From Flagellimonas meishanensis (GTDB taxonomy: Bacteria; Bacteroidota; Bacteroidia; Flavobacteriales; Flavobacteriaceae), in contig NZ_JAINVW010000003.1 in the NCBI RefSeq assembly GCF_019880545.1, forward strand, positions 310,001-374,000: a stretch of DNA of 64,000 nt, in the 5' to 3' direction. Positions within the stretch are counted from its first letter, which is position 1; every line of letters begins with the position of its first letter. The notes under the pieces were generated by a model. The model was not told the DNA's origin, searched no databases, and saw nothing but the letters and a program-made list of their open reading frames with translations. Shown here one piece after another: positions 1 to 64,000 of this stretch. A program made the translations under genes and the position numbers.

Positions 1-1
1 G

Positions 2-442
2 GTTCAGGAAATGCCCATGCCTGTTGAAACCTTTACCATTACCATTGATGATTTGCACAATAATGGAGCGACCTTGGGCATACTTTGGGAGAACACTTAT
101 GTTGGTGTAAAATTTGAAGTCCCCACCATGGCAAAGGCAAGTAAAAGCATTGAGGCCGTTATGGCGGGTCCAAGTGCCAATGATTATTTTGCTTCTGCTT
201 CCTATTACTTTGCTGAAGAGCAGGATATGGAAAAAGCGAAGGAATGGATTGACAAAGCTGTCGCCTTGAATGAAAACGGTTTTTGGATGATGCGCCTACA
301 ATCCCTTATCTATGCAAAAATGGGGGACAAAAAAGGAGCCATTGAAGCTGCAAAACGCTCCATGGCCGTTGCTGAGGAAGCCGGTAATTCCGATTACGTG
401 AAAATGAACAAAGACTCTCTTAAAGAGTGGGGCGCCATGTAA
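2..442 (+). CDS. DUF2911 family protein, C-terminal part (start lies outside the window)
   Basis: The reading frame is open to the left edge, so this is the C-terminal half of a protein that begins upstream; the first ATG visible (position 11) is unlikely to be the true start. The first ~35 residues end a beta-rich domain with the LGILWENTYVGVKF pattern typical of DUF2911. The remaining ~100 residues are alpha-helical and TPR-like (paired helices with the EKAKEWIDKAVALN and KKGAIEAAKRS patterns). DUF2911 proteins are usually secreted proteins of about 280 residues in Bacteroidota and their function is unknown. The gene ends at a shared hairpin terminator with the convergent symporter gene. 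Confidence 0.8.
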   Translation, partial: VQEMPMPVETFTITIDDLHNNGATLGILWENTYVGVKFEVPTMAKASKSIEAVMAGPSANDYFASASYYFAEEQDMEKAKEWIDKAVALNENGFWMMRLQSLIYAKMGDKKGAIEAAKRSMAVAEEAGNSDYVKMNKDSLKEWGAM

Positions 443-462
443 GCTTCCCAATTTTGAAAGCA

Positions 463-493
463 AAAAAGCCCGCTTATTCAGTGGGCTTTTTTA
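463..493. terminator. Bidirectional intrinsic terminator
   Basis: An A-run, a GCCCGC/GTGGGC stem with one G-T pair and a seven-base loop, then a T-run. It lies between the convergent DUF2911 and symporter genes and can serve both. The last bases overlap the symporter stop codon. Confidence 0.75.
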
Positions 494-2197
494 CGTTTCA
501 GCGGGAGAACGGTCCAAAAAATTATCAAAGGTCTGGACCAATATTGCCAACAAAATTACCAAAATACAACCAAAGGCGTTGAGCCACAAATAGGACATCC
601 AATCCAGGTACCATCCAATGATCACCAATACTTGGGTAACAATGGCGGCTACAAAAACGGCATTGCCCCTAACGAACTTAAAAAAGAAGGCCAAAAGAAA
701 TATACCCAACACGTTGCCATAAAAAATGGAGCCGATAATGTTCACCAACTGTATCAGGTTATCGAACAAGCTTGCCACACAGGCAATGATTATGGCCAAA
801 ACGCCCCACAATAATGTGAATCCCTTGGCTGCCTTCAGATAGAATCGTTCATCATACTCCTTTTTCAGATTTCGTTTGAAGAGATCTAGGGCAGTTATGG
901 TTCCCAGTGCATTCAGTTCCGAGGCCGTGGAAGACATTGCTGCGGAGAGAATCACGGCCAAAAGCAACCCAATGAGCCCTACAGGCAGGTTTTCAAGGAT
1001 AAAGTGTATAAAAACATAGTCTTTGTCATTGGTCTCTACGGTGCCATTTGCTTGGGCTATCAATTCCTTGGCCGTATTCCTATTGGCACGTTCCCTTTGA
1101 TTGATTTTTAATATATTCTGCTCCGCCTGTTCCACGGCATTATATTCTTTAAGGGCGAGGGCTGAGGAAAATGCCTCTTGCGCTATCTTTTTTTCCATTT
1201 CCAGTTGCTGGTGGTCCTCTTCCAAGGCTTTATAATCATCAGCATAGGACGATTGCATAACCGCTTCCGTAGCTGCAGGATTAAAATTGAGGGGTGAGTG
1301 GTTGTATTGATAAAAAACAAATACCATCGCTCCCACGAGCAGAATGAAAAATTGCATCGGAATTTTGAAAACACCGTTGAAAACCAGACCCAACTGGCTT
1401 TCTCTCACAGATTTTCCGGACAGATACCGCTGCACCTGACTTTGGTCCGTGCCGAAGTAGGCCAGTGCCAAAAAGAACCCTCCGGTTATACCGCTCCAAA
1501 AAGTGTAACGGTTGTTGGTATCAAGACTGAAATCCAAAATTTGTAGCTTGTCGTTGGCCCCTGCAATTTTCAGTGCTTTTCCGAAGGAAACATCCGTGGG
1601 GAGGGAACCCAAAATGAAGAAGAACGCAAAGAACATCCCCACCATGATAATGAACATCTGTTGTTTTTGGGTGACACTTACTGCCTTGGTACCCCCGGAA
1701 ACCGTGTAGATGATTACCAATATCCCAATGATTATGTTGAGGGTTCGCAAATCCCAACCCAAAACGGCGGATAAAATGATGGACGGGGCAAAAATGGTTA
1801 TTCCCGCCGCCAAACCGCGCTGCACCAAGAAAAGTATGGCGGTAAGGGTACGTGTTTTAAGATCGAATCGGTTTTCGAGCATTTCATAGGCGGTGAAGAC
1901 CTTCAATCTTTTATATATGGGTATGAAAACAAGACAAATGGCAATCATGGCCAATGGAAGGCCGAAATAGAACTGCACAAAGCCCATTCCATCGTGGAAA
2001 GCCTGCCCGGGCGTTGATAAGAAGGTGATGGCACTGGCCTGTGTGGCCATTACGGAAAGTCCTATGGTCCACCATTGGGCATCGTTGCCACCACGCACAT
2101 AATCGTCCACATTTTTGCTTCCGCGGGTTTTCCAAACCCCATACACTACAATAAATAACAATGTACTACCGAGAACGATCCAATCGAGTAGACTCAT
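491..2197 (-). CDS. Sodium:solute symporter (SSS family)
   Basis: A 568-residue integral membrane protein with about 13-14 hydrophobic segments and the SSS pattern of an N-terminal GGNDAQWWTIGLSVMATQAS helix followed by many transmembrane segments. By family knowledge it imports an organic solute (sugar, sialic acid or similar) with Na+. Between two late membrane segments (about residues 320-390) there is a charged, coiled-coil-like insert rich in E, Q and A, which is longer than the loop of typical SSS carriers. I start it at the ATG at 2197; a TTG one codon earlier is possible. It is the last gene of a leftward operon after a PIG-L deacetylase and a 37-residue membrane protein that ends five bases upstream. 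The substrate cannot be read from the sequence. Confidence 0.9.
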   Translation of the reverse strand: MSLLDWIVLGSTLLFIVVYGVWKTRGSKNVDDYVRGGNDAQWWTIGLSVMATQASAITFLSTPGQAFHDGMGFVQFYFGLPLAMIAICLVFIPIYKRLKVFTAYEMLENRFDLKTRTLTAILFLVQRGLAAGITIFAPSIILSAVLGWDLRTLNIIIGILVIIYTVSGGTKAVSVTQKQQMFIIMVGMFFAFFFILGSLPTDVSFGKALKIAGANDKLQILDFSLDTNNRYTFWSGITGGFFLALAYFGTDQSQVQRYLSGKSVRESQLGLVFNGVFKIPMQFFILLVGAMVFVFYQYNHSPLNFNPAATEAVMQSSYADDYKALEEDHQQLEMEKKIAQEAFSSALALKEYNAVEQAEQNILKINQRERANRNTAKELIAQANGTVETNDKDYVFIHFILENLPVGLIGLLLAVILSAAMSSTASELNALGTITALDLFKRNLKKEYDERFYLKAAKGFTLLWGVLAIIIACVASLFDNLIQLVNIIGSIFYGNVLGIFLLAFFFKFVRGNAVFVAAIVTQVLVIIGWYLDWMSYLWLNAFGCILVILLAILVQTFDNFLDRSPAET

Positions 2198-2202
2198 CAA
2201 AC

Positions 2203-2316
2203 TTAGTTGTTAAAAATCATGATAAAGTAAAAGATCAGGATATAGGCCACATTCAAAAGAACCACAAGCGTGTATTCTTTTTTCCATTGGGTATCCACTT
2301 GGTTATCCTTTGACAT
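2203..2316 (-). CDS. Small (37-residue) single-pass membrane protein encoded upstream of the symporter
   Basis: A short frame that is easily missed. It starts with ATG at 2316, inside the last codons of the PIG-L gene (14-base overlap), and stops at 2203, five bases before the symporter ATG. The product has a charged N-terminus (MSKDNQVDTQWKKEY) followed by one strongly hydrophobic stretch of about 20 residues and a short NN tail, which suggests one membrane helix. The tight overlap on one side and the short gap on the other point to translational coupling. Other Na+ symporters have small membrane partners (for example the DUF4212 and DUF997 types), so a small symporter subunit is the natural guess. 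I do not recognise a named family. Confidence 0.7.
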   Translation of the reverse strand: MSKDNQVDTQWKKEYTLVVLLNVAYILIFYFIMIFNN

Positions 2317-4834
2317 TGTTATCTGTTTTCACTTCGTTTTTTCCTATGGAAAGCATGTTGGCAAATAGTTTGTATGCTCCGGAAACACCAGCCGGAAGTT
2401 CCCTAAAAAAACTTAGGCCGGTATAAATATAGTGACCTTTTCCATAGGGCGCTGCCAACAGGGCACCTTGCGAAGGGGTCTCATCCTCGTCGTGCATGGA
2501 GAGTATAGGGGTGAATCTATCGTCCCATTCGTTAGGATAGTACAAGCCTCTTTCCTGTACCCAACCTTCAAAATCTTTTTCCTTTATCTTATTGGGAAAA
2601 TTCACCAATGCATGGTTTTTTGCGATGATTTCCACTGGAGCATTTTCATCCGTAACGCGATCTCTGGAAAGCGTCAAAGGGTACGGGGCAATATTTTCAA
2701 ACTGCCTTGCCCATCGGTTAGCGGTATTGTATTGCACTATCATATTGCCTCCATTTTTTACATATTCAAAGAGTAGGGGCTGCTTAAATTTGAGCGCATC
2801 AACAACGTTGTAGGCCCGTATACCCACTACCACGGCATCATATTTGTCCAAGGCACCTTTTTGAATGTCCTCTGGCTGCAAGGCGTGCACCGTATATCCA
2901 ATTTGCTCCAGGCTCTCAGGAACATTATCGCCCGCACCCATAATGTACGCGATGTGCTCCCCCGTTTTTTGAATGTCCATACGGACAACTTTGGCGGTGG
3001 ATGGCAGAAGTATCGACTGTTTGGGAACGTGTTCGTAGTCAATCTGGACAAGTTCCTTATCAAAATCCTTTTCGCCTATGGTTATCAAGGAAGAGACATG
3101 GCCTTCACTCTCCCCGTTTGGTGCTGTAATCGTAAATGTAATTGCCTGTTCCTGCCCTTTTCTAGCAATCGAAATAGGAACAAGACTAGGTGAAAAACTC
3201 CATCCATCCGGAAGCACCAATGTAGCATTACCAGAAATACTATCCCTTCCTGCCTTGACCATCACACGAATATCCTTTGATGTTGCGGAGGAAAAAATCA
3301 ACACTTTTTCCTCAAAACGCGATGTAGCTTCTGGTATTACCACAAATGGCTCATATAATTCTCCTTTTTCCGGTTTGGAATAGCGGTGGACCACTGGCTT
3401 TTCAAAAGTAATTTCCACACCCTCAAAGTCGAGAACAAATTGGGTGCTGAATGCAGTGGGAGTTTCTGGAATTCCTATAATTTCTGGTCGCTCTACCTGG
3501 TACATGCCCAAAGTTCCCGGTTGGTTCAACCAATACGGATTGGAGTAGGGGGTTTGTGGAGGGATTTCCAAGTCCAGTTGTAGTTCTTCTTTTTTGTTAT
3601 GGGCAAGGATTTGGTTTACCTCGAGCGTTTTACCTGTTTGTGTTATGTGCACTTCTTTTAATAGAATGTGTTGCGGGCTTCTGTTTACCGCTTCAATTTG
3701 AAGGGAAACCTTACCGCCCGGTGTGCCGGACTCGGTTGATGAGCTGGATTCGAGATACAGCCCAGCACAATCCAATATGATGGATTTGAGTTCTTCGGAT
3801 TTAATTTTTTTCCAATGTTCATCCCTTACTTGCTGCAAAAGTTGGTAGGCTTCAACAAGATCCGGTATATGCTTTGATGGATTCTTAAAATCAAAATTGT
3901 TTTCTACTTTGTAAAGAATGGCCCCAACGGCTTCACCACCTTCAACCCGGGACCAAGAGGTTTCTATGCCATCAAACAGATAATTGGTGGATGGCAAATC
4001 CCCTTTAAGCAGCTCTACATATTCATCCTGCGTACCTCGGGTAGTGACCCTCCCAAACCCTTGACATAAATGTTGGCTACTGGCGACGGAGGCAATTTCG
4101 TTGTTTGAGAGTCCCAATTCTGGGTAAAAAACGCCAACATCCAACTTTAGCATTTTGGATTTATCGGCCTTTTCAAAATTTTCTTCGCTTCCATAAAACC
4201 ACCAGGAAGTATTGAAAAATGCCCTTCTTGGCTGCCACGTGGCTGCCAACTGCAACTGTTCAGGATAGGCTTGCGGATCGTTGGCCAGGTCAAAGGCCTC
4301 CAAACCGAGCATGGCAGAGGAGGTGTGATGACCGTGGTTGGTTCCAGGGGTCCTGTGGTCGAATCGATTGATGATCACGTCAGGTTTTAAGGTCCTGATG
4401 GCCCAGACCACATCGCCCAACACCTTATCTTTGTCCCAAATTCTCAGTGTTTCCTTTGGATGTTTGGAATATCCAAAATCGTTGGCCCTGGTAAATCGTT
4501 GTTCCCCACCATCAACCCGCCTGGCCGCCAATAGTTCCTGGGTACGAAGGACACCCAACAATTCCCTTAATTCAGGACCGATCAAATTTTGTCCACCGTC
4601 TCCACGGGTTATGGAAAGATAGGCCGTACGGGCATGGTCGTGATTGGAGAGATAGGAAATCAAGCGTGTGTTCTCATCATCCGGATGGGCCGCAATGTAT
4701 AGTGCGGTGCCCAGAAAATTCAACTTTTGAAGGTCGTGATAAATCTCTGCTGAGGTCGGTTTGTTCGGTTCTTGGGCCAGTAGGCTTGGAATAACTGTGA
4801 CAATGGCCAGCAAACTGACCCAAAAGTAGCGCAT
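2303..4834 (-). CDS. Secreted PIG-L/LmbE-type deacetylase with a C-terminal ThuA/glutamine-amidotransferase-like domain
   Basis: An 843-residue protein with a cleavable signal peptide (residues 1-20, ending SLLAQ). The zinc site of the PIG-L deacetylases is visible: AHPDDE at residues 49-54 and a GTNHGHHTSS stretch further on. The middle part looks like beta-sandwich (NEW3-like) sequence. The last ~200 residues contain DKYDAVVVGIRAYNV and KNGGNMIVQYNT, resembling the class I amidotransferase-like fold of ThuA proteins. It probably deacetylates an N-acetylated sugar or glycoconjugate outside the cytoplasm. I chose the ATG at 4834 because of the signal peptide and because a TATATTTG element lies at 4858-4865, which makes the longer frame to 4921 unlikely. 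It is first in an operon with the small membrane protein and the symporter, suggesting uptake of its product. Confidence 0.85.
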   Translation of the reverse strand: MRYFWVSLLAIVTVIPSLLAQEPNKPTSAEIYHDLQKLNFLGTALYIAAHPDDENTRLISYLSNHDHARTAYLSITRGDGGQNLIGPELRELLGVLRTQELLAARRVDGGEQRFTRANDFGYSKHPKETLRIWDKDKVLGDVVWAIRTLKPDVIINRFDHRTPGTNHGHHTSSAMLGLEAFDLANDPQAYPEQLQLAATWQPRRAFFNTSWWFYGSEENFEKADKSKMLKLDVGVFYPELGLSNNEIASVASSQHLCQGFGRVTTRGTQDEYVELLKGDLPSTNYLFDGIETSWSRVEGGEAVGAILYKVENNFDFKNPSKHIPDLVEAYQLLQQVRDEHWKKIKSEELKSIILDCAGLYLESSSSTESGTPGGKVSLQIEAVNRSPQHILLKEVHITQTGKTLEVNQILAHNKKEELQLDLEIPPQTPYSNPYWLNQPGTLGMYQVERPEIIGIPETPTAFSTQFVLDFEGVEITFEKPVVHRYSKPEKGELYEPFVVIPEATSRFEEKVLIFSSATSKDIRVMVKAGRDSISGNATLVLPDGWSFSPSLVPISIARKGQEQAITFTITAPNGESEGHVSSLITIGEKDFDKELVQIDYEHVPKQSILLPSTAKVVRMDIQKTGEHIAYIMGAGDNVPESLEQIGYTVHALQPEDIQKGALDKYDAVVVGIRAYNVVDALKFKQPLLFEYVKNGGNMIVQYNTANRWARQFENIAPYPLTLSRDRVTDENAPVEIIAKNHALVNFPNKIKEKDFEGWVQERGLYYPNEWDDRFTPILSMHDEDETPSQGALLAAPYGKGHYIYTGLSFFRELPAGVSGAYKLFANMLSIGKNEVKTDNNVKG

Positions 4835-4857
4835 AGGTGGTTTTTTAGTACTAGTCC

Positions 4858-4865
4858 CAAATATA
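4858..4865 (-). promoter_or_regulatory. Bacteroidota -7 promoter element (TATATTTG)
   Basis: Exact match to TAnnTTTG on the minus strand, 23 bases before the chosen PIG-L start. I see no clear TTTG box at the -33 position, so only half of the consensus is present. Confidence 0.5.
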
Positions 4866-4940
4866 GAAAGTTTACCACCAGCCGTTGTGTAATTTAGAAC
4901 ATCTTTAACAGGAAAAAACAAAAGGCCTTTAGCCGCAGTT

Positions 4941-5900
4941 TTACAATCCCAAACTGTCCCTGAGCCTTACATCATCATTGGAATTTTGCCCCCAATAAGC
5001 GGTTTTTATACTTTTTCTTTTTGTTGCTGTTGAGGTCATGGGTTTAGCATTGGGGCCAAACCCGCTTATGAAAGTCTCCTTCCAACCTTCAATGGTATGA
5101 GGAAATTGGGCAGAGAAATCAATGCTGAGGGACCTTTCCAAATCTGGATAAGAAATTGTGTAGGTTTGAATGCCATCTTGGTTGGTTAGGGTAGCGGTGG
5201 CCCTATACGCCTGTAGTTTTTGATGCCGTAGCCTGATAAATTCCAATGAGGGAATCATCTGGATTTCTCCAGTTGGCAGATTGTCCGGATTTATTCTTAT
5301 TCTGTTCCATATTTCATTTTCCAGGTGTTCTTTTTCCAATGTAGATTGTTGGTCGGCTTCGCCTTCAAAATAGGAATGGGAAATAAACTCAAACTTGTCC
5401 CTATTATTGAGTTGTGAGTATACATGCCCGCACCATTCCTGCACTGACTGGCTTACTTTTAATGCATGTTGGTTGTCATGAATGGGATAAAAAGTGCTCC
5501 CCATGATGGAGTAAGGGTAAATTCCGGTCAAATATTTTTTTGTGGCGTTCAGCTTCAAAACGGAAACATTTTTGGGGTTGCTTTGGTTGGCCTTTACTTG
5601 CTCCTCTGGCAAAAAAGGCTCGGTAACATAAACGAGCACGGCATGTCCATCCCTAATTTCTCCGTATCTGGCCTGCTCCAAGGTATAGGAAGTCACCTCT
5701 GCGTTGCCCGCATACCAATAATCCTTGAAGGCTTGGGATAGCTGTTTTTTAGGGACCATTGTCTCAATTGCGTCATTGGTGCTATTTAAGGCCAGCGCAG
5801 TTTCTGTATTTTTATTGGAAGCCTCCTTGCAGGAAACTGGAAAGAAGATCAAAAGCGAAAGTATGGCTGCAATTAGGCTGAATGAACGTATGGATCTCAT
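4941..5900 (-). CDS. Lipoprotein of unknown function encoded next to maf
   Basis: A 319-residue protein with a lipoprotein signal: a hydrophobic N-terminus ending FFPVSC with Cys24 as the likely lipidated residue. No transmembrane segments follow, so it should sit in the periplasm, anchored to a membrane. I recognise no catalytic motif. Related flavobacterial proteins are, as far as I recall, sometimes labelled septum formation inhibitor Maf; this one shows no Maf motif, and the real maf gene is next door, so that label would be a neighbourhood error. It lies 37 bases downstream of maf and is probably the last gene of that operon. Start is the ATG at 5900; a TTG one codon upstream is also in frame. 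Confidence 0.65.
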   Translation of the reverse strand: MRSIRSFSLIAAILSLLIFFPVSCKEASNKNTETALALNSTNDAIETMVPKKQLSQAFKDYWYAGNAEVTSYTLEQARYGEIRDGHAVLVYVTEPFLPEEQVKANQSNPKNVSVLKLNATKKYLTGIYPYSIMGSTFYPIHDNQHALKVSQSVQEWCGHVYSQLNNRDKFEFISHSYFEGEADQQSTLEKEHLENEIWNRIRINPDNLPTGEIQMIPSLEFIRLRHQKLQAYRATATLTNQDGIQTYTISYPDLERSLSIDFSAQFPHTIEGWKETFISGFGPNAKPMTSTATKRKSIKTAYWGQNSNDDVRLRDSLGL

Positions 5901-5937
5901 CAAAATAGGGTTTTCCAGTAAAGGTAATGATACCCAA

Positions 5938-6534
5938 CTAGGAAACCATGTCCATTAACGTTTTGTAAACCAAATGGGTAGGTAGCCCCACCACATTGGT
6001 ATAGGAACCCCGAATCTCCGATATGCCTATCATACCGATCCATTCCTGAATGCCGTAGGCACCGGCTTTATCAAACGGCTTGCATTTTTCTATATAAAAT
6101 TCAATTTCCTCCTGGCTAAATTCCTTGAACTTAACTTCGGTGATCGCACTTACCACTTTCTGGGTTGTTACTGTGGTGAAGCATACCGAGGTGATTACCT
6201 CATGCCACTTACCAGAAAGCTGTCCCAACATTTTGGAGGCTTCAAAGGCATTCTCGGCTTTGGCCAAAGAGGTATTTTCATGCCATACGACTGTATCCGA
6301 GGTGATCACAATTTCCTTTTCCCGAAGTTCTGGCAGGAAAACGGATGCCTTTAACTGGGCCAGATATTCTGATATTTCACTTCCCTTTAAATCGAGAGGA
6401 TGGATTTCGTCGACGGGTTTGGCCCTAACTTCAAAATCCAGTCCCAATTCTTCCAAAAAAGCTTTGCGTCTCGGAGAACCGGAACCCAAAATAATCTTTC
6501 GGTCCTTTAGTTTTTCCTGGAGCGGATTAATCAT
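5938..6534 (-). CDS. maf: Maf family nucleoside triphosphate pyrophosphatase
   Basis: A 198-residue cytoplasmic protein with the Maf signature GSGSPRRKAFLEELG at residues 17-31, a DEIHP stretch, SDTVV and a C-terminal KAGAYGIQ-GIRGSYTNVVGLP pattern. The length is normal for the family. Maf proteins hydrolyse non-canonical nucleoside triphosphates or dTTP/UTP to the monophosphate and pyrophosphate. The ATG at 6534 overlaps the end of the KdsC-type gene by eight bases, so translation is likely coupled. It is the third gene of the leftward operon starting at 7799. Confidence 0.93.
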   Translation of the reverse strand: MINPLQEKLKDRKIILGSGSPRRKAFLEELGLDFEVRAKPVDEIHPLDLKGSEISEYLAQLKASVFLPELREKEIVITSDTVVWHENTSLAKAENAFEASKMLGQLSGKWHEVITSVCFTTVTTQKVVSAITEVKFKEFSQEEIEFYIEKCKPFDKAGAYGIQEWIGMIGISEIRGSYTNVVGLPTHLVYKTLMDMVS

Positions 6535-7054
6535 TTTTGGCGCTGAAATTATCGTTCCAGTCCCCGCGGACCTTCAACACCTGTTCAATAATATCACGGA
6601 CACAACCATCGCCACCATTTTTATGCGAAACATAATCCGCTATGGCCTTTACCTCTTGAACGGCATTCTGCGGAGCAGTGGCAACGGCCACCATTTTCAT
6701 GGCAGGGATATCGGGCAGGTCATCACCCATGTAAAGCACATTTTGTGGCTCAATCTTATAAATGTCCAGATATTCTTCCAGGGGTTCTTGTTTTAGATGT
6801 GCCCCCAAATAGATATCGGTCACGCCTAAACCTTTCAACCGTTCCTTAACCCCTTGATTAGTCCCTCCGGAAATGATACAAACGTTATATCCTTTTTGAA
6901 TTGCGGTTTTGAGCGCATAACCATCCTTGACACTCATTCTGCGCAACATCTCACCACTGGTGGTTACCAGAACCGTGCCGTCCGTCAGTACGCCATCAAC
7001 ATCTAATATAAAGGTGGTGATGTTGCCCAATAGCTCTTTATAGTTCTTTTTCAT
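6527..7054 (-). CDS. kdsC: KdsC-type HAD phosphatase (3-deoxy-D-manno-octulosonate 8-phosphate phosphatase)
   Basis: A 175-residue HAD-fold protein. The nucleophile motif ILDVDGVLTDG is at residues 16-26 (Asp18 and Asp20), the second motif is IISGG, and the third is YMGDDLPDIPAM. There is no separate cap domain, which fits the tetrameric KdsC subfamily of 170-190 residues. The family releases phosphate from Kdo 8-phosphate in lipopolysaccharide core synthesis; close relatives act on other sugar phosphates, so substrate identity is inferred. It overlaps the upstream DUF2520 gene by 17 bases and maf by eight, a tightly packed operon. Confidence 0.88.
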   Translation of the reverse strand: MKKNYKELLGNITTFILDVDGVLTDGTVLVTTSGEMLRRMSVKDGYALKTAIQKGYNVCIISGGTNQGVKERLKGLGVTDIYLGAHLKQEPLEEYLDIYKIEPQNVLYMGDDLPDIPAMKMVAVATAPQNAVQEVKAIADYVSHKNGGDGCVRDIIEQVLKVRGDWNDNFSAKND

Positions 7055-7799
7055 AGGCTTTTTGAATTGCTTCGCTCAAATGCTTATATAATTTTTTTAG
7101 TTCTTCTCTTTCTATCAATTTTAAATGGGCCTGCATGCTTGCTATGTCCCCTCTTTTTGCCGGACCTGTTTGGGCAGCTTTTGGGGAAAGGTCTTGTACT
7201 TTTTCGGCGGTTTCCAGTATCAAGGGCTTTAATAAATCAAAAGCGAGTCCCTCGGACAAGCAGATTTCTTCACCTATACCATACAGATAATTGGTAAAAT
7301 TATTGACAAAAACAGCTGCAAGATGCAATTTTTTCCTTTGTTCCGAATTGATTTCGTGCACGCTGTCGGACAAGAGTGAGGCCAATTTTTTCAGTTTGCC
7401 CAACGAATGATGATCCTGGGCTTCCACACAAATGGGGATTTGGCTAAAATCCATAGGTCGCTCCTTGCTAAAAGTCTGCAGGGGATAAAAAGCGCCCCTA
7501 TTGAAATTAGAAATGGCATGCATGTCAACCACACCGGATGTGTGCACCACAAGGCCTTTTTTATCAGCAAGATGGGCGGACACTTCCCCAATGGCATCAT
7601 CCTTCACCGCTATTAAGTAAATATCGGCATCCAGAACGTTATCAAAATCGGTAGTGGTTGAAGTGTGCTGTGCAAACTTTTGAAGCTTTTGCGCACTTCT
7701 TCCTACCACTTGGGCCACAACCACATGGTCCAATTTTTCAAAAGCATCGAACAAATGGTTGGCTATATTGCCAGTACCTAATATGACCAGGGAAAGCAT
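7038..7799 (-). CDS. Rossmann-fold oxidoreductase with DUF2520 domain
   Basis: A 253-residue protein. The N-terminus MLSLVILGTGNIANHL is a dinucleotide-binding Rossmann motif, and the C-terminal half is helical and matches the DUF2520 pattern (HLAAVFVNNFTNYLY). The overall shape resembles ketopantoate reductase or pyrroline-5-carboxylate reductase, so NAD(P)-dependent reduction is likely, but no substrate is established for this family. I start at the ATG at 7799; the frame runs to 7838, but a TAAATTTG element at 7811-7818 makes the longer form improbable. First gene of the operon with kdsC and maf. Confidence 0.82.
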   Translation of the reverse strand: MLSLVILGTGNIANHLFDAFEKLDHVVVAQVVGRSAQKLQKFAQHTSTTTDFDNVLDADIYLIAVKDDAIGEVSAHLADKKGLVVHTSGVVDMHAISNFNRGAFYPLQTFSKERPMDFSQIPICVEAQDHHSLGKLKKLASLLSDSVHEINSEQRKKLHLAAVFVNNFTNYLYGIGEEICLSEGLAFDLLKPLILETAEKVQDLSPKAAQTGPAKRGDIASMQAHLKLIEREELKKLYKHLSEAIQKAYEKEL

Positions 7800-7810
7800 G
7801 CCCAAAACTA

Positions 7811-7839
7811 CAAATTTAACAGGACAAGCTTTTGACAAA
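7811..7839 (-). promoter_or_regulatory. Promoter of the DUF2520-kdsC-maf operon
   Basis: On the minus strand a TTTG box (7836-7839) is followed after 17 bases by TAAATTTG (7811-7818), close to the Bacteroidota consensus of TTTG, 19-21 bases, TAnnTTTG. The expected start of transcription lies about six bases before the ATG. Confidence 0.5.
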
Positions 7840-7901
7840 GAATTAACAGATAACGTTGGCTTTTTACGAGCAATGTCCTGTTAAAATCTTAAAAAAGGCC
7901 G

Positions 7902-7909
7902 TAATTTTG
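7902..7909 (+). promoter_or_regulatory. Bacteroidota -7 promoter element (TAATTTTG) before the ResB-CcsA gene
   Basis: Exact TAnnTTTG match 26 bases before the ATG at 7936. The -33 region is AT-rich without a clear TTTG. Confidence 0.5.
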
Positions 7910-7935
7910 CAAATCGAAAGGAAGACCTGATTTTC

Positions 7936-10900
7936 ATGATCGACATTCTCAAAAAAACCCTTTTTTCCACAAAACTTATGGCAGTCCTGTTCCTGATATT
8001 TGCAGGGGCAATGGCCATTGGGACCTTTGTGGAAAGTTGGTACAGTACTGAAACGGCCCGAATTTATATCTACAATGCCACTTGGTTTGAGGCCATTATG
8101 GTTTTTTTCGTGATCAATTTCACGGGGAATATTTTTCGGTACCAGCTGCTGCGCTGGAAAAAATGGCCGGTTTTGCTGCTTCACCTGTCGTGGATATTGA
8201 TTATTATGGGTGCATTTGTTACCCGATATATAAGTTATGAGGGGATGATGCCCATTAGGGAGGGCGCCTCTGAAAACAGATTTTATTCCGACAAGACCTA
8301 CCTGACCACTTTTGTGGATGGCGATATCAACGGAGAGACCAAAAGAAGGGTTTTGGAAGACGATTTGATAGTTACACCGGAGGGGATTAGGTCTAGCCTT
8401 CCATGGAAATCCGATTTTAACGGTCAGCCCTTTTCAATTGCTTTTGTGGATTTTATAAAAGGAGCCAAAAGGGGGTTGATCCCGGATGAGCAAGGAAAGG
8501 AATACCTGAAGATCGTGGAGGCCGGTGATGGACAACGGCACGAACACTATTTGGAGAACGGGCAGATTGCCAGTATCCACAATGTGCTCTTTGCACTCAA
8601 CAACAAAACCGATGGGGCCATCAATATTCTTTATAACGATGGCGAATATCAAATTCAATCACCGTTTGAAGGGAGTTTCATGCGCATGGCGGACCAGTTT
8701 CGCGGCAATCTCGTAAAAGACAGTCTACAATCGTTACAGCTGCGCTCGCTCTATACTATGGCCGGGATGCAATTCGTGATTCCAGAACCCCTTGTTACTG
8801 GGAGCTATGGTGTGGTAAAGGTCCCTGAAGATGAGATCACCGATTCCACCCTGGATGCCTTGGTAGTTTCCATTTCCGCCAATGGGGAGACCAAAGAAGC
8901 GAAACTTTTGGGCGGTCAGGGGACCACGAACTTTTCTGACAAAATACAGGTGGGCGGATTGGATTTTTCGCTCAGCTATGGGTCCAAGGTATATGAACTT
9001 CCCTTTTCCATAAAATTGAATGATTTTATTGCCGAAAAATATCCCGGGACTGAAACAGGATACTCTTCTTTCATGAGCAAGATCACGGTAAATGATGAAC
9101 GTTCCTTCGATTATGACATCTTCATGAACCATGTGTTGGACCATAGGGGCTATCGTTTTTTCCAGTCCAGCTTTCACCCCGATGAAAAAGGAACCGTGCT
9201 ATCCGTGAACCACGATATGTGGGGAACATGGATCACATATATAGGATACTTTTTGCTCTACATCGGGTTAATGGGCATCATGTTCTTTGGAAAGACTCGC
9301 TTTAGGGATTTACAGGAAATGCTGGAGAAAATCAAGGTTAAAAAAGCGGCGTTGACTTTATTCGCTCTTTTTCTTGCCAGTGGCCACATGACCGCGCAAC
9401 AAAATGATTCAAACCATGACCATTCCCTATTGCCCACACAAGACCAAGTGGATTCCATTATACAAACTACCAAGGTAGATCAGGCTCATGCCGAAAGGTT
9501 TGGTGCTTTGGTCATTCAGGATGAAGGAGGAAGGATGAAGCCCATCCATACCTTTGCCTCGGAATTGCTACGCAAATTGAGTGGCAAGAACAGTTATAAG
9601 GATTTGTCCGCCAATCAGGTATTTCTTTCCATGATGCTGAACCCTGGGGCTTGGTACAACACAGAATTCATTGCACTTGGTAAAAAGGAAAATGACAGCA
9701 TTAGAAAAATAATCGGTGTTCCGCAGGGAACCAAGTATGTCAAGGCCACGGACTTTTTTGACCAGAAAGGGACTTACAAACTGCAACCCTATTTGGAAAA
9801 GGCCACTTCCACCAACAACCCATCCAGTTTTGAAAAGGATTTTAAAAAAGTGGGTGAAAGGCTCAGCCTGCTGAACATAGCGCTAAGTGGACAGATTGTC
9901 AAGATCTTTCCTTTGCTGAACGATGAGAACAACAAATGGATATCGGCCATTGAATATAGATCGGGGCAATATCAGGTGCAAGATTCCCTGTATTCCAATT
10001 TTATAAGAAATGCCCTGCCTTTTTATCTGACCTCGCTTCAAGATGCGGTCACCACCGGGGATTATTCCCAGCCGGACAAGTTGCTTGAAGCCTTCAAGCA
10101 AAACCAGAAAAACCATGGTCAGGAAGTCCTGCCTTCCGAAAAGAAGGTTAAAACGGAAATCATCTACAACAAGTTGGATATTTTCAACAGGCTTTATAAA
10201 TACTACGCTCTTGTAGGTCTGCTCTTGTTCGCCGTACTGATATTTAAGATTTTTAAGGACCGGGAGTTTTTAAAGGCGATTGCCTATGTGCTAAAAGGAA
10301 CAATTATCCTGTTCTTTATTTGGCACACAGCCGGACTGGTCCTACGCTGGTATATATCTGGGCATGCCCCCTGGAGTGATGCCTATGAAAGTATTCTATA
10401 CGTTTCTTGGGCCACAATGGGCATAGGGTTGGCGTTGGGAAGAAAAAGTGAGTTGACCATTGCCGCAAGCGCCTTTGTGACTTCCATGTTGCTTTGGATA
10501 GCCCATCAAAGTTGGGTAGACCCTTCAATTGCCAATTTGGTACCCGTTTTGGACAGCTATTGGTTAATGATTCACGTTGCGGTTATTGTGGGCAGTTATG
10601 GTCCGCTTACCGTGGGCATGATTTTGGGGGTGGTTTCCCTGTTGTTGATAGTATTGACCACGGACAAGAACAAAGCCAAAATGGACCTCAACATCAAAGA
10701 AATTACCATTATAAATGAGCTGGCTTTGACAACGGGATTGGTCATGTTGACGATAGGAAACTTCCTCGGTGGACAATGGGCCAACGAAAGTTGGGGCCGA
10801 TATTGGGGTTGGGACCCCAAGGAGACATGGGCCTTGATTTCCATTATGATCTATGCTTTTGTGCTGCATATGAGGTTGGTGCCCGGTCTTCGTGGAAAAT

Positions 10901-11103
10901 GGACCTTTAATTTTGCCAGTATCCTTGCTTTTGCCAGCATCATGATGACCTATTTTGGGGTAAATTTCTACCTAGTTGGATTACATAGCTATGCTAGTGG
11001 GGACCAGGTGATCACCCCAAGTTTTGTGTGGTACACAGTATTCGGGGTCTTCGTTTTGGGCGGGGTAAGCCTATGGCGCTACCGGGTTCATTATGCAAAA
11101 TAA
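7936..11103 (+). CDS. ccsA: Cytochrome c biogenesis protein, ResB-CcsA fusion
   Basis: A 1055-residue membrane protein. The first ~460 residues have membrane segments near the start, around 60-110 and near 440, with a large extracytoplasmic region between, as in ResB/Ccs1. A further extracytoplasmic region covers roughly 490-740. The last ~310 residues are multi-spanning and carry the haem-handling tryptophan motif of CcsA, WGRYWGWDPKE at residues 953-963. System II cytochrome c maturation moves haem outward and attaches it to apocytochromes. The fused order ResB then CcsA is common in Bacteroidota. The gene stands alone between a divergent operon and the MATE gene. Confidence 0.92.
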   Translation: MIDILKKTLFSTKLMAVLFLIFAGAMAIGTFVESWYSTETARIYIYNATWFEAIMVFFVINFTGNIFRYQLLRWKKWPVLLLHLSWILIIMGAFVTRYISYEGMMPIREGASENRFYSDKTYLTTFVDGDINGETKRRVLEDDLIVTPEGIRSSLPWKSDFNGQPFSIAFVDFIKGAKRGLIPDEQGKEYLKIVEAGDGQRHEHYLENGQIASIHNVLFALNNKTDGAINILYNDGEYQIQSPFEGSFMRMADQFRGNLVKDSLQSLQLRSLYTMAGMQFVIPEPLVTGSYGVVKVPEDEITDSTLDALVVSISANGETKEAKLLGGQGTTNFSDKIQVGGLDFSLSYGSKVYELPFSIKLNDFIAEKYPGTETGYSSFMSKITVNDERSFDYDIFMNHVLDHRGYRFFQSSFHPDEKGTVLSVNHDMWGTWITYIGYFLLYIGLMGIMFFGKTRFRDLQEMLEKIKVKKAALTLFALFLASGHMTAQQNDSNHDHSLLPTQDQVDSIIQTTKVDQAHAERFGALVIQDEGGRMKPIHTFASELLRKLSGKNSYKDLSANQVFLSMMLNPGAWYNTEFIALGKKENDSIRKIIGVPQGTKYVKATDFFDQKGTYKLQPYLEKATSTNNPSSFEKDFKKVGERLSLLNIALSGQIVKIFPLLNDENNKWISAIEYRSGQYQVQDSLYSNFIRNALPFYLTSLQDAVTTGDYSQPDKLLEAFKQNQKNHGQEVLPSEKKVKTEIIYNKLDIFNRLYKYYALVGLLLFAVLIFKIFKDREFLKAIAYVLKGTIILFFIWHTAGLVLRWYISGHAPWSDAYESILYVSWATMGIGLALGRKSELTIAASAFVTSMLLWIAHQSWVDPSIANLVPVLDSYWLMIHVAVIVGSYGPLTVGMILGVVSLLLIVLTTDKNKAKMDLNIKEITIINELALTTGLVMLTIGNFLGGQWANESWGRYWGWDPKETWALISIMIYAFVLHMRLVPGLRGKWTFNFASILAFASIMMTYFGVNFYLVGLHSYASGDQVITPSFVWYTVFGVFVLGGVSLWRYRVHYAK

Positions 11104-11145
11104 TGCCATTCGTCCCCCTTTTCTTTAAAAAAAAGTTGCATATTT

Positions 11146-11231
11146 GCTTCATCATGAAGCTATAAGAATTATGTACACGATAGATGTCACCTTTTCGCCA
11201 GGGCGAAATAAATAACCGAAAGACTTTTCGG
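11146..11231. repeat. Three short inverted repeats in the ccsA-MATE gap
   Basis: Within 86 bases there are three separate perfect inverted repeats: GCTTCAT-C-ATGAAGC (11146-11160), TTTCGCC-AG-GGCGAAA (11193-11208) and CCGAAA-GACT-TTTCGG (11216-11231). None is followed by a T-run, so they do not look like intrinsic terminators. They could be operator sites for a repressor of the MATE gene or RNA hairpins in its leader. Confidence 0.55.
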
Positions 11232-11276
11232 AAAACTTGACATCACCTCCTCTTTGTTACACATAATTCTTTTAAA

Positions 11277-12686
11277 ATGACACGCTTAAATACACACTCT
11301 TTTAAAAAATTCATCAATTATTTCTGGATAGCCGTGTCCGGAAAAGAAACCGAATTTACTTCAGGAAGCATCCGGAAGGCCATATTCATGCTATCCATTC
11401 CCATGATTTTGGAAATGTTGATGGAATCCATTTTTGCTTTGGTGGACATCGCCTATGTTTCCCAAGTAAGCGTAAATGCGGTGGCTACCATTGGCTTAAC
11501 GGAATCCGTAATCACATTGGTCTATGCCCTTGCCATTGGGCTGAGTATGGCCGCCACGGCGATAGTTGCTCGCAGAATAGGGGAAAAGGACGTCCAGGGT
11601 GCCCGAATTGCAGCAGTGCAAGCCATTAGCCTTGGAATTTTGGTCTCGGTGGTTCTTGGAACCGTTGGTATCCTGTATCCAAAGGAAATTTTGGCCTTGA
11701 TGGGTGCTGAACCAGAACTTATTGAAGAAGGGTATGGGTATACCCAATTTTTGATAGGAGGAAACATTACCATTGTGCTGTTGTTCATGATAAATGCCAT
11801 TTTCAGGGGAGCTGGGGATGCCTCCATTGCCATGTGGGCATTGATTCTTTCTAACGGACTAAATATCATCCTAGATCCCATTTTCATTTTTGGATGGGGT
11901 CCTGTCCCAGAATATGGGGTTATGGGCGCAGGAATTGCGACCAATATTGGCAGGGGAAGTGCGGTGTTGTTCCAGTTGGGGATTTTGTTCTTTGGATGGG
12001 GCAGGATCAAGCTGGCTGTGAACGATTTGGTCCTGAACCTTAAGGTAATGGTCAACCTGATTAAAGTTTCCTTGGGTGGAATCGCCCAATTTTTGATTGG
12101 GACCTCCAGCTGGGTTTTCCTTATGCGGATCATGTCAGAGTTTGGGAGCGAAGTTTTGGCAGGTTACACCATTGCCATACGCGTAATGTTGTTCACCTTG
12201 ATGCCTTCATGGGGCATGAGCAATGCGGCTGCTACCCTTGTGGGCCAGAACTTAGGGGCCAAACAACCCGAAAGGGCGGAAATATCGGTCTGGAAAACAG
12301 GAAAATACAATGCGTATTTCATGGCCTTGGTTTCCGTGGTATACTTGATTTTTGCCAAAGATATCGTTGCCGCCTTCAATGCCACACCAAGTGTGGTGGA
12401 AAATGGGGGACTTTGCCTGCAGATCATTGCCATGGGCTATGTGTTTTATGCCTACGGCATGGTAGTTACCCAAGCGTTCAATGGGGCAGGGGACACTAGG
12501 ACTCCTACCAAAATCAATTTGGTTACATTTTGGATATTTCAGTTGCCTTTCGCCTATGTGGCCGCACTTGTATTGGGATGGGGAGCCACAGGTGTTTTTG
12601 TGGCGATTACCCTCGCCGAAGTGCTGTTGGCCATTATCGCCATGGTTTGGTTCAAAAAAGGAAAATGGAAGCAGGTCCAGGTATAA
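11277..12686 (+). CDS. MATE family efflux transporter
   Basis: A 469-residue protein with about 12 membrane segments in two similar halves. It has the MATE pattern of a start near FTSGSIRKAIFMLSIPMIL, an acidic-free first repeat with ATAIVARRIGEKD, and the second-half AATLVGQNLGAKQPERAE. MATE proteins export drugs and other organic cations in exchange for Na+ or H+. The ~45-residue N-terminal extension before the first membrane helix is hydrophilic. Upstream are three inverted repeats that may control it. The trans-sulfuration gene follows 36 bases later. Confidence 0.9.
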   Translation: MTRLNTHSFKKFINYFWIAVSGKETEFTSGSIRKAIFMLSIPMILEMLMESIFALVDIAYVSQVSVNAVATIGLTESVITLVYALAIGLSMAATAIVARRIGEKDVQGARIAAVQAISLGILVSVVLGTVGILYPKEILALMGAEPELIEEGYGYTQFLIGGNITIVLLFMINAIFRGAGDASIAMWALILSNGLNIILDPIFIFGWGPVPEYGVMGAGIATNIGRGSAVLFQLGILFFGWGRIKLAVNDLVLNLKVMVNLIKVSLGGIAQFLIGTSSWVFLMRIMSEFGSEVLAGYTIAIRVMLFTLMPSWGMSNAAATLVGQNLGAKQPERAEISVWKTGKYNAYFMALVSVVYLIFAKDIVAAFNATPSVVENGGLCLQIIAMGYVFYAYGMVVTQAFNGAGDTRTPTKINLVTFWIFQLPFAYVAALVLGWGATGVFVAITLAEVLLAIIAMVWFKKGKWKQVQV

Positions 12687-12722
12687 GTCATTTCTTTATC
12701 TTTAGGACAAAGTTTTTGTATC

Positions 12723-13895
12723 ATGAAGTCTAAATATAAAGGAACAAATACCATTTGTACCCATGTTGGTGAGTTGGAGGATAAGCAGTTCAAGGGTGCT
12801 GTTTCCCCCCTGTACATGAGCACCTCATATGCCTTTGAGGATGTTCCTGTAAAAAGATACCCGAGATATTTCAACACACCCAACCAGGAAGCACTGTGCA
12901 AAAAACTGGCTGCCTTGGAACACGCCGAGGCAGCATTGATTTTTGGAAGTGGCATGGCTGCCATTAGCACGGCCCTTATGACCTTTTTGAGGGCGGGTGA
13001 TCATATTGTGCTGCAACAGACGCTGTATGGTGGAACCTACAACTTTGTGGTCACGCAGTTGGAAAAGTATGGGATAGTCTATTCCTTCACCACAGGATGG
13101 GAGGTAGAGGACTTTGAAAAAGAAATCAAGCCTAACACCAAGGTCATATATATTGAGACCCCATCCAACCCACTTTTGACCATTACAGACCTAGCGGGGA
13201 TTGCCAAACTAGCCAAAAAACACAGTGCCATATCCCTAATTGACAATACATTTGCCAGTCCAATCAACCAAAACCCCATTGATTTTGGTATTGATATGGT
13301 GCTTCACAGTGCCACAAAGTATATGGGGGGACATTCCGATATATGTGCCGGTGTTGTCGCAGCCTCGGAAGATAAAATCAAGGAAATTTTCCATAACGCC
13401 ATCTGTTTTGGAGGTAGTTTGAGCGATTACACGGTATGGCTTTTGGAACGAAGTATCAAAACCATGGGATTGCGGGTCAGGGCCCAAACGGAGAATGCCA
13501 TGAAAATGGCCAATTACCTGAGTGCACATGATGACATTGAAAAAGTCTATTATCCCGGGTTGCAGGACCATCCTGGGCATAAACTGGCCAAATCCCAAAT
13601 GAAGGGTTTTGGGGGCATGCTCTCTTTTGAAATGAGAAACGATATCGATGTATCCCAATTTTTCAAGGAATTGAAGCTCATCAAGCCTTCCATGAGCTTG
13701 GCAGGAATAGAGACCACCATGCTCTCCCCCACAAAAACCTCACACGCCCTAATGAGCCCTGAGGATAGGGAAAAACAGGGAATAAAGGACTCTCTGATAC
13801 GCTTTTCCATAGGTATTGAGGAGATGGAGGATTTGGTTGAAGACATTGAACAGGCTTTGGCTAAGGTGAAGAAACAGAGCAGGGTACACGCATAA
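12723..13895 (+). CDS. Trans-sulfuration PLP enzyme (cystathionine gamma-synthase/lyase or methionine gamma-lyase family)
   Basis: A 390-residue cytoplasmic enzyme of the Cys/Met metabolism PLP family. The PLP lysine sits in HSATKYMGGHSD, the phosphate-binding FGSGMAAIST motif is present, and YYPGLQDHPGH is the family's C-terminal domain marker. The family splits into cystathionine beta- or gamma-lyases, gamma-synthases, O-acetylhomoserine sulfhydrylases and methionine gamma-lyases; I cannot decide among them by eye. It lies 12 bases upstream of bshB1, which makes cysteine that feeds bacillithiol a plausible link. Confidence 0.85.
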   Translation: MKSKYKGTNTICTHVGELEDKQFKGAVSPLYMSTSYAFEDVPVKRYPRYFNTPNQEALCKKLAALEHAEAALIFGSGMAAISTALMTFLRAGDHIVLQQTLYGGTYNFVVTQLEKYGIVYSFTTGWEVEDFEKEIKPNTKVIYIETPSNPLLTITDLAGIAKLAKKHSAISLIDNTFASPINQNPIDFGIDMVLHSATKYMGGHSDICAGVVAASEDKIKEIFHNAICFGGSLSDYTVWLLERSIKTMGLRVRAQTENAMKMANYLSAHDDIEKVYYPGLQDHPGHKLAKSQMKGFGGMLSFEMRNDIDVSQFFKELKLIKPSMSLAGIETTMLSPTKTSHALMSPEDREKQGIKDSLIRFSIGIEEMEDLVEDIEQALAKVKKQSRVHA

Positions 13896-13907
13896 GCAAT
13901 TTTTATA

Positions 13908-14630
13908 ATGAAGTTAGATATTTTAGTATTTGGCGCCCATCCCGATGATGCGGAGTTGGGAGCAGGGGCAACCATTGCCAAGGAAGTTTCCAAAGGAAAG
14001 AAGGTGGGCATCATCGATTTGACCCGGGGCGAACTGGGAACTCGTGGTACCGCCGAGATACGGGATAAAGAAGCCATCCGGGCAGCAGAAATACTTGGCA
14101 TTGCCGTTCGCGAAAATTTGGAGTTTGCCGATGGATTCTTCACCAACGACCGGGAGCATCAGTTGGAAATAATCCGAATGATCAGGAAATATCAACCGGA
14201 AATAGTTTTATGCAATGCCATAGAGGATAGGCATATTGATCATGCCAAAGGCAGCAGTTTGGTCAGCGACGCCTGTTTTTTGAGCGGTCTGGTCAAGATT
14301 GACACCAAAATAGACGGGGACGACCAATGGCAGGAACCCTGGAGGCCCAAGGTGGTCTACCATTATATCCAATGGAAAAATTTGGAACCGGATTTTGTGG
14401 TCGATGTTTCTGATTTCATAGATAAAAAAACGGAAGCAATCTTGGCGTATGGCTCCCAGTTTTATGACCCCGATAGCGGGGAACCGGAAACCCCCATCAG
14501 TAGTAAAAATTTTATAGAAAGTGTGAACTACAGGGCCAGGGACTTGGGCAGATTGGTGGGTGTGGAATATGCCGAGGGCTTTACCACGGAGCGTTTTGTT
14601 GCGGTGAACAGCCTGGATGACCTTATCTAA
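13908..14630 (+). CDS. bshB1: Bacillithiol biosynthesis N-acetylglucosaminyl-malate deacetylase BshB1
   Basis: A 240-residue zinc deacetylase of the PIG-L/LmbE fold without a signal peptide. The metal site is AHPDDAE (His11, Asp14) plus DRHIDHAKGS further on. The catalytic base is in the HPDD motif, and the C-terminal RARDLGRLVGVEYAEGF pattern is characteristic of BshB1. It removes the acetyl group from GlcNAc-malate, the second step of bacillithiol synthesis; BshA and BshC are not in this window. The gene follows the trans-sulfuration enzyme by 12 bases and ends three bases before the convergent kinase gene. Confidence 0.92.
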   Translation: MKLDILVFGAHPDDAELGAGATIAKEVSKGKKVGIIDLTRGELGTRGTAEIRDKEAIRAAEILGIAVRENLEFADGFFTNDREHQLEIIRMIRKYQPEIVLCNAIEDRHIDHAKGSSLVSDACFLSGLVKIDTKIDGDDQWQEPWRPKVVYHYIQWKNLEPDFVVDVSDFIDKKTEAILAYGSQFYDPDSGEPETPISSKNFIESVNYRARDLGRLVGVEYAEGFTTERFVAVNSLDDLI

Positions 14631-14633
14631 GAC

Positions 14634-16718
14634 CTAACTGGCCCACTGGTATTTTTTCTCGCCCTTGGGAACGGTAAAGTAGAATGATGAGCCTTTGCGC
14701 TGCACACTTTCCACCCATATTTCTCCTTTGTTCTTCAATACCATTTCCTTGCAAAGGGAAAGCCCCAGACCGGTGCCCCTTTCATTATTGGTGCCGTATG
14801 TGGTGATGTTGGTATCCTCAAATATTTTCTTCTGCATTTCTTCATCCATACCAACACCGGTATCACGGATCATGATCTGCCACATATTGGTTTTCTCCTC
14901 TGCCTCTATGGTAATGAGTCCATTTTCCGGAGTAAATTTAATGGCATTGCTAAGCAAATTCCGGATAACGATGTCTATTTGGTTCTGATCGGCCCAAATC
15001 AAGGGATTCTCAGGGAGCTGGTTCATTATTTTTATGGACTTGGAGGCCGCAATTTCGGATAGTAAGCTTATGTTGTTTTCAACAAGTTTGTCCAACTGAA
15101 CATTTTTGGCCTTTGTGATCACACCGTTCAATTGAGTCTGTCCCCATGAAAGCAAATTGTTCAATGTAAAGGATATGTTTTCCACATCGGCCTTTAATTT
15201 TGGGATAAAGGACAGGAACTCATCTTTCTCGATATCGCCTTCGGTAAAGAGTTTCAACATGCTCTGCAGTGCGCCAATGGGGCCCCGTAGGTCATGACCG
15301 ATTATGGAGAACAATTTGGTCTTGGTTCGGTTTATCTCGTTGAGCTGGTTTTCCCTTTCACTGATGGCCTGCGATTTTTTGTGCAGTTCCTTGTTGAGTT
15401 TTTTCTGGATTTTTTCACTGCGCCTTACCACAAATATGATGATGCTCAAAATAATCAGGATGATGACTGAAAAATAAATGTAGTTCCTTTGCTTGGCCAG
15501 TGCCAATTGGTTGGATTCTATCAGCTCTTGTTTCTCCTGTTCATACTGAAGTTTGGTTTCCAAAAGGGATAGACTCTGTTTGTTCTTGTCCCGGAAAAGG
15601 GAATCGGACAATTTCTTGAAATTTTCCATATAGGCCAAAGCCACAACATGGTCTCCCTTGTTCTTGTGCACTTTATATAAGGTTTCAGAGCAATCAATTT
15701 GCCCCTGAAGGGATTGTATTTTTTTTGACAGTTCCAATCCTTCCATGGCATATTCCATGGACAGCTCGTCCTTGCCCAGCCCTAGATATACCTTGGACAT
15801 TCCATTGAACAACTGGATTTTTTCCCGGTCGTCATCCAATTGTTGGTTGTGCAGCATATTGCTTTGGTCGTACCAGTAGAGCGCCCATTGGTATTTTTCC
15901 TGTTCTAGATAGATACTTCCCTTCACTTCATAGGCGTAGGCCAACCAATCGTATACTTTGTGCTTTTCAAATGCGGCAATGCTCCTGTTGATGTTGAACA
16001 TGGCATGCTTAAAGTCTTTTGCGTCCTTGTAGAGTGATGCCATGTTACTTTGCGTCTCGGCATAAATGATCTCATCATTGAGTTCCCGGTTTATCTTTTG
16101 GACGGTATCATAAAAGATGAGTGCATTTTTAAAATCTTTCTGGTCGGCATACAGACCCGCTATATTTTCATTGAGAATTGACAGCATTTCCTTGTGGTCC
16201 ATTTGCTTGGCAATGTCAATACCCTTCAAATAAAGATTAAGGGCCTCGGCATAATCTCCCTCATAACTGAAGTTCTGCCCCAAGGCGTTCATGATGTCCA
16301 GTTCACATTTTTTGGTGTTGATTTCCTTGGCCAATTTCAGTCCTTTTTTAAACGTTGCCATGGAATTTTTTCTATCCCCTACATCGGAGTAGTAACTCCC
16401 AAGTGCATACAATGCCTTCACCTCACCACGTTGGTAATCTATGGCCTGGCAGTACTTGAGCACCCGCTTGGCTATGGAATGGAGGCTATCGTTGTTCACA
16501 AAGCGATAGGAAAAGGCAACATTGGTCAAGAGTTTTATATGGGTAGTGTCCCTGGGGTTGAACCTTTTGCTGGATTCCAATCGTTTAAGTCTGTATAGAA
16601 GACTATCCTTTGTGGAAACTTGGGCCTTTAGGGGCATACTTAGCATAAACATGCATAGCAAGAGTGCTATGAGCCACAGTTTTTGGTCAAGTTGAAGCGG
16701 TCTGTTCTGTTGGGGCAT
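14634..16718 (-). CDS. TPR-containing sensor histidine kinase
   Basis: A 694-residue protein. A signal peptide-like helix (residues 13-32) is followed by ~350 residues of tetratricopeptide repeats outside the cytoplasm, one membrane helix (about 410-430, FSVIILIILSIIIFVV) and a coiled linker. The dimerisation domain has the H-box IGHDLRGPIG with His475, and the ATPase domain has NLLSNAIKF, DTGVGM and GTGLGL boxes. All catalytic motifs are intact, so it should autophosphorylate. No response regulator is next to it, so it is an orphan here. The signal sensed is unknown. It is convergent with bshB1. Confidence 0.9.
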   Translation of the reverse strand: MPQQNRPLQLDQKLWLIALLLCMFMLSMPLKAQVSTKDSLLYRLKRLESSKRFNPRDTTHIKLLTNVAFSYRFVNNDSLHSIAKRVLKYCQAIDYQRGEVKALYALGSYYSDVGDRKNSMATFKKGLKLAKEINTKKCELDIMNALGQNFSYEGDYAEALNLYLKGIDIAKQMDHKEMLSILNENIAGLYADQKDFKNALIFYDTVQKINRELNDEIIYAETQSNMASLYKDAKDFKHAMFNINRSIAAFEKHKVYDWLAYAYEVKGSIYLEQEKYQWALYWYDQSNMLHNQQLDDDREKIQLFNGMSKVYLGLGKDELSMEYAMEGLELSKKIQSLQGQIDCSETLYKVHKNKGDHVVALAYMENFKKLSDSLFRDKNKQSLSLLETKLQYEQEKQELIESNQLALAKQRNYIYFSVIILIILSIIIFVVRRSEKIQKKLNKELHKKSQAISERENQLNEINRTKTKLFSIIGHDLRGPIGALQSMLKLFTEGDIEKDEFLSFIPKLKADVENISFTLNNLLSWGQTQLNGVITKAKNVQLDKLVENNISLLSEIAASKSIKIMNQLPENPLIWADQNQIDIVIRNLLSNAIKFTPENGLITIEAEEKTNMWQIMIRDTGVGMDEEMQKKIFEDTNITTYGTNNERGTGLGLSLCKEMVLKNKGEIWVESVQRKGSSFYFTVPKGEKKYQWAS

Positions 16719-16948
16719 TGGTATATGCTATTATCTAAAGGCTTAAAAATACCTTGGCTCCATTTTATTAGGAATTAAATGTTGTGAAACACCGAATATT
16801 GTGTGTTTTATCGCAAAAAATGGGTATTTCATCGGTGTTTTGAATATAAAATGGGATTTCCTACGAATCAAAACCTAAAAGGTTTTCGTTGGGGAGGGAA
16901 TCGGACTAGTATATTTTCAAAAATGGGATTATGTAAATTCTTTTTTCG

Positions 16949-16980
16949 TTTGGTTGGATCGATACAAAAAAGTATTTTTG
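16949..16980 (+). promoter_or_regulatory. Full Bacteroidota promoter of the tRNA-His gene
   Basis: TTTG (16949-16952), 20 bases, then TATTTTTG (16973-16980): both boxes and the spacing match the group's main sigma factor consensus exactly. Transcription should start about eight bases before the tRNA. Confidence 0.8.
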
Positions 16981-16994
16981 CATCCGCTTTACAT

Positions 16995-17069
16995 GGTGGT
17001 TGTAGCTCAGTTGGTTAGAGCGCTGGATTGTGGTTCCAGAGGTCGCCGGTTCGAACCCGGTCTTCCACC
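16995..17069 (+). tRNA. tRNA-His (anticodon GTG)
   Basis: The D arm (TAGCTCAGTTGGTTAGAGC), the anticodon arm CTGGA-TTGTGGT-TCCAG with anticodon GTG, and the T arm GCCGG-TTCGAAC-CCGGT are all clear. The G at 16995 is the extra 5' G (position -1) special to tRNA-His, paired with C73. In the acceptor stem, GTGGTTG against CTTCCAC leaves two adjacent T-T mismatches (5-68 and 6-67). CCA is not encoded. The stretch from 16719 to 17234 holds only this gene, its promoter and two terminators, plus a small AAAACC/GGTTTT hairpin at 16870-16886. Confidence 0.95.
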
Positions 17070-17085
17070 CAGAAATTTATAATTG

Positions 17086-17119
17086 ATCCCAAACCATCTT
17101 TTGGTTTGGGATTTTTTTT
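17086..17119 (+). terminator. Terminator after tRNA-His
   Basis: Stem ATCCCAAACCA / TGGTTTGGGAT with a five-base loop, followed by a run of eight T. It begins 17 bases after the tRNA. Confidence 0.85.
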
Positions 17120-17181
17120 GGATGTAAGGTAGAGAAGTCTGCTCCGAGCAAGGCCGAGGTGACTCCGGGCTGCTACTTAAC

Positions 17182-17217
17182 AAAAAAATCCCGAAACAAC
17201 ATGGCTCGGGATTTTTT
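17182..17217. terminator. Terminator of the MopE-like lipoprotein gene (bidirectional shape)
   Basis: An A-run, AATCCCGA / TCGGGATT stem with an 11-base loop and a T-run. It lies just beyond the 3' end of the leftward gene that stops at 17235. Confidence 0.7.
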
Positions 17218-17234
17218 ATACGATTTTATGTGAC

Positions 17235-18626
17235 TTAATTATTGGGAGTGGACCGGATGTAGGTTATGGAATTTCCCATACTTACGTGAGGGATATCTAT
17301 TATGGTCATCGTAAAATAGATGTTTTCCTCAACTAACCATACACCCAAGGTAATGTCCTTCAAATGATTAACCGAAGACATAGAATAATCGATGGCTTCA
17401 TTCTGTATCTGCTGGGTGTTATCAACACCAAAATCATCAACAATATTTGTGGGTGACTCATTGTCATTTAAGAGGGAGCAAATGGTCACGATATTGTTAA
17501 GGCTATAAAAATGTGTAGGATCTCCTAAAGTACCGTACCAGTCAAAATTGTCCCAAGCTTGGCTGTTGCCCCCTTGTTCCAAAATGGCCCAACGCACGCC
17601 TTGGGGACCACCGTTGGGAATGGCATTGCCTACGGGAGCTATTGGGGCGTTCTGGGCTTTTCTTCCCAAATATTCCCATGGCAGGTCTTCATTTTCCGAG
17701 GGTACGAAATTAACCACATCTAGCCACCAGGCAATATTGGTTATGTATCCTTCGGTGGTTCGGGTCAGTGTAACGTTATCAGTTAATACATCCCAGGAGG
17801 CATTCGCTCCTTCGGCTGCCCAATCGTCATTTGCCAATTTACTAAACTGAAAATCTGGTCCGGACCAAATTACGGTTTCCATTTGCCCATCACAATTGCT
17901 ATCAATACCATCGTTGGGGTTGTCTTCTGCATCTGGGTTTATGGTAGGGTCTTGATCATTGCAGTCCCCTGCCATTAAAGAGGAGTTTTCTGGAACTTCT
18001 TCACAAGGCTCGACAATGTTATAAATTTCTTCATTTCCATAGCCATCGTTATCCAAATCAAGATAATAAGTGATCTGCCCAGCACCGGGATTGGCGCCGG
18101 CATTGGTGTCATCACAATCATCACCGTTGGCTGCATACCCCTCGGGCGTGGGATCGCAGATAGGTACGGAAATGGTTTGTCCCAAGCCATCGCCATATCC
18201 ATCATTGTCCAAATCGGGATAGTAAGTGGCCAAAACACCGGGATTTATGCTTGAGTCATCGTCATTGCAATCAAAGGCACCATCAAAATCGGTGTATTTG
18301 TTTGGGTCAGGGTTTACGCAGAACAGGATTGGGTCTCCAGTACCGAAACCGTCCCCATCATCATCCAAATAAAATGCAAGGGCGCATCCGGGATTTACGT
18401 TTGCGTCATTGTCATCGGCATCGCCGCCTTGAAGGACATATTGCCCAATATTGGTCTTAGGGGGACTGCACGCGGTGGCGGGTTCTCCGGCACCAAAATT
18501 GTCCTTGTCCTTATCAAGGTAATAGAGTTTTGTTTCGCAGTCGTCATCTTTGCTGCAAGAGAGCAGCACAAAAAAACTCAGGACCATTGTAAGTGCCAAT
18601 GCCCTGATAAAAATGTTCTTTTCCAT
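17235..18626 (-). CDS. Lipoprotein with MopE-like metal-binding repeats
   Basis: A 463-residue lipoprotein (signal ending FFVLLSC, Cys24). Residues ~25-245 hold four repeats that each start with an acidic turn such as YYLDLDNDGYG and end with a DCNDxDxxINP motif, the putative metal-binding (MopE) repeat; the acidic DxDxDG loops resemble calcium-binding loops. The last ~215 residues form a different, Trp-rich domain with no motif I know. The protein should be displayed on the cell surface or in the periplasm. Function unknown; adhesion or ligand binding that depends on calcium is a guess. It has its own terminator and no obvious operon partner. Confidence 0.8.
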   Translation of the reverse strand: MEKNIFIRALALTMVLSFFVLLSCSKDDDCETKLYYLDKDKDNFGAGEPATACSPPKTNIGQYVLQGGDADDNDANVNPGCALAFYLDDDGDGFGTGDPILFCVNPDPNKYTDFDGAFDCNDDDSSINPGVLATYYPDLDNDGYGDGLGQTISVPICDPTPEGYAANGDDCDDTNAGANPGAGQITYYLDLDNDGYGNEEIYNIVEPCEEVPENSSLMAGDCNDQDPTINPDAEDNPNDGIDSNCDGQMETVIWSGPDFQFSKLANDDWAAEGANASWDVLTDNVTLTRTTEGYITNIAWWLDVVNFVPSENEDLPWEYLGRKAQNAPIAPVGNAIPNGGPQGVRWAILEQGGNSQAWDNFDWYGTLGDPTHFYSLNNIVTICSLLNDNESPTNIVDDFGVDNTQQIQNEAIDYSMSSVNHLKDITLGVWLVEENIYFTMTIIDIPHVSMGNSITYIRSTPNN

Positions 18627-18840
18627 GATTTACTTGTGTAAAGAGGTTAATAATGGTGTAAAAGTAGATTTCATGGACTCCCTAATATGAGAGTAATTGA
18701 CGGTTGGTGTTTTCGGGTTGATCAATGATGCGATTTGGCCAATAATCGGGTGAAATGTTCATAATTTTCGACGAACAACCTTATTTTCATTCCTTGAATG
18801 AGGTTTCGGCTGGGAATAAAAAGATAACCGACACCATCAA

Positions 18841-18871
18841 AAACAAAAAAACCTGCCAAACGGCAGGTTTT
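18841..18871. terminator. Intrinsic terminator for the M28 peptidase gene
   Basis: Stem AACCTGCC / GGCAGGTT with a four-base loop, flanked by an A-run on the left and a short T-run on the right. It sits 25 bases beyond the stop of the leftward peptidase gene. The remainder of the 18627-18893 gap shows nothing else I can support. Confidence 0.75.
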
Positions 18872-18893
18872 GCTAAAAAAATGGATCTGTATA

Positions 18894-20459
18894 CTATTTT
18901 GTGGCCTTATCCACCTCCACTTTGTCATCCCTGTTGGCAACTTCCCAAGCGGTATGAAAAACGAGCCTTGTTCTGTTTTGCAATAGGTCATAGTTTATTT
19001 TGTCCGGGGTGTCGCCAGGACGGTGATAATCCTCGTGGGTACCATTGAAGTAGAATATGATGGGAATATTGTTCTTGGCAAAATTGTAGTGGTCGCTTCG
19101 GTAGTAGAAGCGATTGGGGTCGTTTTCATCGTTGTAGGTGTAATCCAATTCCAGGTTTGCATATTTTTGGTTCACTTCTTCCGACAGCTTGTGAAGCTCT
19201 GTGCTCAATTTATCCGACCCAATCAAATACACATAGTTTCGGTCTCCATCCCGTTTGGGGTCAATTCTGCCGATCATGTCTATGTTAAGATTGGCAACGG
19301 TCTGGGCGAGCGGAAAGACAGGGTCAAAGTCGGTGTAGTAACGGGAGCCCAGTAAGCCTTTTTCTTCTCCGGTAACATGTAAAAAAACAATGGACCTTTT
19401 AGGTCCTTCGCCCGCTTTGGACGCTTCTTTGAATGCTTCTGCTATCTCCAACAGGGCAACAGACCCAGAACCATCATCATCGGCACCATTGTTTATTTGT
19501 CCGTCCGCGGTAATGCCAATGTGATCTAGGTGGGATGAAATCACCACATACTCATTGGGTTTTTCTGTCCCCTTGATCACGGCGACCACATTTTCAGAGT
19601 CAACGATGTCGTTTCCGCTGGTGATGGCCAATTTTATGCTGACCAAGGCGGCTTTTGGATTATGGTCCTTATCGATATCATCCTTTAATGCCCTTGCGGA
19701 TTTTTCATTCAATATGATGATGAAGTTGTCATCATTATCCCCCGCCAGCTGCATTTTGCCACTGTTGTTGGCTTTCATGTAATCAAAGTACCGTTTGAAG
19801 CGTGGAAAATTTGCGGTATCATAATAGAGCACTCCAGCGGCACCTTTTTCAGTGGCAAGCTCTGTTTTCTTTTGCATTGCTTCGGACATATTGCTCCAAA
19901 CGGATTGTTCGGCAGTTCCCGAGACAATATAGTTTCCACTTTCATCCATAGGTTCGCCAGCCTTCATCAAAACCAGTTTACCTGTGACATCCACCCCGTC
20001 ATAATCGGAATAGTTGCCTTCTTCCACACCATATCCTACATAAACAAGCGCATCATAATCGCCTTCGGCTGCAGAGAATGTCAAGAAGTCCTCACCCAGC
20101 GCCAGGGTAGCATTACCAATAATAATGTTCCCTACGGGAACGTTGGAAACCTCCAATGGCACTTTTTGAAAGTAGTCACCGCTGGTCTGGGCGGCAGGAA
20201 CCCCCATGGCCTCATAGTGACTTTTAAGGTATTCCACGGCTTTCTTTTGTCCAGGCTTCCCCGTTTCCCTGCCCTCAAAGTCATCGGAAGCATAAATGTA
20301 AAGATGCTCCTTCAGTTCTTCTTCGGTAATGGTCTGCGCATAGGCGACCGGATTAGTGGGTTTTTGAGTCTGGGCCGTTTCAGAAACGGTCTTTTGGGAC
20401 GTATTGCAGGAAATGGCTAATCCAAGGACGAGTAGTGCAGTGTGCTTCATGGATGTCAT
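18894..20459 (-). CDS. M28 family zinc peptidase, lipoprotein
   Basis: A 521-residue lipoprotein; the signal ends LGLAISC. The M28 metal site is visible as SHLDHIG, GADDDGSGSVALLE, TGEEKGLLGS and the later HxxxD region with FYYRSDHYNFAK. A PA-like inserted domain (about residues 110-260) comes before the catalytic part, as in secreted aminopeptidases of this family. It probably trims peptides in the periplasm or at the cell surface. I start at 20459; the ATG at 20450 (MKHTALL) is equally possible. The open frame reaches 20540, but a TACTTTTG element at 20477-20484 argues against that start. Confidence 0.88.
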   Translation of the reverse strand: MTSMKHTALLVLGLAISCNTSQKTVSETAQTQKPTNPVAYAQTITEEELKEHLYIYASDDFEGRETGKPGQKKAVEYLKSHYEAMGVPAAQTSGDYFQKVPLEVSNVPVGNIIIGNATLALGEDFLTFSAAEGDYDALVYVGYGVEEGNYSDYDGVDVTGKLVLMKAGEPMDESGNYIVSGTAEQSVWSNMSEAMQKKTELATEKGAAGVLYYDTANFPRFKRYFDYMKANNSGKMQLAGDNDDNFIIILNEKSARALKDDIDKDHNPKAALVSIKLAITSGNDIVDSENVVAVIKGTEKPNEYVVISSHLDHIGITADGQINNGADDDGSGSVALLEIAEAFKEASKAGEGPKRSIVFLHVTGEEKGLLGSRYYTDFDPVFPLAQTVANLNIDMIGRIDPKRDGDRNYVYLIGSDKLSTELHKLSEEVNQKYANLELDYTYNDENDPNRFYYRSDHYNFAKNNIPIIFYFNGTHEDYHRPGDTPDKINYDLLQNRTRLVFHTAWEVANRDDKVEVDKATK

Positions 20460-20476
20460 ATTTTTATGAAATTTCC

Positions 20477-20484
20477 CAAAAGTA
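20477..20484 (-). promoter_or_regulatory. Bacteroidota -7 promoter element (TACTTTTG) of the M28 gene
   Basis: Exact TAnnTTTG on the minus strand, 17 bases before the ATG at 20459. No clear -33 box at the right spacing. Confidence 0.5.
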
Positions 20485-20718
20485 GTCAAAAGATCAATAA
20501 ATAAGTGCTTTTTGGATTCTGGCAGATATTGGGAAAACACCTCAAAAAAAATTCGCTACGGTGCTTCCGCATCCTGGGACGGCGCTTTAACTTTGTCCGC
20601 GTATTTGGTAAAATACCATAAGGCCTAAAATTATTTTTAATCCCTATTTGCCTAAGGATTACTTTTACCAACTGTAATAAATCATTGAGTGTATTGTACC
20701 ACTTTTTATTTCGATTAA

Positions 20719-21975
20719 ATGGGAAGCAATAAGAATATTGTGGTTATTGGCGGGGGCATAATGGGGCTTTCCGCAGCGTATTTTTTGCAAAAGGAAGGCC
20801 ATTCCGTCACGGTGCTGGACAAGTCGGAGATCAATTCGGGAGCCTCTTTTGTAAACGCGGGCTATATCACCCCGAGCCATATTGTTCCCCTGGCGGCTCC
20901 CGGGATGATTACCATGGGAATGAAGTATATGTTCAATTCTTCCAGTCCATTTTACATGCAACCCAGATTGGATCTGGATTTTATGAAATGGGCCTGGTAT
21001 TTCAAGAAATCTTCTACCAAGGCCAAGGTGGAGCGGGCCATGCCCATAATCAGGGACATCAATCTGCTTAGCAGGGAATTGTATGAGGGGATGAAGGCTT
21101 CCAAGGAATTGGGGGATTTCCATATTGAGAAGAAAGGTCTTTTGATGATTTACAAAACGGAAAAGGCAAGGGACCATGAAATCCCGGTCGCAGAGAAGGC
21201 CGAGCAGATGGGCTTGGAGGTAAATTATTTGGATAGGGAAGGCCTTGGAAAAATTGAACCCAATATTGAGTTGGATGCCCTGGGTGCCGTGCATTATGAA
21301 TGCGATAGGCATACCACCCCCGGCGAGTTCATGGAAAGAATGCTTGCCCATCTTCAGGATAAGGGAGTTCGCATCGTAAAAGGGGAACATGTGGTCGAGT
21401 TTGAAACGCAGGGGCAAAAAGTAAGGGCTATTCGAACCGATAAGGGAAAATATGCTTTGGATGAAGTGGTCGTGGCAGCAGGCTCTTGGAGTTCCCAATT
21501 GCTAAAAAAGTTGAATCTGAAATTGCCTCTTCAAGCTGGCAAGGGCTATCGCATCAATGTTGAAGCGCCCACCCAAATATCCATGCCCGCAATTTTGATG
21601 GAAGCCAAAATGGCTGTCACACCCATGAAGGGATTTACCCGTTTTGCCGGAACGATGGAATTTTCAGGAATAAACCATCAAATAAGAAAAGAAAGGGTGG
21701 AAGCCATTGCCAAAGGTGCGGAACGTTATTACAGGGGACTCAAAATCTCCGAGGACGACAAGGACAATGCCCAATGCGGGCTACGGCCCGTAACCCCTGA
21801 TGGACTTCCATATATCGGGCGCATAAAATCCCATGACAATGTGGTGATTGCCACTGGGCATGCTATGATGGGTTGGAGTTTGGGTCCTGTTACCGGTAAG
21901 TTGGTGACCGAGCTGATTTCCGGCCAAAAAACTTCCTTGGATTTATCCCCTTTTGATCCAGAGCGAAAATTTTAG
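20719..21975 (+). CDS. FAD-dependent amino acid oxidoreductase (DadA/glycine oxidase-like)
   Basis: A 418-residue flavoprotein. The N-terminus NIVVIGGGIMGLSAAYFLQ is the FAD-binding Rossmann motif. The C-terminal GLRPVTPDGLPYIGRI and ATGHAMMGWSLGPVTGKLV patterns are typical of the DAO family and of D-amino acid dehydrogenase small subunits. It likely oxidises a D-amino acid, proline derivative or sarcosine-like substrate to the imino acid. No dedicated partner gene is nearby; it stands alone, with the divergent M28 gene ~260 bases upstream. Confidence 0.85.
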   Translation: MGSNKNIVVIGGGIMGLSAAYFLQKEGHSVTVLDKSEINSGASFVNAGYITPSHIVPLAAPGMITMGMKYMFNSSSPFYMQPRLDLDFMKWAWYFKKSSTKAKVERAMPIIRDINLLSRELYEGMKASKELGDFHIEKKGLLMIYKTEKARDHEIPVAEKAEQMGLEVNYLDREGLGKIEPNIELDALGAVHYECDRHTTPGEFMERMLAHLQDKGVRIVKGEHVVEFETQGQKVRAIRTDKGKYALDEVVVAAGSWSSQLLKKLNLKLPLQAGKGYRINVEAPTQISMPAILMEAKMAVTPMKGFTRFAGTMEFSGINHQIRKERVEAIAKGAERYYRGLKISEDDKDNAQCGLRPVTPDGLPYIGRIKSHDNVVIATGHAMMGWSLGPVTGKLVTELISGQKTSLDLSPFDPERKF

Positions 21976-22049
21976 CGTCCTGTTTCCATATGTGGATATA
22001 ATTTAGGCACGATGTGTGCATTAAATTTTTTAGTTGCCTGAATTCCAAC

Positions 22050-22057
22050 TAATTTTG
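22050..22057 (+). promoter_or_regulatory. Bacteroidota -7 promoter element (TAATTTTG) abutting a start codon
   Basis: Exact TAnnTTTG, only four bases before the ATG at 22062 (and seven before the ATG at 22065). If used, the mRNA would be leaderless. Confidence 0.45.
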
Positions 22058-22061
22058 CCCT

Positions 22062-22988
22062 ATGATGAAAAACTACGTCCCAATACTTCTCATCCTTCTT
22101 CAAAGCGTATTTCCGATTCATTCCCAAGAATTACGGATTTTTACGGTTGCAGACTATGACCTACACGGAAAGGTCAAGTCCTGTCTCGTGATTACCGACT
22201 ATGGCAGGGAATTGTTTGAATTTAACGAAGCAGGACTACTGACAAAGACCGTTACCCAGTACAATGAATCCGACCAGGACATCACCATATATAGGTATGA
22301 TGGTAAAGAGTTAGTGGAAAAACGAATGGAAAGCTACAAGAACAACGTACTGGATGAAGCCACTTCCATAGCCAATTTTTATTCGGTGGACAGCCTGCCC
22401 GAACGAAGGATTTTTGAAAAGATCATTTCGTATGACAAAGAGTTCTTGGAGCAACAGGAATACCAATACGATGATTTGGGCCGGTTGACCAAAATAGTCA
22501 CATCAAGTTCTGGAGGCGTTGATGAAACCACTTTTGAATACACACCCTATAAGAACGAAATGACCACCAGTATTTTCAATAACGGGGTGCTTGAGAAATC
22601 AGTGAGGACTTCTGAAAGAAATGTGAAGGGTCGTATTCAACAAGTGGTGCTGACCAAGGAATATTTGGATGGTGAGCCGGATAGCGCCTTGGAGGAAGTC
22701 TATGACCAAAATGAAAAACTGGTCTCCAAAGAGCGCTTTCAATATGACCACGGCACAAAAAAATTCGCACCCGAGGAAAAACTGTTGTATCATTACTCAG
22801 ATGGGATTTTGCAAAAAATCGTGACTGAAACCGTTACCACCAAATCCGTGGAGGAGTATATATTTCAATTTGATAACAGTCCGACAAAAAACTGGGTAAA
22901 ACAAATAATCACTCCCAACAACACCTACACCACTCGGGTAATCACCTATTATCCGGAGGATAAAATCGCAGAGGACTCCAATCGCTGA
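22062..22988 (+). CDS. Secreted protein with tyrosine-rich (YD-like) repeats, function unknown
   Basis: A 308-residue protein with a signal peptide (MMKNYVPILLILLQSVFPIHSQ). The mature part is built from repeated beta-hairpin units with patterns such as ITIYRYDGKELVEKR, EYQYDDLGRLTKIV and RFQYDHGTKKF, which recall the YD repeats of Rhs-like proteins but in a short chain with no toxin or shell domain. It should be secreted or on the surface. No enzymatic motif is visible. Either of two successive ATGs (22062, 22065) may be the start. Convergent with the hydrolase gene after it (12-base gap). Confidence 0.65.
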   Translation: MMKNYVPILLILLQSVFPIHSQELRIFTVADYDLHGKVKSCLVITDYGRELFEFNEAGLLTKTVTQYNESDQDITIYRYDGKELVEKRMESYKNNVLDEATSIANFYSVDSLPERRIFEKIISYDKEFLEQQEYQYDDLGRLTKIVTSSSGGVDETTFEYTPYKNEMTTSIFNNGVLEKSVRTSERNVKGRIQQVVLTKEYLDGEPDSALEEVYDQNEKLVSKERFQYDHGTKKFAPEEKLLYHYSDGILQKIVTETVTTKSVEEYIFQFDNSPTKNWVKQIITPNNTYTTRVITYYPEDKIAEDSNR

Positions 22989-23000
22989 TGGACCAGCGTT

Positions 23001-23675
23001 TTAAATCAGGGTAGGGAGCAGCTCGGGTTTCATTTCGTGACCACCTTCAAAAGTAACGAGCTGCGCATGTCCCTTAAAGAGTTTTTCAATCTTTGTTTTT
23101 TCCAACTTCAATCGCTCAGGAAGCAGATAGGCGTCTTGGCTTCCATAGACCATTTTTATTGAAGTAAAGTTCCAATCGATAAAATCAAAGTCTTTTGGGG
23201 TCAATTCATTTGGAATGCCGCCGGCATATAGAATAAGTTCCTTACAGCGTACTTTGGTATGGGCCAACCAGCGCGATGCTATGGATACGCCCTGTGAAAA
23301 ACCGAAAACTACCAGGTTCACCGAAGGCAGAATGTTTTCAGCTTCAAACACAGCATCCAGATAGCGGAGCACATTATCGATTTCCATTTGCGTGTTTTCC
23401 TTGGTCAGCCAACTCGCCCCCACATACTTATAATCGTTTTTCAGGTAGTATTTGGAAGGCGCTTGCGGAATCACCAGATAGTTTTCCTCGGGATCCAGGC
23501 TATCAAAATATTTCATGAAATATTTACTGAGATAGCCAATGCCATGAAATATCAACCAGACATTTTTGGTCTTATCGCCAAAGGTGTTTCCCGTCAAATA
23601 GATGTTTTGGGCCGTATAATCAACGGTCTTTTCATTTGAAACCATAAAGTCTGCATCCATGCGTTCGTTTGCCAT
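23001..23675 (-). CDS. Alpha/beta hydrolase (phospholipase/carboxylesterase-like)
   Basis: A 224-residue cytoplasmic hydrolase. The nucleophile elbow is GFSQG (in VVFGFSQGVSIASRW), the oxyanion region is IFHGIG, and the catalytic His is probably in FEGGHEMKP near the C-terminus; the acid is likely in YGSQDAYL. The fold is that of small carboxylesterases. I start at the ATG at 23675 (MANERMDADF), since the longer frame would run through the divergent promoter region. It is divergent from the thioesterase gene with only 31 bases between them. Confidence 0.8.
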   Translation of the reverse strand: MANERMDADFMVSNEKTVDYTAQNIYLTGNTFGDKTKNVWLIFHGIGYLSKYFMKYFDSLDPEENYLVIPQAPSKYYLKNDYKYVGASWLTKENTQMEIDNVLRYLDAVFEAENILPSVNLVVFGFSQGVSIASRWLAHTKVRCKELILYAGGIPNELTPKDFDFIDWNFTSIKMVYGSQDAYLLPERLKLEKTKIEKLFKGHAQLVTFEGGHEMKPELLPTLI

Positions 23676-23706
23676 AGCTTTGTGTAATTTTACAAAAAAA
23701 TGGAGG

Positions 23707-24129
23707 ATGGAAGCGCATAAAGAGAAAATTCTGTCGGTTTGTAACGAAATCTGCAAAGGGACGTTGATGGAGACCTTGGACATCGATTACATTGATGTTG
23801 GAGAGAACTTTTTGTTGGCCCGGATGCCCGTTACTCCAAAAGTGCACCAACCGGACGGCGTTTTGCATGGAGGCGCTTCTGTGGCCCTAGCCGAAAGTGT
23901 GGGAAGTGCGGCATCCTATATTTTTTTGGATGGCAAACAGTTCTTTGTCCGGGGAATCGAGATTTCCGCTAACCACGTTAAATCCATTAGGGAAGGATAT
24001 GTCTATGCACGTGCTTCCCTGCTGCACAAGGGGAGGACCACACAACTGTGGGAAATCAAGATAACCAATGAGGAAGGTCATTTGATCTCCAACTGTAAAT
24101 TGACCACCATTGCCCTGCCCAGAACCTAA
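23707..24129 (+). CDS. Hotdog-fold thioesterase (PaaI family), probable DHNA-CoA thioesterase
   Basis: A 140-residue single hotdog domain with the family signature PDGVLHGGASVALAESVGS, in which the Glu of the ALAE stretch is the catalytic acid. This subgroup includes 1,4-dihydroxy-2-naphthoyl-CoA thioesterases (MenI). The assignment to menaquinone synthesis rests on position: its last 20 bases overlap the start of menF. Start chosen at ATG 23707 (MEAHKEK), because the longer frame from 23659 would overlap the divergent hydrolase start. Confidence 0.82.
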   Translation: MEAHKEKILSVCNEICKGTLMETLDIDYIDVGENFLLARMPVTPKVHQPDGVLHGGASVALAESVGSAASYIFLDGKQFFVRGIEISANHVKSIREGYVYARASLLHKGRTTQLWEIKITNEEGHLISNCKLTTIALPRT

Positions 24130-25171
24130 AACTTTGGATACTATTTTTGACAAAATGACCGCTTCGTTAAAAGCGGACCTTCCATTTGTTGGCTATAGAA
24201 AACCAGGAGAAAAGCAGATAACAGTTATTTATCAGGATGGCAAGGTCCTGCATTGCGCCCCGAACTTCGAAGAGCGAGGGTTTGTGTTCGCACCGTTTGA
24301 TAAGCGAAAGGAAATTGTTTTGATCAAGGCAGATGAAATCCAAACAGGAATTTTTGCAGAACCACCCTTTTCAGAAACAAAAAGCGTAAAACAGATTCCT
24401 TCAGGAAAACAGTTTCATATGGACCTGGTGCAAAAGGGGATAAAGGAAATCCAAACTGGAGGATTGGAGAAAGTGGTACTTTCTCGAAAGATAACAACCA
24501 AAAAGTCAAAAGGTGCGATTGAGATTTTCCAAGATCTTTTGCGAAGCTATCCAAGAGCGTTTACCTACTTGCTGCATCATCCCAAAGTGGGTCTCTGGTG
24601 TGGCGCGACCCCGGAAACTCTGGTCCAAATAAAGGATAGCAGAATAAAGACCATGTCCCTGGCGGCCACCATGGCATTTCAAGCAGGCAGTAAACCAGTA
24701 TGGGGGACCAAGGAAATTGAAGAACAACGCCTGGTTTCGGAATATATGAAAACGAGATTGCTCCCTTTTACCACAAAACTGGATTTGGGAGAAGCTACAT
24801 CCATAAGGGCAGGCAATCTATGGCATCTGCAATCAGAATTTATTGGGGAACTACTACCCAATGCGGATTTGGGCAAGCTGATTACGTCCCTACATCCAAC
24901 CCCGGCCGTTTGTGGCATACCCGTGGCAATGGCAAATAAATTTATCAATGAAAATGAGGGCTATAATAGAAGCTTTTATACTGGATTTCTTGGAGAGCTA
25001 AACTTATGGAGTACTAAGGACCTGTCACTTTTTGTGAATCTACGGTGTATGGAACTCCACCACGAAACAGCCACAATTTTTGTCGGAGGGGGTATTACAG
25101 GGGCATCCGAACCGGAAAGTGAATGGATGGAGACACAGCACAAAAGCCAGACCATGCTAAGGGTACTCTAA
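24110..25171 (+). CDS. menF: Isochorismate synthase MenF
   Basis: A 353-residue chorismate-binding enzyme. The C-terminal domain shows the expected KVVLSRK, HPTPAVCGIP, and NEGYNRSFYTGFLGE and VGGGITGASEPESEW motifs that bind Mg2+ and chorismate. It converts chorismate to isochorismate, the first committed step of menaquinone synthesis. The start is uncertain and not ATG in the most natural place: TTG at 24110 (overlapping the thioesterase end by 20 bases) or TTG at 24134; the first ATG (24155) would cut into the first helix. menD follows after a short gap with its own promoter. Confidence 0.9.
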   Translation: MPCPEPKTLDTIFDKMTASLKADLPFVGYRKPGEKQITVIYQDGKVLHCAPNFEERGFVFAPFDKRKEIVLIKADEIQTGIFAEPPFSETKSVKQIPSGKQFHMDLVQKGIKEIQTGGLEKVVLSRKITTKKSKGAIEIFQDLLRSYPRAFTYLLHHPKVGLWCGATPETLVQIKDSRIKTMSLAATMAFQAGSKPVWGTKEIEEQRLVSEYMKTRLLPFTTKLDLGEATSIRAGNLWHLQSEFIGELLPNADLGKLITSLHPTPAVCGIPVAMANKFINENEGYNRSFYTGFLGELNLWSTKDLSLFVNLRCMELHHETATIFVGGGITGASEPESEWMETQHKSQTMLRVL

Positions 25172-25187
25172 TTTGATGCTCGCCAAA

Positions 25188-25218
25188 TTGGGGATTATTG
25201 TTTTGCAATGTATTTTTG
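25188..25218 (+). promoter_or_regulatory. Bacteroidota promoter directly before menD
   Basis: TTG (25188-25190), exactly 20 bases, then TATTTTTG (25211-25218). The -7 element ends six bases before the ATG at 25225, so the transcript would begin at or next to the start codon. Confidence 0.65.
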
Positions 25219-25224
25219 CAATCC

Positions 25225-26961
25225 ATGATGTACTCTTCCATTCCCTCTGCCCAAACATTGGTCCTTTATTTTCAATCCAGGGGGATCAAGCATATTGTTA
25301 TTTCACCAGGTTCTAGAAATGCGCCACTGACCTTGGGTTTCACCAAAAATCTATACTTCAACTGTTATAGCATTGTGGACGAACGGTGTGCTGCTTTTTT
25401 TGCCCTGGGAATGGCACAGCAATTAAAGGAACCAGTAGCTGTTATCTGTACCTCGGGCAGTGCCTTGTTGAACTTTTATCCAGCCGTTGCCGAGGCATTT
25501 TACAGCGATATTCCCCTTATCGTGGTGTCTGCGGACAGACCAAGCTACCGGATTGATATAGGGGATGGACAGACCATCAGGCAGGAAGATGTGCTGGAAA
25601 AGCACATTGGATATTCGGCCAACCTCAGGTTGGATGTTACGCATGCATCAGAGGTCATAGCCAAGTTTGCCCCAGTTCTAATGCAGGAAACCCAGGAAGC
25701 GATACAAGCCTATAATGAACAAGAACTGTCAATTGCACTTGATGTTGCCAAATACGATAGCAGCCCGGTACATATCAATATTCCCTTTGAGGAACCTTTG
25801 TACGGACTTATGGAATCCCCAAACATAAAAATCGCTTCAGGGACTGAAAAGTTTACGGCATCCGAGCCAGATGAAAATTGGGACGAACTGGCAGCCAAAT
25901 GGAACACCAGTCACCGGACAATGGTATTGGTTGGTGTGAATATCCCTGGAACCATGGAAAAGGAAACCCTGGAGGCCCTGGCAAAAGGTGGTTCAACCCT
26001 GGTTTTTACGGAAACCACTTCCAACATGCACCACCCGGATTTTTTTCCAAGTATTGATAGTATAATCGCTCCGATTGAAAAATCTGCGGATAGGGAACAA
26101 CGGTTCCAAGCACTGCAACCCGATCTATTGATAACCTTTGGGGGAATGATTGTCTCCAAAAAGATCAAGGCCTTCTTAAGAAAATATGGTCCCAAGGCGC
26201 ATTGGCATGTCGATTCGAAAAAAGCGTACGACACTTTTTTTGGATTGACCAAGCACATGAAGATGGACCCCAATGATTTTCTAAAGAAAATCAAACCGTC
26301 TGCCACTCCCAAAAGTCCGTATCGAATCCAATGGGAGGGGGTGAAAAGGAGCTATGAGGCTAGGAAGGAAGCCTATCTCAAACAGATTCCGTTTTCAGAT
26401 TTTCTGGTTTATGATGAAATCATCAAATCCATTCCCGCAAATTTTCAGGTACACCTTGCCAACAGTTCCACGGTTCGTTATGCACAACTGTTCCCGATGG
26501 ACCCTTCGCTGGCGGTGTTCTGCAACAGGGGGACAAGCGGTATTGATGGCAGCACCTCCACGGCGATTGGCAGCTCCATTCATGCCACAGCCCCGACCTT
26601 GTTGATTACGGGCGACCTAAGTTTTTTTTATGACAGCAACGCACTTTGGAACACCCATGTCCGAAAGGATTTCAGGATCATCATAATAAACAATGGCGGG
26701 GGAGGCATCTTTAGAATACTTCCGGGGAACGAGGACACAGAGGAATTTTCCACTTTTTTTGAGACCAGTCACCATCTCAATGCCGAACATTTGGCAAACA
26801 TGTATGGATTTGGATATAAAAGTGCCTCCTATGGGGAATCATTGAAAAAGTGCTTGCACGACTTTTATGGACCATCGGACCGGCCTTTTATCCTGGAAAT
26901 TTTTACCCCTAGCAAAGTCAACAATAAAGTTTTGCTCGACTATTTCGATTTCATATCTTAG
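25225..26961 (+). CDS. menD: 2-succinyl-5-enolpyruvyl-6-hydroxy-3-cyclohexene-1-carboxylate synthase MenD
   Basis: A 578-residue thiamine-diphosphate enzyme with the MenD start HIVISPGSRNAPLTLG, the FALGMAQ and CTSGSALLNFYPAVAEA motifs, and the ThDP-binding region GDLSFFYDSNALWN...INNGGGGIF near the C-terminus. It joins isochorismate and 2-oxoglutarate. The start could be either of two successive ATGs (25225, 25228); upstream TTG at 25198 lies before the -7 box and is unlikely. Next come DUF2853 and a terminator. Confidence 0.95.
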   Translation: MMYSSIPSAQTLVLYFQSRGIKHIVISPGSRNAPLTLGFTKNLYFNCYSIVDERCAAFFALGMAQQLKEPVAVICTSGSALLNFYPAVAEAFYSDIPLIVVSADRPSYRIDIGDGQTIRQEDVLEKHIGYSANLRLDVTHASEVIAKFAPVLMQETQEAIQAYNEQELSIALDVAKYDSSPVHINIPFEEPLYGLMESPNIKIASGTEKFTASEPDENWDELAAKWNTSHRTMVLVGVNIPGTMEKETLEALAKGGSTLVFTETTSNMHHPDFFPSIDSIIAPIEKSADREQRFQALQPDLLITFGGMIVSKKIKAFLRKYGPKAHWHVDSKKAYDTFFGLTKHMKMDPNDFLKKIKPSATPKSPYRIQWEGVKRSYEARKEAYLKQIPFSDFLVYDEIIKSIPANFQVHLANSSTVRYAQLFPMDPSLAVFCNRGTSGIDGSTSTAIGSSIHATAPTLLITGDLSFFYDSNALWNTHVRKDFRIIIINNGGGGIFRILPGNEDTEEFSTFFETSHHLNAEHLANMYGFGYKSASYGESLKKCLHDFYGPSDRPFILEIFTPSKVNNKVLLDYFDFIS

Positions 26962-26996
26962 GCCTATCGTATATAAACCGAAGAACACTGACAGTT

Positions 26997-27338
26997 ATGA
27001 GCAAAAGGGATGAATTGATTGAAAAATACGCAGCGGACATCAAGGACAAATTTGGGGAGACACCGGACATGGAATTATTGACCAAGGTGGCCGTAGGATT
27101 AGGTCCCGCTATTTATAATTTGGATGCCTCTAAGGTTTCGGGCTCTGATGAAAAGGAATTGGAGACTGTAAAAAACAACTTTTTGATCAAAAAATTGGGT
27201 CTAAATGATAGTCCGGGCCTATTGGATGCCATCAATTCGGTAATTGACGGCTATGGCAGATCGGAAAAGAACAAATATCGCGCGGTGATTTATTATATGC
27301 TCGCAAAGTATTTTGGAAAGGAATCCGTATACAAGTAG
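26997..27338 (+). CDS. DUF2853 family protein
   Basis: A 113-residue, highly charged, all-helical cytoplasmic protein with the DUF2853 pattern (MSKRDELIEKYAADIKDKFG at the start, KYRAVIYYMLAKYFGK at the end). The function is unknown. It lies 35 bases after menD and before a strong terminator, so it is probably co-transcribed with menD; a link to menaquinone synthesis is only positional. Confidence 0.85.
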   Translation: MSKRDELIEKYAADIKDKFGETPDMELLTKVAVGLGPAIYNLDASKVSGSDEKELETVKNNFLIKKLGLNDSPGLLDAINSVIDGYGRSEKNKYRAVIYYMLAKYFGKESVYK

Positions 27339-27357
27339 AAATTATACCTTTTAAAGG

Positions 27358-27386
27358 CAAGCCGTCCGCTCGGGCGGTTTTTTTAT
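27358..27386 (+). terminator. Terminator after DUF2853 gene
   Basis: GCCGTCC / GGGCGGT stem (one G-T pair) with a four-base loop and a run of seven or more T. It separates the menD-DUF2853 unit from the S1-domain gene. Confidence 0.75.
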
Positions 27387-27414
27387 ACCTATCTTTTGGT
27401 TTCATTGTCGCTAC

Positions 27415-28245
27415 ATGATAGAACTGGGAAATTATAATAAATTGAAGGTCATACGCAGTACAAGCGTAGGTGTTTTTCTTAGTGATGATGAGGGAACCGA
27501 GATACTGCTTCCCAATAAGTATGTGCCCGAAAACATACAACTGGACATGGAACTGGAGGTTTTTTGCTACCTGGACCATAATGAGAGGCCAGTGGCAACC
27601 ACTTTGAAGCCAAGAGTAATACGCAACGGTTTTGCCTTTTTGCAAGTGGCACAAGTATCAGATCACGGCGCATTTGTGGATTGGGGATTGGAAAAGCACC
27701 TTTTGGTACCTTTTAGGGAACAGGTCACTAAAATGGAGGAAGGCAAAAAATACGTGGTACATTGCTATTTGGATGAGAAATCGTTTCGACTTACCGGGTC
27801 AACGCGGACCAACAGATTCCTTTCCAATGAAGATGCCTCCTATGATATAAACGAAGAAGTAGACCTTCTTGTGGGCCGAAAAACACCATTGGGCTGGGAG
27901 GTCATCATCAACAACAAACACAAGGGATTGGTTTTTGCCAATGAGGTATTTGCACCTTTGCACATTGGAAGTGAATTGAAAGGCTACATCAAAAATGTAA
28001 GGGAGGACAACAAAATTGACGTGTCATTGCAGCCCATTGGCGCCAAGATGCTTGAACCCACAGCAAAGCGCATTCTTGATAAACTCCATGAGAACAAGGG
28101 GTTTCTGCCATTGCATGATAAGTCGTCACCGGATGAAATCAAAAAAGAACTGCAATTGAGCAAGAAAGCGTTTAAAAAGGGTGTGGGGGTCTTGTACCGG
28201 GAACGCAGAATAGCACTTGTGGAGGACGGTATTCGCTTGCTGTAA
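27415..28245 (+). CDS. S1 RNA-binding domain protein (CvfB/YitL-like)
   Basis: A 276-residue cytoplasmic protein made of successive S1-like OB-fold units: residues ~5-65, 65-130 (FLQVAQVSDHGAFVDWGLEKHLLVPF is a classic S1 strand pattern) and 140-215, followed by a winged-helix-like C-terminus (KAFKKGVGVLYRERRI). This is the arrangement of CvfB, a virulence and RNA-binding regulator in Firmicutes. RNA binding is likely; the target is unknown. It starts about 30 bases after the terminator. Confidence 0.85.
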   Translation: MIELGNYNKLKVIRSTSVGVFLSDDEGTEILLPNKYVPENIQLDMELEVFCYLDHNERPVATTLKPRVIRNGFAFLQVAQVSDHGAFVDWGLEKHLLVPFREQVTKMEEGKKYVVHCYLDEKSFRLTGSTRTNRFLSNEDASYDINEEVDLLVGRKTPLGWEVIINNKHKGLVFANEVFAPLHIGSELKGYIKNVREDNKIDVSLQPIGAKMLEPTAKRILDKLHENKGFLPLHDKSSPDEIKKELQLSKKAFKKGVGVLYRERRIALVEDGIRLL

Positions 28246-28296
28246 CAATATATTCGGAAATTGCCCATTTAAGTTTTTTTCTTTCACCAAAAATTT

Positions 28297-28304
28297 TACA
28301 TTTG
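28297..28304 (+). promoter_or_regulatory. Bacteroidota -7 promoter element (TACATTTG)
   Basis: Exact TAnnTTTG match, about 70 bases before the ATG of the SPOR-like gene. No clear -33 box. Confidence 0.45.
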
Positions 28305-28373
28305 TTGAATCCTGCATTAACTTATTGACAACTATGCTTTTAGCATGGTTTTTAACCAAATACCAAAGATTAT

Positions 28374-28973
28374 ATGCCTTTTATTGAAGAAAGTGATTTG
28401 TTGGACCTGCACAAGGACATAGATAAGGCCCAGATAATCAATGAAAGACTTTTAGATCAGATAAAGTTCAAAAACAAAGATCTGCGTAGATTAAAGCTGC
28501 AACGAAATGTACTGATGGGCATAACAGCACTCTTTTTGATCAGCGTCTTGGCCATCACTTCGTTCACTGCCGGCCTTAGCAGCAAGAAATCCTATGAAAA
28601 CCAAAACAATCTGTTGGTTTCCATTGATAGCCTGGATGCGATAAAGACACGGATAGACAACCTCAGGACACAGAACGAAGAATTGAGTCTTGTTCGGGAG
28701 TTTTATCTTGCCAGAGCATTTTTGGACAAGGAAAAAATCTATTCCGTTCAGGTCAAATCCTTTGTGGACAACAACATCACTTTGGCGTCGGAAGCGCTCA
28801 CCAATACACTTTTTGTAAAAACAAATCCCTTTTACGCCTATTCCCTAGGAAATTTTGAGACATTGGATGAGGCCCAATCCTTCAGGAAGCAATTGGTTGC
28901 CATGGGCTTCAAGGATGCATTTGTAGCATCGTACAAGGACGGGAAGCGTATAAAAATTGAAGACCCTTATTAA
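28374..28973 (+). CDS. Membrane-anchored coiled-coil protein with SPOR-like C-terminus
   Basis: A 199-residue protein: a cytoplasmic coiled coil (residues 1-45), one membrane helix (about 46-70, VLMGITALFLISVLAITSF), a second coiled coil, and a C-terminal ~75 residues resembling a SPOR domain (KIYSVQVKSF ... AYSLGNFETLDEAQSFRKQL ... AFVASYKDGKRI). SPOR domains bind glycan strands of septal peptidoglycan. By inference it links the envelope with cell division or shape. menA begins one or two bases after its stop, or overlaps it if the upstream TTG is used. Confidence 0.7.
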   Translation: MPFIEESDLLDLHKDIDKAQIINERLLDQIKFKNKDLRRLKLQRNVLMGITALFLISVLAITSFTAGLSSKKSYENQNNLLVSIDSLDAIKTRIDNLRTQNEELSLVREFYLARAFLDKEKIYSVQVKSFVDNNITLASEALTNTLFVKTNPFYAYSLGNFETLDEAQSFRKQLVAMGFKDAFVASYKDGKRIKIEDPY

Positions 28974-28974
28974 T

Positions 28975-29883
28975 TTGGGATCATTAAAAACCTGGGTGCA
29001 GGCGGCAAGATTGCGCACCCTTCCATTATCACTTTCAGGGATTATCGTGGGCACCGCCCTTGCCATGAAACAGGGTTTTTTTGACCTGGGTATTTTTGTG
29101 TTGGCCCTATGTACGACCGTGGGGTTTCAGGTGACCTCCAATTTTGCCAACGATTATGGTGATGGGGTAAAGGGTACTGACAATGAGGATAGAATCGGTC
29201 CCGCCCGAGTGCTCCAAAGCGGACTTCTTTCCCGAAAAGCCCTAAAAAAAGGTATTTTGATTGCCATAGGCGTTACCATGGTTCTTGCTATTGGTCTTCT
29301 CTATAGGGCTTTTGGAAATGATAATTTCGGCCTGTTTTCCTTCTTTTTTATACTGGGGGTATTGAGTATTTGGGCTGCCGTTCGCTACACGGTGGGGTCC
29401 CACGCTTATGGTTATATGGGCTTGGGAGATTTGTTTGTATTTCTCTTCTTTGGATTGTTGGGGGTACTGGGCAGTATGTTTTTGTATACAAAATCGATTG
29501 GTTGGAGTGCATTGCTTCCGGCGATAGGAATAGGACTCTTGTGCGTTGGTGTGCTTAATCTCAATAATCTTAGGGACATACATTCTGATAAGAAGCATGG
29601 AAAGAACACCTTGGTCGTCAAAATGGGATTTAAGAAAGGCAAGCGTTACCATGTTTTTTTGATTGCAATGGCATTTATCTGTTTTTCCATGCATGCATGG
29701 GTTGAACATTTGAGATGGAAGGATTCCTATTTTCTGCTGGCATTTTTGCCCATGGCCATCCATCTAAAAAAGGTAGTGTTTACCGAAGAACCAGGGGAAC
29801 TTGATGGAGAACTTAAAAAATTGGCACTCAGCACTTTTTTACTATCCCTGTTGTACTGTTTTGCTGTAAATAATTTTTTGTAA
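28975..29883 (+). CDS. menA: 1,4-dihydroxy-2-naphthoate polyprenyltransferase MenA
   Basis: A membrane protein of ~302 residues in the UbiA family with about eight or nine helices. The Mg-prenyl-diphosphate site NFANDYGDGVKGTDNEDR and the MenA marker AARLRTLPLSLSGIIVG are both present; the second Asp-rich loop is LNNLRDIHSDKKHGKNTL. It attaches the isoprenoid tail to DHNA. No ATG is available near the start: I chose TTG at 28975, one base after the upstream stop; TTG at 28957 (overlapping) is an alternative. Translation is probably coupled to the SPOR-like gene. Confidence 0.92.
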   Translation: MGSLKTWVQAARLRTLPLSLSGIIVGTALAMKQGFFDLGIFVLALCTTVGFQVTSNFANDYGDGVKGTDNEDRIGPARVLQSGLLSRKALKKGILIAIGVTMVLAIGLLYRAFGNDNFGLFSFFFILGVLSIWAAVRYTVGSHAYGYMGLGDLFVFLFFGLLGVLGSMFLYTKSIGWSALLPAIGIGLLCVGVLNLNNLRDIHSDKKHGKNTLVVKMGFKKGKRYHVFLIAMAFICFSMHAWVEHLRWKDSYFLLAFLPMAIHLKKVVFTEEPGELDGELKKLALSTFLLSLLYCFAVNNFL

Positions 29884-29888
29884 TTTTG
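29860..29888 (+). promoter_or_regulatory. Candidate promoter of the LytTR response regulator gene
   Basis: TTTG (29860-29863), 17 bases, TAATTTTG (29881-29888). The -7 element overlaps the menA stop codon. The spacing is two bases short of ideal. Confidence 0.45.
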
Positions 29889-29907
29889 AGATGCAACCCA
29901 CTAAACT

Positions 29908-30675
29908 TTGAACGATTTGGAACATCCGATTAAAATATTGATTGTAGAGGACAATGTGATCATCGCTGATGACATGCAGTCCATGCTGGAAGAGATCGGC
30001 TATGAGATCGTGGACAATGTTATTGTATATGAACAGGCCGTTGATGTATTGAAGAACAATCACGTGGATTTAGTGCTCATAGACATTATATTGGCTTCCG
30101 ATAAAACAGGCATAGACCTTGGAAAGCACATCAGGGACAATTATAACATTCCATTTATTTTTGTCACCTCAAACTCCGATAGGGCCACCGTCGAGAATGC
30201 CAAAACGGTCAAACCGGACGGTTATTTGGTCAAACCCTTCGAGCAACAGGACCTATATACCTCAATTGAGATTGCACTTTCCAATTTCAACTATAACTCA
30301 AAAATGAGGGATAACATGACGGATGACAGTGGTGATGGCGAAGGTATTGTCTCCAACTCCATCCTAAAGGATTCCATCTTCGTAAAAAAACAACATCTAT
30401 ATTATAGAATTCAGTTTGAGGATATCCAGTTCATCAAAGCGGACAATGTATACCTAGAGGTAAATACGGTGGACAAGAAATTTTTGGTGCGCTCTCCACT
30501 CAAGGATTATTTGGAAAAATTGCCACGCAACAAATTTTATAGAGCACACAAATCCTATATCGTAAATGTGGACCATATTGATGCCATCAATTCCAAGGAC
30601 ATCATGATCAACAATAACCTGATTCCAATTTCCAAGGATTTTAAGGAGTTCATCATCTCGTCCATGAACAGTTGA
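29908..30675 (+). CDS. LytTR-family response regulator
   Basis: A 255-residue regulator. The receiver domain (about 8-125) has the acidic pair in LIVEDNVIIADDM, phospho-acceptor Asp59 in LVLIDIIL, a Thr in FVTSN and Lys in LVKPFE. After a linker comes a LytTR DNA-binding domain (about 150-250) with IQFIKADNVYLEV and FYRAHKSYIVNVDHI. The only reasonable start is TTG at 29908. By family knowledge LytTR domains bind 9-base direct repeats spaced by about two helical turns. The likely partner is the TPR kinase gene 560 bases downstream, which has such repeats in front of it. Confidence 0.9.
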   Translation: MNDLEHPIKILIVEDNVIIADDMQSMLEEIGYEIVDNVIVYEQAVDVLKNNHVDLVLIDIILASDKTGIDLGKHIRDNYNIPFIFVTSNSDRATVENAKTVKPDGYLVKPFEQQDLYTSIEIALSNFNYNSKMRDNMTDDSGDGEGIVSNSILKDSIFVKKQHLYYRIQFEDIQFIKADNVYLEVNTVDKKFLVRSPLKDYLEKLPRNKFYRAHKSYIVNVDHIDAINSKDIMINNNLIPISKDFKEFIISSMNS

Positions 30676-30699
30676 TACAATTCGTAAGAAACCATGAAG

Positions 30700-30728
30700 A
30701 ACGCCCCAATCTCTGGGGCGTTTTTTTG
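30700..30728 (+). terminator. Terminator after the LytTR regulator gene
   Basis: AACGCCCC / GGGGCGTT stem with a six-base loop, then a run of T. Confidence 0.85.
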
Positions 30729-30965
30729 TTTTATGGTCCTTAAAAAGGCCATCACCACAATTATCAAGGGCTTCGCAACAATAATTTCCATCTACGGCGG
30801 CAGTGGTATACTTTAGCTATGTAATTGATTCAGAAAGTAATTTTTTCATTTTCATATAGTGTTCTCGTAAAAGGGTCTTGTGGTAAAAGCAAGGCCTTTT
30901 TCAATTGTTATAGGGCCGTAAATCGCCCAACTCCGTGAAATGCACAAAAACATCGACCAATTGCA

Positions 30966-31028
30966 CTTTAACATACGGCCAAGTAACTTTCACAACAGAA
31001 ATTGAAGGTTTCACAACAATCCCAATCA
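30966..31028 (+). promoter_or_regulatory. Three 21-bp-spaced direct repeats, candidate LytTR operator
   Basis: CTTTAACATAC (from 30966), CTTTCACAACA (from 30987) and GTTTCACAACA (from 31008) follow at exact 21-base steps; the last two share ten identical bases (TTTCACAACA). LytTR regulators (for example AgrA) recognise 9-base direct repeats with 21-22-base periodicity. The array lies in the 30729-31234 stretch between the response regulator and the TPR kinase gene; the rest of that stretch shows no convincing gene. Confidence 0.5.
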
Positions 31029-31234
31029 AGTCTCTCCCAATGAATCTAATTTTGAAAGTAATATAACGTTCTTTATATACCCCATACGTTGACCAAGAGT
31101 GCATTTTCAAACAGGTTTTGTACAACCTTTTAAAACAGCGCAGAGTTACATTCAACAATAAGGGGCTATTAGCAGTAAAGGGCACATAAACAATAGCATT
31201 TCGGGTTTTTTTGAATGTACTATCAGGTAAATTA

Positions 31235-33196
31235 ATGGAACGTTACGCCAGATTCTTCTTCATTTTCCTTTTAATGGCATCCGTGCAGATGGCCACGGCC
31301 CAATCCTTGGAGGGAGAAAGGCAAAACGTGCTTGATGACTTCCAGTCTACACAGGGCGCCCCGGAAAGATTTAGAGTGTTTTTTGGTTCAGTGAACCGAT
31401 ATGATATCAATTCCGCTTACGATTGGTTGGATACCGTGAAGGTATACCTGGCCAACTCCGAAAAGACCAAGGATACCTTTGCCATGCGATTGTACAAGGT
31501 AATGCAGGCACAATTGTACAACGACCTGGGAGAATTCGACAAGAGTACCGCCCTGGCCAAGGAACTTCATACCGAATTGGATTCCCTGGATTCCGATTCC
31601 AGAAAAGTCGTGCTGAACGTGTTGGATGATAACTATGCCAACCTGCAGTTGTTCGACAAGCAAATCGAGATAAGAAAGCAAAAAAGGGAGCTGGGCATAA
31701 CGGAGAATGTCGCCTTTTACGATATATACAGCAACCTAGGGCTCTACAGAAAGGCCAGGAACCAATACATCATGGAGGTTAAGCCCACCATTGCCGACAA
31801 CGATTCCTACGGGTTGGCCAGATACCATGGAAAGGTGGGCAATTATCTGCGATTGGACAATTCGGCGCCAACAGCGATGAGCGAACTGAAAAAGGCAAAG
31901 GCCTATTTGGATGTTTTTATCAACGATATTTCCATACAAAAATCCGAAGAACAGCTTTTTGAGAGCGATCTTTTAAAAGCGGAAATAGAGGGCAATATCG
32001 CCAAGTGCCATGTGATGTTGGGCGAATATGAAGAAGCTATCCCTCTTTTGGAAAACAGTATTGAGGTTCTGAACGGATCACCCAAGAACAACCATAAGAG
32101 TGAGGTGGTGGACAATACCCTGTATCTGGCCGATGCCAACCTGCAGTTGGAAAAGTTCCTGGCCGCAAAGCGAATGTTAGACATTGATTTTGACAATATC
32201 AGCGTACTTCAGAACATCAAGAGAAACAGTTTGCTCGCAGAGTACTATGACAAGGTGGAGAATTATAGAAACGCTGCCACCTACTACAAACGAAATGAAC
32301 GGATCAAGGATTCCTTGGCGCAAAAGCAGTCCGCACTTATAAAACAACAATTGGTCACCATTGTGGCCAACGAGGATTTGGAGAATTCCCAGCGTTTGAT
32401 TGACGAACAGAAACGAATCAACGAACTGGCACGTAGCGAAATGAAGGCCAAGGATGAGAGGATCAATTTGGTGTTCATTTCCCTCATCTTCACCTTGCTC
32501 GGTTTCGCGGGATTGGTCTATGCCTACTTAAAAAGTATCAAGAACCAACGTTTGATCGCGGAACAGAAGCACATAATCGAGAACGCCCTTATCGAAAAAG
32601 ATTCCTTGTTGAAGGAGATTCACCACCGGGTGAAGAACAACCTGCAAATGGTTTCCAGCCTGTTGAGCCTCCAAACCAAGAATACCCGAAGCAAATCGGC
32701 CATAGAAGCCTTGGAAGAAGGAAAGAGCCGGGTAAAGGCCATGGCATTGATCCATCAAAAGCTTTATCAAAATGATGACCTATCGGTGATAGAAATGCAA
32801 GGGTATATCGAAAGCCTCATCAACAGTGTGCAATCCGTGTATAAAAAAGGAGGGCATAACATCAACATCACCATTGATGCGGAGGGCACAGAATTGGATA
32901 TTGACCGGGCAATCCCATTTGGATTGATTTTGAACGAATTGGTCTCCAATTCCTTCAAATATGCGTTCCCGGGCAATGACGATGACGGAAAAATATACAT
33001 CCATTTGAGAAAAAATGGCAGCCAGGGCTATTTTGAATATACCGATAATGGTGTGGGACTTCCGGAGGATACCGACGACCATAGCCACTCTTCCATGGGA
33101 ATACGACTGATCAACCGATTGGTGAACCAATTGCAATCCAAACTGAACATTGACAAGAATGTGGAGGGGGTACGCTTTTGGTTTAATTTCAGTTAA
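31235..33196 (+). CDS. TPR-containing sensor histidine kinase (HisKA_2 type)
   Basis: A 653-residue protein. It has a signal peptide (residues 1-23, ending ATAQS), ~380 residues of tetratricopeptide repeats in the periplasm, one membrane helix (about 418-438), a coiled linker, and a HisKA_2 dimerisation domain with EIHHRVKNNLQMVSSLLSLQ (His463/464). The ATPase domain has NELVSNSFKYAF, DNGVGLP and SSMGIRLINRLVNQL. The kinase is intact. I start at ATG 31235 because of the signal peptide; the TTG at 31211 is upstream of it. The LytTR regulator gene upstream is the natural partner. Confidence 0.9.
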   Translation: MERYARFFFIFLLMASVQMATAQSLEGERQNVLDDFQSTQGAPERFRVFFGSVNRYDINSAYDWLDTVKVYLANSEKTKDTFAMRLYKVMQAQLYNDLGEFDKSTALAKELHTELDSLDSDSRKVVLNVLDDNYANLQLFDKQIEIRKQKRELGITENVAFYDIYSNLGLYRKARNQYIMEVKPTIADNDSYGLARYHGKVGNYLRLDNSAPTAMSELKKAKAYLDVFINDISIQKSEEQLFESDLLKAEIEGNIAKCHVMLGEYEEAIPLLENSIEVLNGSPKNNHKSEVVDNTLYLADANLQLEKFLAAKRMLDIDFDNISVLQNIKRNSLLAEYYDKVENYRNAATYYKRNERIKDSLAQKQSALIKQQLVTIVANEDLENSQRLIDEQKRINELARSEMKAKDERINLVFISLIFTLLGFAGLVYAYLKSIKNQRLIAEQKHIIENALIEKDSLLKEIHHRVKNNLQMVSSLLSLQTKNTRSKSAIEALEEGKSRVKAMALIHQKLYQNDDLSVIEMQGYIESLINSVQSVYKKGGHNINITIDAEGTELDIDRAIPFGLILNELVSNSFKYAFPGNDDDGKIYIHLRKNGSQGYFEYTDNGVGLPEDTDDHSHSSMGIRLINRLVNQLQSKLNIDKNVEGVRFWFNFS

Positions 33197-33243
33197 GGCC
33201 CAAAATCCGCTTTATTTCTCCCTTGTTTTGGATTCAAAAAAGC

Positions 33244-33251
33244 TAAATTTG
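33244..33251 (+). promoter_or_regulatory. Bacteroidota -7 promoter element (TAAATTTG) of menC
   Basis: Exact TAnnTTTG, ten bases before the menC ATG. A CTTG at 33222-33225 lies 18 bases upstream and may be the -33 box. Confidence 0.55.
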
Positions 33252-33261
33252 AATCCATCGA

Positions 33262-34314
33262 ATGAAAGCTACCTACACAAAGTACAATCTTGATTTTAAG
33301 GTCCCAAGCGGTACTTCCCGAGGAGTGCTTGCCCAAAAGGAAACCTGGTTCATACTTTTGGAAGAAGAAGGTAACATGGGGGTAGGCGAATGTGGAGTTT
33401 TGCGTGGCCTTAGCTTTGATGATGTGCCGGATTATGAGGAGCAACTGGCTTGGACCTGCCAGAACATTGCATTGGGAGAGGCTGAACTTTTGAAACGATT
33501 GACCTTGTTTCCTTCCATACGTTTTGGTCTGGAACAGGCTTTTTTATCCCTCAGATCCAAAGATCCTTTCAAGCTTTTCCCCTCTAACTTCACTGAGAAA
33601 GAAGAACCAATAGCCATCAATGGACTGATTTGGATGGGTGATGAGACATTTATGCTCTCGCAATTGGAACAAAAACTGCAGGAGGGTTTTAAGTGCATCA
33701 AAATGAAGATAGGGGCCATCGATTTTGAGAAAGAACTGGCAATCCTTCATTCGATAAGAAATCGCTTTTCTAAAGAAGAAATTGAACTTCGTGTGGATGC
33801 GAACGGAGCTTTTGGCCCTCATGAAGCGATGGGAAAGCTGCAAGAATTGTCCGCATATCAAATCCATTCCATAGAACAGCCCATAAAACCCAGGCAATGG
33901 CATGCCATGGCCCAACTGTGTGAAGATACCCCTTTGCCAATTGCACTGGATGAAGAATTAATTGGCATATTTGATGTAACCGAAAAGGAAAGAATGCTAC
34001 AAACCATTAAGCCACAGTACATCATTCTGAAACCAAGTCTGGTGGGTGGTTTTGCTGCCTGCAGCGAATGGATTTCCCTGGCGGAACAGAACAACATAGG
34101 TTGGTGGATCACGAGCGCCCTGGAAAGCAATATCGGGCTCAATGCCATAGCCCAATGGACCTATACCCTTGAAAATGAAATGCCGCAGGGTTTGGGCACT
34201 GGCAGTTTGTACACCAATAACTTTACATGTCCGCTGGAAGTTGCAAATGGAAACTTATATTATAGAAAAGAAAGGAACTGGAACTTGGATTTAATCAAAC
34301 AACTATGTATATAG
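33262..34314 (+). CDS. menC: o-Succinylbenzoate synthase MenC (enolase superfamily)
   Basis: A 350-residue enolase-superfamily enzyme. The active-site set is visible: KMKIG, the metal-binding RVDANGAF, IEQP and ALDEE, and the second lysine in ILKPSLVGG. The superfamily also includes dipeptide epimerases and muconate enzymes, but the position immediately before menE (with one gene between) supports o-succinylbenzoate synthase. Its last ten bases overlap the CPBP gene, so translation is probably coupled. Confidence 0.88.
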   Translation: MKATYTKYNLDFKVPSGTSRGVLAQKETWFILLEEEGNMGVGECGVLRGLSFDDVPDYEEQLAWTCQNIALGEAELLKRLTLFPSIRFGLEQAFLSLRSKDPFKLFPSNFTEKEEPIAINGLIWMGDETFMLSQLEQKLQEGFKCIKMKIGAIDFEKELAILHSIRNRFSKEEIELRVDANGAFGPHEAMGKLQELSAYQIHSIEQPIKPRQWHAMAQLCEDTPLPIALDEELIGIFDVTEKERMLQTIKPQYIILKPSLVGGFAACSEWISLAEQNNIGWWITSALESNIGLNAIAQWTYTLENEMPQGLGTGSLYTNNFTCPLEVANGNLYYRKERNWNLDLIKQLCI

Positions 34315-35243
34315 AACAAGGATATAAGGGAAACATCGGTCTTTGGAAATATGCCATTATCCCTGTGGCATTTATTGCATTTATGGCCTTGAACTACATT
34401 GCCACCATTACTTCCCCGGTGAGTGTGGAGGAAACAATGGCACAAATAATTGAGAAGTTGGGTTCCAATCTGGTCTTGATCATTTTACTGGCCCCCCTTG
34501 CGGTTGGTCTTTTGGTTGTGCTATTGTGGACCTATATTGTTCATCAACAGTCCATTACGTCCCTGACCACCTCACGAAAGCGAATTGATTGGAAGCGGGT
34601 TTTTTTCGCCTTTGCCTTTTGGGGAGGAATTACCGTTTTGCTCACGGGAATCGACATTTACTTCTCACCCGATGACTACGTGCTTAATTTTGATGCCCAA
34701 AAGTTCATTGTGCTGCTCATTATTGCCATGATCTTGATTCCTATGCAGACAAGTTTTGAGGAATATTTGTTTAGGGGGCACATGTTGCAGGGGCTCGGCA
34801 TTTGGGCCAAGAACCGTTGGGTTCCCTTGGTCGTCACCTCGGTTTTGTTTGGATTGATGCACCTTGCAAACCCAGAGGTTGAAAAATTGGGTTATGGTAT
34901 TATGGTATACTACATTGGAACGGGTTTCTTTCTTGCCATTTTAACCCTAATGGATGAAGGATTGGAACTGGCCCTGGGTTTTCATGCCGCCAATAATTTG
35001 ATAACGGCCCTACTGGTCACCGCGGACTGGACAGCTTTTCAGACCCATTCCATCTATCGCGATGTGTCCGAACCGGCCTTGGGTTGGGACGTTTTCATTC
35101 CGGTGCTTGTGATTTATCCCCTTTTATTGCTGTTTTTTGCCAAAAAATATGGTTGGAAAAATTGGAAAGAAAAACTTTTCGGGAAGGTATTGGACCAACA
35201 GGAATTTCTAACTAAAAACGATGAACAGTCCCACATGGCTTGA
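34305..35243 (+). CDS. CPBP family intramembrane glutamic endopeptidase
   Basis: A 312-residue membrane protein with about seven or eight helices. The CPBP (Abi/Rce1-like) motif FEEYLFRGHMLQ supplies the catalytic Glu pair and Arg; a second motif is FGLMHLANP and a third is GFHAANNLI. These enzymes cleave within the membrane; some process CAAX proteins or protect against bacteriocins. It overlaps menC by ten bases and menE by 23, so it is wedged into the menaquinone unit; a functional link is not established. Confidence 0.9.
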   Translation: MYIEQGYKGNIGLWKYAIIPVAFIAFMALNYIATITSPVSVEETMAQIIEKLGSNLVLIILLAPLAVGLLVVLLWTYIVHQQSITSLTTSRKRIDWKRVFFAFAFWGGITVLLTGIDIYFSPDDYVLNFDAQKFIVLLIIAMILIPMQTSFEEYLFRGHMLQGLGIWAKNRWVPLVVTSVLFGLMHLANPEVEKLGYGIMVYYIGTGFFLAILTLMDEGLELALGFHAANNLITALLVTADWTAFQTHSIYRDVSEPALGWDVFIPVLVIYPLLLLFFAKKYGWKNWKEKLFGKVLDQQEFLTKNDEQSHMA

Positions 35244-36291
35244 TGTCCATCCCAGTTTCAAACTCAATGGAATACATTATTCCGCCATGGATTTGGGAGA
35301 GGTGGGCTATAGTTTGATAAAAGAGGGCGAACCTTTTGAGATGGCCATAGGCGAGTTCCTACTGGACTGGATTTCTCCGAACGAACATATCGATGTCTTT
35401 ACCTCTGGTTCAACTGGTAAACCAAAATCAATTCCAATTAAGAAGGTATGGATGATGGAATCTGCAAGGGCAACCGGAACCTATTTCCATTTGGGGCCAG
35501 GAACCAAAGCCCTCTTATGTTTGTCCTGTTCAAGTATCGCTGGAAAGATGATGTTGGTCCGTTCAATGGTCTTGGGTTGGCAACTGGATTATGTAGAACC
35601 TAGTATTGACCCCCTTTCTCTTATAACTAAAGAATATGATTTCACGGCCTTGGTTCCCTTACAGGCCCAAAACTCCTTGGAGAAATTACCAAAAATAAAG
35701 AAGTTGATCATCGGCGGAGCACCTATTGGGGACCGCTTAAAAAAAGAACTGCTGGGATTGCCAACAGAAGTTTATGAGACCTATGGAATGACGGAGACCA
35801 TAAGCCATGTTGCCATTAAAGATTTAAGGAAGAATAAGGACGGATTCCACGCATTGCCCGATATAAGTTTTGAACAGGATAAAAGAACATGTTTGATCAT
35901 ACACGCGCCCAAGCGCTCACCACACCCCATCGTCACCAATGATTTGGTGGAACTCCATGATGAAACCCATTTCAAGTGGCTGGGTCGATACGATTCCATC
36001 ATCAATTCCGGTGGAATAAAGCTGATTCCAGAACAAATCGAAAAAAAACTGGCCACCATTATTCATGCTCGTTTCTTTGTTGCCGGCATCGAGGATGAAG
36101 CTCTGGGTCAACGCCTGATTCTGGTCGTTGAAGACCCAAAATGCAACAAGGACAAGCTGTTTCATCAAATAAGGGCGTTGCAAGCACTTGATAAATACGA
36201 AGTGCCGAAGGATATCTTCTGTTTGGATTTATTTATAGAGACCAGCACTGGAAAAATTCAACGTGATAAAACTTTGTCCCTTATAGTCTGA
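35221..36291 (+). CDS. menE: o-Succinylbenzoate-CoA ligase MenE
   Basis: A 356-residue adenylate-forming enzyme, shorter than typical ligases of ~450-500 residues, as is usual for the Bacteroidota MenE. It has the P-loop TSGSTGKPKSIPI, the YETYGMTET core motif, the Asp in LGRYDSIINSGG, and the C-terminal lysine in TGKIQRDKT. It activates o-succinylbenzoate with ATP and CoA. The start ATG lies within the CPBP gene (23-base overlap). Confidence 0.92.
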   Translation: MNSPTWLDVHPSFKLNGIHYSAMDLGEVGYSLIKEGEPFEMAIGEFLLDWISPNEHIDVFTSGSTGKPKSIPIKKVWMMESARATGTYFHLGPGTKALLCLSCSSIAGKMMLVRSMVLGWQLDYVEPSIDPLSLITKEYDFTALVPLQAQNSLEKLPKIKKLIIGGAPIGDRLKKELLGLPTEVYETYGMTETISHVAIKDLRKNKDGFHALPDISFEQDKRTCLIIHAPKRSPHPIVTNDLVELHDETHFKWLGRYDSIINSGGIKLIPEQIEKKLATIIHARFFVAGIEDEALGQRLILVVEDPKCNKDKLFHQIRALQALDKYEVPKDIFCLDLFIETSTGKIQRDKTLSLIV

Positions 36292-36322
36292 GTTTCGTAA
36301 CTTTCCTGTATAATCATATCCG

Positions 36323-37669
36323 ATGAAAAAACTCATATTGACGCTCCTTTTAGTGGTATCCCATAATGCTTTTTCGCAACAAATCTTACCGGAATCCGAA
36401 CGAGCACGGGTGGTGGATGAAATTCTTGAAGAACGTTTCAATTTGCTGCTTCCACAGCTCATGGATGATACGGGCATCGACTTGTGGGTGGTCATATCCA
36501 GGGAATACAACGAAGACCCTGTGTTGAAGACCATGTTGCCCGCAACATGGCTTAACGCCCGCAGAAGGACGATTCTCGTTTTTTATAGGGACAAGGAGAA
36601 AAAAATCATAGATAAACTGGCGGTGGCCCGATACAACGTTGGAAAAAGCATTGTCTCGGCCTGGGACAAGGAAAAGGAACCCAATAAATGGAAACGTCTT
36701 ATGGAGTTGATTGAAGAGCGAGATCCAAAAAAAATAGGACTCAATTTTTCCAAGGACCACAACATCGCAGATGGATTGGACAAGACGGATTATGACGAAT
36801 TTATGGCCAATCTTCCCAAAAAATATCATTCAAAGGTCATGTCCGCCGAGCAATTGGCTGTGCGATGGATTGAAACCAGAACACCAAGGGAAATGACCAT
36901 TTACAGCCAATTGGTCGATATCACGCACGATATAATTGCCGAAGCTTTTTCCGAGAAAGTGATAACCCCTGGAATAACCACGACCACTGAAGTGGAGTGG
37001 TGGATGCGTCAAAAAGTCACCGATTTGGGCCTTGAAACCTGGTTTCATCCCACCGTGGATATCCAAAGGAGCAGTGGAGAATTGGTGGGACATCTGTACT
37101 CGTTCTCTGGAAGACCGGACAATATGGTCATTCAACCAGGGGATTTGCTGCATTGCGATTTTGGCATAACGTATTTAAGGCTGAACACGGATTGCCAGGA
37201 GTTGGCTTATGTGTTGAAGCCGGAAGAAACCAAGGCACCGGATTTTTTGATAAATGCGTTAAAGGATGGCAATAGGGTGCAGGATTTCTTGACCAAAAAC
37301 ATGATTGAGGGGCGAACGGGGAATCAAATTTTAGCGCAGGCCCTAAAAGAAGGAAGGGAAGCAGGGTTGCACCCTGCCATATATACGCATCCCTTGGGCT
37401 CCTATGGCCATTCTGCGGGCACTACCATTGGCATGTGGGATTCCCAGGGAGGGGTAATGAAAGATGACGGGGAGAACTATCCATTGAATCCGAACACCGT
37501 GTATGCCATAGAATTGAACACCACGGTAAACATTCCTGAATGGAAACGGGACATTCGCATTATGCTGGAAGAGGCCGGTTTTTTTGGCGAAGAAGGATTT
37601 CGATATGTCAATGGAAGACAAACGGAACTGATGTTGATACCCAGACCCAAACAACAGCTTTCAAACTAG
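36323..37669 (+). CDS. Secreted M24 family metallopeptidase (Xaa-Pro peptidase-like)
   Basis: A 448-residue protein with a signal peptide (MKKLILTLLLVVSHNAFSQ). The pita-bread fold metal ligands can be followed: Asp in HCDFGI and a second in LRLNTDC, His in HSAGTTIGMW, Glu in YAIELNT and Glu in LEEAGFFGEEGF. M24 enzymes remove N-terminal residues before proline or hydrolyse dipeptides. The export signal places it in the periplasm. It stands 31 bases after menE, but there is no reason to link it to menaquinone. Confidence 0.87.
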   Translation: MKKLILTLLLVVSHNAFSQQILPESERARVVDEILEERFNLLLPQLMDDTGIDLWVVISREYNEDPVLKTMLPATWLNARRRTILVFYRDKEKKIIDKLAVARYNVGKSIVSAWDKEKEPNKWKRLMELIEERDPKKIGLNFSKDHNIADGLDKTDYDEFMANLPKKYHSKVMSAEQLAVRWIETRTPREMTIYSQLVDITHDIIAEAFSEKVITPGITTTTEVEWWMRQKVTDLGLETWFHPTVDIQRSSGELVGHLYSFSGRPDNMVIQPGDLLHCDFGITYLRLNTDCQELAYVLKPEETKAPDFLINALKDGNRVQDFLTKNMIEGRTGNQILAQALKEGREAGLHPAIYTHPLGSYGHSAGTTIGMWDSQGGVMKDDGENYPLNPNTVYAIELNTTVNIPEWKRDIRIMLEEAGFFGEEGFRYVNGRQTELMLIPRPKQQLSN

Positions 37670-37828
37670 CTGCTTATTAAGGTTGGGAAGACGCTCACAA
37701 ATCCTTAAAAAAATCATAAATGCGTCAAAAATAGTACAGAAAACCTTAGCTTAAAGAGCAATTAATCAATGCCAATCCAAACAATGTTTTAATGGTATGT
37801 GCTCTGGCTCCTCAATACTTTTATTGCT

Positions 37829-39991
37829 ATGAAATCTAAGTTATTATTTGTTTTGCTGTTCTTTTCAATTTTAGCATTCTCACAGCACAAGAAACTGGTT
37901 ACCATTTGTTGGGATGTTTCCCTTTCCATGCAGGATCGGGATACCTTTAGGGAATTCTATTTTTTGGATGCCTATTTCCAGACCGTAAAAGAAGCCGAGG
38001 TCACACTCCTTACGTTTAGTGATAAAGTGTTATCCAAAGATGTTTTTACAATTTCAAATGGAAACTGGGATGGTTTGAAGCAAAAACTTTCCGCTCATTT
38101 TCACGATGGAGCCACATCGTACAAAAATTTGGGGGAATATGCTGGACAAGACGAGGTGCTGCTCTTTACCGATGGCCGTCAAAATATGTATTCGGGCTCC
38201 CCACAATTTAAAGGTGAACTCTTCATCATCAACGGCAAAAAGGATTTTGACAGGGCCAATCTAAACCTTTTGGCCATTATGAATAATGGAAATTTGGTCA
38301 ATCTTCCAGAAAGAAAAGACGTGGAGGAAAAGGATAATGATCTAAACCAGTATTCTGGGGTTGTTTACAGTGGGACCACCGGAGTTTCAAACACTTTGGT
38401 ATACATAAAGGGTGATGTCCAAAACCAGGTTTACACTAACGATCAAGGGGCATTCAACATCAATGGGGTTATTGGTGACACTTTGGTTGTTTCCAAAGAT
38501 GGGAGGGCCGCGGAGTTTCCCTTGGAAGAAAATCGAAACCTCGTATTTTCTTTTGAAGAAACTGAAATACAGCTGCAAGAAATCGTTTTAAAGGGAGAGG
38601 CCATTGAAAAACCTAGCGAGAACTTCGCTACCACGGGCTTTGGAAAAGAAAACAAGGATAAAATAGGTTATGCGGTCCAATCGATAACCGAAGATGATAT
38701 TTCGGATATATCGTACACTGTAAATAATGCGGTGCAAGGTAAGTTTTCCGGAGTTCGATTAGGGCAAAATGATGATTTGAGCCAAGTGATCATGAGACCT
38801 AGTAATTCCATATTGGGAAACAATTATGGACTAATTGTAGTTGATGGAGTTCCCATTGAAAGGTCTAATTCATTTTCAGGAAAAATTTCAGACACTGATT
38901 TCATTGACCCGCAAAACATTGCGGAAGTCACAGTGTTGAAAGGTCTTTCCGCTACCAATCGTTTTGGCAGTCTTGGCGCCAATGGGGTACTACTAATAAC
39001 TACCAAAACAGCCACGGTTTCTGGTTCTTCTAGTGAAGGAAAGGATTTAGCAAGATTGAAGAACAATATATATGATGGAAAGGTCCAGGTAAACAACAAA
39101 ACATTGGTTACACCGTACCTGAGGGAACTAAAAAAAGGTAAGACACTTCAAGAAGCCTATGATATTTACCTATCCCAGCGGAAGAATTACCTAGAAAACA
39201 CCGAATATTTGTTGGATGTCTTCGAGTTCTTCCATGCCTCCAGCCCTGACATTGGGGAAAGAATCGTATCGAACATTTTAGAAAAGGACAATCCCAATTA
39301 TGAAGAGTTGAGCGGGATGTTCTTGAAATGCTCAGAAAAGGGCAGTCATGAATTGGCCCTATTGGCAGCGCAGCGAAAATTGGAGCTGTTTCCCAATAAA
39401 ATACAATCGTATTATGATGTGGCCCTTGCCGAAGGGAATAACGGCCATTATCAGGAGGCCCTAAACACGTTAAATGCGATGATCACAGGAGAAGCGAACC
39501 CCAAAGTGGATTTTAGCAGGAACGAAAAACTTATTGGAACGGAAATACGTAATTTAATTAATAGAGAACGAAGCCAATTGGACGTCTCAAAAGTAAACCC
39601 AAGTTATTATAACAACCTTACTTATAATACCCGAGTGGTCCTGGACTGGAACAATCCTGATGCGGAATTTGTGGTCCAGTTCGTTAATCCCCAGAAGCGA
39701 TTTTTCAATTGGGAGCATACGGAAATGGTTGATAGAAGTGGGATAATTGATGAAATTCGTCAAGGATTCTTCAATGAACAGTTCGAAATTGTGGGCGCAG
39801 AGACTAAAGGGGATTGGCTATTGAATGTTACCTATATGGGCAACCGAAATCCCAGCAAGCAAGCGCCGACATTTTTGAAATGCAGGGTTCAATACAACTT
39901 TGGAAAGCCCAATCAGCGAGAGGAGGAGTTCCTGGTGCGCCTTCAAGATGTTGGACAGGTGCAGGAACTGGCCAAATTTAAGGTGGACTGA
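37829..39991 (+). CDS. Secreted multidomain protein: vWA-like, carboxypeptidase-regulatory-like, TonB plug (no barrel), TPR-like and C-terminal beta domain
   Basis: A 720-residue protein with a signal peptide (ending LAFSQ). Residues ~20-165 look like a von Willebrand A domain with a MIDAS-type DVSLS, a Thr in GATSYKN and LFTDG. About 180-260 is a CarboxypepD_reg-like Ig fold (VYSGTTGVSNTLVYIKG, TNDQGAFNI). About 265-410 matches a TonB-dependent receptor plug, ending GVLLITTK; a beta-barrel does not follow. About 430-560 is helical and TPR-like, and the last ~130 residues form a beta domain (RVVLDWNNPDAEF ... WLLNVTYMGN) reminiscent of DUF2135. The next gene is a paralogue sharing the last four parts. 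Start set by the signal peptide. The function is unknown. Confidence 0.75.
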   Translation: MKSKLLFVLLFFSILAFSQHKKLVTICWDVSLSMQDRDTFREFYFLDAYFQTVKEAEVTLLTFSDKVLSKDVFTISNGNWDGLKQKLSAHFHDGATSYKNLGEYAGQDEVLLFTDGRQNMYSGSPQFKGELFIINGKKDFDRANLNLLAIMNNGNLVNLPERKDVEEKDNDLNQYSGVVYSGTTGVSNTLVYIKGDVQNQVYTNDQGAFNINGVIGDTLVVSKDGRAAEFPLEENRNLVFSFEETEIQLQEIVLKGEAIEKPSENFATTGFGKENKDKIGYAVQSITEDDISDISYTVNNAVQGKFSGVRLGQNDDLSQVIMRPSNSILGNNYGLIVVDGVPIERSNSFSGKISDTDFIDPQNIAEVTVLKGLSATNRFGSLGANGVLLITTKTATVSGSSSEGKDLARLKNNIYDGKVQVNNKTLVTPYLRELKKGKTLQEAYDIYLSQRKNYLENTEYLLDVFEFFHASSPDIGERIVSNILEKDNPNYEELSGMFLKCSEKGSHELALLAAQRKLELFPNKIQSYYDVALAEGNNGHYQEALNTLNAMITGEANPKVDFSRNEKLIGTEIRNLINRERSQLDVSKVNPSYYNNLTYNTRVVLDWNNPDAEFVVQFVNPQKRFFNWEHTEMVDRSGIIDEIRQGFFNEQFEIVGAETKGDWLLNVTYMGNRNPSKQAPTFLKCRVQYNFGKPNQREEEFLVRLQDVGQVQELAKFKVD

Positions 39992-40162
39992 TTCTTTCCA
40001 AACAGGTTTCCCTTCATTATTCTTGACAAGGCAAACCTTACCTCAAAATTATATTAAGTAAAATTTGGGAAAATAAAATTGGCGATTTGCTGCCATTTCT
40101 ATAACTTAATGGTTATAAGTGTTTCACTTTCAACATTTTGTTGTTAAATAAATGGTATTGCT

Positions 40163-41959
40163 ATGAAAAATTTCCTTACTCTTCTCATCCTTTTCGCATT
40201 TGTTGCCCAAGCCCATTCACAAAATGGTACTCGAACGGTTACCGGAACCGTTTCTGACGATGATGAACCTTTGACCGGCGTAAGCGTGCAGGTATTGGAT
40301 AAGGATGTTAAAACAAGCAGCCAGAAAGATGGCCGGTATCAGGTTCCCGTGGAGACCGGTGATATAATCGCATATACGGCACGGGGTATGGAAACCCTGA
40401 AAATAAAGGTAGAAGATGTTACAAGAGTTTTAAACGTTGACCTTTCCCCAAAAGTAAAGCAGTTACAAAACGTCACGGTTACCGAGGTTGATAAAAAGGC
40501 AGAATCTGTAATGGATCAGGTCAAATTGAGAAAACAGAAGAAAAAGATTCTCACGGCTTTTGGAACCTTGGACAAATCCAGAGCGGGTTATGCAATTCGA
40601 ATTTTGGACCAAGAAGATTTTCTTCCTGGCGAATACAATCTCGTCAACTTACTGCGGGGCCGTTTTCCAAACTTGAACTTCGGTTTTGCCATGCCTTTTA
40701 CAAGAGGTAGGGGAAGAGGACCACAAGGCACCCCGTTTACCGGTTCAAACAACATAAATTCTGTTTTTTTAAGGGGCAATGTACCCGTGGTCTATGATAT
40801 CGACGGTCAAATTTTCACCGATTTTCCCTATTTCTTGGACGTACAAAACATTGAGCGTATTGCATTGATTCCATCCCTGACTGGCACTGTGCGTTATGGA
40901 ACATTGGGCAAAGGGGGAGTGATTGTGATCAATACAAAGACTGCCAGTGGAAATTGGTATGATGAAAATGACACCTATGATGAAATGGGCAGACTGCGCA
41001 ACAACATCTATGATGGCACCGCCCTAACCGAGAATGATCTAAATCAAGGGGCGCCAACATATTTAAAACAGTTGCAAGCCAGTACATCCTTGAGTGAGGC
41101 CAAAAATATTTATGAAACGAATATGGCAAAATATGCAACTTCTCCATTCTTTACCTTGGATGCATATCGATATTTTTATGAATCAAGAAACGAAAACGAT
41201 TTTGCGGACGACATCATCGAAAGGAAATATGGGCTCTTCAAAAACAATGCAGTACACCTTAAAGCATTGGCCTATATGTATGAGGCCCAAGGCCGTTATG
41301 AAAAAGCCTACGAGGCATATAAACAAGCCTTTATCCTGAGACCGCAATACGCCCAATCCTATCTGGATCTTTCCAACAGCAACCGAAACTTAAATAAGGA
41401 TAAAAGAGCTGCCGTGTTGTACTCCCGATATTTCTATTTGTTGAAAAAGGGAATGATGGAAACAGATTCTGCGGGCTTTTCAAAAATTATAAATAGGGAG
41501 TTCAACAATCTCTTGGCCTTGAAAAAGGCTGAAATGCTCAATAAGGATAAAATAGGAAAAATTAAAGTGGACAATGAAGATTTTGAGGGAACCCGTTTGG
41601 TTTTTGAATGGAATGATGGCGAAGCAGAGTTTGATCTACAGTTTGTGAGTCCCAAAAATCAGTTTTACACCTGGGAGCATACCCTGGCAGAAAACAAGGC
41701 TACAATTATGCAAGAAAAAGAAATGGGGTATTCCTGCGCAGAATTTCTAATTGATGATTACTTGCCCGGCAATTGGAAGATCAACATTAATTATATGGGC
41801 AACAAAAGCTTGACCCCCACCTACCTAAAGGCAACAATTTACCACGATTATGGTTCCAAAATGCAGCGAAAGGAGACCAAAGTATTCAAGTTGGATATTA
41901 AAAATGTAAACAGGGAGCTGTTTCAGCTTAATAAAACAGCCGCAGTTGCTTTAAGATAG
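40163..41959 (+). CDS. Secreted TonB-plug-domain protein without barrel, paralogue of the preceding gene
   Basis: A 598-residue protein with a signal peptide (ending QAHSQ). Residues ~21-105 form a CarboxypepD_reg-like domain (TVTGTVSDDDEPLTGVSVQV), ~110-255 a TonB plug-like domain ending GGVIVINTK, ~270-430 TPR-like helices (EAQGRYEKAYEAYKQAF) and ~470-590 the C-terminal beta domain (TRLVFEWNDGEAEF, WKININYMGN). It lacks the vWA domain of its neighbour. Shared landmarks are NNIYDG after the plug, WEHT and NYMGN/TYMGN near the end. Both ATGs are preceded by TTGCT. The 170-base gap between the two genes shows no terminator that I can support. Confidence 0.75.
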   Translation: MKNFLTLLILFAFVAQAHSQNGTRTVTGTVSDDDEPLTGVSVQVLDKDVKTSSQKDGRYQVPVETGDIIAYTARGMETLKIKVEDVTRVLNVDLSPKVKQLQNVTVTEVDKKAESVMDQVKLRKQKKKILTAFGTLDKSRAGYAIRILDQEDFLPGEYNLVNLLRGRFPNLNFGFAMPFTRGRGRGPQGTPFTGSNNINSVFLRGNVPVVYDIDGQIFTDFPYFLDVQNIERIALIPSLTGTVRYGTLGKGGVIVINTKTASGNWYDENDTYDEMGRLRNNIYDGTALTENDLNQGAPTYLKQLQASTSLSEAKNIYETNMAKYATSPFFTLDAYRYFYESRNENDFADDIIERKYGLFKNNAVHLKALAYMYEAQGRYEKAYEAYKQAFILRPQYAQSYLDLSNSNRNLNKDKRAAVLYSRYFYLLKKGMMETDSAGFSKIINREFNNLLALKKAEMLNKDKIGKIKVDNEDFEGTRLVFEWNDGEAEFDLQFVSPKNQFYTWEHTLAENKATIMQEKEMGYSCAEFLIDDYLPGNWKININYMGNKSLTPTYLKATIYHDYGSKMQRKETKVFKLDIKNVNRELFQLNKTAAVALR

Positions 41960-41972
41960 TCTTGGAAAGGCT

Positions 41973-43601
41973 TCACACCTGAAGCACACCCATATTGAAT
42001 TTTTTCTCAATGGGCGCATGGTTTGCCGATGCTATTCCCAGTGAAATCCATTTTCGGGTTTCCAGGGGATCTATGATGGCATCTGTCCATAGTCTGGCAG
42101 CTGCATAATAGGGTGAAATTTGATTGTCGTACCGTTGTTTTATCTTATCGAACAGCGCCTTTTCCGTTTCGGTGTCCAAGGGTTTTCCTTTTCCTTCCAA
42201 CGATGCCTTTTCAATTTGCAATAAAACCTTGGCAGCAGAGTTTCCGCTCATAACCGCAAGTTCTGCACTGGGCCATGCCACTATCAATCTTGGATCGTAA
42301 GCCTTGCCACACATGGCATAATTTCCGGCACCATAGCTGTTGCCAATTACAATGGTAAACTTGGGGACCACTGAGTTACTAACGGCATTGACCATTTTGG
42401 CACCATCCTTTATGATACCGCCATGTTCGCTTTTGCTGCCCACCATGAAACCAGTGACATCCTGAAGGAAAACCAGGGGAATTTTCTTCTGGTTGCAATT
42501 GGCGATAAATCGTGTTGCTTTATCCGCAGATTCCGAATAAATGACGCCCCCAAACCGCATTTCCCCCTTTTTTGTTTTCACCACTTTACGCTGGTTGGCC
42601 ACAATCCCGACCGCCCAGCCGTCAATCCTGGCATATCCCGTAAGCAAGGTTTTTCCATAACCTTCCTTATACTGTTCAAATTCCGACTTGTCCACCAACC
42701 TCTTTATGATTTCGAGCATATCATACTGATCGGCCCGTGAAGCGGGCAAAATGCCATATATGTCTTCGGGGTTCTCAACGGGTTCTTCCGATACAATTCG
42801 ATTAAAACCCGCTTTTTCAAAATGCCCCATTTTGTTAACGATGCTCTTAATCTTGTCCAACGCATCCCTGTCATCCTTAGCCTTGTAGTCGGTAACACCA
42901 CTGATTTCAGAATGGGTAGTTGCCCCGCCCAGGGTCTCGTTGTCAATGGTCTCACCGATGGCCGCTTTAACCAGATAACTGCCTGCCAAAAAGATGCTAC
43001 CCGTCTTCTCTACGATCAAGGCCTCATCACTCATGATAGGAAGGTAAGCACCCCCTGCAACACAGCTTCCCATAACCGCGGCTATTTGGGTGATGCCCAT
43101 GCTACTCATTACGGCATTGTTCCTAAAAATTCGGCCAAAGTGCTCCTTGTCCGGAAAGATTTCATCCTGCATTGGTAAATAAACGCCCGCACTGTCCACT
43201 AAATAAATGATGGGCAACTTGTTTTCGATGGCAATCTCCTGCGCCCTAAGGTTCTTTTTTCCGGTGATGGGGAACCAGGCACCGGCTTTTACCGTGGCAT
43301 CGTTGGCCACAACCACACACAGTCTTCCTTGCACATGGCCAATAATGACTACAACGCCACCAGAGGGACACCCTCCGTGTTCCACGTACATTCCTTCGCC
43401 CGCAAAGGCACCGATTTCAATAAATTCCGAGCTGTCATCCAATAGATATGCTATCCGCTCACGAGCGGTCATCTTGCCTTTGGCATGGTGTTTTTCAATC
43501 CGGGTTTTACCACCTCCCAATCTCACTCTTGACAGGTTTTTCCGTAGCTCGGAGAGCTTCAACTTATTATGGTCCTCGTTTTTGTTGAAATTAATATCCA
43601 T
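41973..43601 (-). CDS. Acyl-CoA carboxylase beta subunit, methylcrotonyl-CoA carboxylase type
   Basis: A 542-residue carboxyltransferase with both crotonase-like halves intact. Landmarks are MTARERIAYLLD, SAGVYLPMQDEIFPDKEHFG, IAAVMGSCVAGGAYLP, and FLQDVTGFMVG with GNSYGAGNYAMCGKAYDP. The AQEIAIENKLPIIYLVDSAG and IFRNNAVMSS stretches fit methylcrotonyl-CoA carboxylase (leucine breakdown) better than propionyl-CoA carboxylase. The biotin-bearing alpha subunit is not adjacent; the gene stands alone, convergent with the plug-domain gene and divergent from the oxidoreductase. Confidence 0.88.
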   Translation of the reverse strand: MDINFNKNEDHNKLKLSELRKNLSRVRLGGGKTRIEKHHAKGKMTARERIAYLLDDSSEFIEIGAFAGEGMYVEHGGCPSGGVVVIIGHVQGRLCVVVANDATVKAGAWFPITGKKNLRAQEIAIENKLPIIYLVDSAGVYLPMQDEIFPDKEHFGRIFRNNAVMSSMGITQIAAVMGSCVAGGAYLPIMSDEALIVEKTGSIFLAGSYLVKAAIGETIDNETLGGATTHSEISGVTDYKAKDDRDALDKIKSIVNKMGHFEKAGFNRIVSEEPVENPEDIYGILPASRADQYDMLEIIKRLVDKSEFEQYKEGYGKTLLTGYARIDGWAVGIVANQRKVVKTKKGEMRFGGVIYSESADKATRFIANCNQKKIPLVFLQDVTGFMVGSKSEHGGIIKDGAKMVNAVSNSVVPKFTIVIGNSYGAGNYAMCGKAYDPRLIVAWPSAELAVMSGNSAAKVLLQIEKASLEGKGKPLDTETEKALFDKIKQRYDNQISPYYAAARLWTDAIIDPLETRKWISLGIASANHAPIEKKFNMGVLQV

Positions 43602-43653
43602 ACTGAATTGCCCAATTACTTACAGTTGGCTAAAGATAAGGAGTTATAATCAT

Positions 43654-43661
43654 TACTTTTG
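43654..43661 (+). promoter_or_regulatory. Bacteroidota -7 promoter element (TACTTTTG) before the Gfo/Idh/MocA gene
   Basis: Exact TAnnTTTG, seven bases before the ATG at 43669, so the mRNA would start at or next to the start codon. No good -33 box at 19-21 bases. Confidence 0.45.
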
Positions 43662-43668
43662 ATTTAAT

Positions 43669-44649
43669 ATGGATGCAAAGATCAACTGGGGGATAGTCGG
43701 TCCCGGAAACATTGCCACCAAGTTTGTGGAGAATTTAAAGCTCTTCAATGATGCAAATATCATGGGGGTCGCTTCCAGGTCGTTGGCAAAGGCGCAAGAG
43801 TTCTCAAAGCTCCATCATATTCCACATGCATTTGGAAGCTATGGGGAACTTTTTTCCAACGATGCCGTGGATGTGGTCTACATCGCTACACCCCATAGGT
43901 TTCACAAAGAACTGGCAATACAGGCCATGGAGGCAGGCAAACATGTGCTGTGCGAGAAGCCCCTGGGGGTGAATCGGAAAGAAGTGGAGCAGCTCGTGGA
44001 ATCTGCCCGCAAGAACAACGTTTTTTTGATGGAAGCCCTTTGGTCCCGCTTCAATCCCTCCATTAGGGCGGCCAAACAACACATAGATGAAGGAATGATT
44101 GGCGAAATAACCTATTTAAACGCCGATTTTGCCTTCTACGCACTGGATCGTGATGAACAATCCCGACTGTTCAACCCCGAATTGGCTTCCGGTTCGCTGT
44201 TGGATATTGGTATTTATCCCATTTTTTTGGCTTACCTGCTTTTGGGAAAACCGGATGATATCCATGCGGTCTCAAGCTTTCATCCCAATGGTACGGAACT
44301 ACAGACTTCCATGATTTTTACCTATCCCAAATCCCAGGCCGTTCTGTTCAGTGGATTTACCTGCAATTCCCAAATGAAAGCAGGAATTTTTGGAACGGAT
44401 GGTGAACTTTACATTCACCCCAGATGGCATCAGGCCCAGGAGTTCTCTGTGGTGAAGAATGGTAAAGAGGAACTATATAAACATCCTTTGCAGGGCAATG
44501 GACTTTTCTATGAAATTGAAGAGGTACACAAGTGTCTGAAAGAGCACAAAACGGAAAGCAGCCTTTGGACCCATCAAAACAGTCTGGATTTGGTGGATTT
44601 GTTGGATACCGTTCGAAGGAAAAGCGGCATTGTATTCCCTTTTGAGTGA
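43669..44649 (+). CDS. Gfo/Idh/MocA family oxidoreductase
   Basis: A 326-residue NAD(P)-dependent enzyme. The N-terminal Rossmann fold begins INWGIVGPGNIATKFV; the catalytic EKPLG motif (HVLCEKPLGVN) and the C-terminal beta-sheet domain with SGSLLDIGIYPIFLA are clear. Sequence and length resemble the trans-1,2-dihydrobenzene-1,2-diol dehydrogenase / glucose-fructose oxidoreductase branch. The substrate, probably a sugar or cyclic polyol, cannot be told from context. Confidence 0.88.
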   Translation: MDAKINWGIVGPGNIATKFVENLKLFNDANIMGVASRSLAKAQEFSKLHHIPHAFGSYGELFSNDAVDVVYIATPHRFHKELAIQAMEAGKHVLCEKPLGVNRKEVEQLVESARKNNVFLMEALWSRFNPSIRAAKQHIDEGMIGEITYLNADFAFYALDRDEQSRLFNPELASGSLLDIGIYPIFLAYLLLGKPDDIHAVSSFHPNGTELQTSMIFTYPKSQAVLFSGFTCNSQMKAGIFGTDGELYIHPRWHQAQEFSVVKNGKEELYKHPLQGNGLFYEIEEVHKCLKEHKTESSLWTHQNSLDLVDLLDTVRRKSGIVFPFE

Positions 44650-44717
44650 TTAAACCTGCTCGGGCTATCGGATTATTTCATTTTTTACGATATTTGGGCT
44701 TCTTCTGAATTATAACT

Positions 44718-44900
44718 ATGGGAATGAACAAAAACACCGTGCTCGCATGGGCCACTTGGATAATGATATTTGTTGGAATGGGAATGATCGCTTTGGGCGC
44801 ATTCAAGTATGATGAAGTGGCCGGATATGGTTTTGGAGCCGTCGGAATTGGCTTTTTTGCCGTTGCCTGGGTTTTCAACGCATTAAAAGGAAGGGTATAG
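44718..44900 (+). CDS. Small two-helix membrane protein, CAL67264 family
   Basis: A 60-residue protein with two hydrophobic helices (about 8-28 and 36-54) joined by a short FKYDEVAGYG loop. It matches what I recall of the flavobacterial CAL67264 membrane protein family of ~60 residues; its function is unknown. It lies 26 bases upstream of ettA in the same direction and is likely co-transcribed with it. Confidence 0.75.
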   Translation: MGMNKNTVLAWATWIMIFVGMGMIALGAFKYDEVAGYGFGAVGIGFFAVAWVFNALKGRV

Positions 44901-44926
44901 GCTCCTTTAACTAAATTTTCAATTAC

Positions 44927-46618
44927 ATGTCAGACGATAAAAAGGTCATTTTTTCAATGTCCGGGGTCACCAAGACCTATAAGACAGCGAACACACCGGT
45001 TCTAAAGGGTATCTATCTCAGCTTCTTTTATGGTGCAAAGATTGGCATTCTGGGATTGAATGGTTCCGGAAAGTCCACCTTGCTGAAAATTATTGCCGGG
45101 GTGGATAAGAATTTTCAGGGAGATGTGGTCTTTTCTCCAGGCTATACCGTCGGTTATTTAGAGCAGGAACCCCAATTGGATGACAACAAGACCGTTCTAG
45201 AGGTGGTGAGGGAAGGCGTGGCGGAAACTGTTGCCATTTTGGACGAATACAATAAGATCAACGATATGTTTGGTCTTCCCGAGGTCTATGAGGATGCCGA
45301 TAAGATGCAAAAGCTAATGGACAGGCAGGCCGTTTTGCAGGATGAGATTGATGCCGCGAATGCCTGGGAGCTTGATACCAAGCTTGAAATAGCGATGGAT
45401 GCGCTTCGAACTCCCGAGCCTGATAAAAAGATTGGGGTGCTTTCCGGGGGAGAACGCAGAAGGGTGGCCCTTTGCCGTTTGTTGTTGAAGGAACCTGACG
45501 TGCTTTTGCTCGACGAGCCCACCAACCACCTTGATGCCGAATCGGTTCATTGGTTGGAACATCACTTGGCACAATATAAGGGTACCGTCATTGCAGTAAC
45601 CCACGACCGTTATTTCCTGGACAATGTGGCCGGGTGGATCCTGGAACTTGATAGAGGCGAAGGCATTCCCTGGAAGGGCAATTATTCCAGTTGGTTGGAT
45701 CAGAAAGCCAAACGACTGGCCGTTGAAAGCAAACAGGCTTCAAAAAGACAAAAGACCCTCGAGCGTGAGTTGGAGTGGGTACGACAAGGTGCGAAGGGAA
45801 GACAGGCAAAACAGAAGGCACGTTTAAACAGTTATGATCGACTTTTGAGCCAAGATCAAAAACAGTTGGAAGAAAAACTGGAAATCTATATACCCAATGG
45901 TCCAAGACTTGGCGCCAATGTTATTGAGGCCAAAGGGGTGAGCAAGGCCTATGGGGACAAACTCTTATATGAAGATCTCAACTTCAATTTGCCGCAGGCA
46001 GGGATTGTGGGCGTTATCGGACCCAATGGGGCTGGCAAGACCACCATTTTTAGAATGATCATGGGCGAGGAAACCCCGGATAAGGGTGAGTTCGTTGTTG
46101 GGGAAACGGCCAAGATTGCCTATGTGGACCAGAGTCATTCCAATATAGATTCCAATAAAAGTATTTGGGAAAACTTCAGCGGGGGTCAGGAATTGGTGAT
46201 GATGGGCGGGAGACAGGTCAACTCAAGGGCCTACCTGAGCCGGTTCAATTTCTCGGGAAGCGAACAGAACAAAAAGGTGAACATGCTTTCTGGCGGCGAA
46301 AGAAACCGCTTGCATTTGGCCATGACGCTCAAGGAGGAGGGCAACGTGCTACTTTTGGACGAGCCTACCAACGATTTGGATGTAAACACCCTGCGGGCCT
46401 TGGAAGAAGGACTCGAAAATTTTGCGGGCTGCGCGGTCATCATTTCGCACGACAGGTGGTTCCTGGATAGGATATGCACCCATATTTTAGCCTTTGAAGG
46501 GGATTCACAGGTATACTTTTTTGAGGGCTCCTTTTCAGATTATGAAGAAAATAAAAAGAAACGCTTGGGAACAGATATTATGCCCAAGCGAATCAAGTAT
46601 AAGAAACTTATCCGGTAG
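44927..46618 (+). CDS. ettA: Energy-dependent translational throttle protein EttA (ABC-F)
   Basis: A 563-residue cytoplasmic protein with two ABC ATPase domains and no membrane segments. Walker A motifs are GLNGSGKST and GPNGAGKTT; signature motifs are LSGGERRR and LSGGERNR; Walker B motifs are LLLDEPTNHLD and LLLDEPTNDLD. The arm insertion of EttA (around 90-145, MFGLPEVYEDADKM) and the linker (about 240-310) are present. EttA binds the ribosomal E site and gates initiation depending on ADP/ATP. The length is normal for the family. Confidence 0.95.
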   Translation: MSDDKKVIFSMSGVTKTYKTANTPVLKGIYLSFFYGAKIGILGLNGSGKSTLLKIIAGVDKNFQGDVVFSPGYTVGYLEQEPQLDDNKTVLEVVREGVAETVAILDEYNKINDMFGLPEVYEDADKMQKLMDRQAVLQDEIDAANAWELDTKLEIAMDALRTPEPDKKIGVLSGGERRRVALCRLLLKEPDVLLLDEPTNHLDAESVHWLEHHLAQYKGTVIAVTHDRYFLDNVAGWILELDRGEGIPWKGNYSSWLDQKAKRLAVESKQASKRQKTLERELEWVRQGAKGRQAKQKARLNSYDRLLSQDQKQLEEKLEIYIPNGPRLGANVIEAKGVSKAYGDKLLYEDLNFNLPQAGIVGVIGPNGAGKTTIFRMIMGEETPDKGEFVVGETAKIAYVDQSHSNIDSNKSIWENFSGGQELVMMGGRQVNSRAYLSRFNFSGSEQNKKVNMLSGGERNRLHLAMTLKEEGNVLLLDEPTNDLDVNTLRALEEGLENFAGCAVIISHDRWFLDRICTHILAFEGDSQVYFFEGSFSDYEENKKKRLGTDIMPKRIKYKKLIR

Positions 46619-46630
46619 AACGTAGGAGCG

Positions 46631-47323
46631 TTATTTTTCTCCACCTAGTTCTTTCATTCCCTCTTCGAGAAGTTTTTTGGCTTTGTCCATGTAGACTTCC
46701 TGGTGTGCGGATAGGCTATTGGGGTCATTATTGTCTTCAATGGGAATACTCCCCATGCTTTTTGAAAGCGCCACCAGTTCCTTTATGGCCTTTTCGGCAG
46801 CGGATAGTTTTTCACTGGCATGTTTTTCAAAAACCCTGATCATTTCCATTTCCATTACATTTTCGGAGTCAACGGAATCATCTTCCTTGCCATGGGCCTG
46901 GTGTTCCAGCATCACTGTGTCACTATCTTCAACAGATTGGGGGTAGGACACTCCCATTGTGCAATTATCCAAAATGGTAATCAATTCGTTGATTTGCCCC
47001 ATGGCCTTTTTGGTAAAGAATCGTCCAGCTTCCCAATCCACCGGTTCAAGGGCCTTATCCAAAGTCTCCATGGTATCCAGTGTTTTGTCCTTGGCTTTTT
47101 CACAACTACAGTCGTCCATGAACGGTTTTCCTTTTTCCAGAGCGGCCAATGCCCTTTCGGCATAATACATTTGATGCTCAAAGTTTGTCGCGGACAAGCC
47201 TTTTTTTGTATGGTTCAGGGCATAGGTGACCTTGGAGTAAAAACTGTCACATTGATTGGAGAAAGAAGCCTGCATGCCAAGAACGCACGCCAAGGCACAT
47301 AACACACGTAATTTTGTATTCAT
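46631..47323 (-). CDS. Secreted helical protein of unknown function
   Basis: A 230-residue protein with a signal peptide (MNTKLRVLCALACVLGMQAS). The mature part is almost all alpha-helical and charged; it has two close cysteines (DDCSCEK) and another in DNCTMG that could form disulphides. No known motif. It should be periplasmic. It follows ettA in convergent orientation, only 12 bases apart, with a weak AACGT/GCGTT hairpin between them. Confidence 0.65.
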   Translation of the reverse strand: MNTKLRVLCALACVLGMQASFSNQCDSFYSKVTYALNHTKKGLSATNFEHQMYYAERALAALEKGKPFMDDCSCEKAKDKTLDTMETLDKALEPVDWEAGRFFTKKAMGQINELITILDNCTMGVSYPQSVEDSDTVMLEHQAHGKEDDSVDSENVMEMEMIRVFEKHASEKLSAAEKAIKELVALSKSMGSIPIEDNNDPNSLSAHQEVYMDKAKKLLEEGMKELGGEK

Positions 47324-47389
47324 TGGTCAAGTATTGATTTGGGGTCGATTATACTCTAAACGATCTAAACACCATAATATTTTAAATGG

Positions 47390-48181
47390 TCAAAAATCAT
47401 CTTGGGGATACCAGTCCAATTTTACCACTTTTATATTGGAATCCCCTGAATTGACCAGTTGTTCAAATAGCCCTACATCACTGACTTCCGGCCGTCCTCG
47501 GTAATGGTAGGGGTAGACCTCCTTAGGCTTAAACTCCAATACGGCATCGGCAGCACTTTCAACAGTCATGGTATACGGCAGGTTCATGCAGACAAAAGCT
47601 TTGTCAATGTTTTGCAAGGCACGCATTTCGGGAATATCTTCCGTGTCGCCGGAAAAGTAAAGTCGCATACCATCGAGGTTAAGCACATACCCATTTCCTC
47701 TTCCCTTTGTATGAAAATCAAGGGCTTCCTCCCTTAAATTATACATGGGTATTGCCTCCACCATAATTTCATAGCGCTCTTTGGTCTCCCCATTGTTGAG
47801 CACATCAATTTGGGGAGCGAACTCATCCGGCATTCTATCCGCAACGGCCTGTGGCACCATAATCTTGGCCTTATGGGTATCAAGTTCTTGAAGTGTTTCC
47901 AAACTGAAATGGTCACCATGAATGTCCGTGACCAAGATCAAATCTGGAGGTTTTTGTCCCGAAAATGCAGTTCTACCTCCCACGGGGTCGACATAAATGA
48001 CAACTCCGTTCCACTCCAAAACGGCTGTGGCATGCTGGATGGGTATTATTTTAATGTCATTTGAAGTGCTTGTCCCTGATTGGGAATCTGCCTTCAATGT
48101 AACTTCCTTTTCCTTTTTGGTTTCTTTACATGCTAACGCAAAAAGCAGTGACAAGGTGAAATAAACAGCAATTTTTTTCAT
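47390..48181 (-). CDS. MBL-fold metallo-hydrolase, lipoprotein (UlaG-like)
   Basis: A 263-residue lipoprotein (signal ending LFALAC, Cys18). The metallo-beta-lactamase motif is DIHGDHFS, preceded by IIPIQHATAVLEW and IYVDPVGG, with further ligands in YFSGDTED and YHYRGR near the end, the pattern of UlaG-like hydrolases. It probably acts in the periplasm. I start at ATG 48181 because of the lipoprotein signal; the frame extends to 48202. The substrate is unknown. Confidence 0.82.
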   Translation of the reverse strand: MKKIAVYFTLSLLFALACKETKKEKEVTLKADSQSGTSTSNDIKIIPIQHATAVLEWNGVVIYVDPVGGRTAFSGQKPPDLILVTDIHGDHFSLETLQELDTHKAKIMVPQAVADRMPDEFAPQIDVLNNGETKERYEIMVEAIPMYNLREEALDFHTKGRGNGYVLNLDGMRLYFSGDTEDIPEMRALQNIDKAFVCMNLPYTMTVESAADAVLEFKPKEVYPYHYRGRPEVSDVGLFEQLVNSGDSNIKVVKLDWYPQDDF

Positions 48182-48345
48182 GATCAGGTTTTTGGCATCC
48201 AATTAAAAATAGGGCAAAAAGGAATCCACATGAATTTTTCCAAGAAAATTTTGTTTTCAAAAATCCAAATTGGAATGGAATGCGTATATAAACCAAGTGA
48301 GATTGATTAATAACCCTTAACGAGAATCAATTAATTATTAAAGTT

Positions 48346-49233
48346 ATGACTGAAACAAAAAGTAACAATGGATTAAAGGTAATAGCAGGACTACTTGGTG
48401 TAGTACTTCTTGGAACCATTATTTACACGGTAAGCCTTTACCAAGATAAGAAGAAGACCACTGAAGCTCTTCAAAGTGAAAAAGAAGTGGTTGTTGAAGA
48501 CTTGAACAACTTGAAAGCCGAGTACGACAAAGCCATTTTGGAAAGCAATGCTACCAATGAAGAATTGGTTGCCGCCAGGGACAACATTGCAAAGTACATC
48601 GATTCTGTACAAAGCATGAAGGCCGATATCGCCACGCTTTCCCGATACAGAAGGCAAGTTAGCGTACTTAAGGAAGAAAGGGAGAAATTGTTGAAACAAG
48701 TTGACTCCTTGACACAATCCAACACCTTGTTGGCCATGCAAAGGGACAGCACGTTCGTAGAGTTGGAAAAACAAACTGTTTTCAACGATTCTTTGATTGT
48801 ACAGAACACCCAATTGGCCGATGCTGTTGAAAGAGGTTCTGCACTTAGCCTTTCAAAATTTTCTGTGGATGCCGTAAAGGAGAGAAGCGGAGGAAAATTG
48901 GTTTCTACTTCCAGAGCTAAGGCCACTGATAAATTCAAGGTATGCTTCACTGTAGCGGATAACGTTATCGCTGAGGCTGGCGACAGGGAGTTTTATATTG
49001 AAGTATTGGATCCCCAAGGCAATGTTTTGGGTGACAGCTTCTCCAAATCCACTGAGGAAGGTGCATCCATTACCTATAGCAAGGAAACCAATTTCTACTA
49101 TGAGAACAGTTCCTTGGACGTATGTGACTATATAAACAAACCTGCTTCTGAGTTTCCAAAAGGAAACTATATGGTAAACGTATATGACAGCAAGTTGAAA
49201 TTGTTGGGCACCTCCAAGTTCATACTAAAATAA
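48346..49233 (+). CDS. Membrane-anchored coiled-coil protein with C-terminal beta domain
   Basis: A 295-residue protein with one N-terminal membrane helix (about 10-28), a long coiled coil (30-150) rich in E, K, L and Q, and a C-terminal ~110-residue domain with beta strands (FKVCFTVADNVIAEAG, FYIEVLDPQGNVLG). Relatives in flavobacteria have, as far as I recall, been called chromosome partitioning protein ParA; there is no ParA ATPase motif here, so I reject that name. It is probably a periplasmic envelope protein. The gene is followed by a strong terminator shared with fumC. Confidence 0.7.
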   Translation: MTETKSNNGLKVIAGLLGVVLLGTIIYTVSLYQDKKKTTEALQSEKEVVVEDLNNLKAEYDKAILESNATNEELVAARDNIAKYIDSVQSMKADIATLSRYRRQVSVLKEEREKLLKQVDSLTQSNTLLAMQRDSTFVELEKQTVFNDSLIVQNTQLADAVERGSALSLSKFSVDAVKERSGGKLVSTSRAKATDKFKVCFTVADNVIAEAGDREFYIEVLDPQGNVLGDSFSKSTEEGASITYSKETNFYYENSSLDVCDYINKPASEFPKGNYMVNVYDSKLKLLGTSKFILK

Positions 49234-49256
49234 TATACACTATCCATTATTTTAAG

Positions 49257-49294
49257 ACAAAAGCCCGGTTCAATTAGGAACCGGGCTTTTCTTT
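49257..49294. terminator. Bidirectional terminator shared with fumC
   Basis: AAAAGCCCGGTTC / GAACCGGGCTTTT stem with a six-base loop, A-rich left side and T-rich right side, between two convergent genes. Confidence 0.9.
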
Positions 49295-49315
49295 TATCTT
49301 ACTCTGAAGGAGCAT

Positions 49316-50713
49316 TTATTTGATCTCTCCAACCATATCTTCAGGTTTTACCCACTCATCATATTCTTCAGGGGTAACATAGCCCAACTTTACCGCTTCC
49401 TCTTTCAATGTGGTACCATTGTTATGTGCGGCATTGGCAATCTCCGCAGCTTTGTAGTACCCTATTTTTGTGTTCAGGGCAGTCACCAACATCAAGGAAT
49501 TGTTCAATAACCTTTTTATGACCTCGTGATTGGGTTCTATTCCCACAGCACAATTTTCATCAAAACTAACACAGGCATCACCGATAAGCTGGGCAGATTG
49601 TAATATGTTGGCCGCCATGACCGGCTTGAACACATTGAGTTCATAGTGTCCCTGGGTGCCACCAATGCTTATGGCCACATCGTTGCCCATAACCTGCGCA
49701 CATACCATGGTCAAGGCTTCACATTGGGTCGGGTTTACCTTGCCGGGCATAATGGAACTTCCTGGTTCGTTGGCAGGGATTAAGATTTCTCCAATCCCCG
49801 AGCGTGGACCCGAGGCCATCATCCGGATATCATTGGCAATTTTATTCAGCGAAACGGCCAATTGTTTCAATGCACCATGACTTTCCACAATGGCATCATG
49901 CGAGGCCAATGCTTCAAATTTATTTTCTGCCGTTTTAAAGGGAAGCCCTGTGAATTCGGCAATATACTTGGCCACCAATACGTCATAACCTGCAGGGGTG
50001 TTCAGTCCAGTGCCCACTGCGGTTCCTCCCAGGGCAAGCTCGCTCAGGTGGTCCAGCGTATTGTTCAGGGCCTTCAAGCCATGATCCAATTGTGAGACAT
50101 ATCCCGAGAATTCCTGGCCCAAGGTCAGGGGAGTGGCATCCATCAAGTGGGTACGTCCAATTTTCACCACCTTTTGGAATTGCTTGGACTTTTTGGCCAA
50201 AGTATCACGTAGTTGTTTGACCCCGGGAATGGTAACCTCCACAATTTTCTTGTAAGCGGCAATATGCATTCCCGTGGGAAACGTATCGTTGGAAGATTGG
50301 CTTTTGTTCACATCATCGTTGGGTTGAATCGTCTTTTCACCTTCCCCAATTTTTTTACCGGCAAGTTCATGGGCCCTATTGGCAATCACCTCGTTAACGT
50401 TCATATTGCTCTGGGTACCCGAACCTGTTTGCCAAATGACCAAGGGGAATTGGTCATCGTGCTTGCCTGCCAATATCTCGTCACACACGTTGGCTATCAA
50501 ATCCCTTTTTTCCACAGAAAGCACTCCGAGTTCGCAGTTGGTGTGGGCGGCCGCCTTTTTTAAGTAGGCAAAGCCATAAACCACTTCTAAGGGCATGGAA
50601 GCTGGAGCCCCTATTTTAAAATTGTTACGGGACCTTTCAGTTTGTGCACCCCAATATTTGTCCGATGGCACTTTAACCTCGCCCATGGTATCTTTTTCAA
50701 TTCTAAAGCTCAT
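49316..50713 (-). CDS. fumC: Class II fumarate hydratase
   Basis: A 465-residue fumarase of the aspartase/fumarase superfamily. The signature [11 protein letters not shown] is in the C-terminal half; the start [28 protein letters not shown] and the [20 protein letters not shown] region are typical. It hydrates fumarate to malate in the citrate cycle. The length is normal for FumC. It has its own promoter (TACATTTG at 50733-50740) and the shared terminator. Confidence 0.95.
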
Positions 50714-50732
50714 AGTTCATATTTTATTGGTA

Positions 50733-50740
50733 CAAATGTA
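50733..50740 (-). promoter_or_regulatory. Bacteroidota -7 promoter element (TACATTTG) of fumC
   Basis: Exact TAnnTTTG on the minus strand, 19 bases before the ATG. Confidence 0.5.
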
Positions 50741-50798
50741 GGGGTTAGGGCATTTATTTGGTAGCCTATCTTGGCAATTCCAATTTTTTGAATGGAGA

Positions 50799-50831
50799 TT
50801 TGCTTTTTTTGTCCAAACTACGGTATCTTTG
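50799..50831 (+). promoter_or_regulatory. Bacteroidota promoter of the 57-residue membrane protein gene
   Basis: TTTG (50799-50802), 21 bases, TATCTTTG (50824-50831), then 21 bases to the ATG at 50853. Both boxes match the consensus. Confidence 0.65.
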
Positions 50832-50852
50832 TTGGGACAAAAGAAAAGAACA

Positions 50853-51026
50853 ATGTTCGAATTTGACCAATATTTAGGTTTTTTAGCTTTTTTGACCATC
50901 CTCACCATTGGGTTTTGGTTGATGATTTTCTTGTTGACCTTTGTGGTTCCTTATTGGTTGATAGGTAACCTTAGGGAAATGTTCAAGGAAAGAAGAGAGG
51001 CCAAACAGGCGGAACGTAATGCATAA
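50853..51026 (+). CDS. Small (57-residue) membrane protein
   Basis: A 57-residue protein with one long or two short hydrophobic helices (about 8-35) and a highly charged C-terminus (REMFKERREAKQAERNA). It has its own full promoter and a strong terminator, so it is a real single-gene unit despite its size. I start at ATG 50853; the frame opens at 50829, within the -7 box. I do not recognise the family. A membrane anchor with a basic cytoplasmic tail is all that can be said. Confidence 0.7.
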   Translation: MFEFDQYLGFLAFLTILTIGFWLMIFLLTFVVPYWLIGNLREMFKERREAKQAERNA

Positions 51027-51030
51027 TCAT

Positions 51031-51060
51031 AAAAAAAGAGGCTCATAGCCTCTTTTTTTA
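51031..51060. terminator. Bidirectional terminator
   Basis: AAAAAAGAGGCT / AGCCTCTTTTTT stem with a three-base loop. It overlaps the last codon and stop of the leftward gene that ends at 51058. Confidence 0.85.
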
Positions 51061-51549
51061 ATCCTTGTTCTTTTTTTTCTTCTTTTTCTTTTTCGCTTTG
51101 AACTTATTTTCCTGTAGTTCCAAATACGCATCAAACTTTTCAGGGGGAAGCCCAGCTTTGATTTCCTCGTCCTGTCTTTTCTTTATTTTTTCCACTTCCT
51201 CTTGCATTTTAAGCGGCTCCAAGCCCAAAATTTCCAGTTCCATCCGCTGTTGAACAGATTTGACCAATGTTGTCCTTACAACAGCTTCTTCAAATGGGTC
51301 AAGTGCCAATTCTTCCGTAATGGATGGCATTTGCTCATCCACCAATTCTTCCGCAGTAAGAGGAGTGGTCTCCTCTGGAGCGCTTTGGGATTGTGGTATA
51401 ATACTGCGCTGCCTGCCAAAACCAGCTCTTTGACCATAGGGATTTCCATATCCAAATTGCGCTACTAATTCATGGGTTGAGATTAACCCAACAAAGCATG
51501 AAAGTATGACAAGTGTCTTATATTTTTTCAAATTAGGGGTATCTATCAT
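51058..51549 (-). CDS. Secreted protein with lysine-rich tail, function unknown
   Basis: A 163-residue protein with a hydrophobic N-terminal segment (KTLVILSCFVGLISTHELVAQ) that looks like a signal peptide. The mature part begins with a Gly/Arg-rich stretch (FGYGNPYGQRAGFGRQ), continues as a helical region, and ends in a basic tail of eight consecutive Lys (KKKKKKKKNKD). I know no matching family. I start at ATG 51549; the longer frame to 51639 adds a stretch without signal character. The stop codon lies in the terminator stem. Confidence 0.6.
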   Translation of the reverse strand: MIDTPNLKKYKTLVILSCFVGLISTHELVAQFGYGNPYGQRAGFGRQRSIIPQSQSAPEETTPLTAEELVDEQMPSITEELALDPFEEAVVRTTLVKSVQQRMELEILGLEPLKMQEEVEKIKKRQDEEIKAGLPPEKFDAYLELQENKFKAKKKKKKKKNKD

Positions 51550-51642
51550 ATATGTAAAGTTAGCAAAGTTTTGTCCCAAAGCCTCCGAAAGTGGACTAAA
51601 AGCATTCCGTTCGCCATCAAAGAGCAAAAACCCTACCAAGTT

Positions 51643-51984
51643 TCACAGCAGGGGCTTTATTTTTTCTGTAGGTCTTCCAATAACAGCCGTTTTATCCCTG
51701 ATCACTATGGGTCTTTCGATTAGTTTTGGGTACTTGACCATGGCCCGAATGATTTCATCGTTCGAAAGTGATTTTCCTTTATAGTTTTCTTTCCAAATAG
51801 ATTCACTTTTTCTAACCAAGGCCTCTGGTGCAATCTCCAAATATTGGATTATCGTTTTCAATTCCTCCTCGCTTGGCACATCATCAAGATAGTGGACCAC
51901 TTCAAATTCATGCCCCGATTTTTGAAGTAATTCCAATCCTTCCCTTGACTTTCTGCATCTAGGGTTGTGATAGATTTTGATCAT
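51643..51984 (-). CDS. ArsC/Spx-family glutaredoxin-like reductase
   Basis: A 113-residue thioredoxin-fold protein with the start IYHNPRCRKSREGLELL (single Cys10 in a CRKS motif) and the C-terminal RPIVIRDKTAVIGRP that marks the ArsC/YffB family, giving arsenate reductase activity or a related thiol function. The catalytic Cys and the Arg of the arsenate site are present. It lies 10 bases downstream of prfB in the same direction; there are no other arsenic genes near, so an arsenate role is not certain. Confidence 0.85.
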   Translation of the reverse strand: MIKIYHNPRCRKSREGLELLQKSGHEFEVVHYLDDVPSEEELKTIIQYLEIAPEALVRKSESIWKENYKGKSLSNDEIIRAMVKYPKLIERPIVIRDKTAVIGRPTEKIKPLL

Positions 51985-51994
51985 ACTCTTTCTA

Positions 51995-53093
51995 TTATTG
52001 CTCTTCCTTTTGCCCCATCATCATAAGGTAGGCCTTTAAAAATGCGCCAATTTCCCCATCCATAACGGCATCCACATTACCGGTTTCCTCCCCGGTGCGC
52101 ACATCTTTCACCAATTTGTAAGGATGCATCACATAATTCCTTATCTGTGACCCCCATTCTATCTTCATCTTGGAAGATTCAATCTCAGCACGTGCTTCCT
52201 GTTTTTTTCTCAGCTCGATTTCGTACAATTGGGATTTCAACATCTTTAAGGCCGTGGCCCTGTTGTCGTGCTGGGAACGGGAATCACTGCATGAAATTTG
52301 GATACCGGTGGGTTTGTGCACCAATTGCACCTTGGTTTCCACCTTGTTTACGTTTTGCCCACCGGCACCACTGGACCGTGCCGTGGTAATCTCAATATCG
52401 GCTGGGTTAACCTCTATTTCGATGGTGTCATCCACCAATGGATAAACATAGACCGATGCAAAGGAAGTATGCCGTTTGGCATTGCTGTCGAATGGTGAAA
52501 TCCTTACCAAACGGTGGACACCGTTCTCTCCCTTCAACCAACCAAAGGAATATTCGCCATCAATTTGCAGGGTAACCGTCTTTATTCCCGCTACATCACC
52601 TTCTTGGTAATTAAGCTCCTTTACCTTGTAGCCGTTTTTCTCGCTCCACATAATGTACATGCGCATGAGCATGGCAGCCCAATCACAGCTCTCGGTGCCT
52701 CCTGCCCCGGCGGTGATCTGTAGCACAGCGGTCAACTCATCGCCCTCATCAGAAAGCATGTTCTTGAACTCCATTTTTTCGATGGCAAGCAAAGCCCTGT
52801 CAAATTGTTGTTCAACTTCCTCTTGGCTCACTTCTCCCGCTTGATGGAATTCCATAAAAACCCCCAGGTCGCCCACCATGCTTTCTGCGTCATGGTAGTC
52901 CTGGACCCATTTTTTCTTGGATTTAAGGGCTTGCATCTTTTTTTGGGCCTCTTGCGGATTGTCCCAAAACCCCGGTGCCAACGTTTTTTCCTCTTCGTTC
53001 TCTATTTCAATCAATTTGGCATCTATGTCAAAGATACCTCCTTAACGCGCCAAGGCGTTCAATAAGATCTTTTTGTCGATCTGTGGTCACCAT
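51995..53093 (-). CDS. prfB: Peptide chain release factor 2, with programmed +1 frameshift
   Basis: The gene is in two overlapping frames. Frame one starts at ATG 53093 and runs 21 codons ([10 protein letters not shown]...) to an in-frame TGA at 53028-53030; a +1 shift at CTT-TGA-C moves to the long frame, giving a product of 365 residues, the standard RF2 length. The long frame carries the release-factor motifs: the GGQ loop in [14 protein letters not shown] and the stop-codon-recognition region. RF2 ends translation at UGA and UAA. An ORF caller sees only the part from 53014. A -7/-33 promoter sits at 53110-53139. Confidence 0.95.
53027..53043 (-). promoter_or_regulatory. RF2 programmed +1 frameshift signal
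   Basis: On the minus strand AAGGAGG (53037-53043), TAT, then CTTTGAC (53027-53033). The Shine-Dalgarno-like stretch is three bases upstream of CTT, the spacing that promotes frameshifting in E. coli prfB. It lets RF2 regulate its own synthesis: low RF2 means slow TGA reading and more frameshifting. Confidence 0.92.
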
Positions 53094-53109
53094 ATAGTAG
53101 AATTTCAGG

Positions 53110-53139
53110 CAAAAATAAGCTTTCGCCCTAGTCAAGCAA
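53110..53139 (-). promoter_or_regulatory. Promoter of prfB
   Basis: On the minus strand TTG (53137-53139), 19 bases, TATTTTTG (53110-53117). Start of transcription is expected about 10 bases before the ATG at 53093, which confirms that start. Confidence 0.6.
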
Positions 53140-53176
53140 CGAAATTTATATAATTTTAGCTAGAACTATTCACAAT

Positions 53177-55579
53177 ATGAAAAACTACTTCCTTTTAGCA
53201 TTTGCAGCTTTACTTGTAATCACCAACGCTTGGGCACAGGATTTTGAAAAAGTCAAGGATTTTCAAAAGTTCAATGGCTACTTTAATTTCTATTATGATG
53301 ATAAGACCGACAAGATCTATTTGGAGGTGAACAACCTTGAACAGGAGTTTCTTTATGTTTATTCGCTCAGCAGTGGTATAGGAAGCAACGATATTGGTTT
53401 GGACCGTGGGCAGTTGGGCAATGAGCAGGTGGTCCATTTCAAGAAAGCGGGAAACAAACTGCTTCTTGTCCAACCCAATATGAAATATAGGGCCATTACC
53501 GAAAATGACCTGGAGCGCAAATCTGTGGAGCAGGCTTTTGCCAAATCGGTGCTCCATGGTTTCAAGATAGAGGAAAGTTCCAAAGGAAGCTATTTAATAG
53601 ACATCACTGATTTTTTGATGCGTGACGCCCATGGGGTTTCCGACCGCTTGAAGGACACTAAACAGGGGACCTATGCATTGGATGCTTCAAAAAGTGCTTT
53701 AGCCTTTGAGCGGACCAAGGCTTTTCCAAAGAATGTGGAGTTTGATGTTACCCTTACTTTTAAGGGCAACCCCACTGGGGACTGGATACGCTCAGTAACG
53801 CCCAATCCAGATTTGGTAACCGTGGCGCAGCATCACTCGCTTATTGAGTTGCCTGACAACAATTACCAGAAGCGTGAATTTGACCCCCGTTGTGGTTCTT
53901 ATCCATTTTCTTACTATGATTACGCCACACCCGTTCAGGAACCCATTTTGAAACAGTTTATCACCCGTCACCGCCTGGAAAAGAAAAACCCGAACGCAAC
54001 AGTGAGCGAGGCTGTGGAGCCCATTGTTTACTATTTGGACAACGGAACCCCAGAACCGGTAAGGTCTGCCTTGTTGGAAGGAGGCAAATGGTGGAACCAA
54101 GCCTTTGAGTCCATTGGATACAAAGACGCCTTTCAATTGAAAATACTTCCCGATGATGCTGATCCGCTTGACGTACGCTACAATGTAATCCAATGGGTAC
54201 ACCGTTCCACTAGGGGATGGAGTTACGGTAGTAGCATTACCGACCCAAGGACAGGGGAAATAATAAAGGGACATGTAAGTTTGGGAAGCCTACGCATACG
54301 CCAGGATTTTATGATAGCCCAGGCCCTTATGAACAAGCCTTTTGCCGACCGGGACGATAACCACGGACCTATGCTGGAAATGGCTTTGGCCCGAATAAGA
54401 CAATTATCGGCCCATGAAATAGGCCATACGTTGGGCTTTGCCCATAATTTTGCGGCCAGTACCAATGGCCGGGCATCCGTAATGGATTATCCCCATCCAC
54501 AATTAACGTTGAATGGTGACCAAATAGATTTTGCCAATGCATATGACACCGGTATAGGGGAATGGGATAAAGTCACCGTGGCCTATTCCTACATGGACAT
54601 GCCCGACGGTGCCGATGAGAAAGAGGTGCTTAAGGCCATTCTTAAAAAAGCACAGGATGATGGACTGCGCTATATCTCCGATCAGGATGCAAGGCCTAGG
54701 GGAGGCGCCCACGCCCTGGGACACCTATGGGACAATGGCAGGAATGCCAGTGAAGAACTTAACAGGGTTATGGAAATAAGAAAAGTGGCCATCGACAATT
54801 TTTCAATGGACAATATCCGATCTGGTGAAGCCAACTCAGTACTGGAAGATGTTTTCGTGCCGCTGTATTTCTTTCATCGATATCAAGCGGAGGCGACGGC
54901 AAAACTCATTGGGGGGCTGGACTATAATTATGCGGTAAAAGGAGATGGGCAACGGGTTGTGGAACCTATCAGCGTATCGAGCCAAGAAAAGGCCCTTGGA
55001 ACTCTATTGCAGACGCTACAGGCCGACAAAATTGCCATTCCAAAGGAAAAATTGAACCTGTTTCCCCCAAGAGCCATTGGTTATCAAGGTACCAGAGAAT
55101 CCTTTAAAGGAAGAACTGGGGTAAGTTTTGATGCGCTGTCCGCAGCGGAAACGGCAGCAGATATGACTTTGGGGCTGTTATTGCATCCTGAAAGGGCCTC
55201 TCGGCTCATACAGCAGAAAAGTGTGGACAAAAACCAGTTGGGTTTGGAACAAGTCCTTGAACAGGCCATAAAGGAGAGTTTTGGTTTGTCACATAAAGAC
55301 GAATATTGGGATGAGGTACAGCAGACCATCAACTACAGGGTGCTCTACCATTTGATGAACCTTGCGGCACATACCGATGTGCATCCACAGGTCAATGCCA
55401 TTGCCATGAAATCAATAAAGGATGTGAAGACACGTCTACTGAGCAATGGAAAAAGTCCTGTTTCGGTGGATATGGTGCGTAGGATAGACGATTATATCAA
55501 AAAGCCATCGGATTTCAAGGTAATTGAAGCCCCAAAAATTCCAGATGGATCACCCATTGGAATGGATTGTATGAACTAG
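53177..55579 (+). CDS. Secreted zinc metalloprotease (DUF5117/DUF4953, metzincin-like)
   Basis: An 800-residue protein with a signal peptide (MKNYFLLAFAALLVITNAWAQ). The N-terminal ~250 residues are beta-rich (DUF5117-like). The zinc motif HEIGHTLGFAH at residues 413-423 (HExxHxxGxxH) marks it as metzincin-like; the region around it resembles DUF4953. The C-terminal part is helical. It is probably a periplasmic or surface protease used for protein degradation, but the substrate is unknown. Confidence 0.88.
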   Translation: MKNYFLLAFAALLVITNAWAQDFEKVKDFQKFNGYFNFYYDDKTDKIYLEVNNLEQEFLYVYSLSSGIGSNDIGLDRGQLGNEQVVHFKKAGNKLLLVQPNMKYRAITENDLERKSVEQAFAKSVLHGFKIEESSKGSYLIDITDFLMRDAHGVSDRLKDTKQGTYALDASKSALAFERTKAFPKNVEFDVTLTFKGNPTGDWIRSVTPNPDLVTVAQHHSLIELPDNNYQKREFDPRCGSYPFSYYDYATPVQEPILKQFITRHRLEKKNPNATVSEAVEPIVYYLDNGTPEPVRSALLEGGKWWNQAFESIGYKDAFQLKILPDDADPLDVRYNVIQWVHRSTRGWSYGSSITDPRTGEIIKGHVSLGSLRIRQDFMIAQALMNKPFADRDDNHGPMLEMALARIRQLSAHEIGHTLGFAHNFAASTNGRASVMDYPHPQLTLNGDQIDFANAYDTGIGEWDKVTVAYSYMDMPDGADEKEVLKAILKKAQDDGLRYISDQDARPRGGAHALGHLWDNGRNASEELNRVMEIRKVAIDNFSMDNIRSGEANSVLEDVFVPLYFFHRYQAEATAKLIGGLDYNYAVKGDGQRVVEPISVSSQEKALGTLLQTLQADKIAIPKEKLNLFPPRAIGYQGTRESFKGRTGVSFDALSAAETAADMTLGLLLHPERASRLIQQKSVDKNQLGLEQVLEQAIKESFGLSHKDEYWDEVQQTINYRVLYHLMNLAAHTDVHPQVNAIAMKSIKDVKTRLLSNGKSPVSVDMVRRIDDYIKKPSDFKVIEAPKIPDGSPIGMDCMN

Positions 55580-55625
55580 ATGGTACAAGCTCGGACAGGT
55601 AATCTATGAACTCTAGAAAACAATA

Positions 55626-56498
55626 ATGAAACAGACGTTACTTTATTCCACCATCGGCATCGGGTTACTATTTATCTCCTATTCTGTTGTGAACGGGAAT
55701 ATGCAATCCAATGATAGCCCACATGAGGTTTTTCGTGTGGATCTTGATTCTGAATTCAATACATTGATATGGTCAGACGAGTTCAATGGCACAGGAGAAA
55801 TCGATTCTGAAAAATGGTTTCACCAAACACAGCTGCCCCCGGGCGGAAGTTGGTGGGGTGGTTTAATACAACATTATACCAATCGAGAAGAAAACACGTA
55901 TCTGAAGGATGGATACCTATATCTAAACGCCAAAAAAGAGAAATTCGAAGATCAAGGGGAAACCAAGTACTATACATCGGCAAGACTTAATTCCAAATTT
56001 GCCTTTACCTACGGAAAAGTGGCGGTTAGGGCCAAAATGCCCGAAGGAGTAGGTACTTGGCCAGCAATTTGGATGTTGAACAAGAATATTGATGAAGATG
56101 GGGCTTACTGGGATAACAAGGGCTTTGGAAAGGTGAAATGGCCCAAATGTGGGGAGATAGATATTCTTGAACATTGGGGAAAGAATCAGAATTATGTCTC
56201 AAGTGCCGTGCACAATGGGTCAAGCTACGGGTACAACGTCCAAAACCTTGGCGGTCAAAAAGTAACGGATGTTGCCAAGGAATTTCACATTTATACCCTT
56301 GAATGGACCGAAGATAAAATGACCTTTAGCGTCGATGGGGTTGAACATTTTCGATACAATCCAACCACAAAGAATTTGAGTACCTGGCCTTATGATTCTG
56401 ATTACTACTTCATTTTCAACGTTGCAATAGAGCCGGATATTCATTCGGAATTTATTGAAAGTGCAATGGTGGTCGACTATATTAGGGTATATCAATAA
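55626..56498 (+). CDS. Glycoside hydrolase family 16 (beta-glucanase/laminarinase-like)
   Basis: A 290-residue protein with an N-terminal hydrophobic signal segment. The GH16 catalytic motif EIDILE is at residues 177-182 (nucleophile Glu177, acid/base Glu182), with the usual WSDEFNGTGEID strand early and FNVAIEPDIHSEF late in the fold. The motif lacks the extra Met of some kappa-carrageenases, fitting laminarinase-type enzymes that cut beta-1,3-glucans, a typical algal polysaccharide for marine flavobacteria. It stands 47 bases after the metzincin; no SusC/SusD genes are near. Confidence 0.88.
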   Translation: MKQTLLYSTIGIGLLFISYSVVNGNMQSNDSPHEVFRVDLDSEFNTLIWSDEFNGTGEIDSEKWFHQTQLPPGGSWWGGLIQHYTNREENTYLKDGYLYLNAKKEKFEDQGETKYYTSARLNSKFAFTYGKVAVRAKMPEGVGTWPAIWMLNKNIDEDGAYWDNKGFGKVKWPKCGEIDILEHWGKNQNYVSSAVHNGSSYGYNVQNLGGQKVTDVAKEFHIYTLEWTEDKMTFSVDGVEHFRYNPTTKNLSTWPYDSDYYFIFNVAIEPDIHSEFIESAMVVDYIRVYQ

Positions 56499-56556
56499 GC
56501 CCATAGGATGATTCAAAAGGCACGAATGCCTAATTCAAACCTTGAATTTAATTTTA

Positions 56557-57582
56557 ATGCAAATAAATCTTATCAGCGACACGGTAACACGACCAACGCC
56601 GGGCATGTTGGATGCCATGATGTCGGCCAAAGTTGGCGATGATGTATTTAAGAACGATCCTAGCGTGAATGCGTTGGAGGACAAAGTGGCGGATTACTTT
56701 GGAATGGAAGCAGCACTGTTCTTCCCCAGTGGCACCATGACGAACCAAACGGCAATAAAACTGCATACCCAACCTGGTGAACAGCTTATCTGCGATAAAT
56801 ATGCCCATGTTTATAACTATGAGGGCGGTGGCGTGAGTTTTAACAGTGGGGTGTCCTGTAAATTAGTGGATGGGCAACGGGGCATGATGACCGCAGAGCA
56901 GGTTGAGGAATCCATAAACCCTCCCGATTTCTACCATAGTCCGCTTACATCATTGGTCTGTATCGAAAACACCACAAACAAGGGAGGCGGTGCCTGTTGG
57001 GACTTTGAAGAGCTCAAAAAAATCAGGAAGGTTTGCGATGACCATGGATTGAAGTACCATTTGGACGGTGCAAGGCTATGGAATGCCTTAGTGGCCAAAA
57101 ATGAGGATCCAAAAGCATACGGGGCACTTTTCGATACCATTAGTGTTTGCTTCAGCAAGGGTTTGGGATGTCCCGTGGGCTCCGTTTTGGTTGGAGATCA
57201 AAAATTGATTGATGCGGCCCTCCGTGTTAGAAAGATACTGGGTGGGGGCATGCGGCAATCTGGCTATTTGGCTGCTGCAGGTATTTACGCCTTGGAGCAC
57301 CACATAGACCGATTGTCCCAAGATCATGAAAGGGCCAAAGCGATAGGGAAGGTGCTCAATACGTTGGAATTCATCAAAAAAGTGGAGCCAATAGAGACCA
57401 ATATCATCATTTTTGAATTGGATGAGTCCAAATTGACCTCCACGGACTTTTTGGCGAAATTACAGGAAAACCAAATCTCTATTATTGGAATGGGGCAGGG
57501 CAAACTGCGAATTGTCACCCACTTGGATTACGCGGATGCCATGCACCAGCATTTTTTGGGTGTTTTACAAAAAATTGGATAG
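56557..57582 (+). CDS. Low-specificity L-threonine aldolase
   Basis: A 341-residue PLP enzyme of the threonine aldolase family. The start INLISDTVTRPTPGMLDAM and the PLP lysine in CFSKGLGCPVGS (Lys201) are typical; LDGARLWNA is the Asp-containing PLP-binding strand. It cleaves L-threonine/allo-threonine to glycine and acetaldehyde. I start at ATG 56557; a TTG at 56542 is in frame. It stands alone. Confidence 0.9.
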   Translation: MQINLISDTVTRPTPGMLDAMMSAKVGDDVFKNDPSVNALEDKVADYFGMEAALFFPSGTMTNQTAIKLHTQPGEQLICDKYAHVYNYEGGGVSFNSGVSCKLVDGQRGMMTAEQVEESINPPDFYHSPLTSLVCIENTTNKGGGACWDFEELKKIRKVCDDHGLKYHLDGARLWNALVAKNEDPKAYGALFDTISVCFSKGLGCPVGSVLVGDQKLIDAALRVRKILGGGMRQSGYLAAAGIYALEHHIDRLSQDHERAKAIGKVLNTLEFIKKVEPIETNIIIFELDESKLTSTDFLAKLQENQISIIGMGQGKLRIVTHLDYADAMHQHFLGVLQKIG

Positions 57583-57672
57583 TTGGATGCAACTTTTACT
57601 TCAAGTTCAGGCTAGAATTTATTCAAAGTTGCTGTTAAAAAGATTGTGACTGTGCTGGGCCTCAATTAAATT

Positions 57673-57999
57673 CTACTTCAGAAATGAATCCATTCCTGGA
57701 ATGTTAGGCATGCCCTCCTTGGCCACAGCGGCCAATTCCGTTTCATTCACGCGGGTGGCCTTTTCAATGGCCTTGTTCAAGGTGAGTATCAGATAATCTT
57801 CAAGCTGCTCCTTATCCTGCAAAAGAGAATCTTCTATAGTGATGGATTTGATCTCCCTATTGGCGGTGATGGTCACTTTCAACTTGCCATCGGAGGATTC
57901 CTCATCCAACAGAACCGTGTTCAACCGTATCTTGGTCTCTTCTACTTTTTTCTGGGTCTCCTTCAATTTACCCATCATTCCCATAAAATCTCCAAACAT
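57673..57999 (-). CDS. YbaB/EbfC family nucleoid-associated protein
   Basis: A 108-residue protein with the YbaB pattern [23 protein letters not shown] at the start and the beta region [17 protein letters not shown]. These proteins bind DNA as dimers and are usually encoded next to dnaX or recR; neither gene is here. The promoter (TACTTTTG, 58018-58025) faces it. Divergent from the S9 peptidase gene. Confidence 0.9.
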
Positions 58000-58017
58000 A
58001 ACATGCTATTTTGACTT

Positions 58018-58025
58018 CAAAAGTA
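58018..58025 (-). promoter_or_regulatory. Bacteroidota -7 promoter element (TACTTTTG) of the YbaB gene
   Basis: Exact TAnnTTTG on the minus strand, 18 bases before the ATG. Confidence 0.5.
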
Positions 58026-58049
58026 ATAAATTGGCATAAACCAAAGCCA

Positions 58050-60188
58050 ATGAAACATCTCATATCGGGCTCTTGTTTTCTCACAATATGCCTTATTTTT
58101 GCGGCCTCTTGCCAAAACAATAAAAAAGAATCCATGGACATAATACCCCCAATGGCCAAAAAAGTCCCAACAAAGCTTGAAAAGCATGGCGACGTGAGGA
58201 TCGATGACTACTATTGGATGAACAATAGGGAAGATCAGGAGGTTATAGATTATCTGAACGCCGAAAACGAGTACTACAAAAGAATGACGGCGCATACCGA
58301 AAAGTTTCAAGAAGAACTTTATCAGGAAATGAAATCGAGGATAAAGGAAGACGACTCCTCGGTCCCTTATAAGCTGGACGGGTATTGGTATATCACTAGG
58401 TATGAGGAGGGTAAGGAATATCCCATTTATTCAAGAAAGAAAGATAGCTTGGAAGCGGATGAGGAAATTATGTTCGACTGTAATGAAATGGCCAAAGACC
58501 ATGAATACTTCAATTTAAAAGGAGTCTCCGTTAGCCCTGATAACACATTGGCGTCCTTTGGCACCGACACGGTGTCCCGCAGACAATACGACATTCAGAT
58601 CAAGAACCTCAAAACAGGGGAGATCTATCCCGACAAAATTGAGAACACCACTGGGGGTTCCGTTTGGGCCAATGATGGAAAAACGCTTTTTTATACCAAG
58701 AAAGATCCAGTGACTCTCCGCTCGGACAGGATTTTCAAACATACGCTGGGTACTCCCGCTGAGGAGGATGAAGTGGTTTTCCATGAAAAGGATTCCACCT
58801 ACAATACGTTTGTTTACAAATCCAAGTCCAGAAAATACATCGTTATAGGTTCGGTGAGCACTTTGACCACTGAATATCGGATTTTGCATGCGGATGAGCC
58901 CAATGGCGACTTCAAGGTATTTTCTCCACGTGAAAAGGGTGTGGAGTATTCCATTTCGCACTACGATGGGAATTTTTATATCCTTACCAATAAGGACGAT
59001 GCCACCAATTTTAAGCTCATGAGGACCGATGAGAAAAACACGGCATCAGAACATTGGAAGGAATTCATATCCCATAGGGCCGATGTGTTGCTGGAGGACG
59101 TAGAGATTTTCCGGGATTACTATGTGCTTTCCGAGAGGGAAAACGGGCTTAACACCATGAAAATTTCACGTTGGGATGGTAAGGACAGTTATTATTTGCC
59201 TTTCGATAGTGAAACCTACGTGGCAGGACCCTCCGTGAACCTCGATTTTGACACCAATGTGCTCCGCTACTATTACAATGAAATGGGGGCTCCTTATGCC
59301 ATAATCGACTTCAATATGGAAACCAAAACGGCCATGATCCTAAAGGAACAGGAAGTTTTGGGCGGCAAGTTTGACAAGGCCAACTACAAAACAGAACGCT
59401 TGTGGGCAACGGCAGAGGATGGCATTAAGGTGCCCATTTCCCTAGTATACCGAAAAGATACTCCACTGGATGGTTCCAGTCCTTTGTTACAATACGCCTA
59501 CGGTTCTTATGGACATACCGTGGATCCTTATTTTTCATCCGTGCGGCTGAGTTTGTTGGATAGAGGTTTTATATATGCAATAGCCCATGTTCGGGGAGGG
59601 GAATATTTAGGCCGACCATGGTATGAGGATGGAAAATTGCTTAAAAAGAAGAATACCTTCATCGATTTTATCGATTGTTCCAAATTCCTTATTGCGCAAA
59701 AATATACCAGCCCAGAGCATTTGTACGCCAGCGGTGGCTCTGCTGGTGGCTTGCTGATGGGCGCCATTGTTAACATGGCACCCGAACTTTATAAAGGTGT
59801 TATTGCCTCAGTTCCCTTCGTGGATGTGGTCACCACCATGTTGGACGACACCATCCCCCTTACCACAGGGGAATATGATGAATGGGGCAATCCCAATGAG
59901 AAAGACTATTACGATTACATGAAATCCTATTCGCCCTACGACAATGTGCAGGCAAAGGCGTACCCAAATCTCTATGTGACCACCGGGCTGCACGATTCCC
60001 AGGTGCAATATTGGGAACCTGCCAAATGGGTGGCCAAGCTAAGGGACCACAAAACGGACCATAATCTGCTATTTTTGGACACGAACATGGAAGCAGGTCA
60101 CGGCGGTGCATCAGGGCGTTTTGAGACTTTGAAGGAAACCGCAAAGGATTACACATTCATTTTAGATCTTGAAGGAAAGGTCCCATAA
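58050..60188 (+). CDS. S9 family peptidase (oligopeptidase B-like), lipoprotein
   Basis: A 712-residue lipoprotein (signal ending LIFAASC, Cys21). The N-terminal part is a beta-propeller; the C-terminal alpha/beta hydrolase domain has the GGSAGG nucleophile elbow with Ser564, an Asp in [13 protein letters not shown] and His in EAGHGG. The pattern [10 protein letters not shown] and the HVRGG stretch fit oligopeptidase B or prolyl oligopeptidase, which cleave short peptides after basic residues or proline. I start at ATG 58050 because of the lipoprotein signal; the frame begins at 58011. The capnine-type pair follows. Confidence 0.9.
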
Positions 60189-60200
60189 AAATAAAAATGC

Positions 60201-60208
60201 TATTTTTG
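60201..60208 (+). promoter_or_regulatory. Bacteroidota -7 promoter element (TATTTTTG) of the cysteine-synthase-like gene
   Basis: Exact TAnnTTTG, 54 bases before the ATG at 60263. It argues for that start rather than the TTG or ATG options upstream. No clear -33 box. Confidence 0.45.
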
Positions 60209-60262
60209 TCCCGAATAAATCGTGTTTTGAGCACAAGATTTGTTCCTTACCTAATACCAGTT

Positions 60263-61303
60263 ATGAAAAAACAGATAAATGCGCATAGCAGTATCCTTGA
60301 CTTAATTGGAAATACCCCCTTAGTTAAGCTAAACGAAATCGCGGCTCCCCTTACCGGAAATTTTTATGCAAAATTGGAGGCCTTCAACCCTGGACATTCT
60401 TCTAAGGACAGAATTGCTGTCTATATCATCGAGGAAGCAGAAAGGAAGGGGATCCTTAAGCCGGGGAGTACCATTATAGAGACCACTTCAGGCAATACGG
60501 GTTTTAGTCTTGCCATGGTCAGCATAGTAAAGGGCTATAAGTGTATTTTGGCGGTCAGTTCAAAATCATCCCCAGATAAGATAGATATGCTTCGTTCCAT
60601 GGGGGCCAAAGTGTATGTGTGCCCTGCCCACGTGAGTGCCGACGATCCGCGATCCTATTATGAGGTGGCAAAGCGCTTGCACAGCGAAACCAAGGATTCC
60701 ATCTATATAAACCAATACTTTAACGAGCTTAATATAGAGGCCCATTATCAAACAACTGGTCCTGAGATTTGGGAACAGACCAATGGTTCTATAACGCATT
60801 TGGTGGCCTGTAGTGGAACAGGAGGCACCATTTCCGGTATTGCCCGTTTCTTAAAGGAGAAAAACCCTGAAATAAAGATTTTGGGGGTGGATGCCTATGG
60901 TTCCGTGCTTAAAAAATATCATGAAACTGGCGTGTTCGACCACAACGAGGTTTATCCATACAGGATAGAGGGACTTGGAAAAAATTTGATACCTGCCGCT
61001 ACAGATTTCAATGCCATAGACCGATACGTGAAGGTAACCGATGGTGAAAGTGCCCATATGGCGCGTAAAATTGCACATACCGAAGGTATGTTTGTTGGTT
61101 ATACCAGTGGAGCCGCCATGCAGGCCCTATATCAGTTGAACACGGAGGGAGAGTTCAAGAAGGATAGCAACGTAGTGGTTATTTTCCCCGACCACGGATC
61201 TAGGTACATGAGCAAGGTGTATAGTAACGAATGGATGGAAAACCAAGGGTTTTATGACATCCAGAATGCCGATGTCCCCGAAAAAATAGAGTACATCAAA
61301 TAG
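60263..61303 (+). CDS. PLP-dependent cysteine-synthase-family enzyme, probable L-cysteate synthase for sulfonolipid synthesis
   Basis: A 346-residue beta-family PLP enzyme. The PLP lysine is Lys48 in [11 protein letters not shown]; the substrate loop is [13 protein letters not shown] and the PLP phosphate loop is GTGGTISG. It differs from ordinary O-acetylserine sulfhydrylases (SVKDRI and TSGNTGIG) at both sites. The identification as cysteate synthase (phosphoserine plus sulfite gives L-cysteate, the head group precursor of capnine-type lipids) rests on the following gene, which looks like the fatty-acyl transferase that uses cysteate. It could also be an unusual cysteine synthase. A terminator separates it from the next gene. 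Confidence 0.7.
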
Positions 61304-61326
61304 TGACATAAAATATTCGATTGGAG

Positions 61327-61357
61327 AACGACAATGGCTTTCATTGTCGTTTTTTTA
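61327..61357 (+). terminator. Terminator between the two sulfonolipid-type genes
   Basis: AACGACAATG / CATTGTCGTT stem with a short loop and a run of seven T. Confidence 0.8.
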
Positions 61358-61394
61358 TGTGTAAATTTCGTTATGTGGGCTTCACAAAAATCTA

Positions 61395-61402
61395 TACTTT
61401 TG
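61395..61402 (+). promoter_or_regulatory. Bacteroidota -7 promoter element (TACTTTTG) of the acyltransferase-like gene
   Basis: Exact TAnnTTTG, 23 bases before the ATG at 61426. Together with the terminator before it, it shows that the gene has its own transcription. Confidence 0.5.
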
Positions 61403-61425
61403 CAGTTGAATCAATTTTACGGTAG

Positions 61426-62685
61426 ATGAGAGATTTATTCGACAGAATCATTGAGAACAAAGGGCCATTGGGAAAATGGGCCTCACAAGCAGAAGGATAT
61501 TTCGTATTTCCGAAGTTGGAGGGACCGATCTCCAATCGAATGAAATTTCAAGGTAAGGACGTGATCACATGGAGCATCAATGATTATTTGGGACTTGCCA
61601 ATCTACCTGAGATCAAAAAAGCGGACGGCGATGCAGCCTATGAACATGGTTCCGCCTACCCAATGGGTGCCAGGATGATGAGTGGGCATACCGATTACCA
61701 TGAGCAGTTGGAAAACGAACTCGCCGAATTTGTCAATAAAGAAGCTTCTTACCTTCTAAATTTTGGTTATCAAGGATTCATGTCGGTGATTGATGCCTTG
61801 GTTTCCAAGGATGACATCATCGTTTATGATGTGGATTGCCATGCATGTATCATAGACGGGGTGCGTTTGCACATGGGCAAGCGATTTACTTTTAAGCACA
61901 ATGATCCTGAAAGTTTGGAGAAAAACCTGGAACGTGCCACAAAAATGGCCCAAGAGACAGGTGGTGGCATTTTGGTAATTTCCGAAGGTGTCTTTGGTAT
62001 GCGCGGAGAGCAAGGTATCCTTAGGGAAATTGCAGCTTTAAAGAAAAAGTTCAATTTCCGGTTTTTGGTGGATGATGCGCACGGATTCGGAACCCTTGGA
62101 AAAACAGGTGCCGGAGCAGGCGAGGAGCAAGGCGTTCAGGACGATATTGACGTTTATTTGGCCACTTTCGCCAAATCCATGGCTGGAATTGGAGCTTTTG
62201 TGGCAGCCGACAAGGAAATCATTGAATACCTAAAATACAACCTAAGATCCCAGATGTTTGCCAAATCCCTTCCCATGATCTATGTAAAGGGAGCCTTGAA
62301 ACGTTTGGATATGCTCCGTAACAGACCAGAGTTGAAAGCAAAACTTTGGGAAAATGTAAATGCCCTGCAAAATGGACTTAGGGAGCGGGGCTTTGACCTT
62401 GGCACCACCTCAAGTTGTGTTACCCCTGTCTATTTGAACGGGAGTATTCCGGAGGCCATGGCCTTAGTTAAGGATTTGCGCGAAAACCACGGTATTTTTT
62501 GCTCCATTGTGGTGTATCCCGTTATACCCAAGGGATTGATTCTTCTACGCTTGATACCCACGGCAACACATACCATGCAGGACATTGCCGAGACTTTGGA
62601 TGCCTTTTCTGCCATCAGGGAACGGTTGCAAAACGGTACATATAAAAGGTTATCGGCGGCCGTAGCTGCGGCTATGGGGGAGTAG
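61426..62685 (+). CDS. AONS/serine-palmitoyltransferase-like enzyme, probable cysteate acyltransferase (3-dehydrocapnine synthase)
   Basis: A 419-residue PLP enzyme of the alpha-oxoamine synthase family. Motifs are NDYLGLANLP near the start, DDAHGFGTLG for the PLP-binding Asp and His, and the PLP lysine Lys250 in LATFAKSMAGIGAF. The family joins an amino acid and an acyl-CoA or acyl-ACP; relatives are serine palmitoyltransferase, KBL and BioF. Flavobacteria and gliding relatives make capnine-type sulfonolipids from cysteate and a fatty acyl group, and the adjacent cysteine-synthase-like gene supports this. Serine palmitoyltransferase activity remains possible. No reductase gene for the third step is next to it. 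Confidence 0.75.
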   Translation: MRDLFDRIIENKGPLGKWASQAEGYFVFPKLEGPISNRMKFQGKDVITWSINDYLGLANLPEIKKADGDAAYEHGSAYPMGARMMSGHTDYHEQLENELAEFVNKEASYLLNFGYQGFMSVIDALVSKDDIIVYDVDCHACIIDGVRLHMGKRFTFKHNDPESLEKNLERATKMAQETGGGILVISEGVFGMRGEQGILREIAALKKKFNFRFLVDDAHGFGTLGKTGAGAGEEQGVQDDIDVYLATFAKSMAGIGAFVAADKEIIEYLKYNLRSQMFAKSLPMIYVKGALKRLDMLRNRPELKAKLWENVNALQNGLRERGFDLGTTSSCVTPVYLNGSIPEAMALVKDLRENHGIFCSIVVYPVIPKGLILLRLIPTATHTMQDIAETLDAFSAIRERLQNGTYKRLSAAVAAAMGE

Positions 62686-62715
62686 ACCAGTGCTTTTAAG
62701 AAGGATTTTACTGGA

Positions 62716-63264
62716 TTAGCGGTCCTTATTTTGCTTCATGGAGGAGCTGCTTTTGCTTTTATAGTATCGATATTCATCTACTTGAAGCTTTTTTCCAGTT
62801 CCTATTTCGTAGGTATCATGAATGCTTAGTCCGAGATCCCGGATGAGTTGAGTGCTGCGCTTATTTCGGTTGTCAACAGGATATTTGATGTACTCCACAT
62901 CCAAGTTCTCTATGCCCCACGCAAGCATGTGATGAACTACTTTTTTACCGAGGCCCTTTCCCTGCATTTCTTTTCTTATCCAAAGGCCAAAATGGGGTTG
63001 TTTGGTCTGTATGGAATGAATGCCACAGCACCCTGCAAACTCTTCATTATGGAGAATTGTCCAGACATAGTCCGTTCCTTTCCTCCCTTGTTCCATGGAG
63101 GAATTTATAAAGGAAATCGTTTCATCAATGTTTTGGGGTGGTTCATCAAGTGGTAGAAATTCTATGATGTCCTTGTCAAAAGTATCAAAGACCTCTTGGG
63201 CGTAATTTAAGCATATCGAAACCAATTTGATTTGCCCATCAATACGAACACATTCAAAACTCAT
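62716..63264 (-). CDS. GNAT family N-acetyltransferase (RimJ/RimL type)
   Basis: A 182-residue protein with the acetyl-CoA-binding motif GLWIRKEMQGKGLGKKVVHH and a typical GNAT beta-bulge (WTILHNEEFAGCCGIHSIQ). The RimJ/RimL subgroup acetylates N-termini of ribosomal proteins or small amines; the substrate is unknown. Convergent with the acyltransferase-like gene. Confidence 0.85.
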   Translation of the reverse strand: MSFECVRIDGQIKLVSICLNYAQEVFDTFDKDIIEFLPLDEPPQNIDETISFINSSMEQGRKGTDYVWTILHNEEFAGCCGIHSIQTKQPHFGLWIRKEMQGKGLGKKVVHHMLAWGIENLDVEYIKYPVDNRNKRSTQLIRDLGLSIHDTYEIGTGKKLQVDEYRYYKSKSSSSMKQNKDR

Positions 63265-63306
63265 TTATAGCAAGAATTCCGTGTGATTTTGAAAAAACTT
63301 GACTTT

Positions 63307-63729
63307 CTATCCCTTAAATTCTATGGTCTTGTGCGAGCCATCACAATAAGGCTTGTTTTCTGAGGCGCCACAGCGGCAAAAGGCGGTTGACCTTTTCTTA
63401 GTTTCCACTGTGCCATTGGCAAGGGTAACTTTTAGGTCACCGCTTATCAAAAGGGGACCATTTTCAACTATGTTGCACTCGGTAATCTGGGTTTCTTCCA
63501 TCTGGGTTTCTCCTTTGGTTTTATAGGACAATGCGCCTGAAGGGCATTTGTCGATTTGGGACTTTAAAGCCTCCACACTGGCGTTTTCAGGTTGTATCCA
63601 TGGCTTTTCCTTGGGCCTGTAGACTTCGGGAAGGGTATGCCAACACACTTCCGAGTGGATACATTTTTTAGGTTTCCAGACCACGGTAAAATCCCCTTTG
63701 GCGTATTCTTTTACAATTTCTTTTTCCAT
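63307..63729 (-). CDS. Iron-sulfur protein: YjdI-like 4Fe-4S domain fused to a CDGSH domain
   Basis: A 140-residue cytoplasmic protein. The N-terminal ~70 residues match the YjdI mono-cluster (Fer4_19) pattern, with cysteines in KKCIHSEVC and IDKCPSGAL. The C-terminal ~55 residues are a CDGSH domain (CRCGASENKPYCDGSH), which binds a 2Fe-2S cluster with three Cys and one His. I start at ATG 63729; the longer frame from 63816 would overlap the upstream gene. The fusion and the neighbour (YjdJ-like) mirror the E. coli yjdI-yjdJ arrangement. Confidence 0.85.
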   Translation of the reverse strand: MEKEIVKEYAKGDFTVVWKPKKCIHSEVCWHTLPEVYRPKEKPWIQPENASVEALKSQIDKCPSGALSYKTKGETQMEETQITECNIVENGPLLISGDLKVTLANGTVETKKRSTAFCRCGASENKPYCDGSHKTIEFKG

Positions 63730-63737
63730 ACTACCTA

Positions 63738-64000
63738 TTATGCGATATTTATTCCTTTTAAAACCAGTTCTTTGTATGCGGGGTTTCGTTTTATGAAAAG
63801 CGCCACGAAGGGGCATAGGGGTATAAGCGTCAAATCTTTTTCCCTTATGTCATCCAAGGTTTTTTTCACTAAAGCCGTTCCAATTCCCTTTCCCTCCAAT
63901 CCTATGGGTATTTCGGTATGGGTCAAATATATTTTATCCTTTGCGCGGATATACTCAATTTTAGCAATGGCACCATCCACATGAAATTCATATTGCTTGG
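63738..64000 (-). CDS. YjdJ-like GNAT acetyltransferase (5' end beyond the window)
   Basis: The frame is open to the right edge, so the start lies outside. The visible ~86 residues contain the short-GNAT pattern LTHTEIPIGLEGKGIGTALVKKTLDDI and PLCPFVALFIKRNPAY, typical of the small YjdJ-type acetyltransferases of ~90-100 residues. Probably 5-15 N-terminal residues are missing. It lies eight bases upstream of the YjdI-CDGSH gene in the same direction, so the two are likely co-transcribed. Confidence 0.8.
   Translation of the reverse strand, partial: KQYEFHVDGAIAKIEYIRAKDKIYLTHTEIPIGLEGKGIGTALVKKTLDDIREKDLTLIPLCPFVALFIKRNPAYKELVLKGINIA

Follow-up and report, generated by a model that had tools for sequence, protein, structure and literature searches.

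Two tandem genes of Flagellimonas meishanensis predicted to encode secreted proteins with a SusC-like plug unit and no membrane barrel

The plug of a TonB-dependent receptor normally sits within a 22-strand barrel and controls transport. What, then, might a plug do in a secreted protein that appears to have no barrel? The question is raised by two consecutive genes of the marine bacterium Flagellimonas meishanensis (assembly GCF_019880545.1, contig NZ_JAINVW010000003.1), which lie in the stretch from 310,001 to 374,000 that was analysed here as a window of 64,000 nt. The original prediction of tandem secreted proteins of 720 and 598 residues with a common domain order is confirmed by the open reading frames, Pfam and structural models; it had overlooked that a TonB-box motif separates NTE from plug and that the genes belong to a wider family. 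The features of the locus, in window positions, are as follows.

37829..39991, plus strand: gene 1, secreted protein of 720 aa from the ATG, vWA-NTE-TonB box-plug-TPR-DUF2135-like (ORF list, Pfam, model)
37829..37885, plus strand: gene 1 signal peptide, residues 1-19, type I, without lipobox Cys (by eye)
37892..38308, plus strand: gene 1 vWA domain, residues 22-160, with complete MIDAS D29, S31, S33, T96, D115 (model, residues)
38348..38560, plus strand: gene 1 NTE, a carboxypeptidase-regulatory Ig fold, residues 174-244 (Pfam below cut-off, model)
38573..38590, plus strand: gene 1 TonB-box motif LQEIVL, residues 249-254 (alignment, conservation)
38618..39016, plus strand: gene 1 plug, residues 264-396 (Pfam, model, profile alignment)
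39086..39598, plus strand: gene 1 TPR-like helices, residues 420-590 (Pfam below cut-off, model)
39614..39988, plus strand: gene 1 DUF2135-like beta domain, residues 596-720 (Pfam below cut-off, alignment, model)
40163..41959, plus strand: gene 2, secreted protein of 598 aa, NTE-TonB box-plug-TPR-DUF2135-like (Pfam, model, profile alignment)
40163..40222, plus strand: gene 2 signal peptide, residues 1-20 (by eye)
40232..40459, plus strand: gene 2 NTE, residues 24-99 (Pfam below cut-off, structure comparison)
40463..40480, plus strand: gene 2 TonB-box-like motif LQNVTV, residues 101-106 (alignment)
40550..40948, plus strand: gene 2 plug, residues 130-262 (alignment with gene 1, model, profile alignment)
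41030..41536, plus strand: gene 2 TPR-like helices, residues 290-458 (Pfam below cut-off, model)
41588..41935, plus strand: gene 2 DUF2135-like beta domain, residues 476-591 (Pfam below cut-off, alignment, model)

The list of open reading frames also offers a GTG at 37799, upstream of the ATG, as an alternative start for gene 1. The two proteins are 29% identical over 456 aligned columns, and by eye neither has a transmembrane segment besides the signal peptide.

Anatomy of the two proteins

Both proteins are predicted, from sequence and models, to carry the front unit of SusC (NTE, TonB box and plug) without the membrane barrel. The gene 1 plug matches Pfam PF07715 (E 1.8e-11; 45 bits against a cut-off of 23.9), and the gene 2 family aligns over 234 columns with the NTE-TonB box-plug region of SusC-like proteins (hhalign probability 99.9, E 1.6e-36); together with the gene 1 model, these results bear out the plug-like character originally ascribed to the middle domain. 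For gene 2 there is no Pfam Plug match at E<=1, and no plug structure is found among the 50 matches listed for its model, so that this plug rests on profile alignment. The NTE falls below the curated Pfam cut-off of 32.2 bits in both proteins, with 17.5 bits in gene 1 and 31.2 in gene 2; by structure, the gene 2 model superimposes on the SusC NTE 9hfj with Z 14.9 and rmsd 1.6 over 79 residues, and the gene 1 NTE model reaches a TM-score of 0.81 by target length. Foldseek matches of whole models mix domains and were used domain by domain only. In both proteins NTE and plug align end to end with SusC, the alignment stopping at the end of the SusC plug; there the AlphaFold2 models continue with helices and then a small beta domain (eight strands in gene 1), with no barrel, as had been predicted. 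Only 262-338 aa lie C-terminal of the plug in 169 plug-bearing relatives, a set which, like that of 203 proteins, includes fragments from short or overlapping loci.

The vWA-like domain with a MIDAS that had been proposed for the first protein also holds. It has no Pfam VWA match at E<=1 and is assigned from the model (Z up to 14.0, rmsd 3.1 over 142 residues) and from relatives with weak VWA matches. Inter-alpha-inhibitor heavy chain 1 (6fpy) is matched with Z 12.2 and rmsd 3.3 over 143 residues, many other vWA domains lying within 2 Z of it. MIDAS residues D29, S31, S33 and D115 are found in 45/45 first-gene sequences, and at position 96 Thr prevails (37 sequences), the others having Ser (4), Asn (3) or Ala (1). 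The TPR and DUF2135 regions at the C-terminus are below the Pfam cut-offs in both proteins (for DUF2135, 21.3 and 20.8 bits in gene 1 and gene 2 against 22), and align with relatives scoring above them. In the window proteins other residues take the place of the acidic DxDLxV motif of DUF2135, and Pfam finds no VIT domain in either.

A scattered family with a variable slot

Sequence comparison places both genes in a scattered Bacteroidota family of the order (VIT)-vWA-slot-TPR-DUF2135, the VIT domain being matched in 9/9 relatives scanned in one set and 2/8 in another. The slot is occupied by the full NTE-TonB box-plug unit, by just a TonB box, by a partial plug or by an unrecognised linker. 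In one member, L088, it is filled by a TonB C-terminal domain (Pfam 25.0 bits, cut-off 24.6) which, among the matches listed, is 39-49% identical to mostly ~240-aa open frames that are taken to be TonB proteins. The copy number in relatives ranges from one to four, the combinations differ and the locus is often the same, and 9/36 genus genomes have no match, which rules out an obligate gene pair; the tandem arrangement to which attention was first drawn is therefore not a fixed property, and the domain set also occurs outside this genome.

The link between NTE and plug contains what is, by alignment, a TonB-box motif. In gene 1 it aligns with SusC LDEVVV and has pLDDT under 50 in the AlphaFold2 model, as a disordered link would. 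The same position in SusC is the TonB box, and its loss impairs growth on levan according to PMC7782687. Conservation was measured in a first-gene set comprising the window and 44 of the 52 loci L106-L157 (those in which a forward ORF of 640-780 aa lies close to the match), L158-L185 lying outside it. The box has Leu in 45/45, Glu in 43/45 and Val in 43/45 sequences, and its identity is 0.69, where two linkers close by reach 0.14 and 0.26; the corresponding values for the domains are 0.71 for the plug, 0.69 for DUF2135, 0.56 for TPR, 0.54 for vWA and 0.35 for NTE. Hallmark residues of the plug are near invariant, and its median dN/dS of 0.10 over 40 usable pairs indicates purifying selection, while residues 1-20 of gene 1 change fast (median dN/dS 0.92); between 10 and 105 unsaturated pairs of 210 underlie these values in each region. 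What is new here is a TonB-box motif amid fast-changing linkers, a plug among the two best conserved domains, and the slot family itself. Window gene 1 has Ile at the position of the common Val, and the gene 2 box LQNVTV deviates from the consensus. In L018 the NTE is lost and the box kept; by eye, an NTE-like domain without a plug can also end in LxEVVV (L046_9881).

Across the 232 members having at least 230 aa upstream of TPR, a strict box was scored anywhere in the 260 residues searched, and so could be met outside the NTE-plug link. It was found in 157/175 short-type plug members, where shuffles expect 10.1. Among VIT-type members, a term which here and in the identity correlation below denotes the DxDLxV motif of DUF2135 and not a VIT match, it occurs in 16/17 with a plug, in 9/9 with part of a plug, and in 4 of the 29 with no plug match (1.0 expected).

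In a phylogenetic tree, the VIT-type plugs are intermixed with those of SusC (11 changes, of which starred branches force at least 4-5), and a single clade of VIT-type plugs is rejected (AU p 5e-96, quick tree), so that the slot of these members was apparently restocked from receptors on several occasions. The SusC rows comprised 6 from the window's genome and 20 picked by similarity to two cassettes, and the number of captures is therefore a rough minimum. Set against four short-type rows, the VIT-type scaffolds group together, a result that carries a long-branch warning, and plug and scaffold identity are correlated (Spearman 0.37, 300 pairs). The L212 cassette shares 76% identity with a SusC encoded in that genome and 53% with the nearest VIT-type cassette. 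Those of L211, L214 and L215 are 67-74% identical to each other, whereas no SusC of the five genomes searched exceeds 59%; in these close orthologues the cassette is inherited vertically. Recent conversion of every slot by a local SusC is accordingly supported for L212 and unsupported for the other three.

Possible roles of the barrel-less unit

The Ton system is known as the power source of barrel receptors, and Bacteroidota have many SusC receptors and several TonB paralogues. Repeated capture of the receptor front unit suggests that it still docks to the TonB energy machinery. With confidence just short of even, we propose that both proteins are soluble periplasmic adaptors engaging the Ton system through a SusC NTE-TonB box-plug unit that has no barrel. 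Periplasmic location, TonB binding, partner and function are what we infer: the exposed box would pair with the TonB C-terminal domain, as in SusC, with NTE and plug assisting recognition; the vWA MIDAS, TPR and DUF2135 parts would hold another envelope partner or ligand; and the protein would link the Ton system to a non-transport task, or compete with receptors for TonB. The original prediction of a new role for the plug, perhaps in binding TonB, gains partial support from the conserved box, the apparent repeated capture and the TonB domain of L088. Several observations count against the adaptor proposal: the plug-less VIT-type members, few of them with a strict box, indicate that the scaffold can do without the unit; vertical inheritance in L211, L214 and L215 and the plug-scaffold correlation also weigh against the proposal, as do the genus genomes with no match, the position on another contig of all 4 TonB_C matches of the window's genome, whose presence is itself in its favour, the off-consensus box of gene 2, and the LxEVVV of L046_9881.

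Alternatively, the plug unit might be a plain binding or spacing module for a ligand, a partner protein or an empty barrel, never meeting TonB, with vWA, TPR and DUF2135 doing the work as in inter-alpha-inhibitor-like proteins. The likeness to 6fpy, the conserved MIDAS and the plug-less members agree with this, and purifying selection on the plug needs no TonB; we nevertheless consider it unlikely, for alone it leaves unexplained both a conserved TonB box in a disordered linker and the domain in the slot of L088. It is more improbable still that the slot is an insertion-tolerant linker into which abundant SusC genes recombine, leaving plug pieces as passengers of little or no function. Repeated capture, members without any plug, the half plugs of L102 and L103 on scaffolds 83% identical, and the 34 plug matches of the window's genome as possible donors would all fit; the strong conservation of the plug in the window's lineage, its hallmark residues, and a box kept far above shuffle expectation argue otherwise.

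We give the least credence to the idea that the proteins are sensors, with the plug unit reporting on the activity of receptors or of the Ton system and the vWA and TPR parts passing the signal on, in parallel with M56 (BlaR1-like) peptidases or ECF sigma systems. M56 peptidases of the genus and order carry either TonB_C or plug pieces, as counted by eye and backed by Pfam on 10 proteins (a regular-expression tally, which flagged no plug halves and only 4 TonB-like tails, was discarded); ECF-like sigma genes lie near VIT-type members L095, L098, L099, L100 and L105; and the window encodes, ~5-8 kb upstream of gene 1, a histidine kinase (31211-33196) and a LytTR response regulator (29908-30675). 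Against this, the window pair by eye lacks a transmembrane segment besides the signal peptide, four genes for enzymes or membrane proteins lie between the pair and the kinase, and the window's genome has no M56 match. The locus is conserved, with a CAAX protease, an AMP-ligase, an M24 peptidase, the family genes and a carboxylase on the opposite strand, but its enzymes look unrelated and were rejected as a clue to function. No TonB, ExbB or ExbD was recognised by eye among recurring neighbours of family genes, which counts against the adaptor proposal. The promoter motif TANNTTTG is uninformative, with 72 sites in the window where shuffles predict 60.

Returning to the adaptor proposal, it is conceivable, if rather doubtful, that it extends to a whole class of Ton clients without a barrel, soluble proteins of the periplasm which either dock via receptor NTE, box and plug or carry a TonB domain, with the Ton system serving non-uptake tasks, the slot restocked from SusC and a similar exchange in M56 sensor peptidases. 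If soluble proteins have repeatedly acquired and retained a docking unit, Bacteroidota may have non-transport proteins that are driven by TonB or that regulate it. The family allows the functions of NTE, TonB box and plug to be tested directly in isolation, and the annotation 'TonB receptor plug' does not imply a transporter.

Comparison with known systems

The literature searched yielded no description of barrel-less receptor-plug proteins of this kind, and nobody seems to have described a role for the unit. The N-terminal Ig fold resembles that of BamP of the Flavobacterium BAM complex (PMC12611786), the gene 2 model matching chain 9n2d_E of a BAM complex with Z 10.8 and rmsd 2.5 over 79 residues. 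Membership of the BamP family was rejected: gene 2 scores 24.1 bits in NCBIfam against a cut-off of 230, and gene 1 has no match at E<=1. In Pfam and NCBIfam neither protein matches a type IX sorting domain at E<=1; there is a weak match of gene 1 residues 1-80 to the PorU N-terminus (NCBIfam, 18.5 bits against 40), which is not a sorting domain.

Proteins with a vWA domain, or with TPR and a carboxypeptidase-regulatory domain (PorE), have been proposed for PMF-driven systems (PMC12204202). The putative vWA force transducers described there have a membrane-helix tether, where the window protein has a signal peptide; it also shows no SHLS motif by eye and carries the client side, box and plug. 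With VIT/vWA/DUF2135 proteins and the inter-alpha-inhibitor heavy chain, gene 1 alone shares the vWA fold with MIDAS, and the C-terminus of VIT-bearing members, TPR and DUF2135, appears homologous to the sub-cut-off TPR and DUF2135 regions of both window proteins; these differ in lacking VIT, in the replaced DxDLxV and in having a plug in the slot. M56 peptidases show the same alternative of TonB domain or plug piece, behind a different front part, the peptidase, and on another scaffold. With SusC/RagA transporters the likeness covers the N-terminal ~220 residues, in which NTE, TonB box and plug follow one another as they do here and can be aligned until the plug ends; beyond it the window proteins have TPR helices and a beta domain in place of the barrel.

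Domain architecture and conservation of the gene pair

The two genes encode proteins of 720 and 598 residues and are organised as follows.

37829-39991 (+): gene 1, same direction as gene 2; vWA, Ig-like N-terminal extension (NTE), plug, TPR helices, DUF2135-like beta domain
40163-41959 (+): gene 2, same direction as gene 1; NTE, plug, TPR helices, DUF2135-like beta domain, no vWA

Both proteins bear an N-terminal signal peptide, as judged by eye; aligned over 456 columns, from the plug almost to the C-terminus, they are 29% identical. The original prediction placed a plug-like domain in the middle of each, and this is borne out. Pfam Plug matches gene 1 over its cut-off (45 bits, E 1.8e-11); up to E 1, neither Pfam Plug in gene 2 nor Pfam VWA in gene 1 gave a match. 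Support for the gene 2 plug comes from profile alignment with SusC-like proteins: 234 columns of the gene 2 family alignment (13 rows) match the N-terminus of 11 such proteins (probability 99.9, E 1.6e-36), and the match extends from the NTE and TonB box through the final plug strand. The gene 1-led family alignment gives a match of the same extent (E 1.1e-44), and for both families the similarity ends where the SusC plug ends.

The predicted lack of a beta-barrel behind the plug likewise held. In AlphaFold2 models of gene 1 and gene 2, made from 30 and 33 family rows (mean pLDDT 81.3 and 80.1; pTM 0.63 and 0.57), the plug is followed by helices and then a small beta domain, which in gene 1 has 8 strands; in 169 plug-bearing relatives the part C-terminal to the plug is short, at 262 to 338 residues (median 325). 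Foldseek matched the gene 1 model first and mainly to vWA structures, including inter-alpha-inhibitor heavy chain (6fpy), and also to the SusC NTE 9hfj and SusC chains 8aa4 and 5fq6 (128-134 columns, 34% identity). With VIA-align, the gene 1 vWA domain matched many vWA entries (Z up to 14.0; rmsd 3.1, 142 residues), and the gene 2 NTE matched 9hfj with Z 14.9 (rmsd 1.6, 79 residues). The metal site (MIDAS) proposed for the first protein's vWA domain is upheld by D29, S31, S33 and D115, invariant in 45 first-gene sequences (44 named loci and the window); the T96 position is Thr in 37, Ser in four, Asn in three and Ala in one.

The link between NTE and plug (gene 1 residues 245-265) is disordered in the model, with pLDDT under 50, and in first-gene proteins it contains the motif L-[DEQ]-E-V-V-[VLI], whose Leu is present in 45, Glu in 43 and Val in 43 of the 45 sequences, the window having Ile for Val. 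In the SusC protein Bt1763, the TonB box VDEVVV occupies the corresponding place after the NTE, and growth on levan is impaired when the box is deleted or mutated (PMC7782687). Among 21 close orthologues the mean identity of the box is 0.69, against 0.14 and 0.26 for the nearby, barely alignable linkers; the best conserved domains are the plug (0.71) and the DUF2135-like domain (0.69), with a median dN/dS of 0.10 for each (40 and 17 of 210 pairs, respectively, unsaturated). The DUF2135-like domain of the window proteins (39614-39988 and 41588-41935) has lost the acidic DxDLxV ... GYGPE pattern that VIT-type members keep, as might be expected had a metal or ligand site disappeared.

The wider family and the origin of its plugs

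Relatives were sought with the TPR-DUF2135 part and, across the class, with a profile of VIT-type members; short-type members are those of the window's kind. Counting the window's own genome each time, relatives occur in 29 of 59 genomes comprising that genome and its relatives (27 of the 29 being among 36 genus genomes), in 26 of 247 from the phylum and in 19 of 345 from the class. In one set of nine relatives run against Pfam, all have an N-terminal VIT and a DUF2135 over cut-off. The variable part, from vWA to TPR, is a slot holding NTE, TonB box and plug at loci L089, L092 and L211-L217, a TonB box but no full plug at L051 and L090, plug pieces at L054, L102 and L103, and no recognised module at L093, L094 and L097. 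At L088, the only member seen with one, it holds a TonB C-terminal domain (Pfam, 25.0 bits; cut-off 24.6), 39-49% identical, among the matches listed, to mostly ~240-residue open frames taken to be TonB proteins. A strict box was counted in 232 non-redundant members whose upstream sequence is long enough, VIT-type here meaning those with the DxDLxV motif; as the members are mutually related, the counts are not independent. Of 175 short-type members bearing a plug, 157 have the box (10.1 expected from shuffling), as do the two others of that type, which lack a full plug. Among VIT-type members it occurs in 16 of the 17 that bear a plug, in all nine whose plug is partial, and in 4 of the 29 that have none (1.0 expected).

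A quick tree built from 91 plugs has the VIT-type plugs dispersed among those of SusC, with 11 changes, at least five forced by starred branches; the window's short types need two. In a second quick tree (23 VIT-type, 26 SusC and two window plugs; 51 rows, 151 columns) at least four changes are forced, and a single clade of VIT-type plugs was rejected (log-likelihood 255 lower, AU p 5e-96). By their TPR-DUF2135 scaffold, these 23 VIT-type members fall into a single group when set against four short-type rows; the grouping carries a long-branch warning. The NTE-to-plug cassette of L212 has 76% identity (206 residues) to a SusC encoded in the same genome; its identity to the closest VIT-type cassette elsewhere is 53%. 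It appears from sequence comparison that the NTE-box-plug unit has been captured repeatedly in the family. That exchange goes on everywhere is not supported: the cassettes of L211, L214 and L215 are closer to one another (67-74%) than to any SusC of five genomes (at most 59%), and plug and scaffold identities are correlated (Spearman 0.37, 300 pairs). The plugs in the window appear to stem from a single old acquisition.

Neighbouring genes

The tandem pair is not obligate: the 80 named loci have one to four family genes in tandem. These are often flanked by genes for an M24 peptidase (immediately upstream in 45 cases) and a carboxylase (downstream on the opposite strand in 40), enzymes that give no functional clue at these loci. 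Upstream of the locus in the window, 29908-33196 encodes a LytTR response regulator and a histidine kinase of HisKA_2 type that bears TPR.

Small proteins of ~205 residues near the same locus, with an apparent signal peptide, are hardly more than plug pieces (L048:4020-4634 (+), Pfam Plug 62.8 bits; L047, 206 residues; neighbour cluster 17). At L046, a 381-residue protein with two NTE-like domains (9881-11023) is followed directly by a vWA-plug gene in which no NTE was matched (11085-13109); at L050, L052 and L053 the same order is fused in one ~1000-residue protein, a gene fission or fusion that hints at contact between the two proteins. Near distant VIT-type members, ECF-like sigma factor genes lie two genes upstream on the same strand (L095, L098, L099, L105) or divergently (L100); at L095 and L099 an intervening gene codes for a protein whose type IX sorting domain is over cut-off, and L094:8582-9475 and L096:3252-4079, adjoining VIT-type members, also encode type IX sorting domain proteins.

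A putative role in the Ton system, and its parallels

The signal peptide, the lack of a sorting domain in either protein (Pfam, NCBIfam) and the lack of a lipobox by eye argue for a periplasmic location. We think that both proteins are periplasmic and would engage TonB via a receptor's docking unit, with vWA, TPR and DUF2135 holding something else. The plug may instead be a simple binding module, or a tolerated passenger, a reading that suits the window pair less well than the VIT-type members whose plug is halved. The TonB box and its conservation, selection on the plug, repeated capture of the unit and, in L088, a TonB domain occupying that slot point to the Ton system.

A parallel is provided by M56 (BlaR1-like) peptidases, present in 15 of 21 genomes searched, the window's own having none. 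Inspection by eye of up to 320 residues of each tail at 30 loci (genus and order) revealed one or two TonB C-terminal domains at eight (L250-L252, L260, L264-L267) and the C-terminal half of a plug at nine (L247, L249, L253, L254, L257-L259, L262, L263). Pfam found TonB_C in all four submitted of those so called, Plug at E<=0.001 in four of five (one over the curated cut-off); a tenth protein matched neither. Two different scaffolds therefore bear one or other of these modules, TonB domain or plug piece.

As originally supposed, a literature search, most subscription papers lying outside it, gave no paper recognisable as an account of such barrel-less plug proteins. The closest published idea met there is the proposal of vWA proteins as PMF-driven transducers (PMC12204202); these differ in being tethered to the inner membrane, on the motor side.
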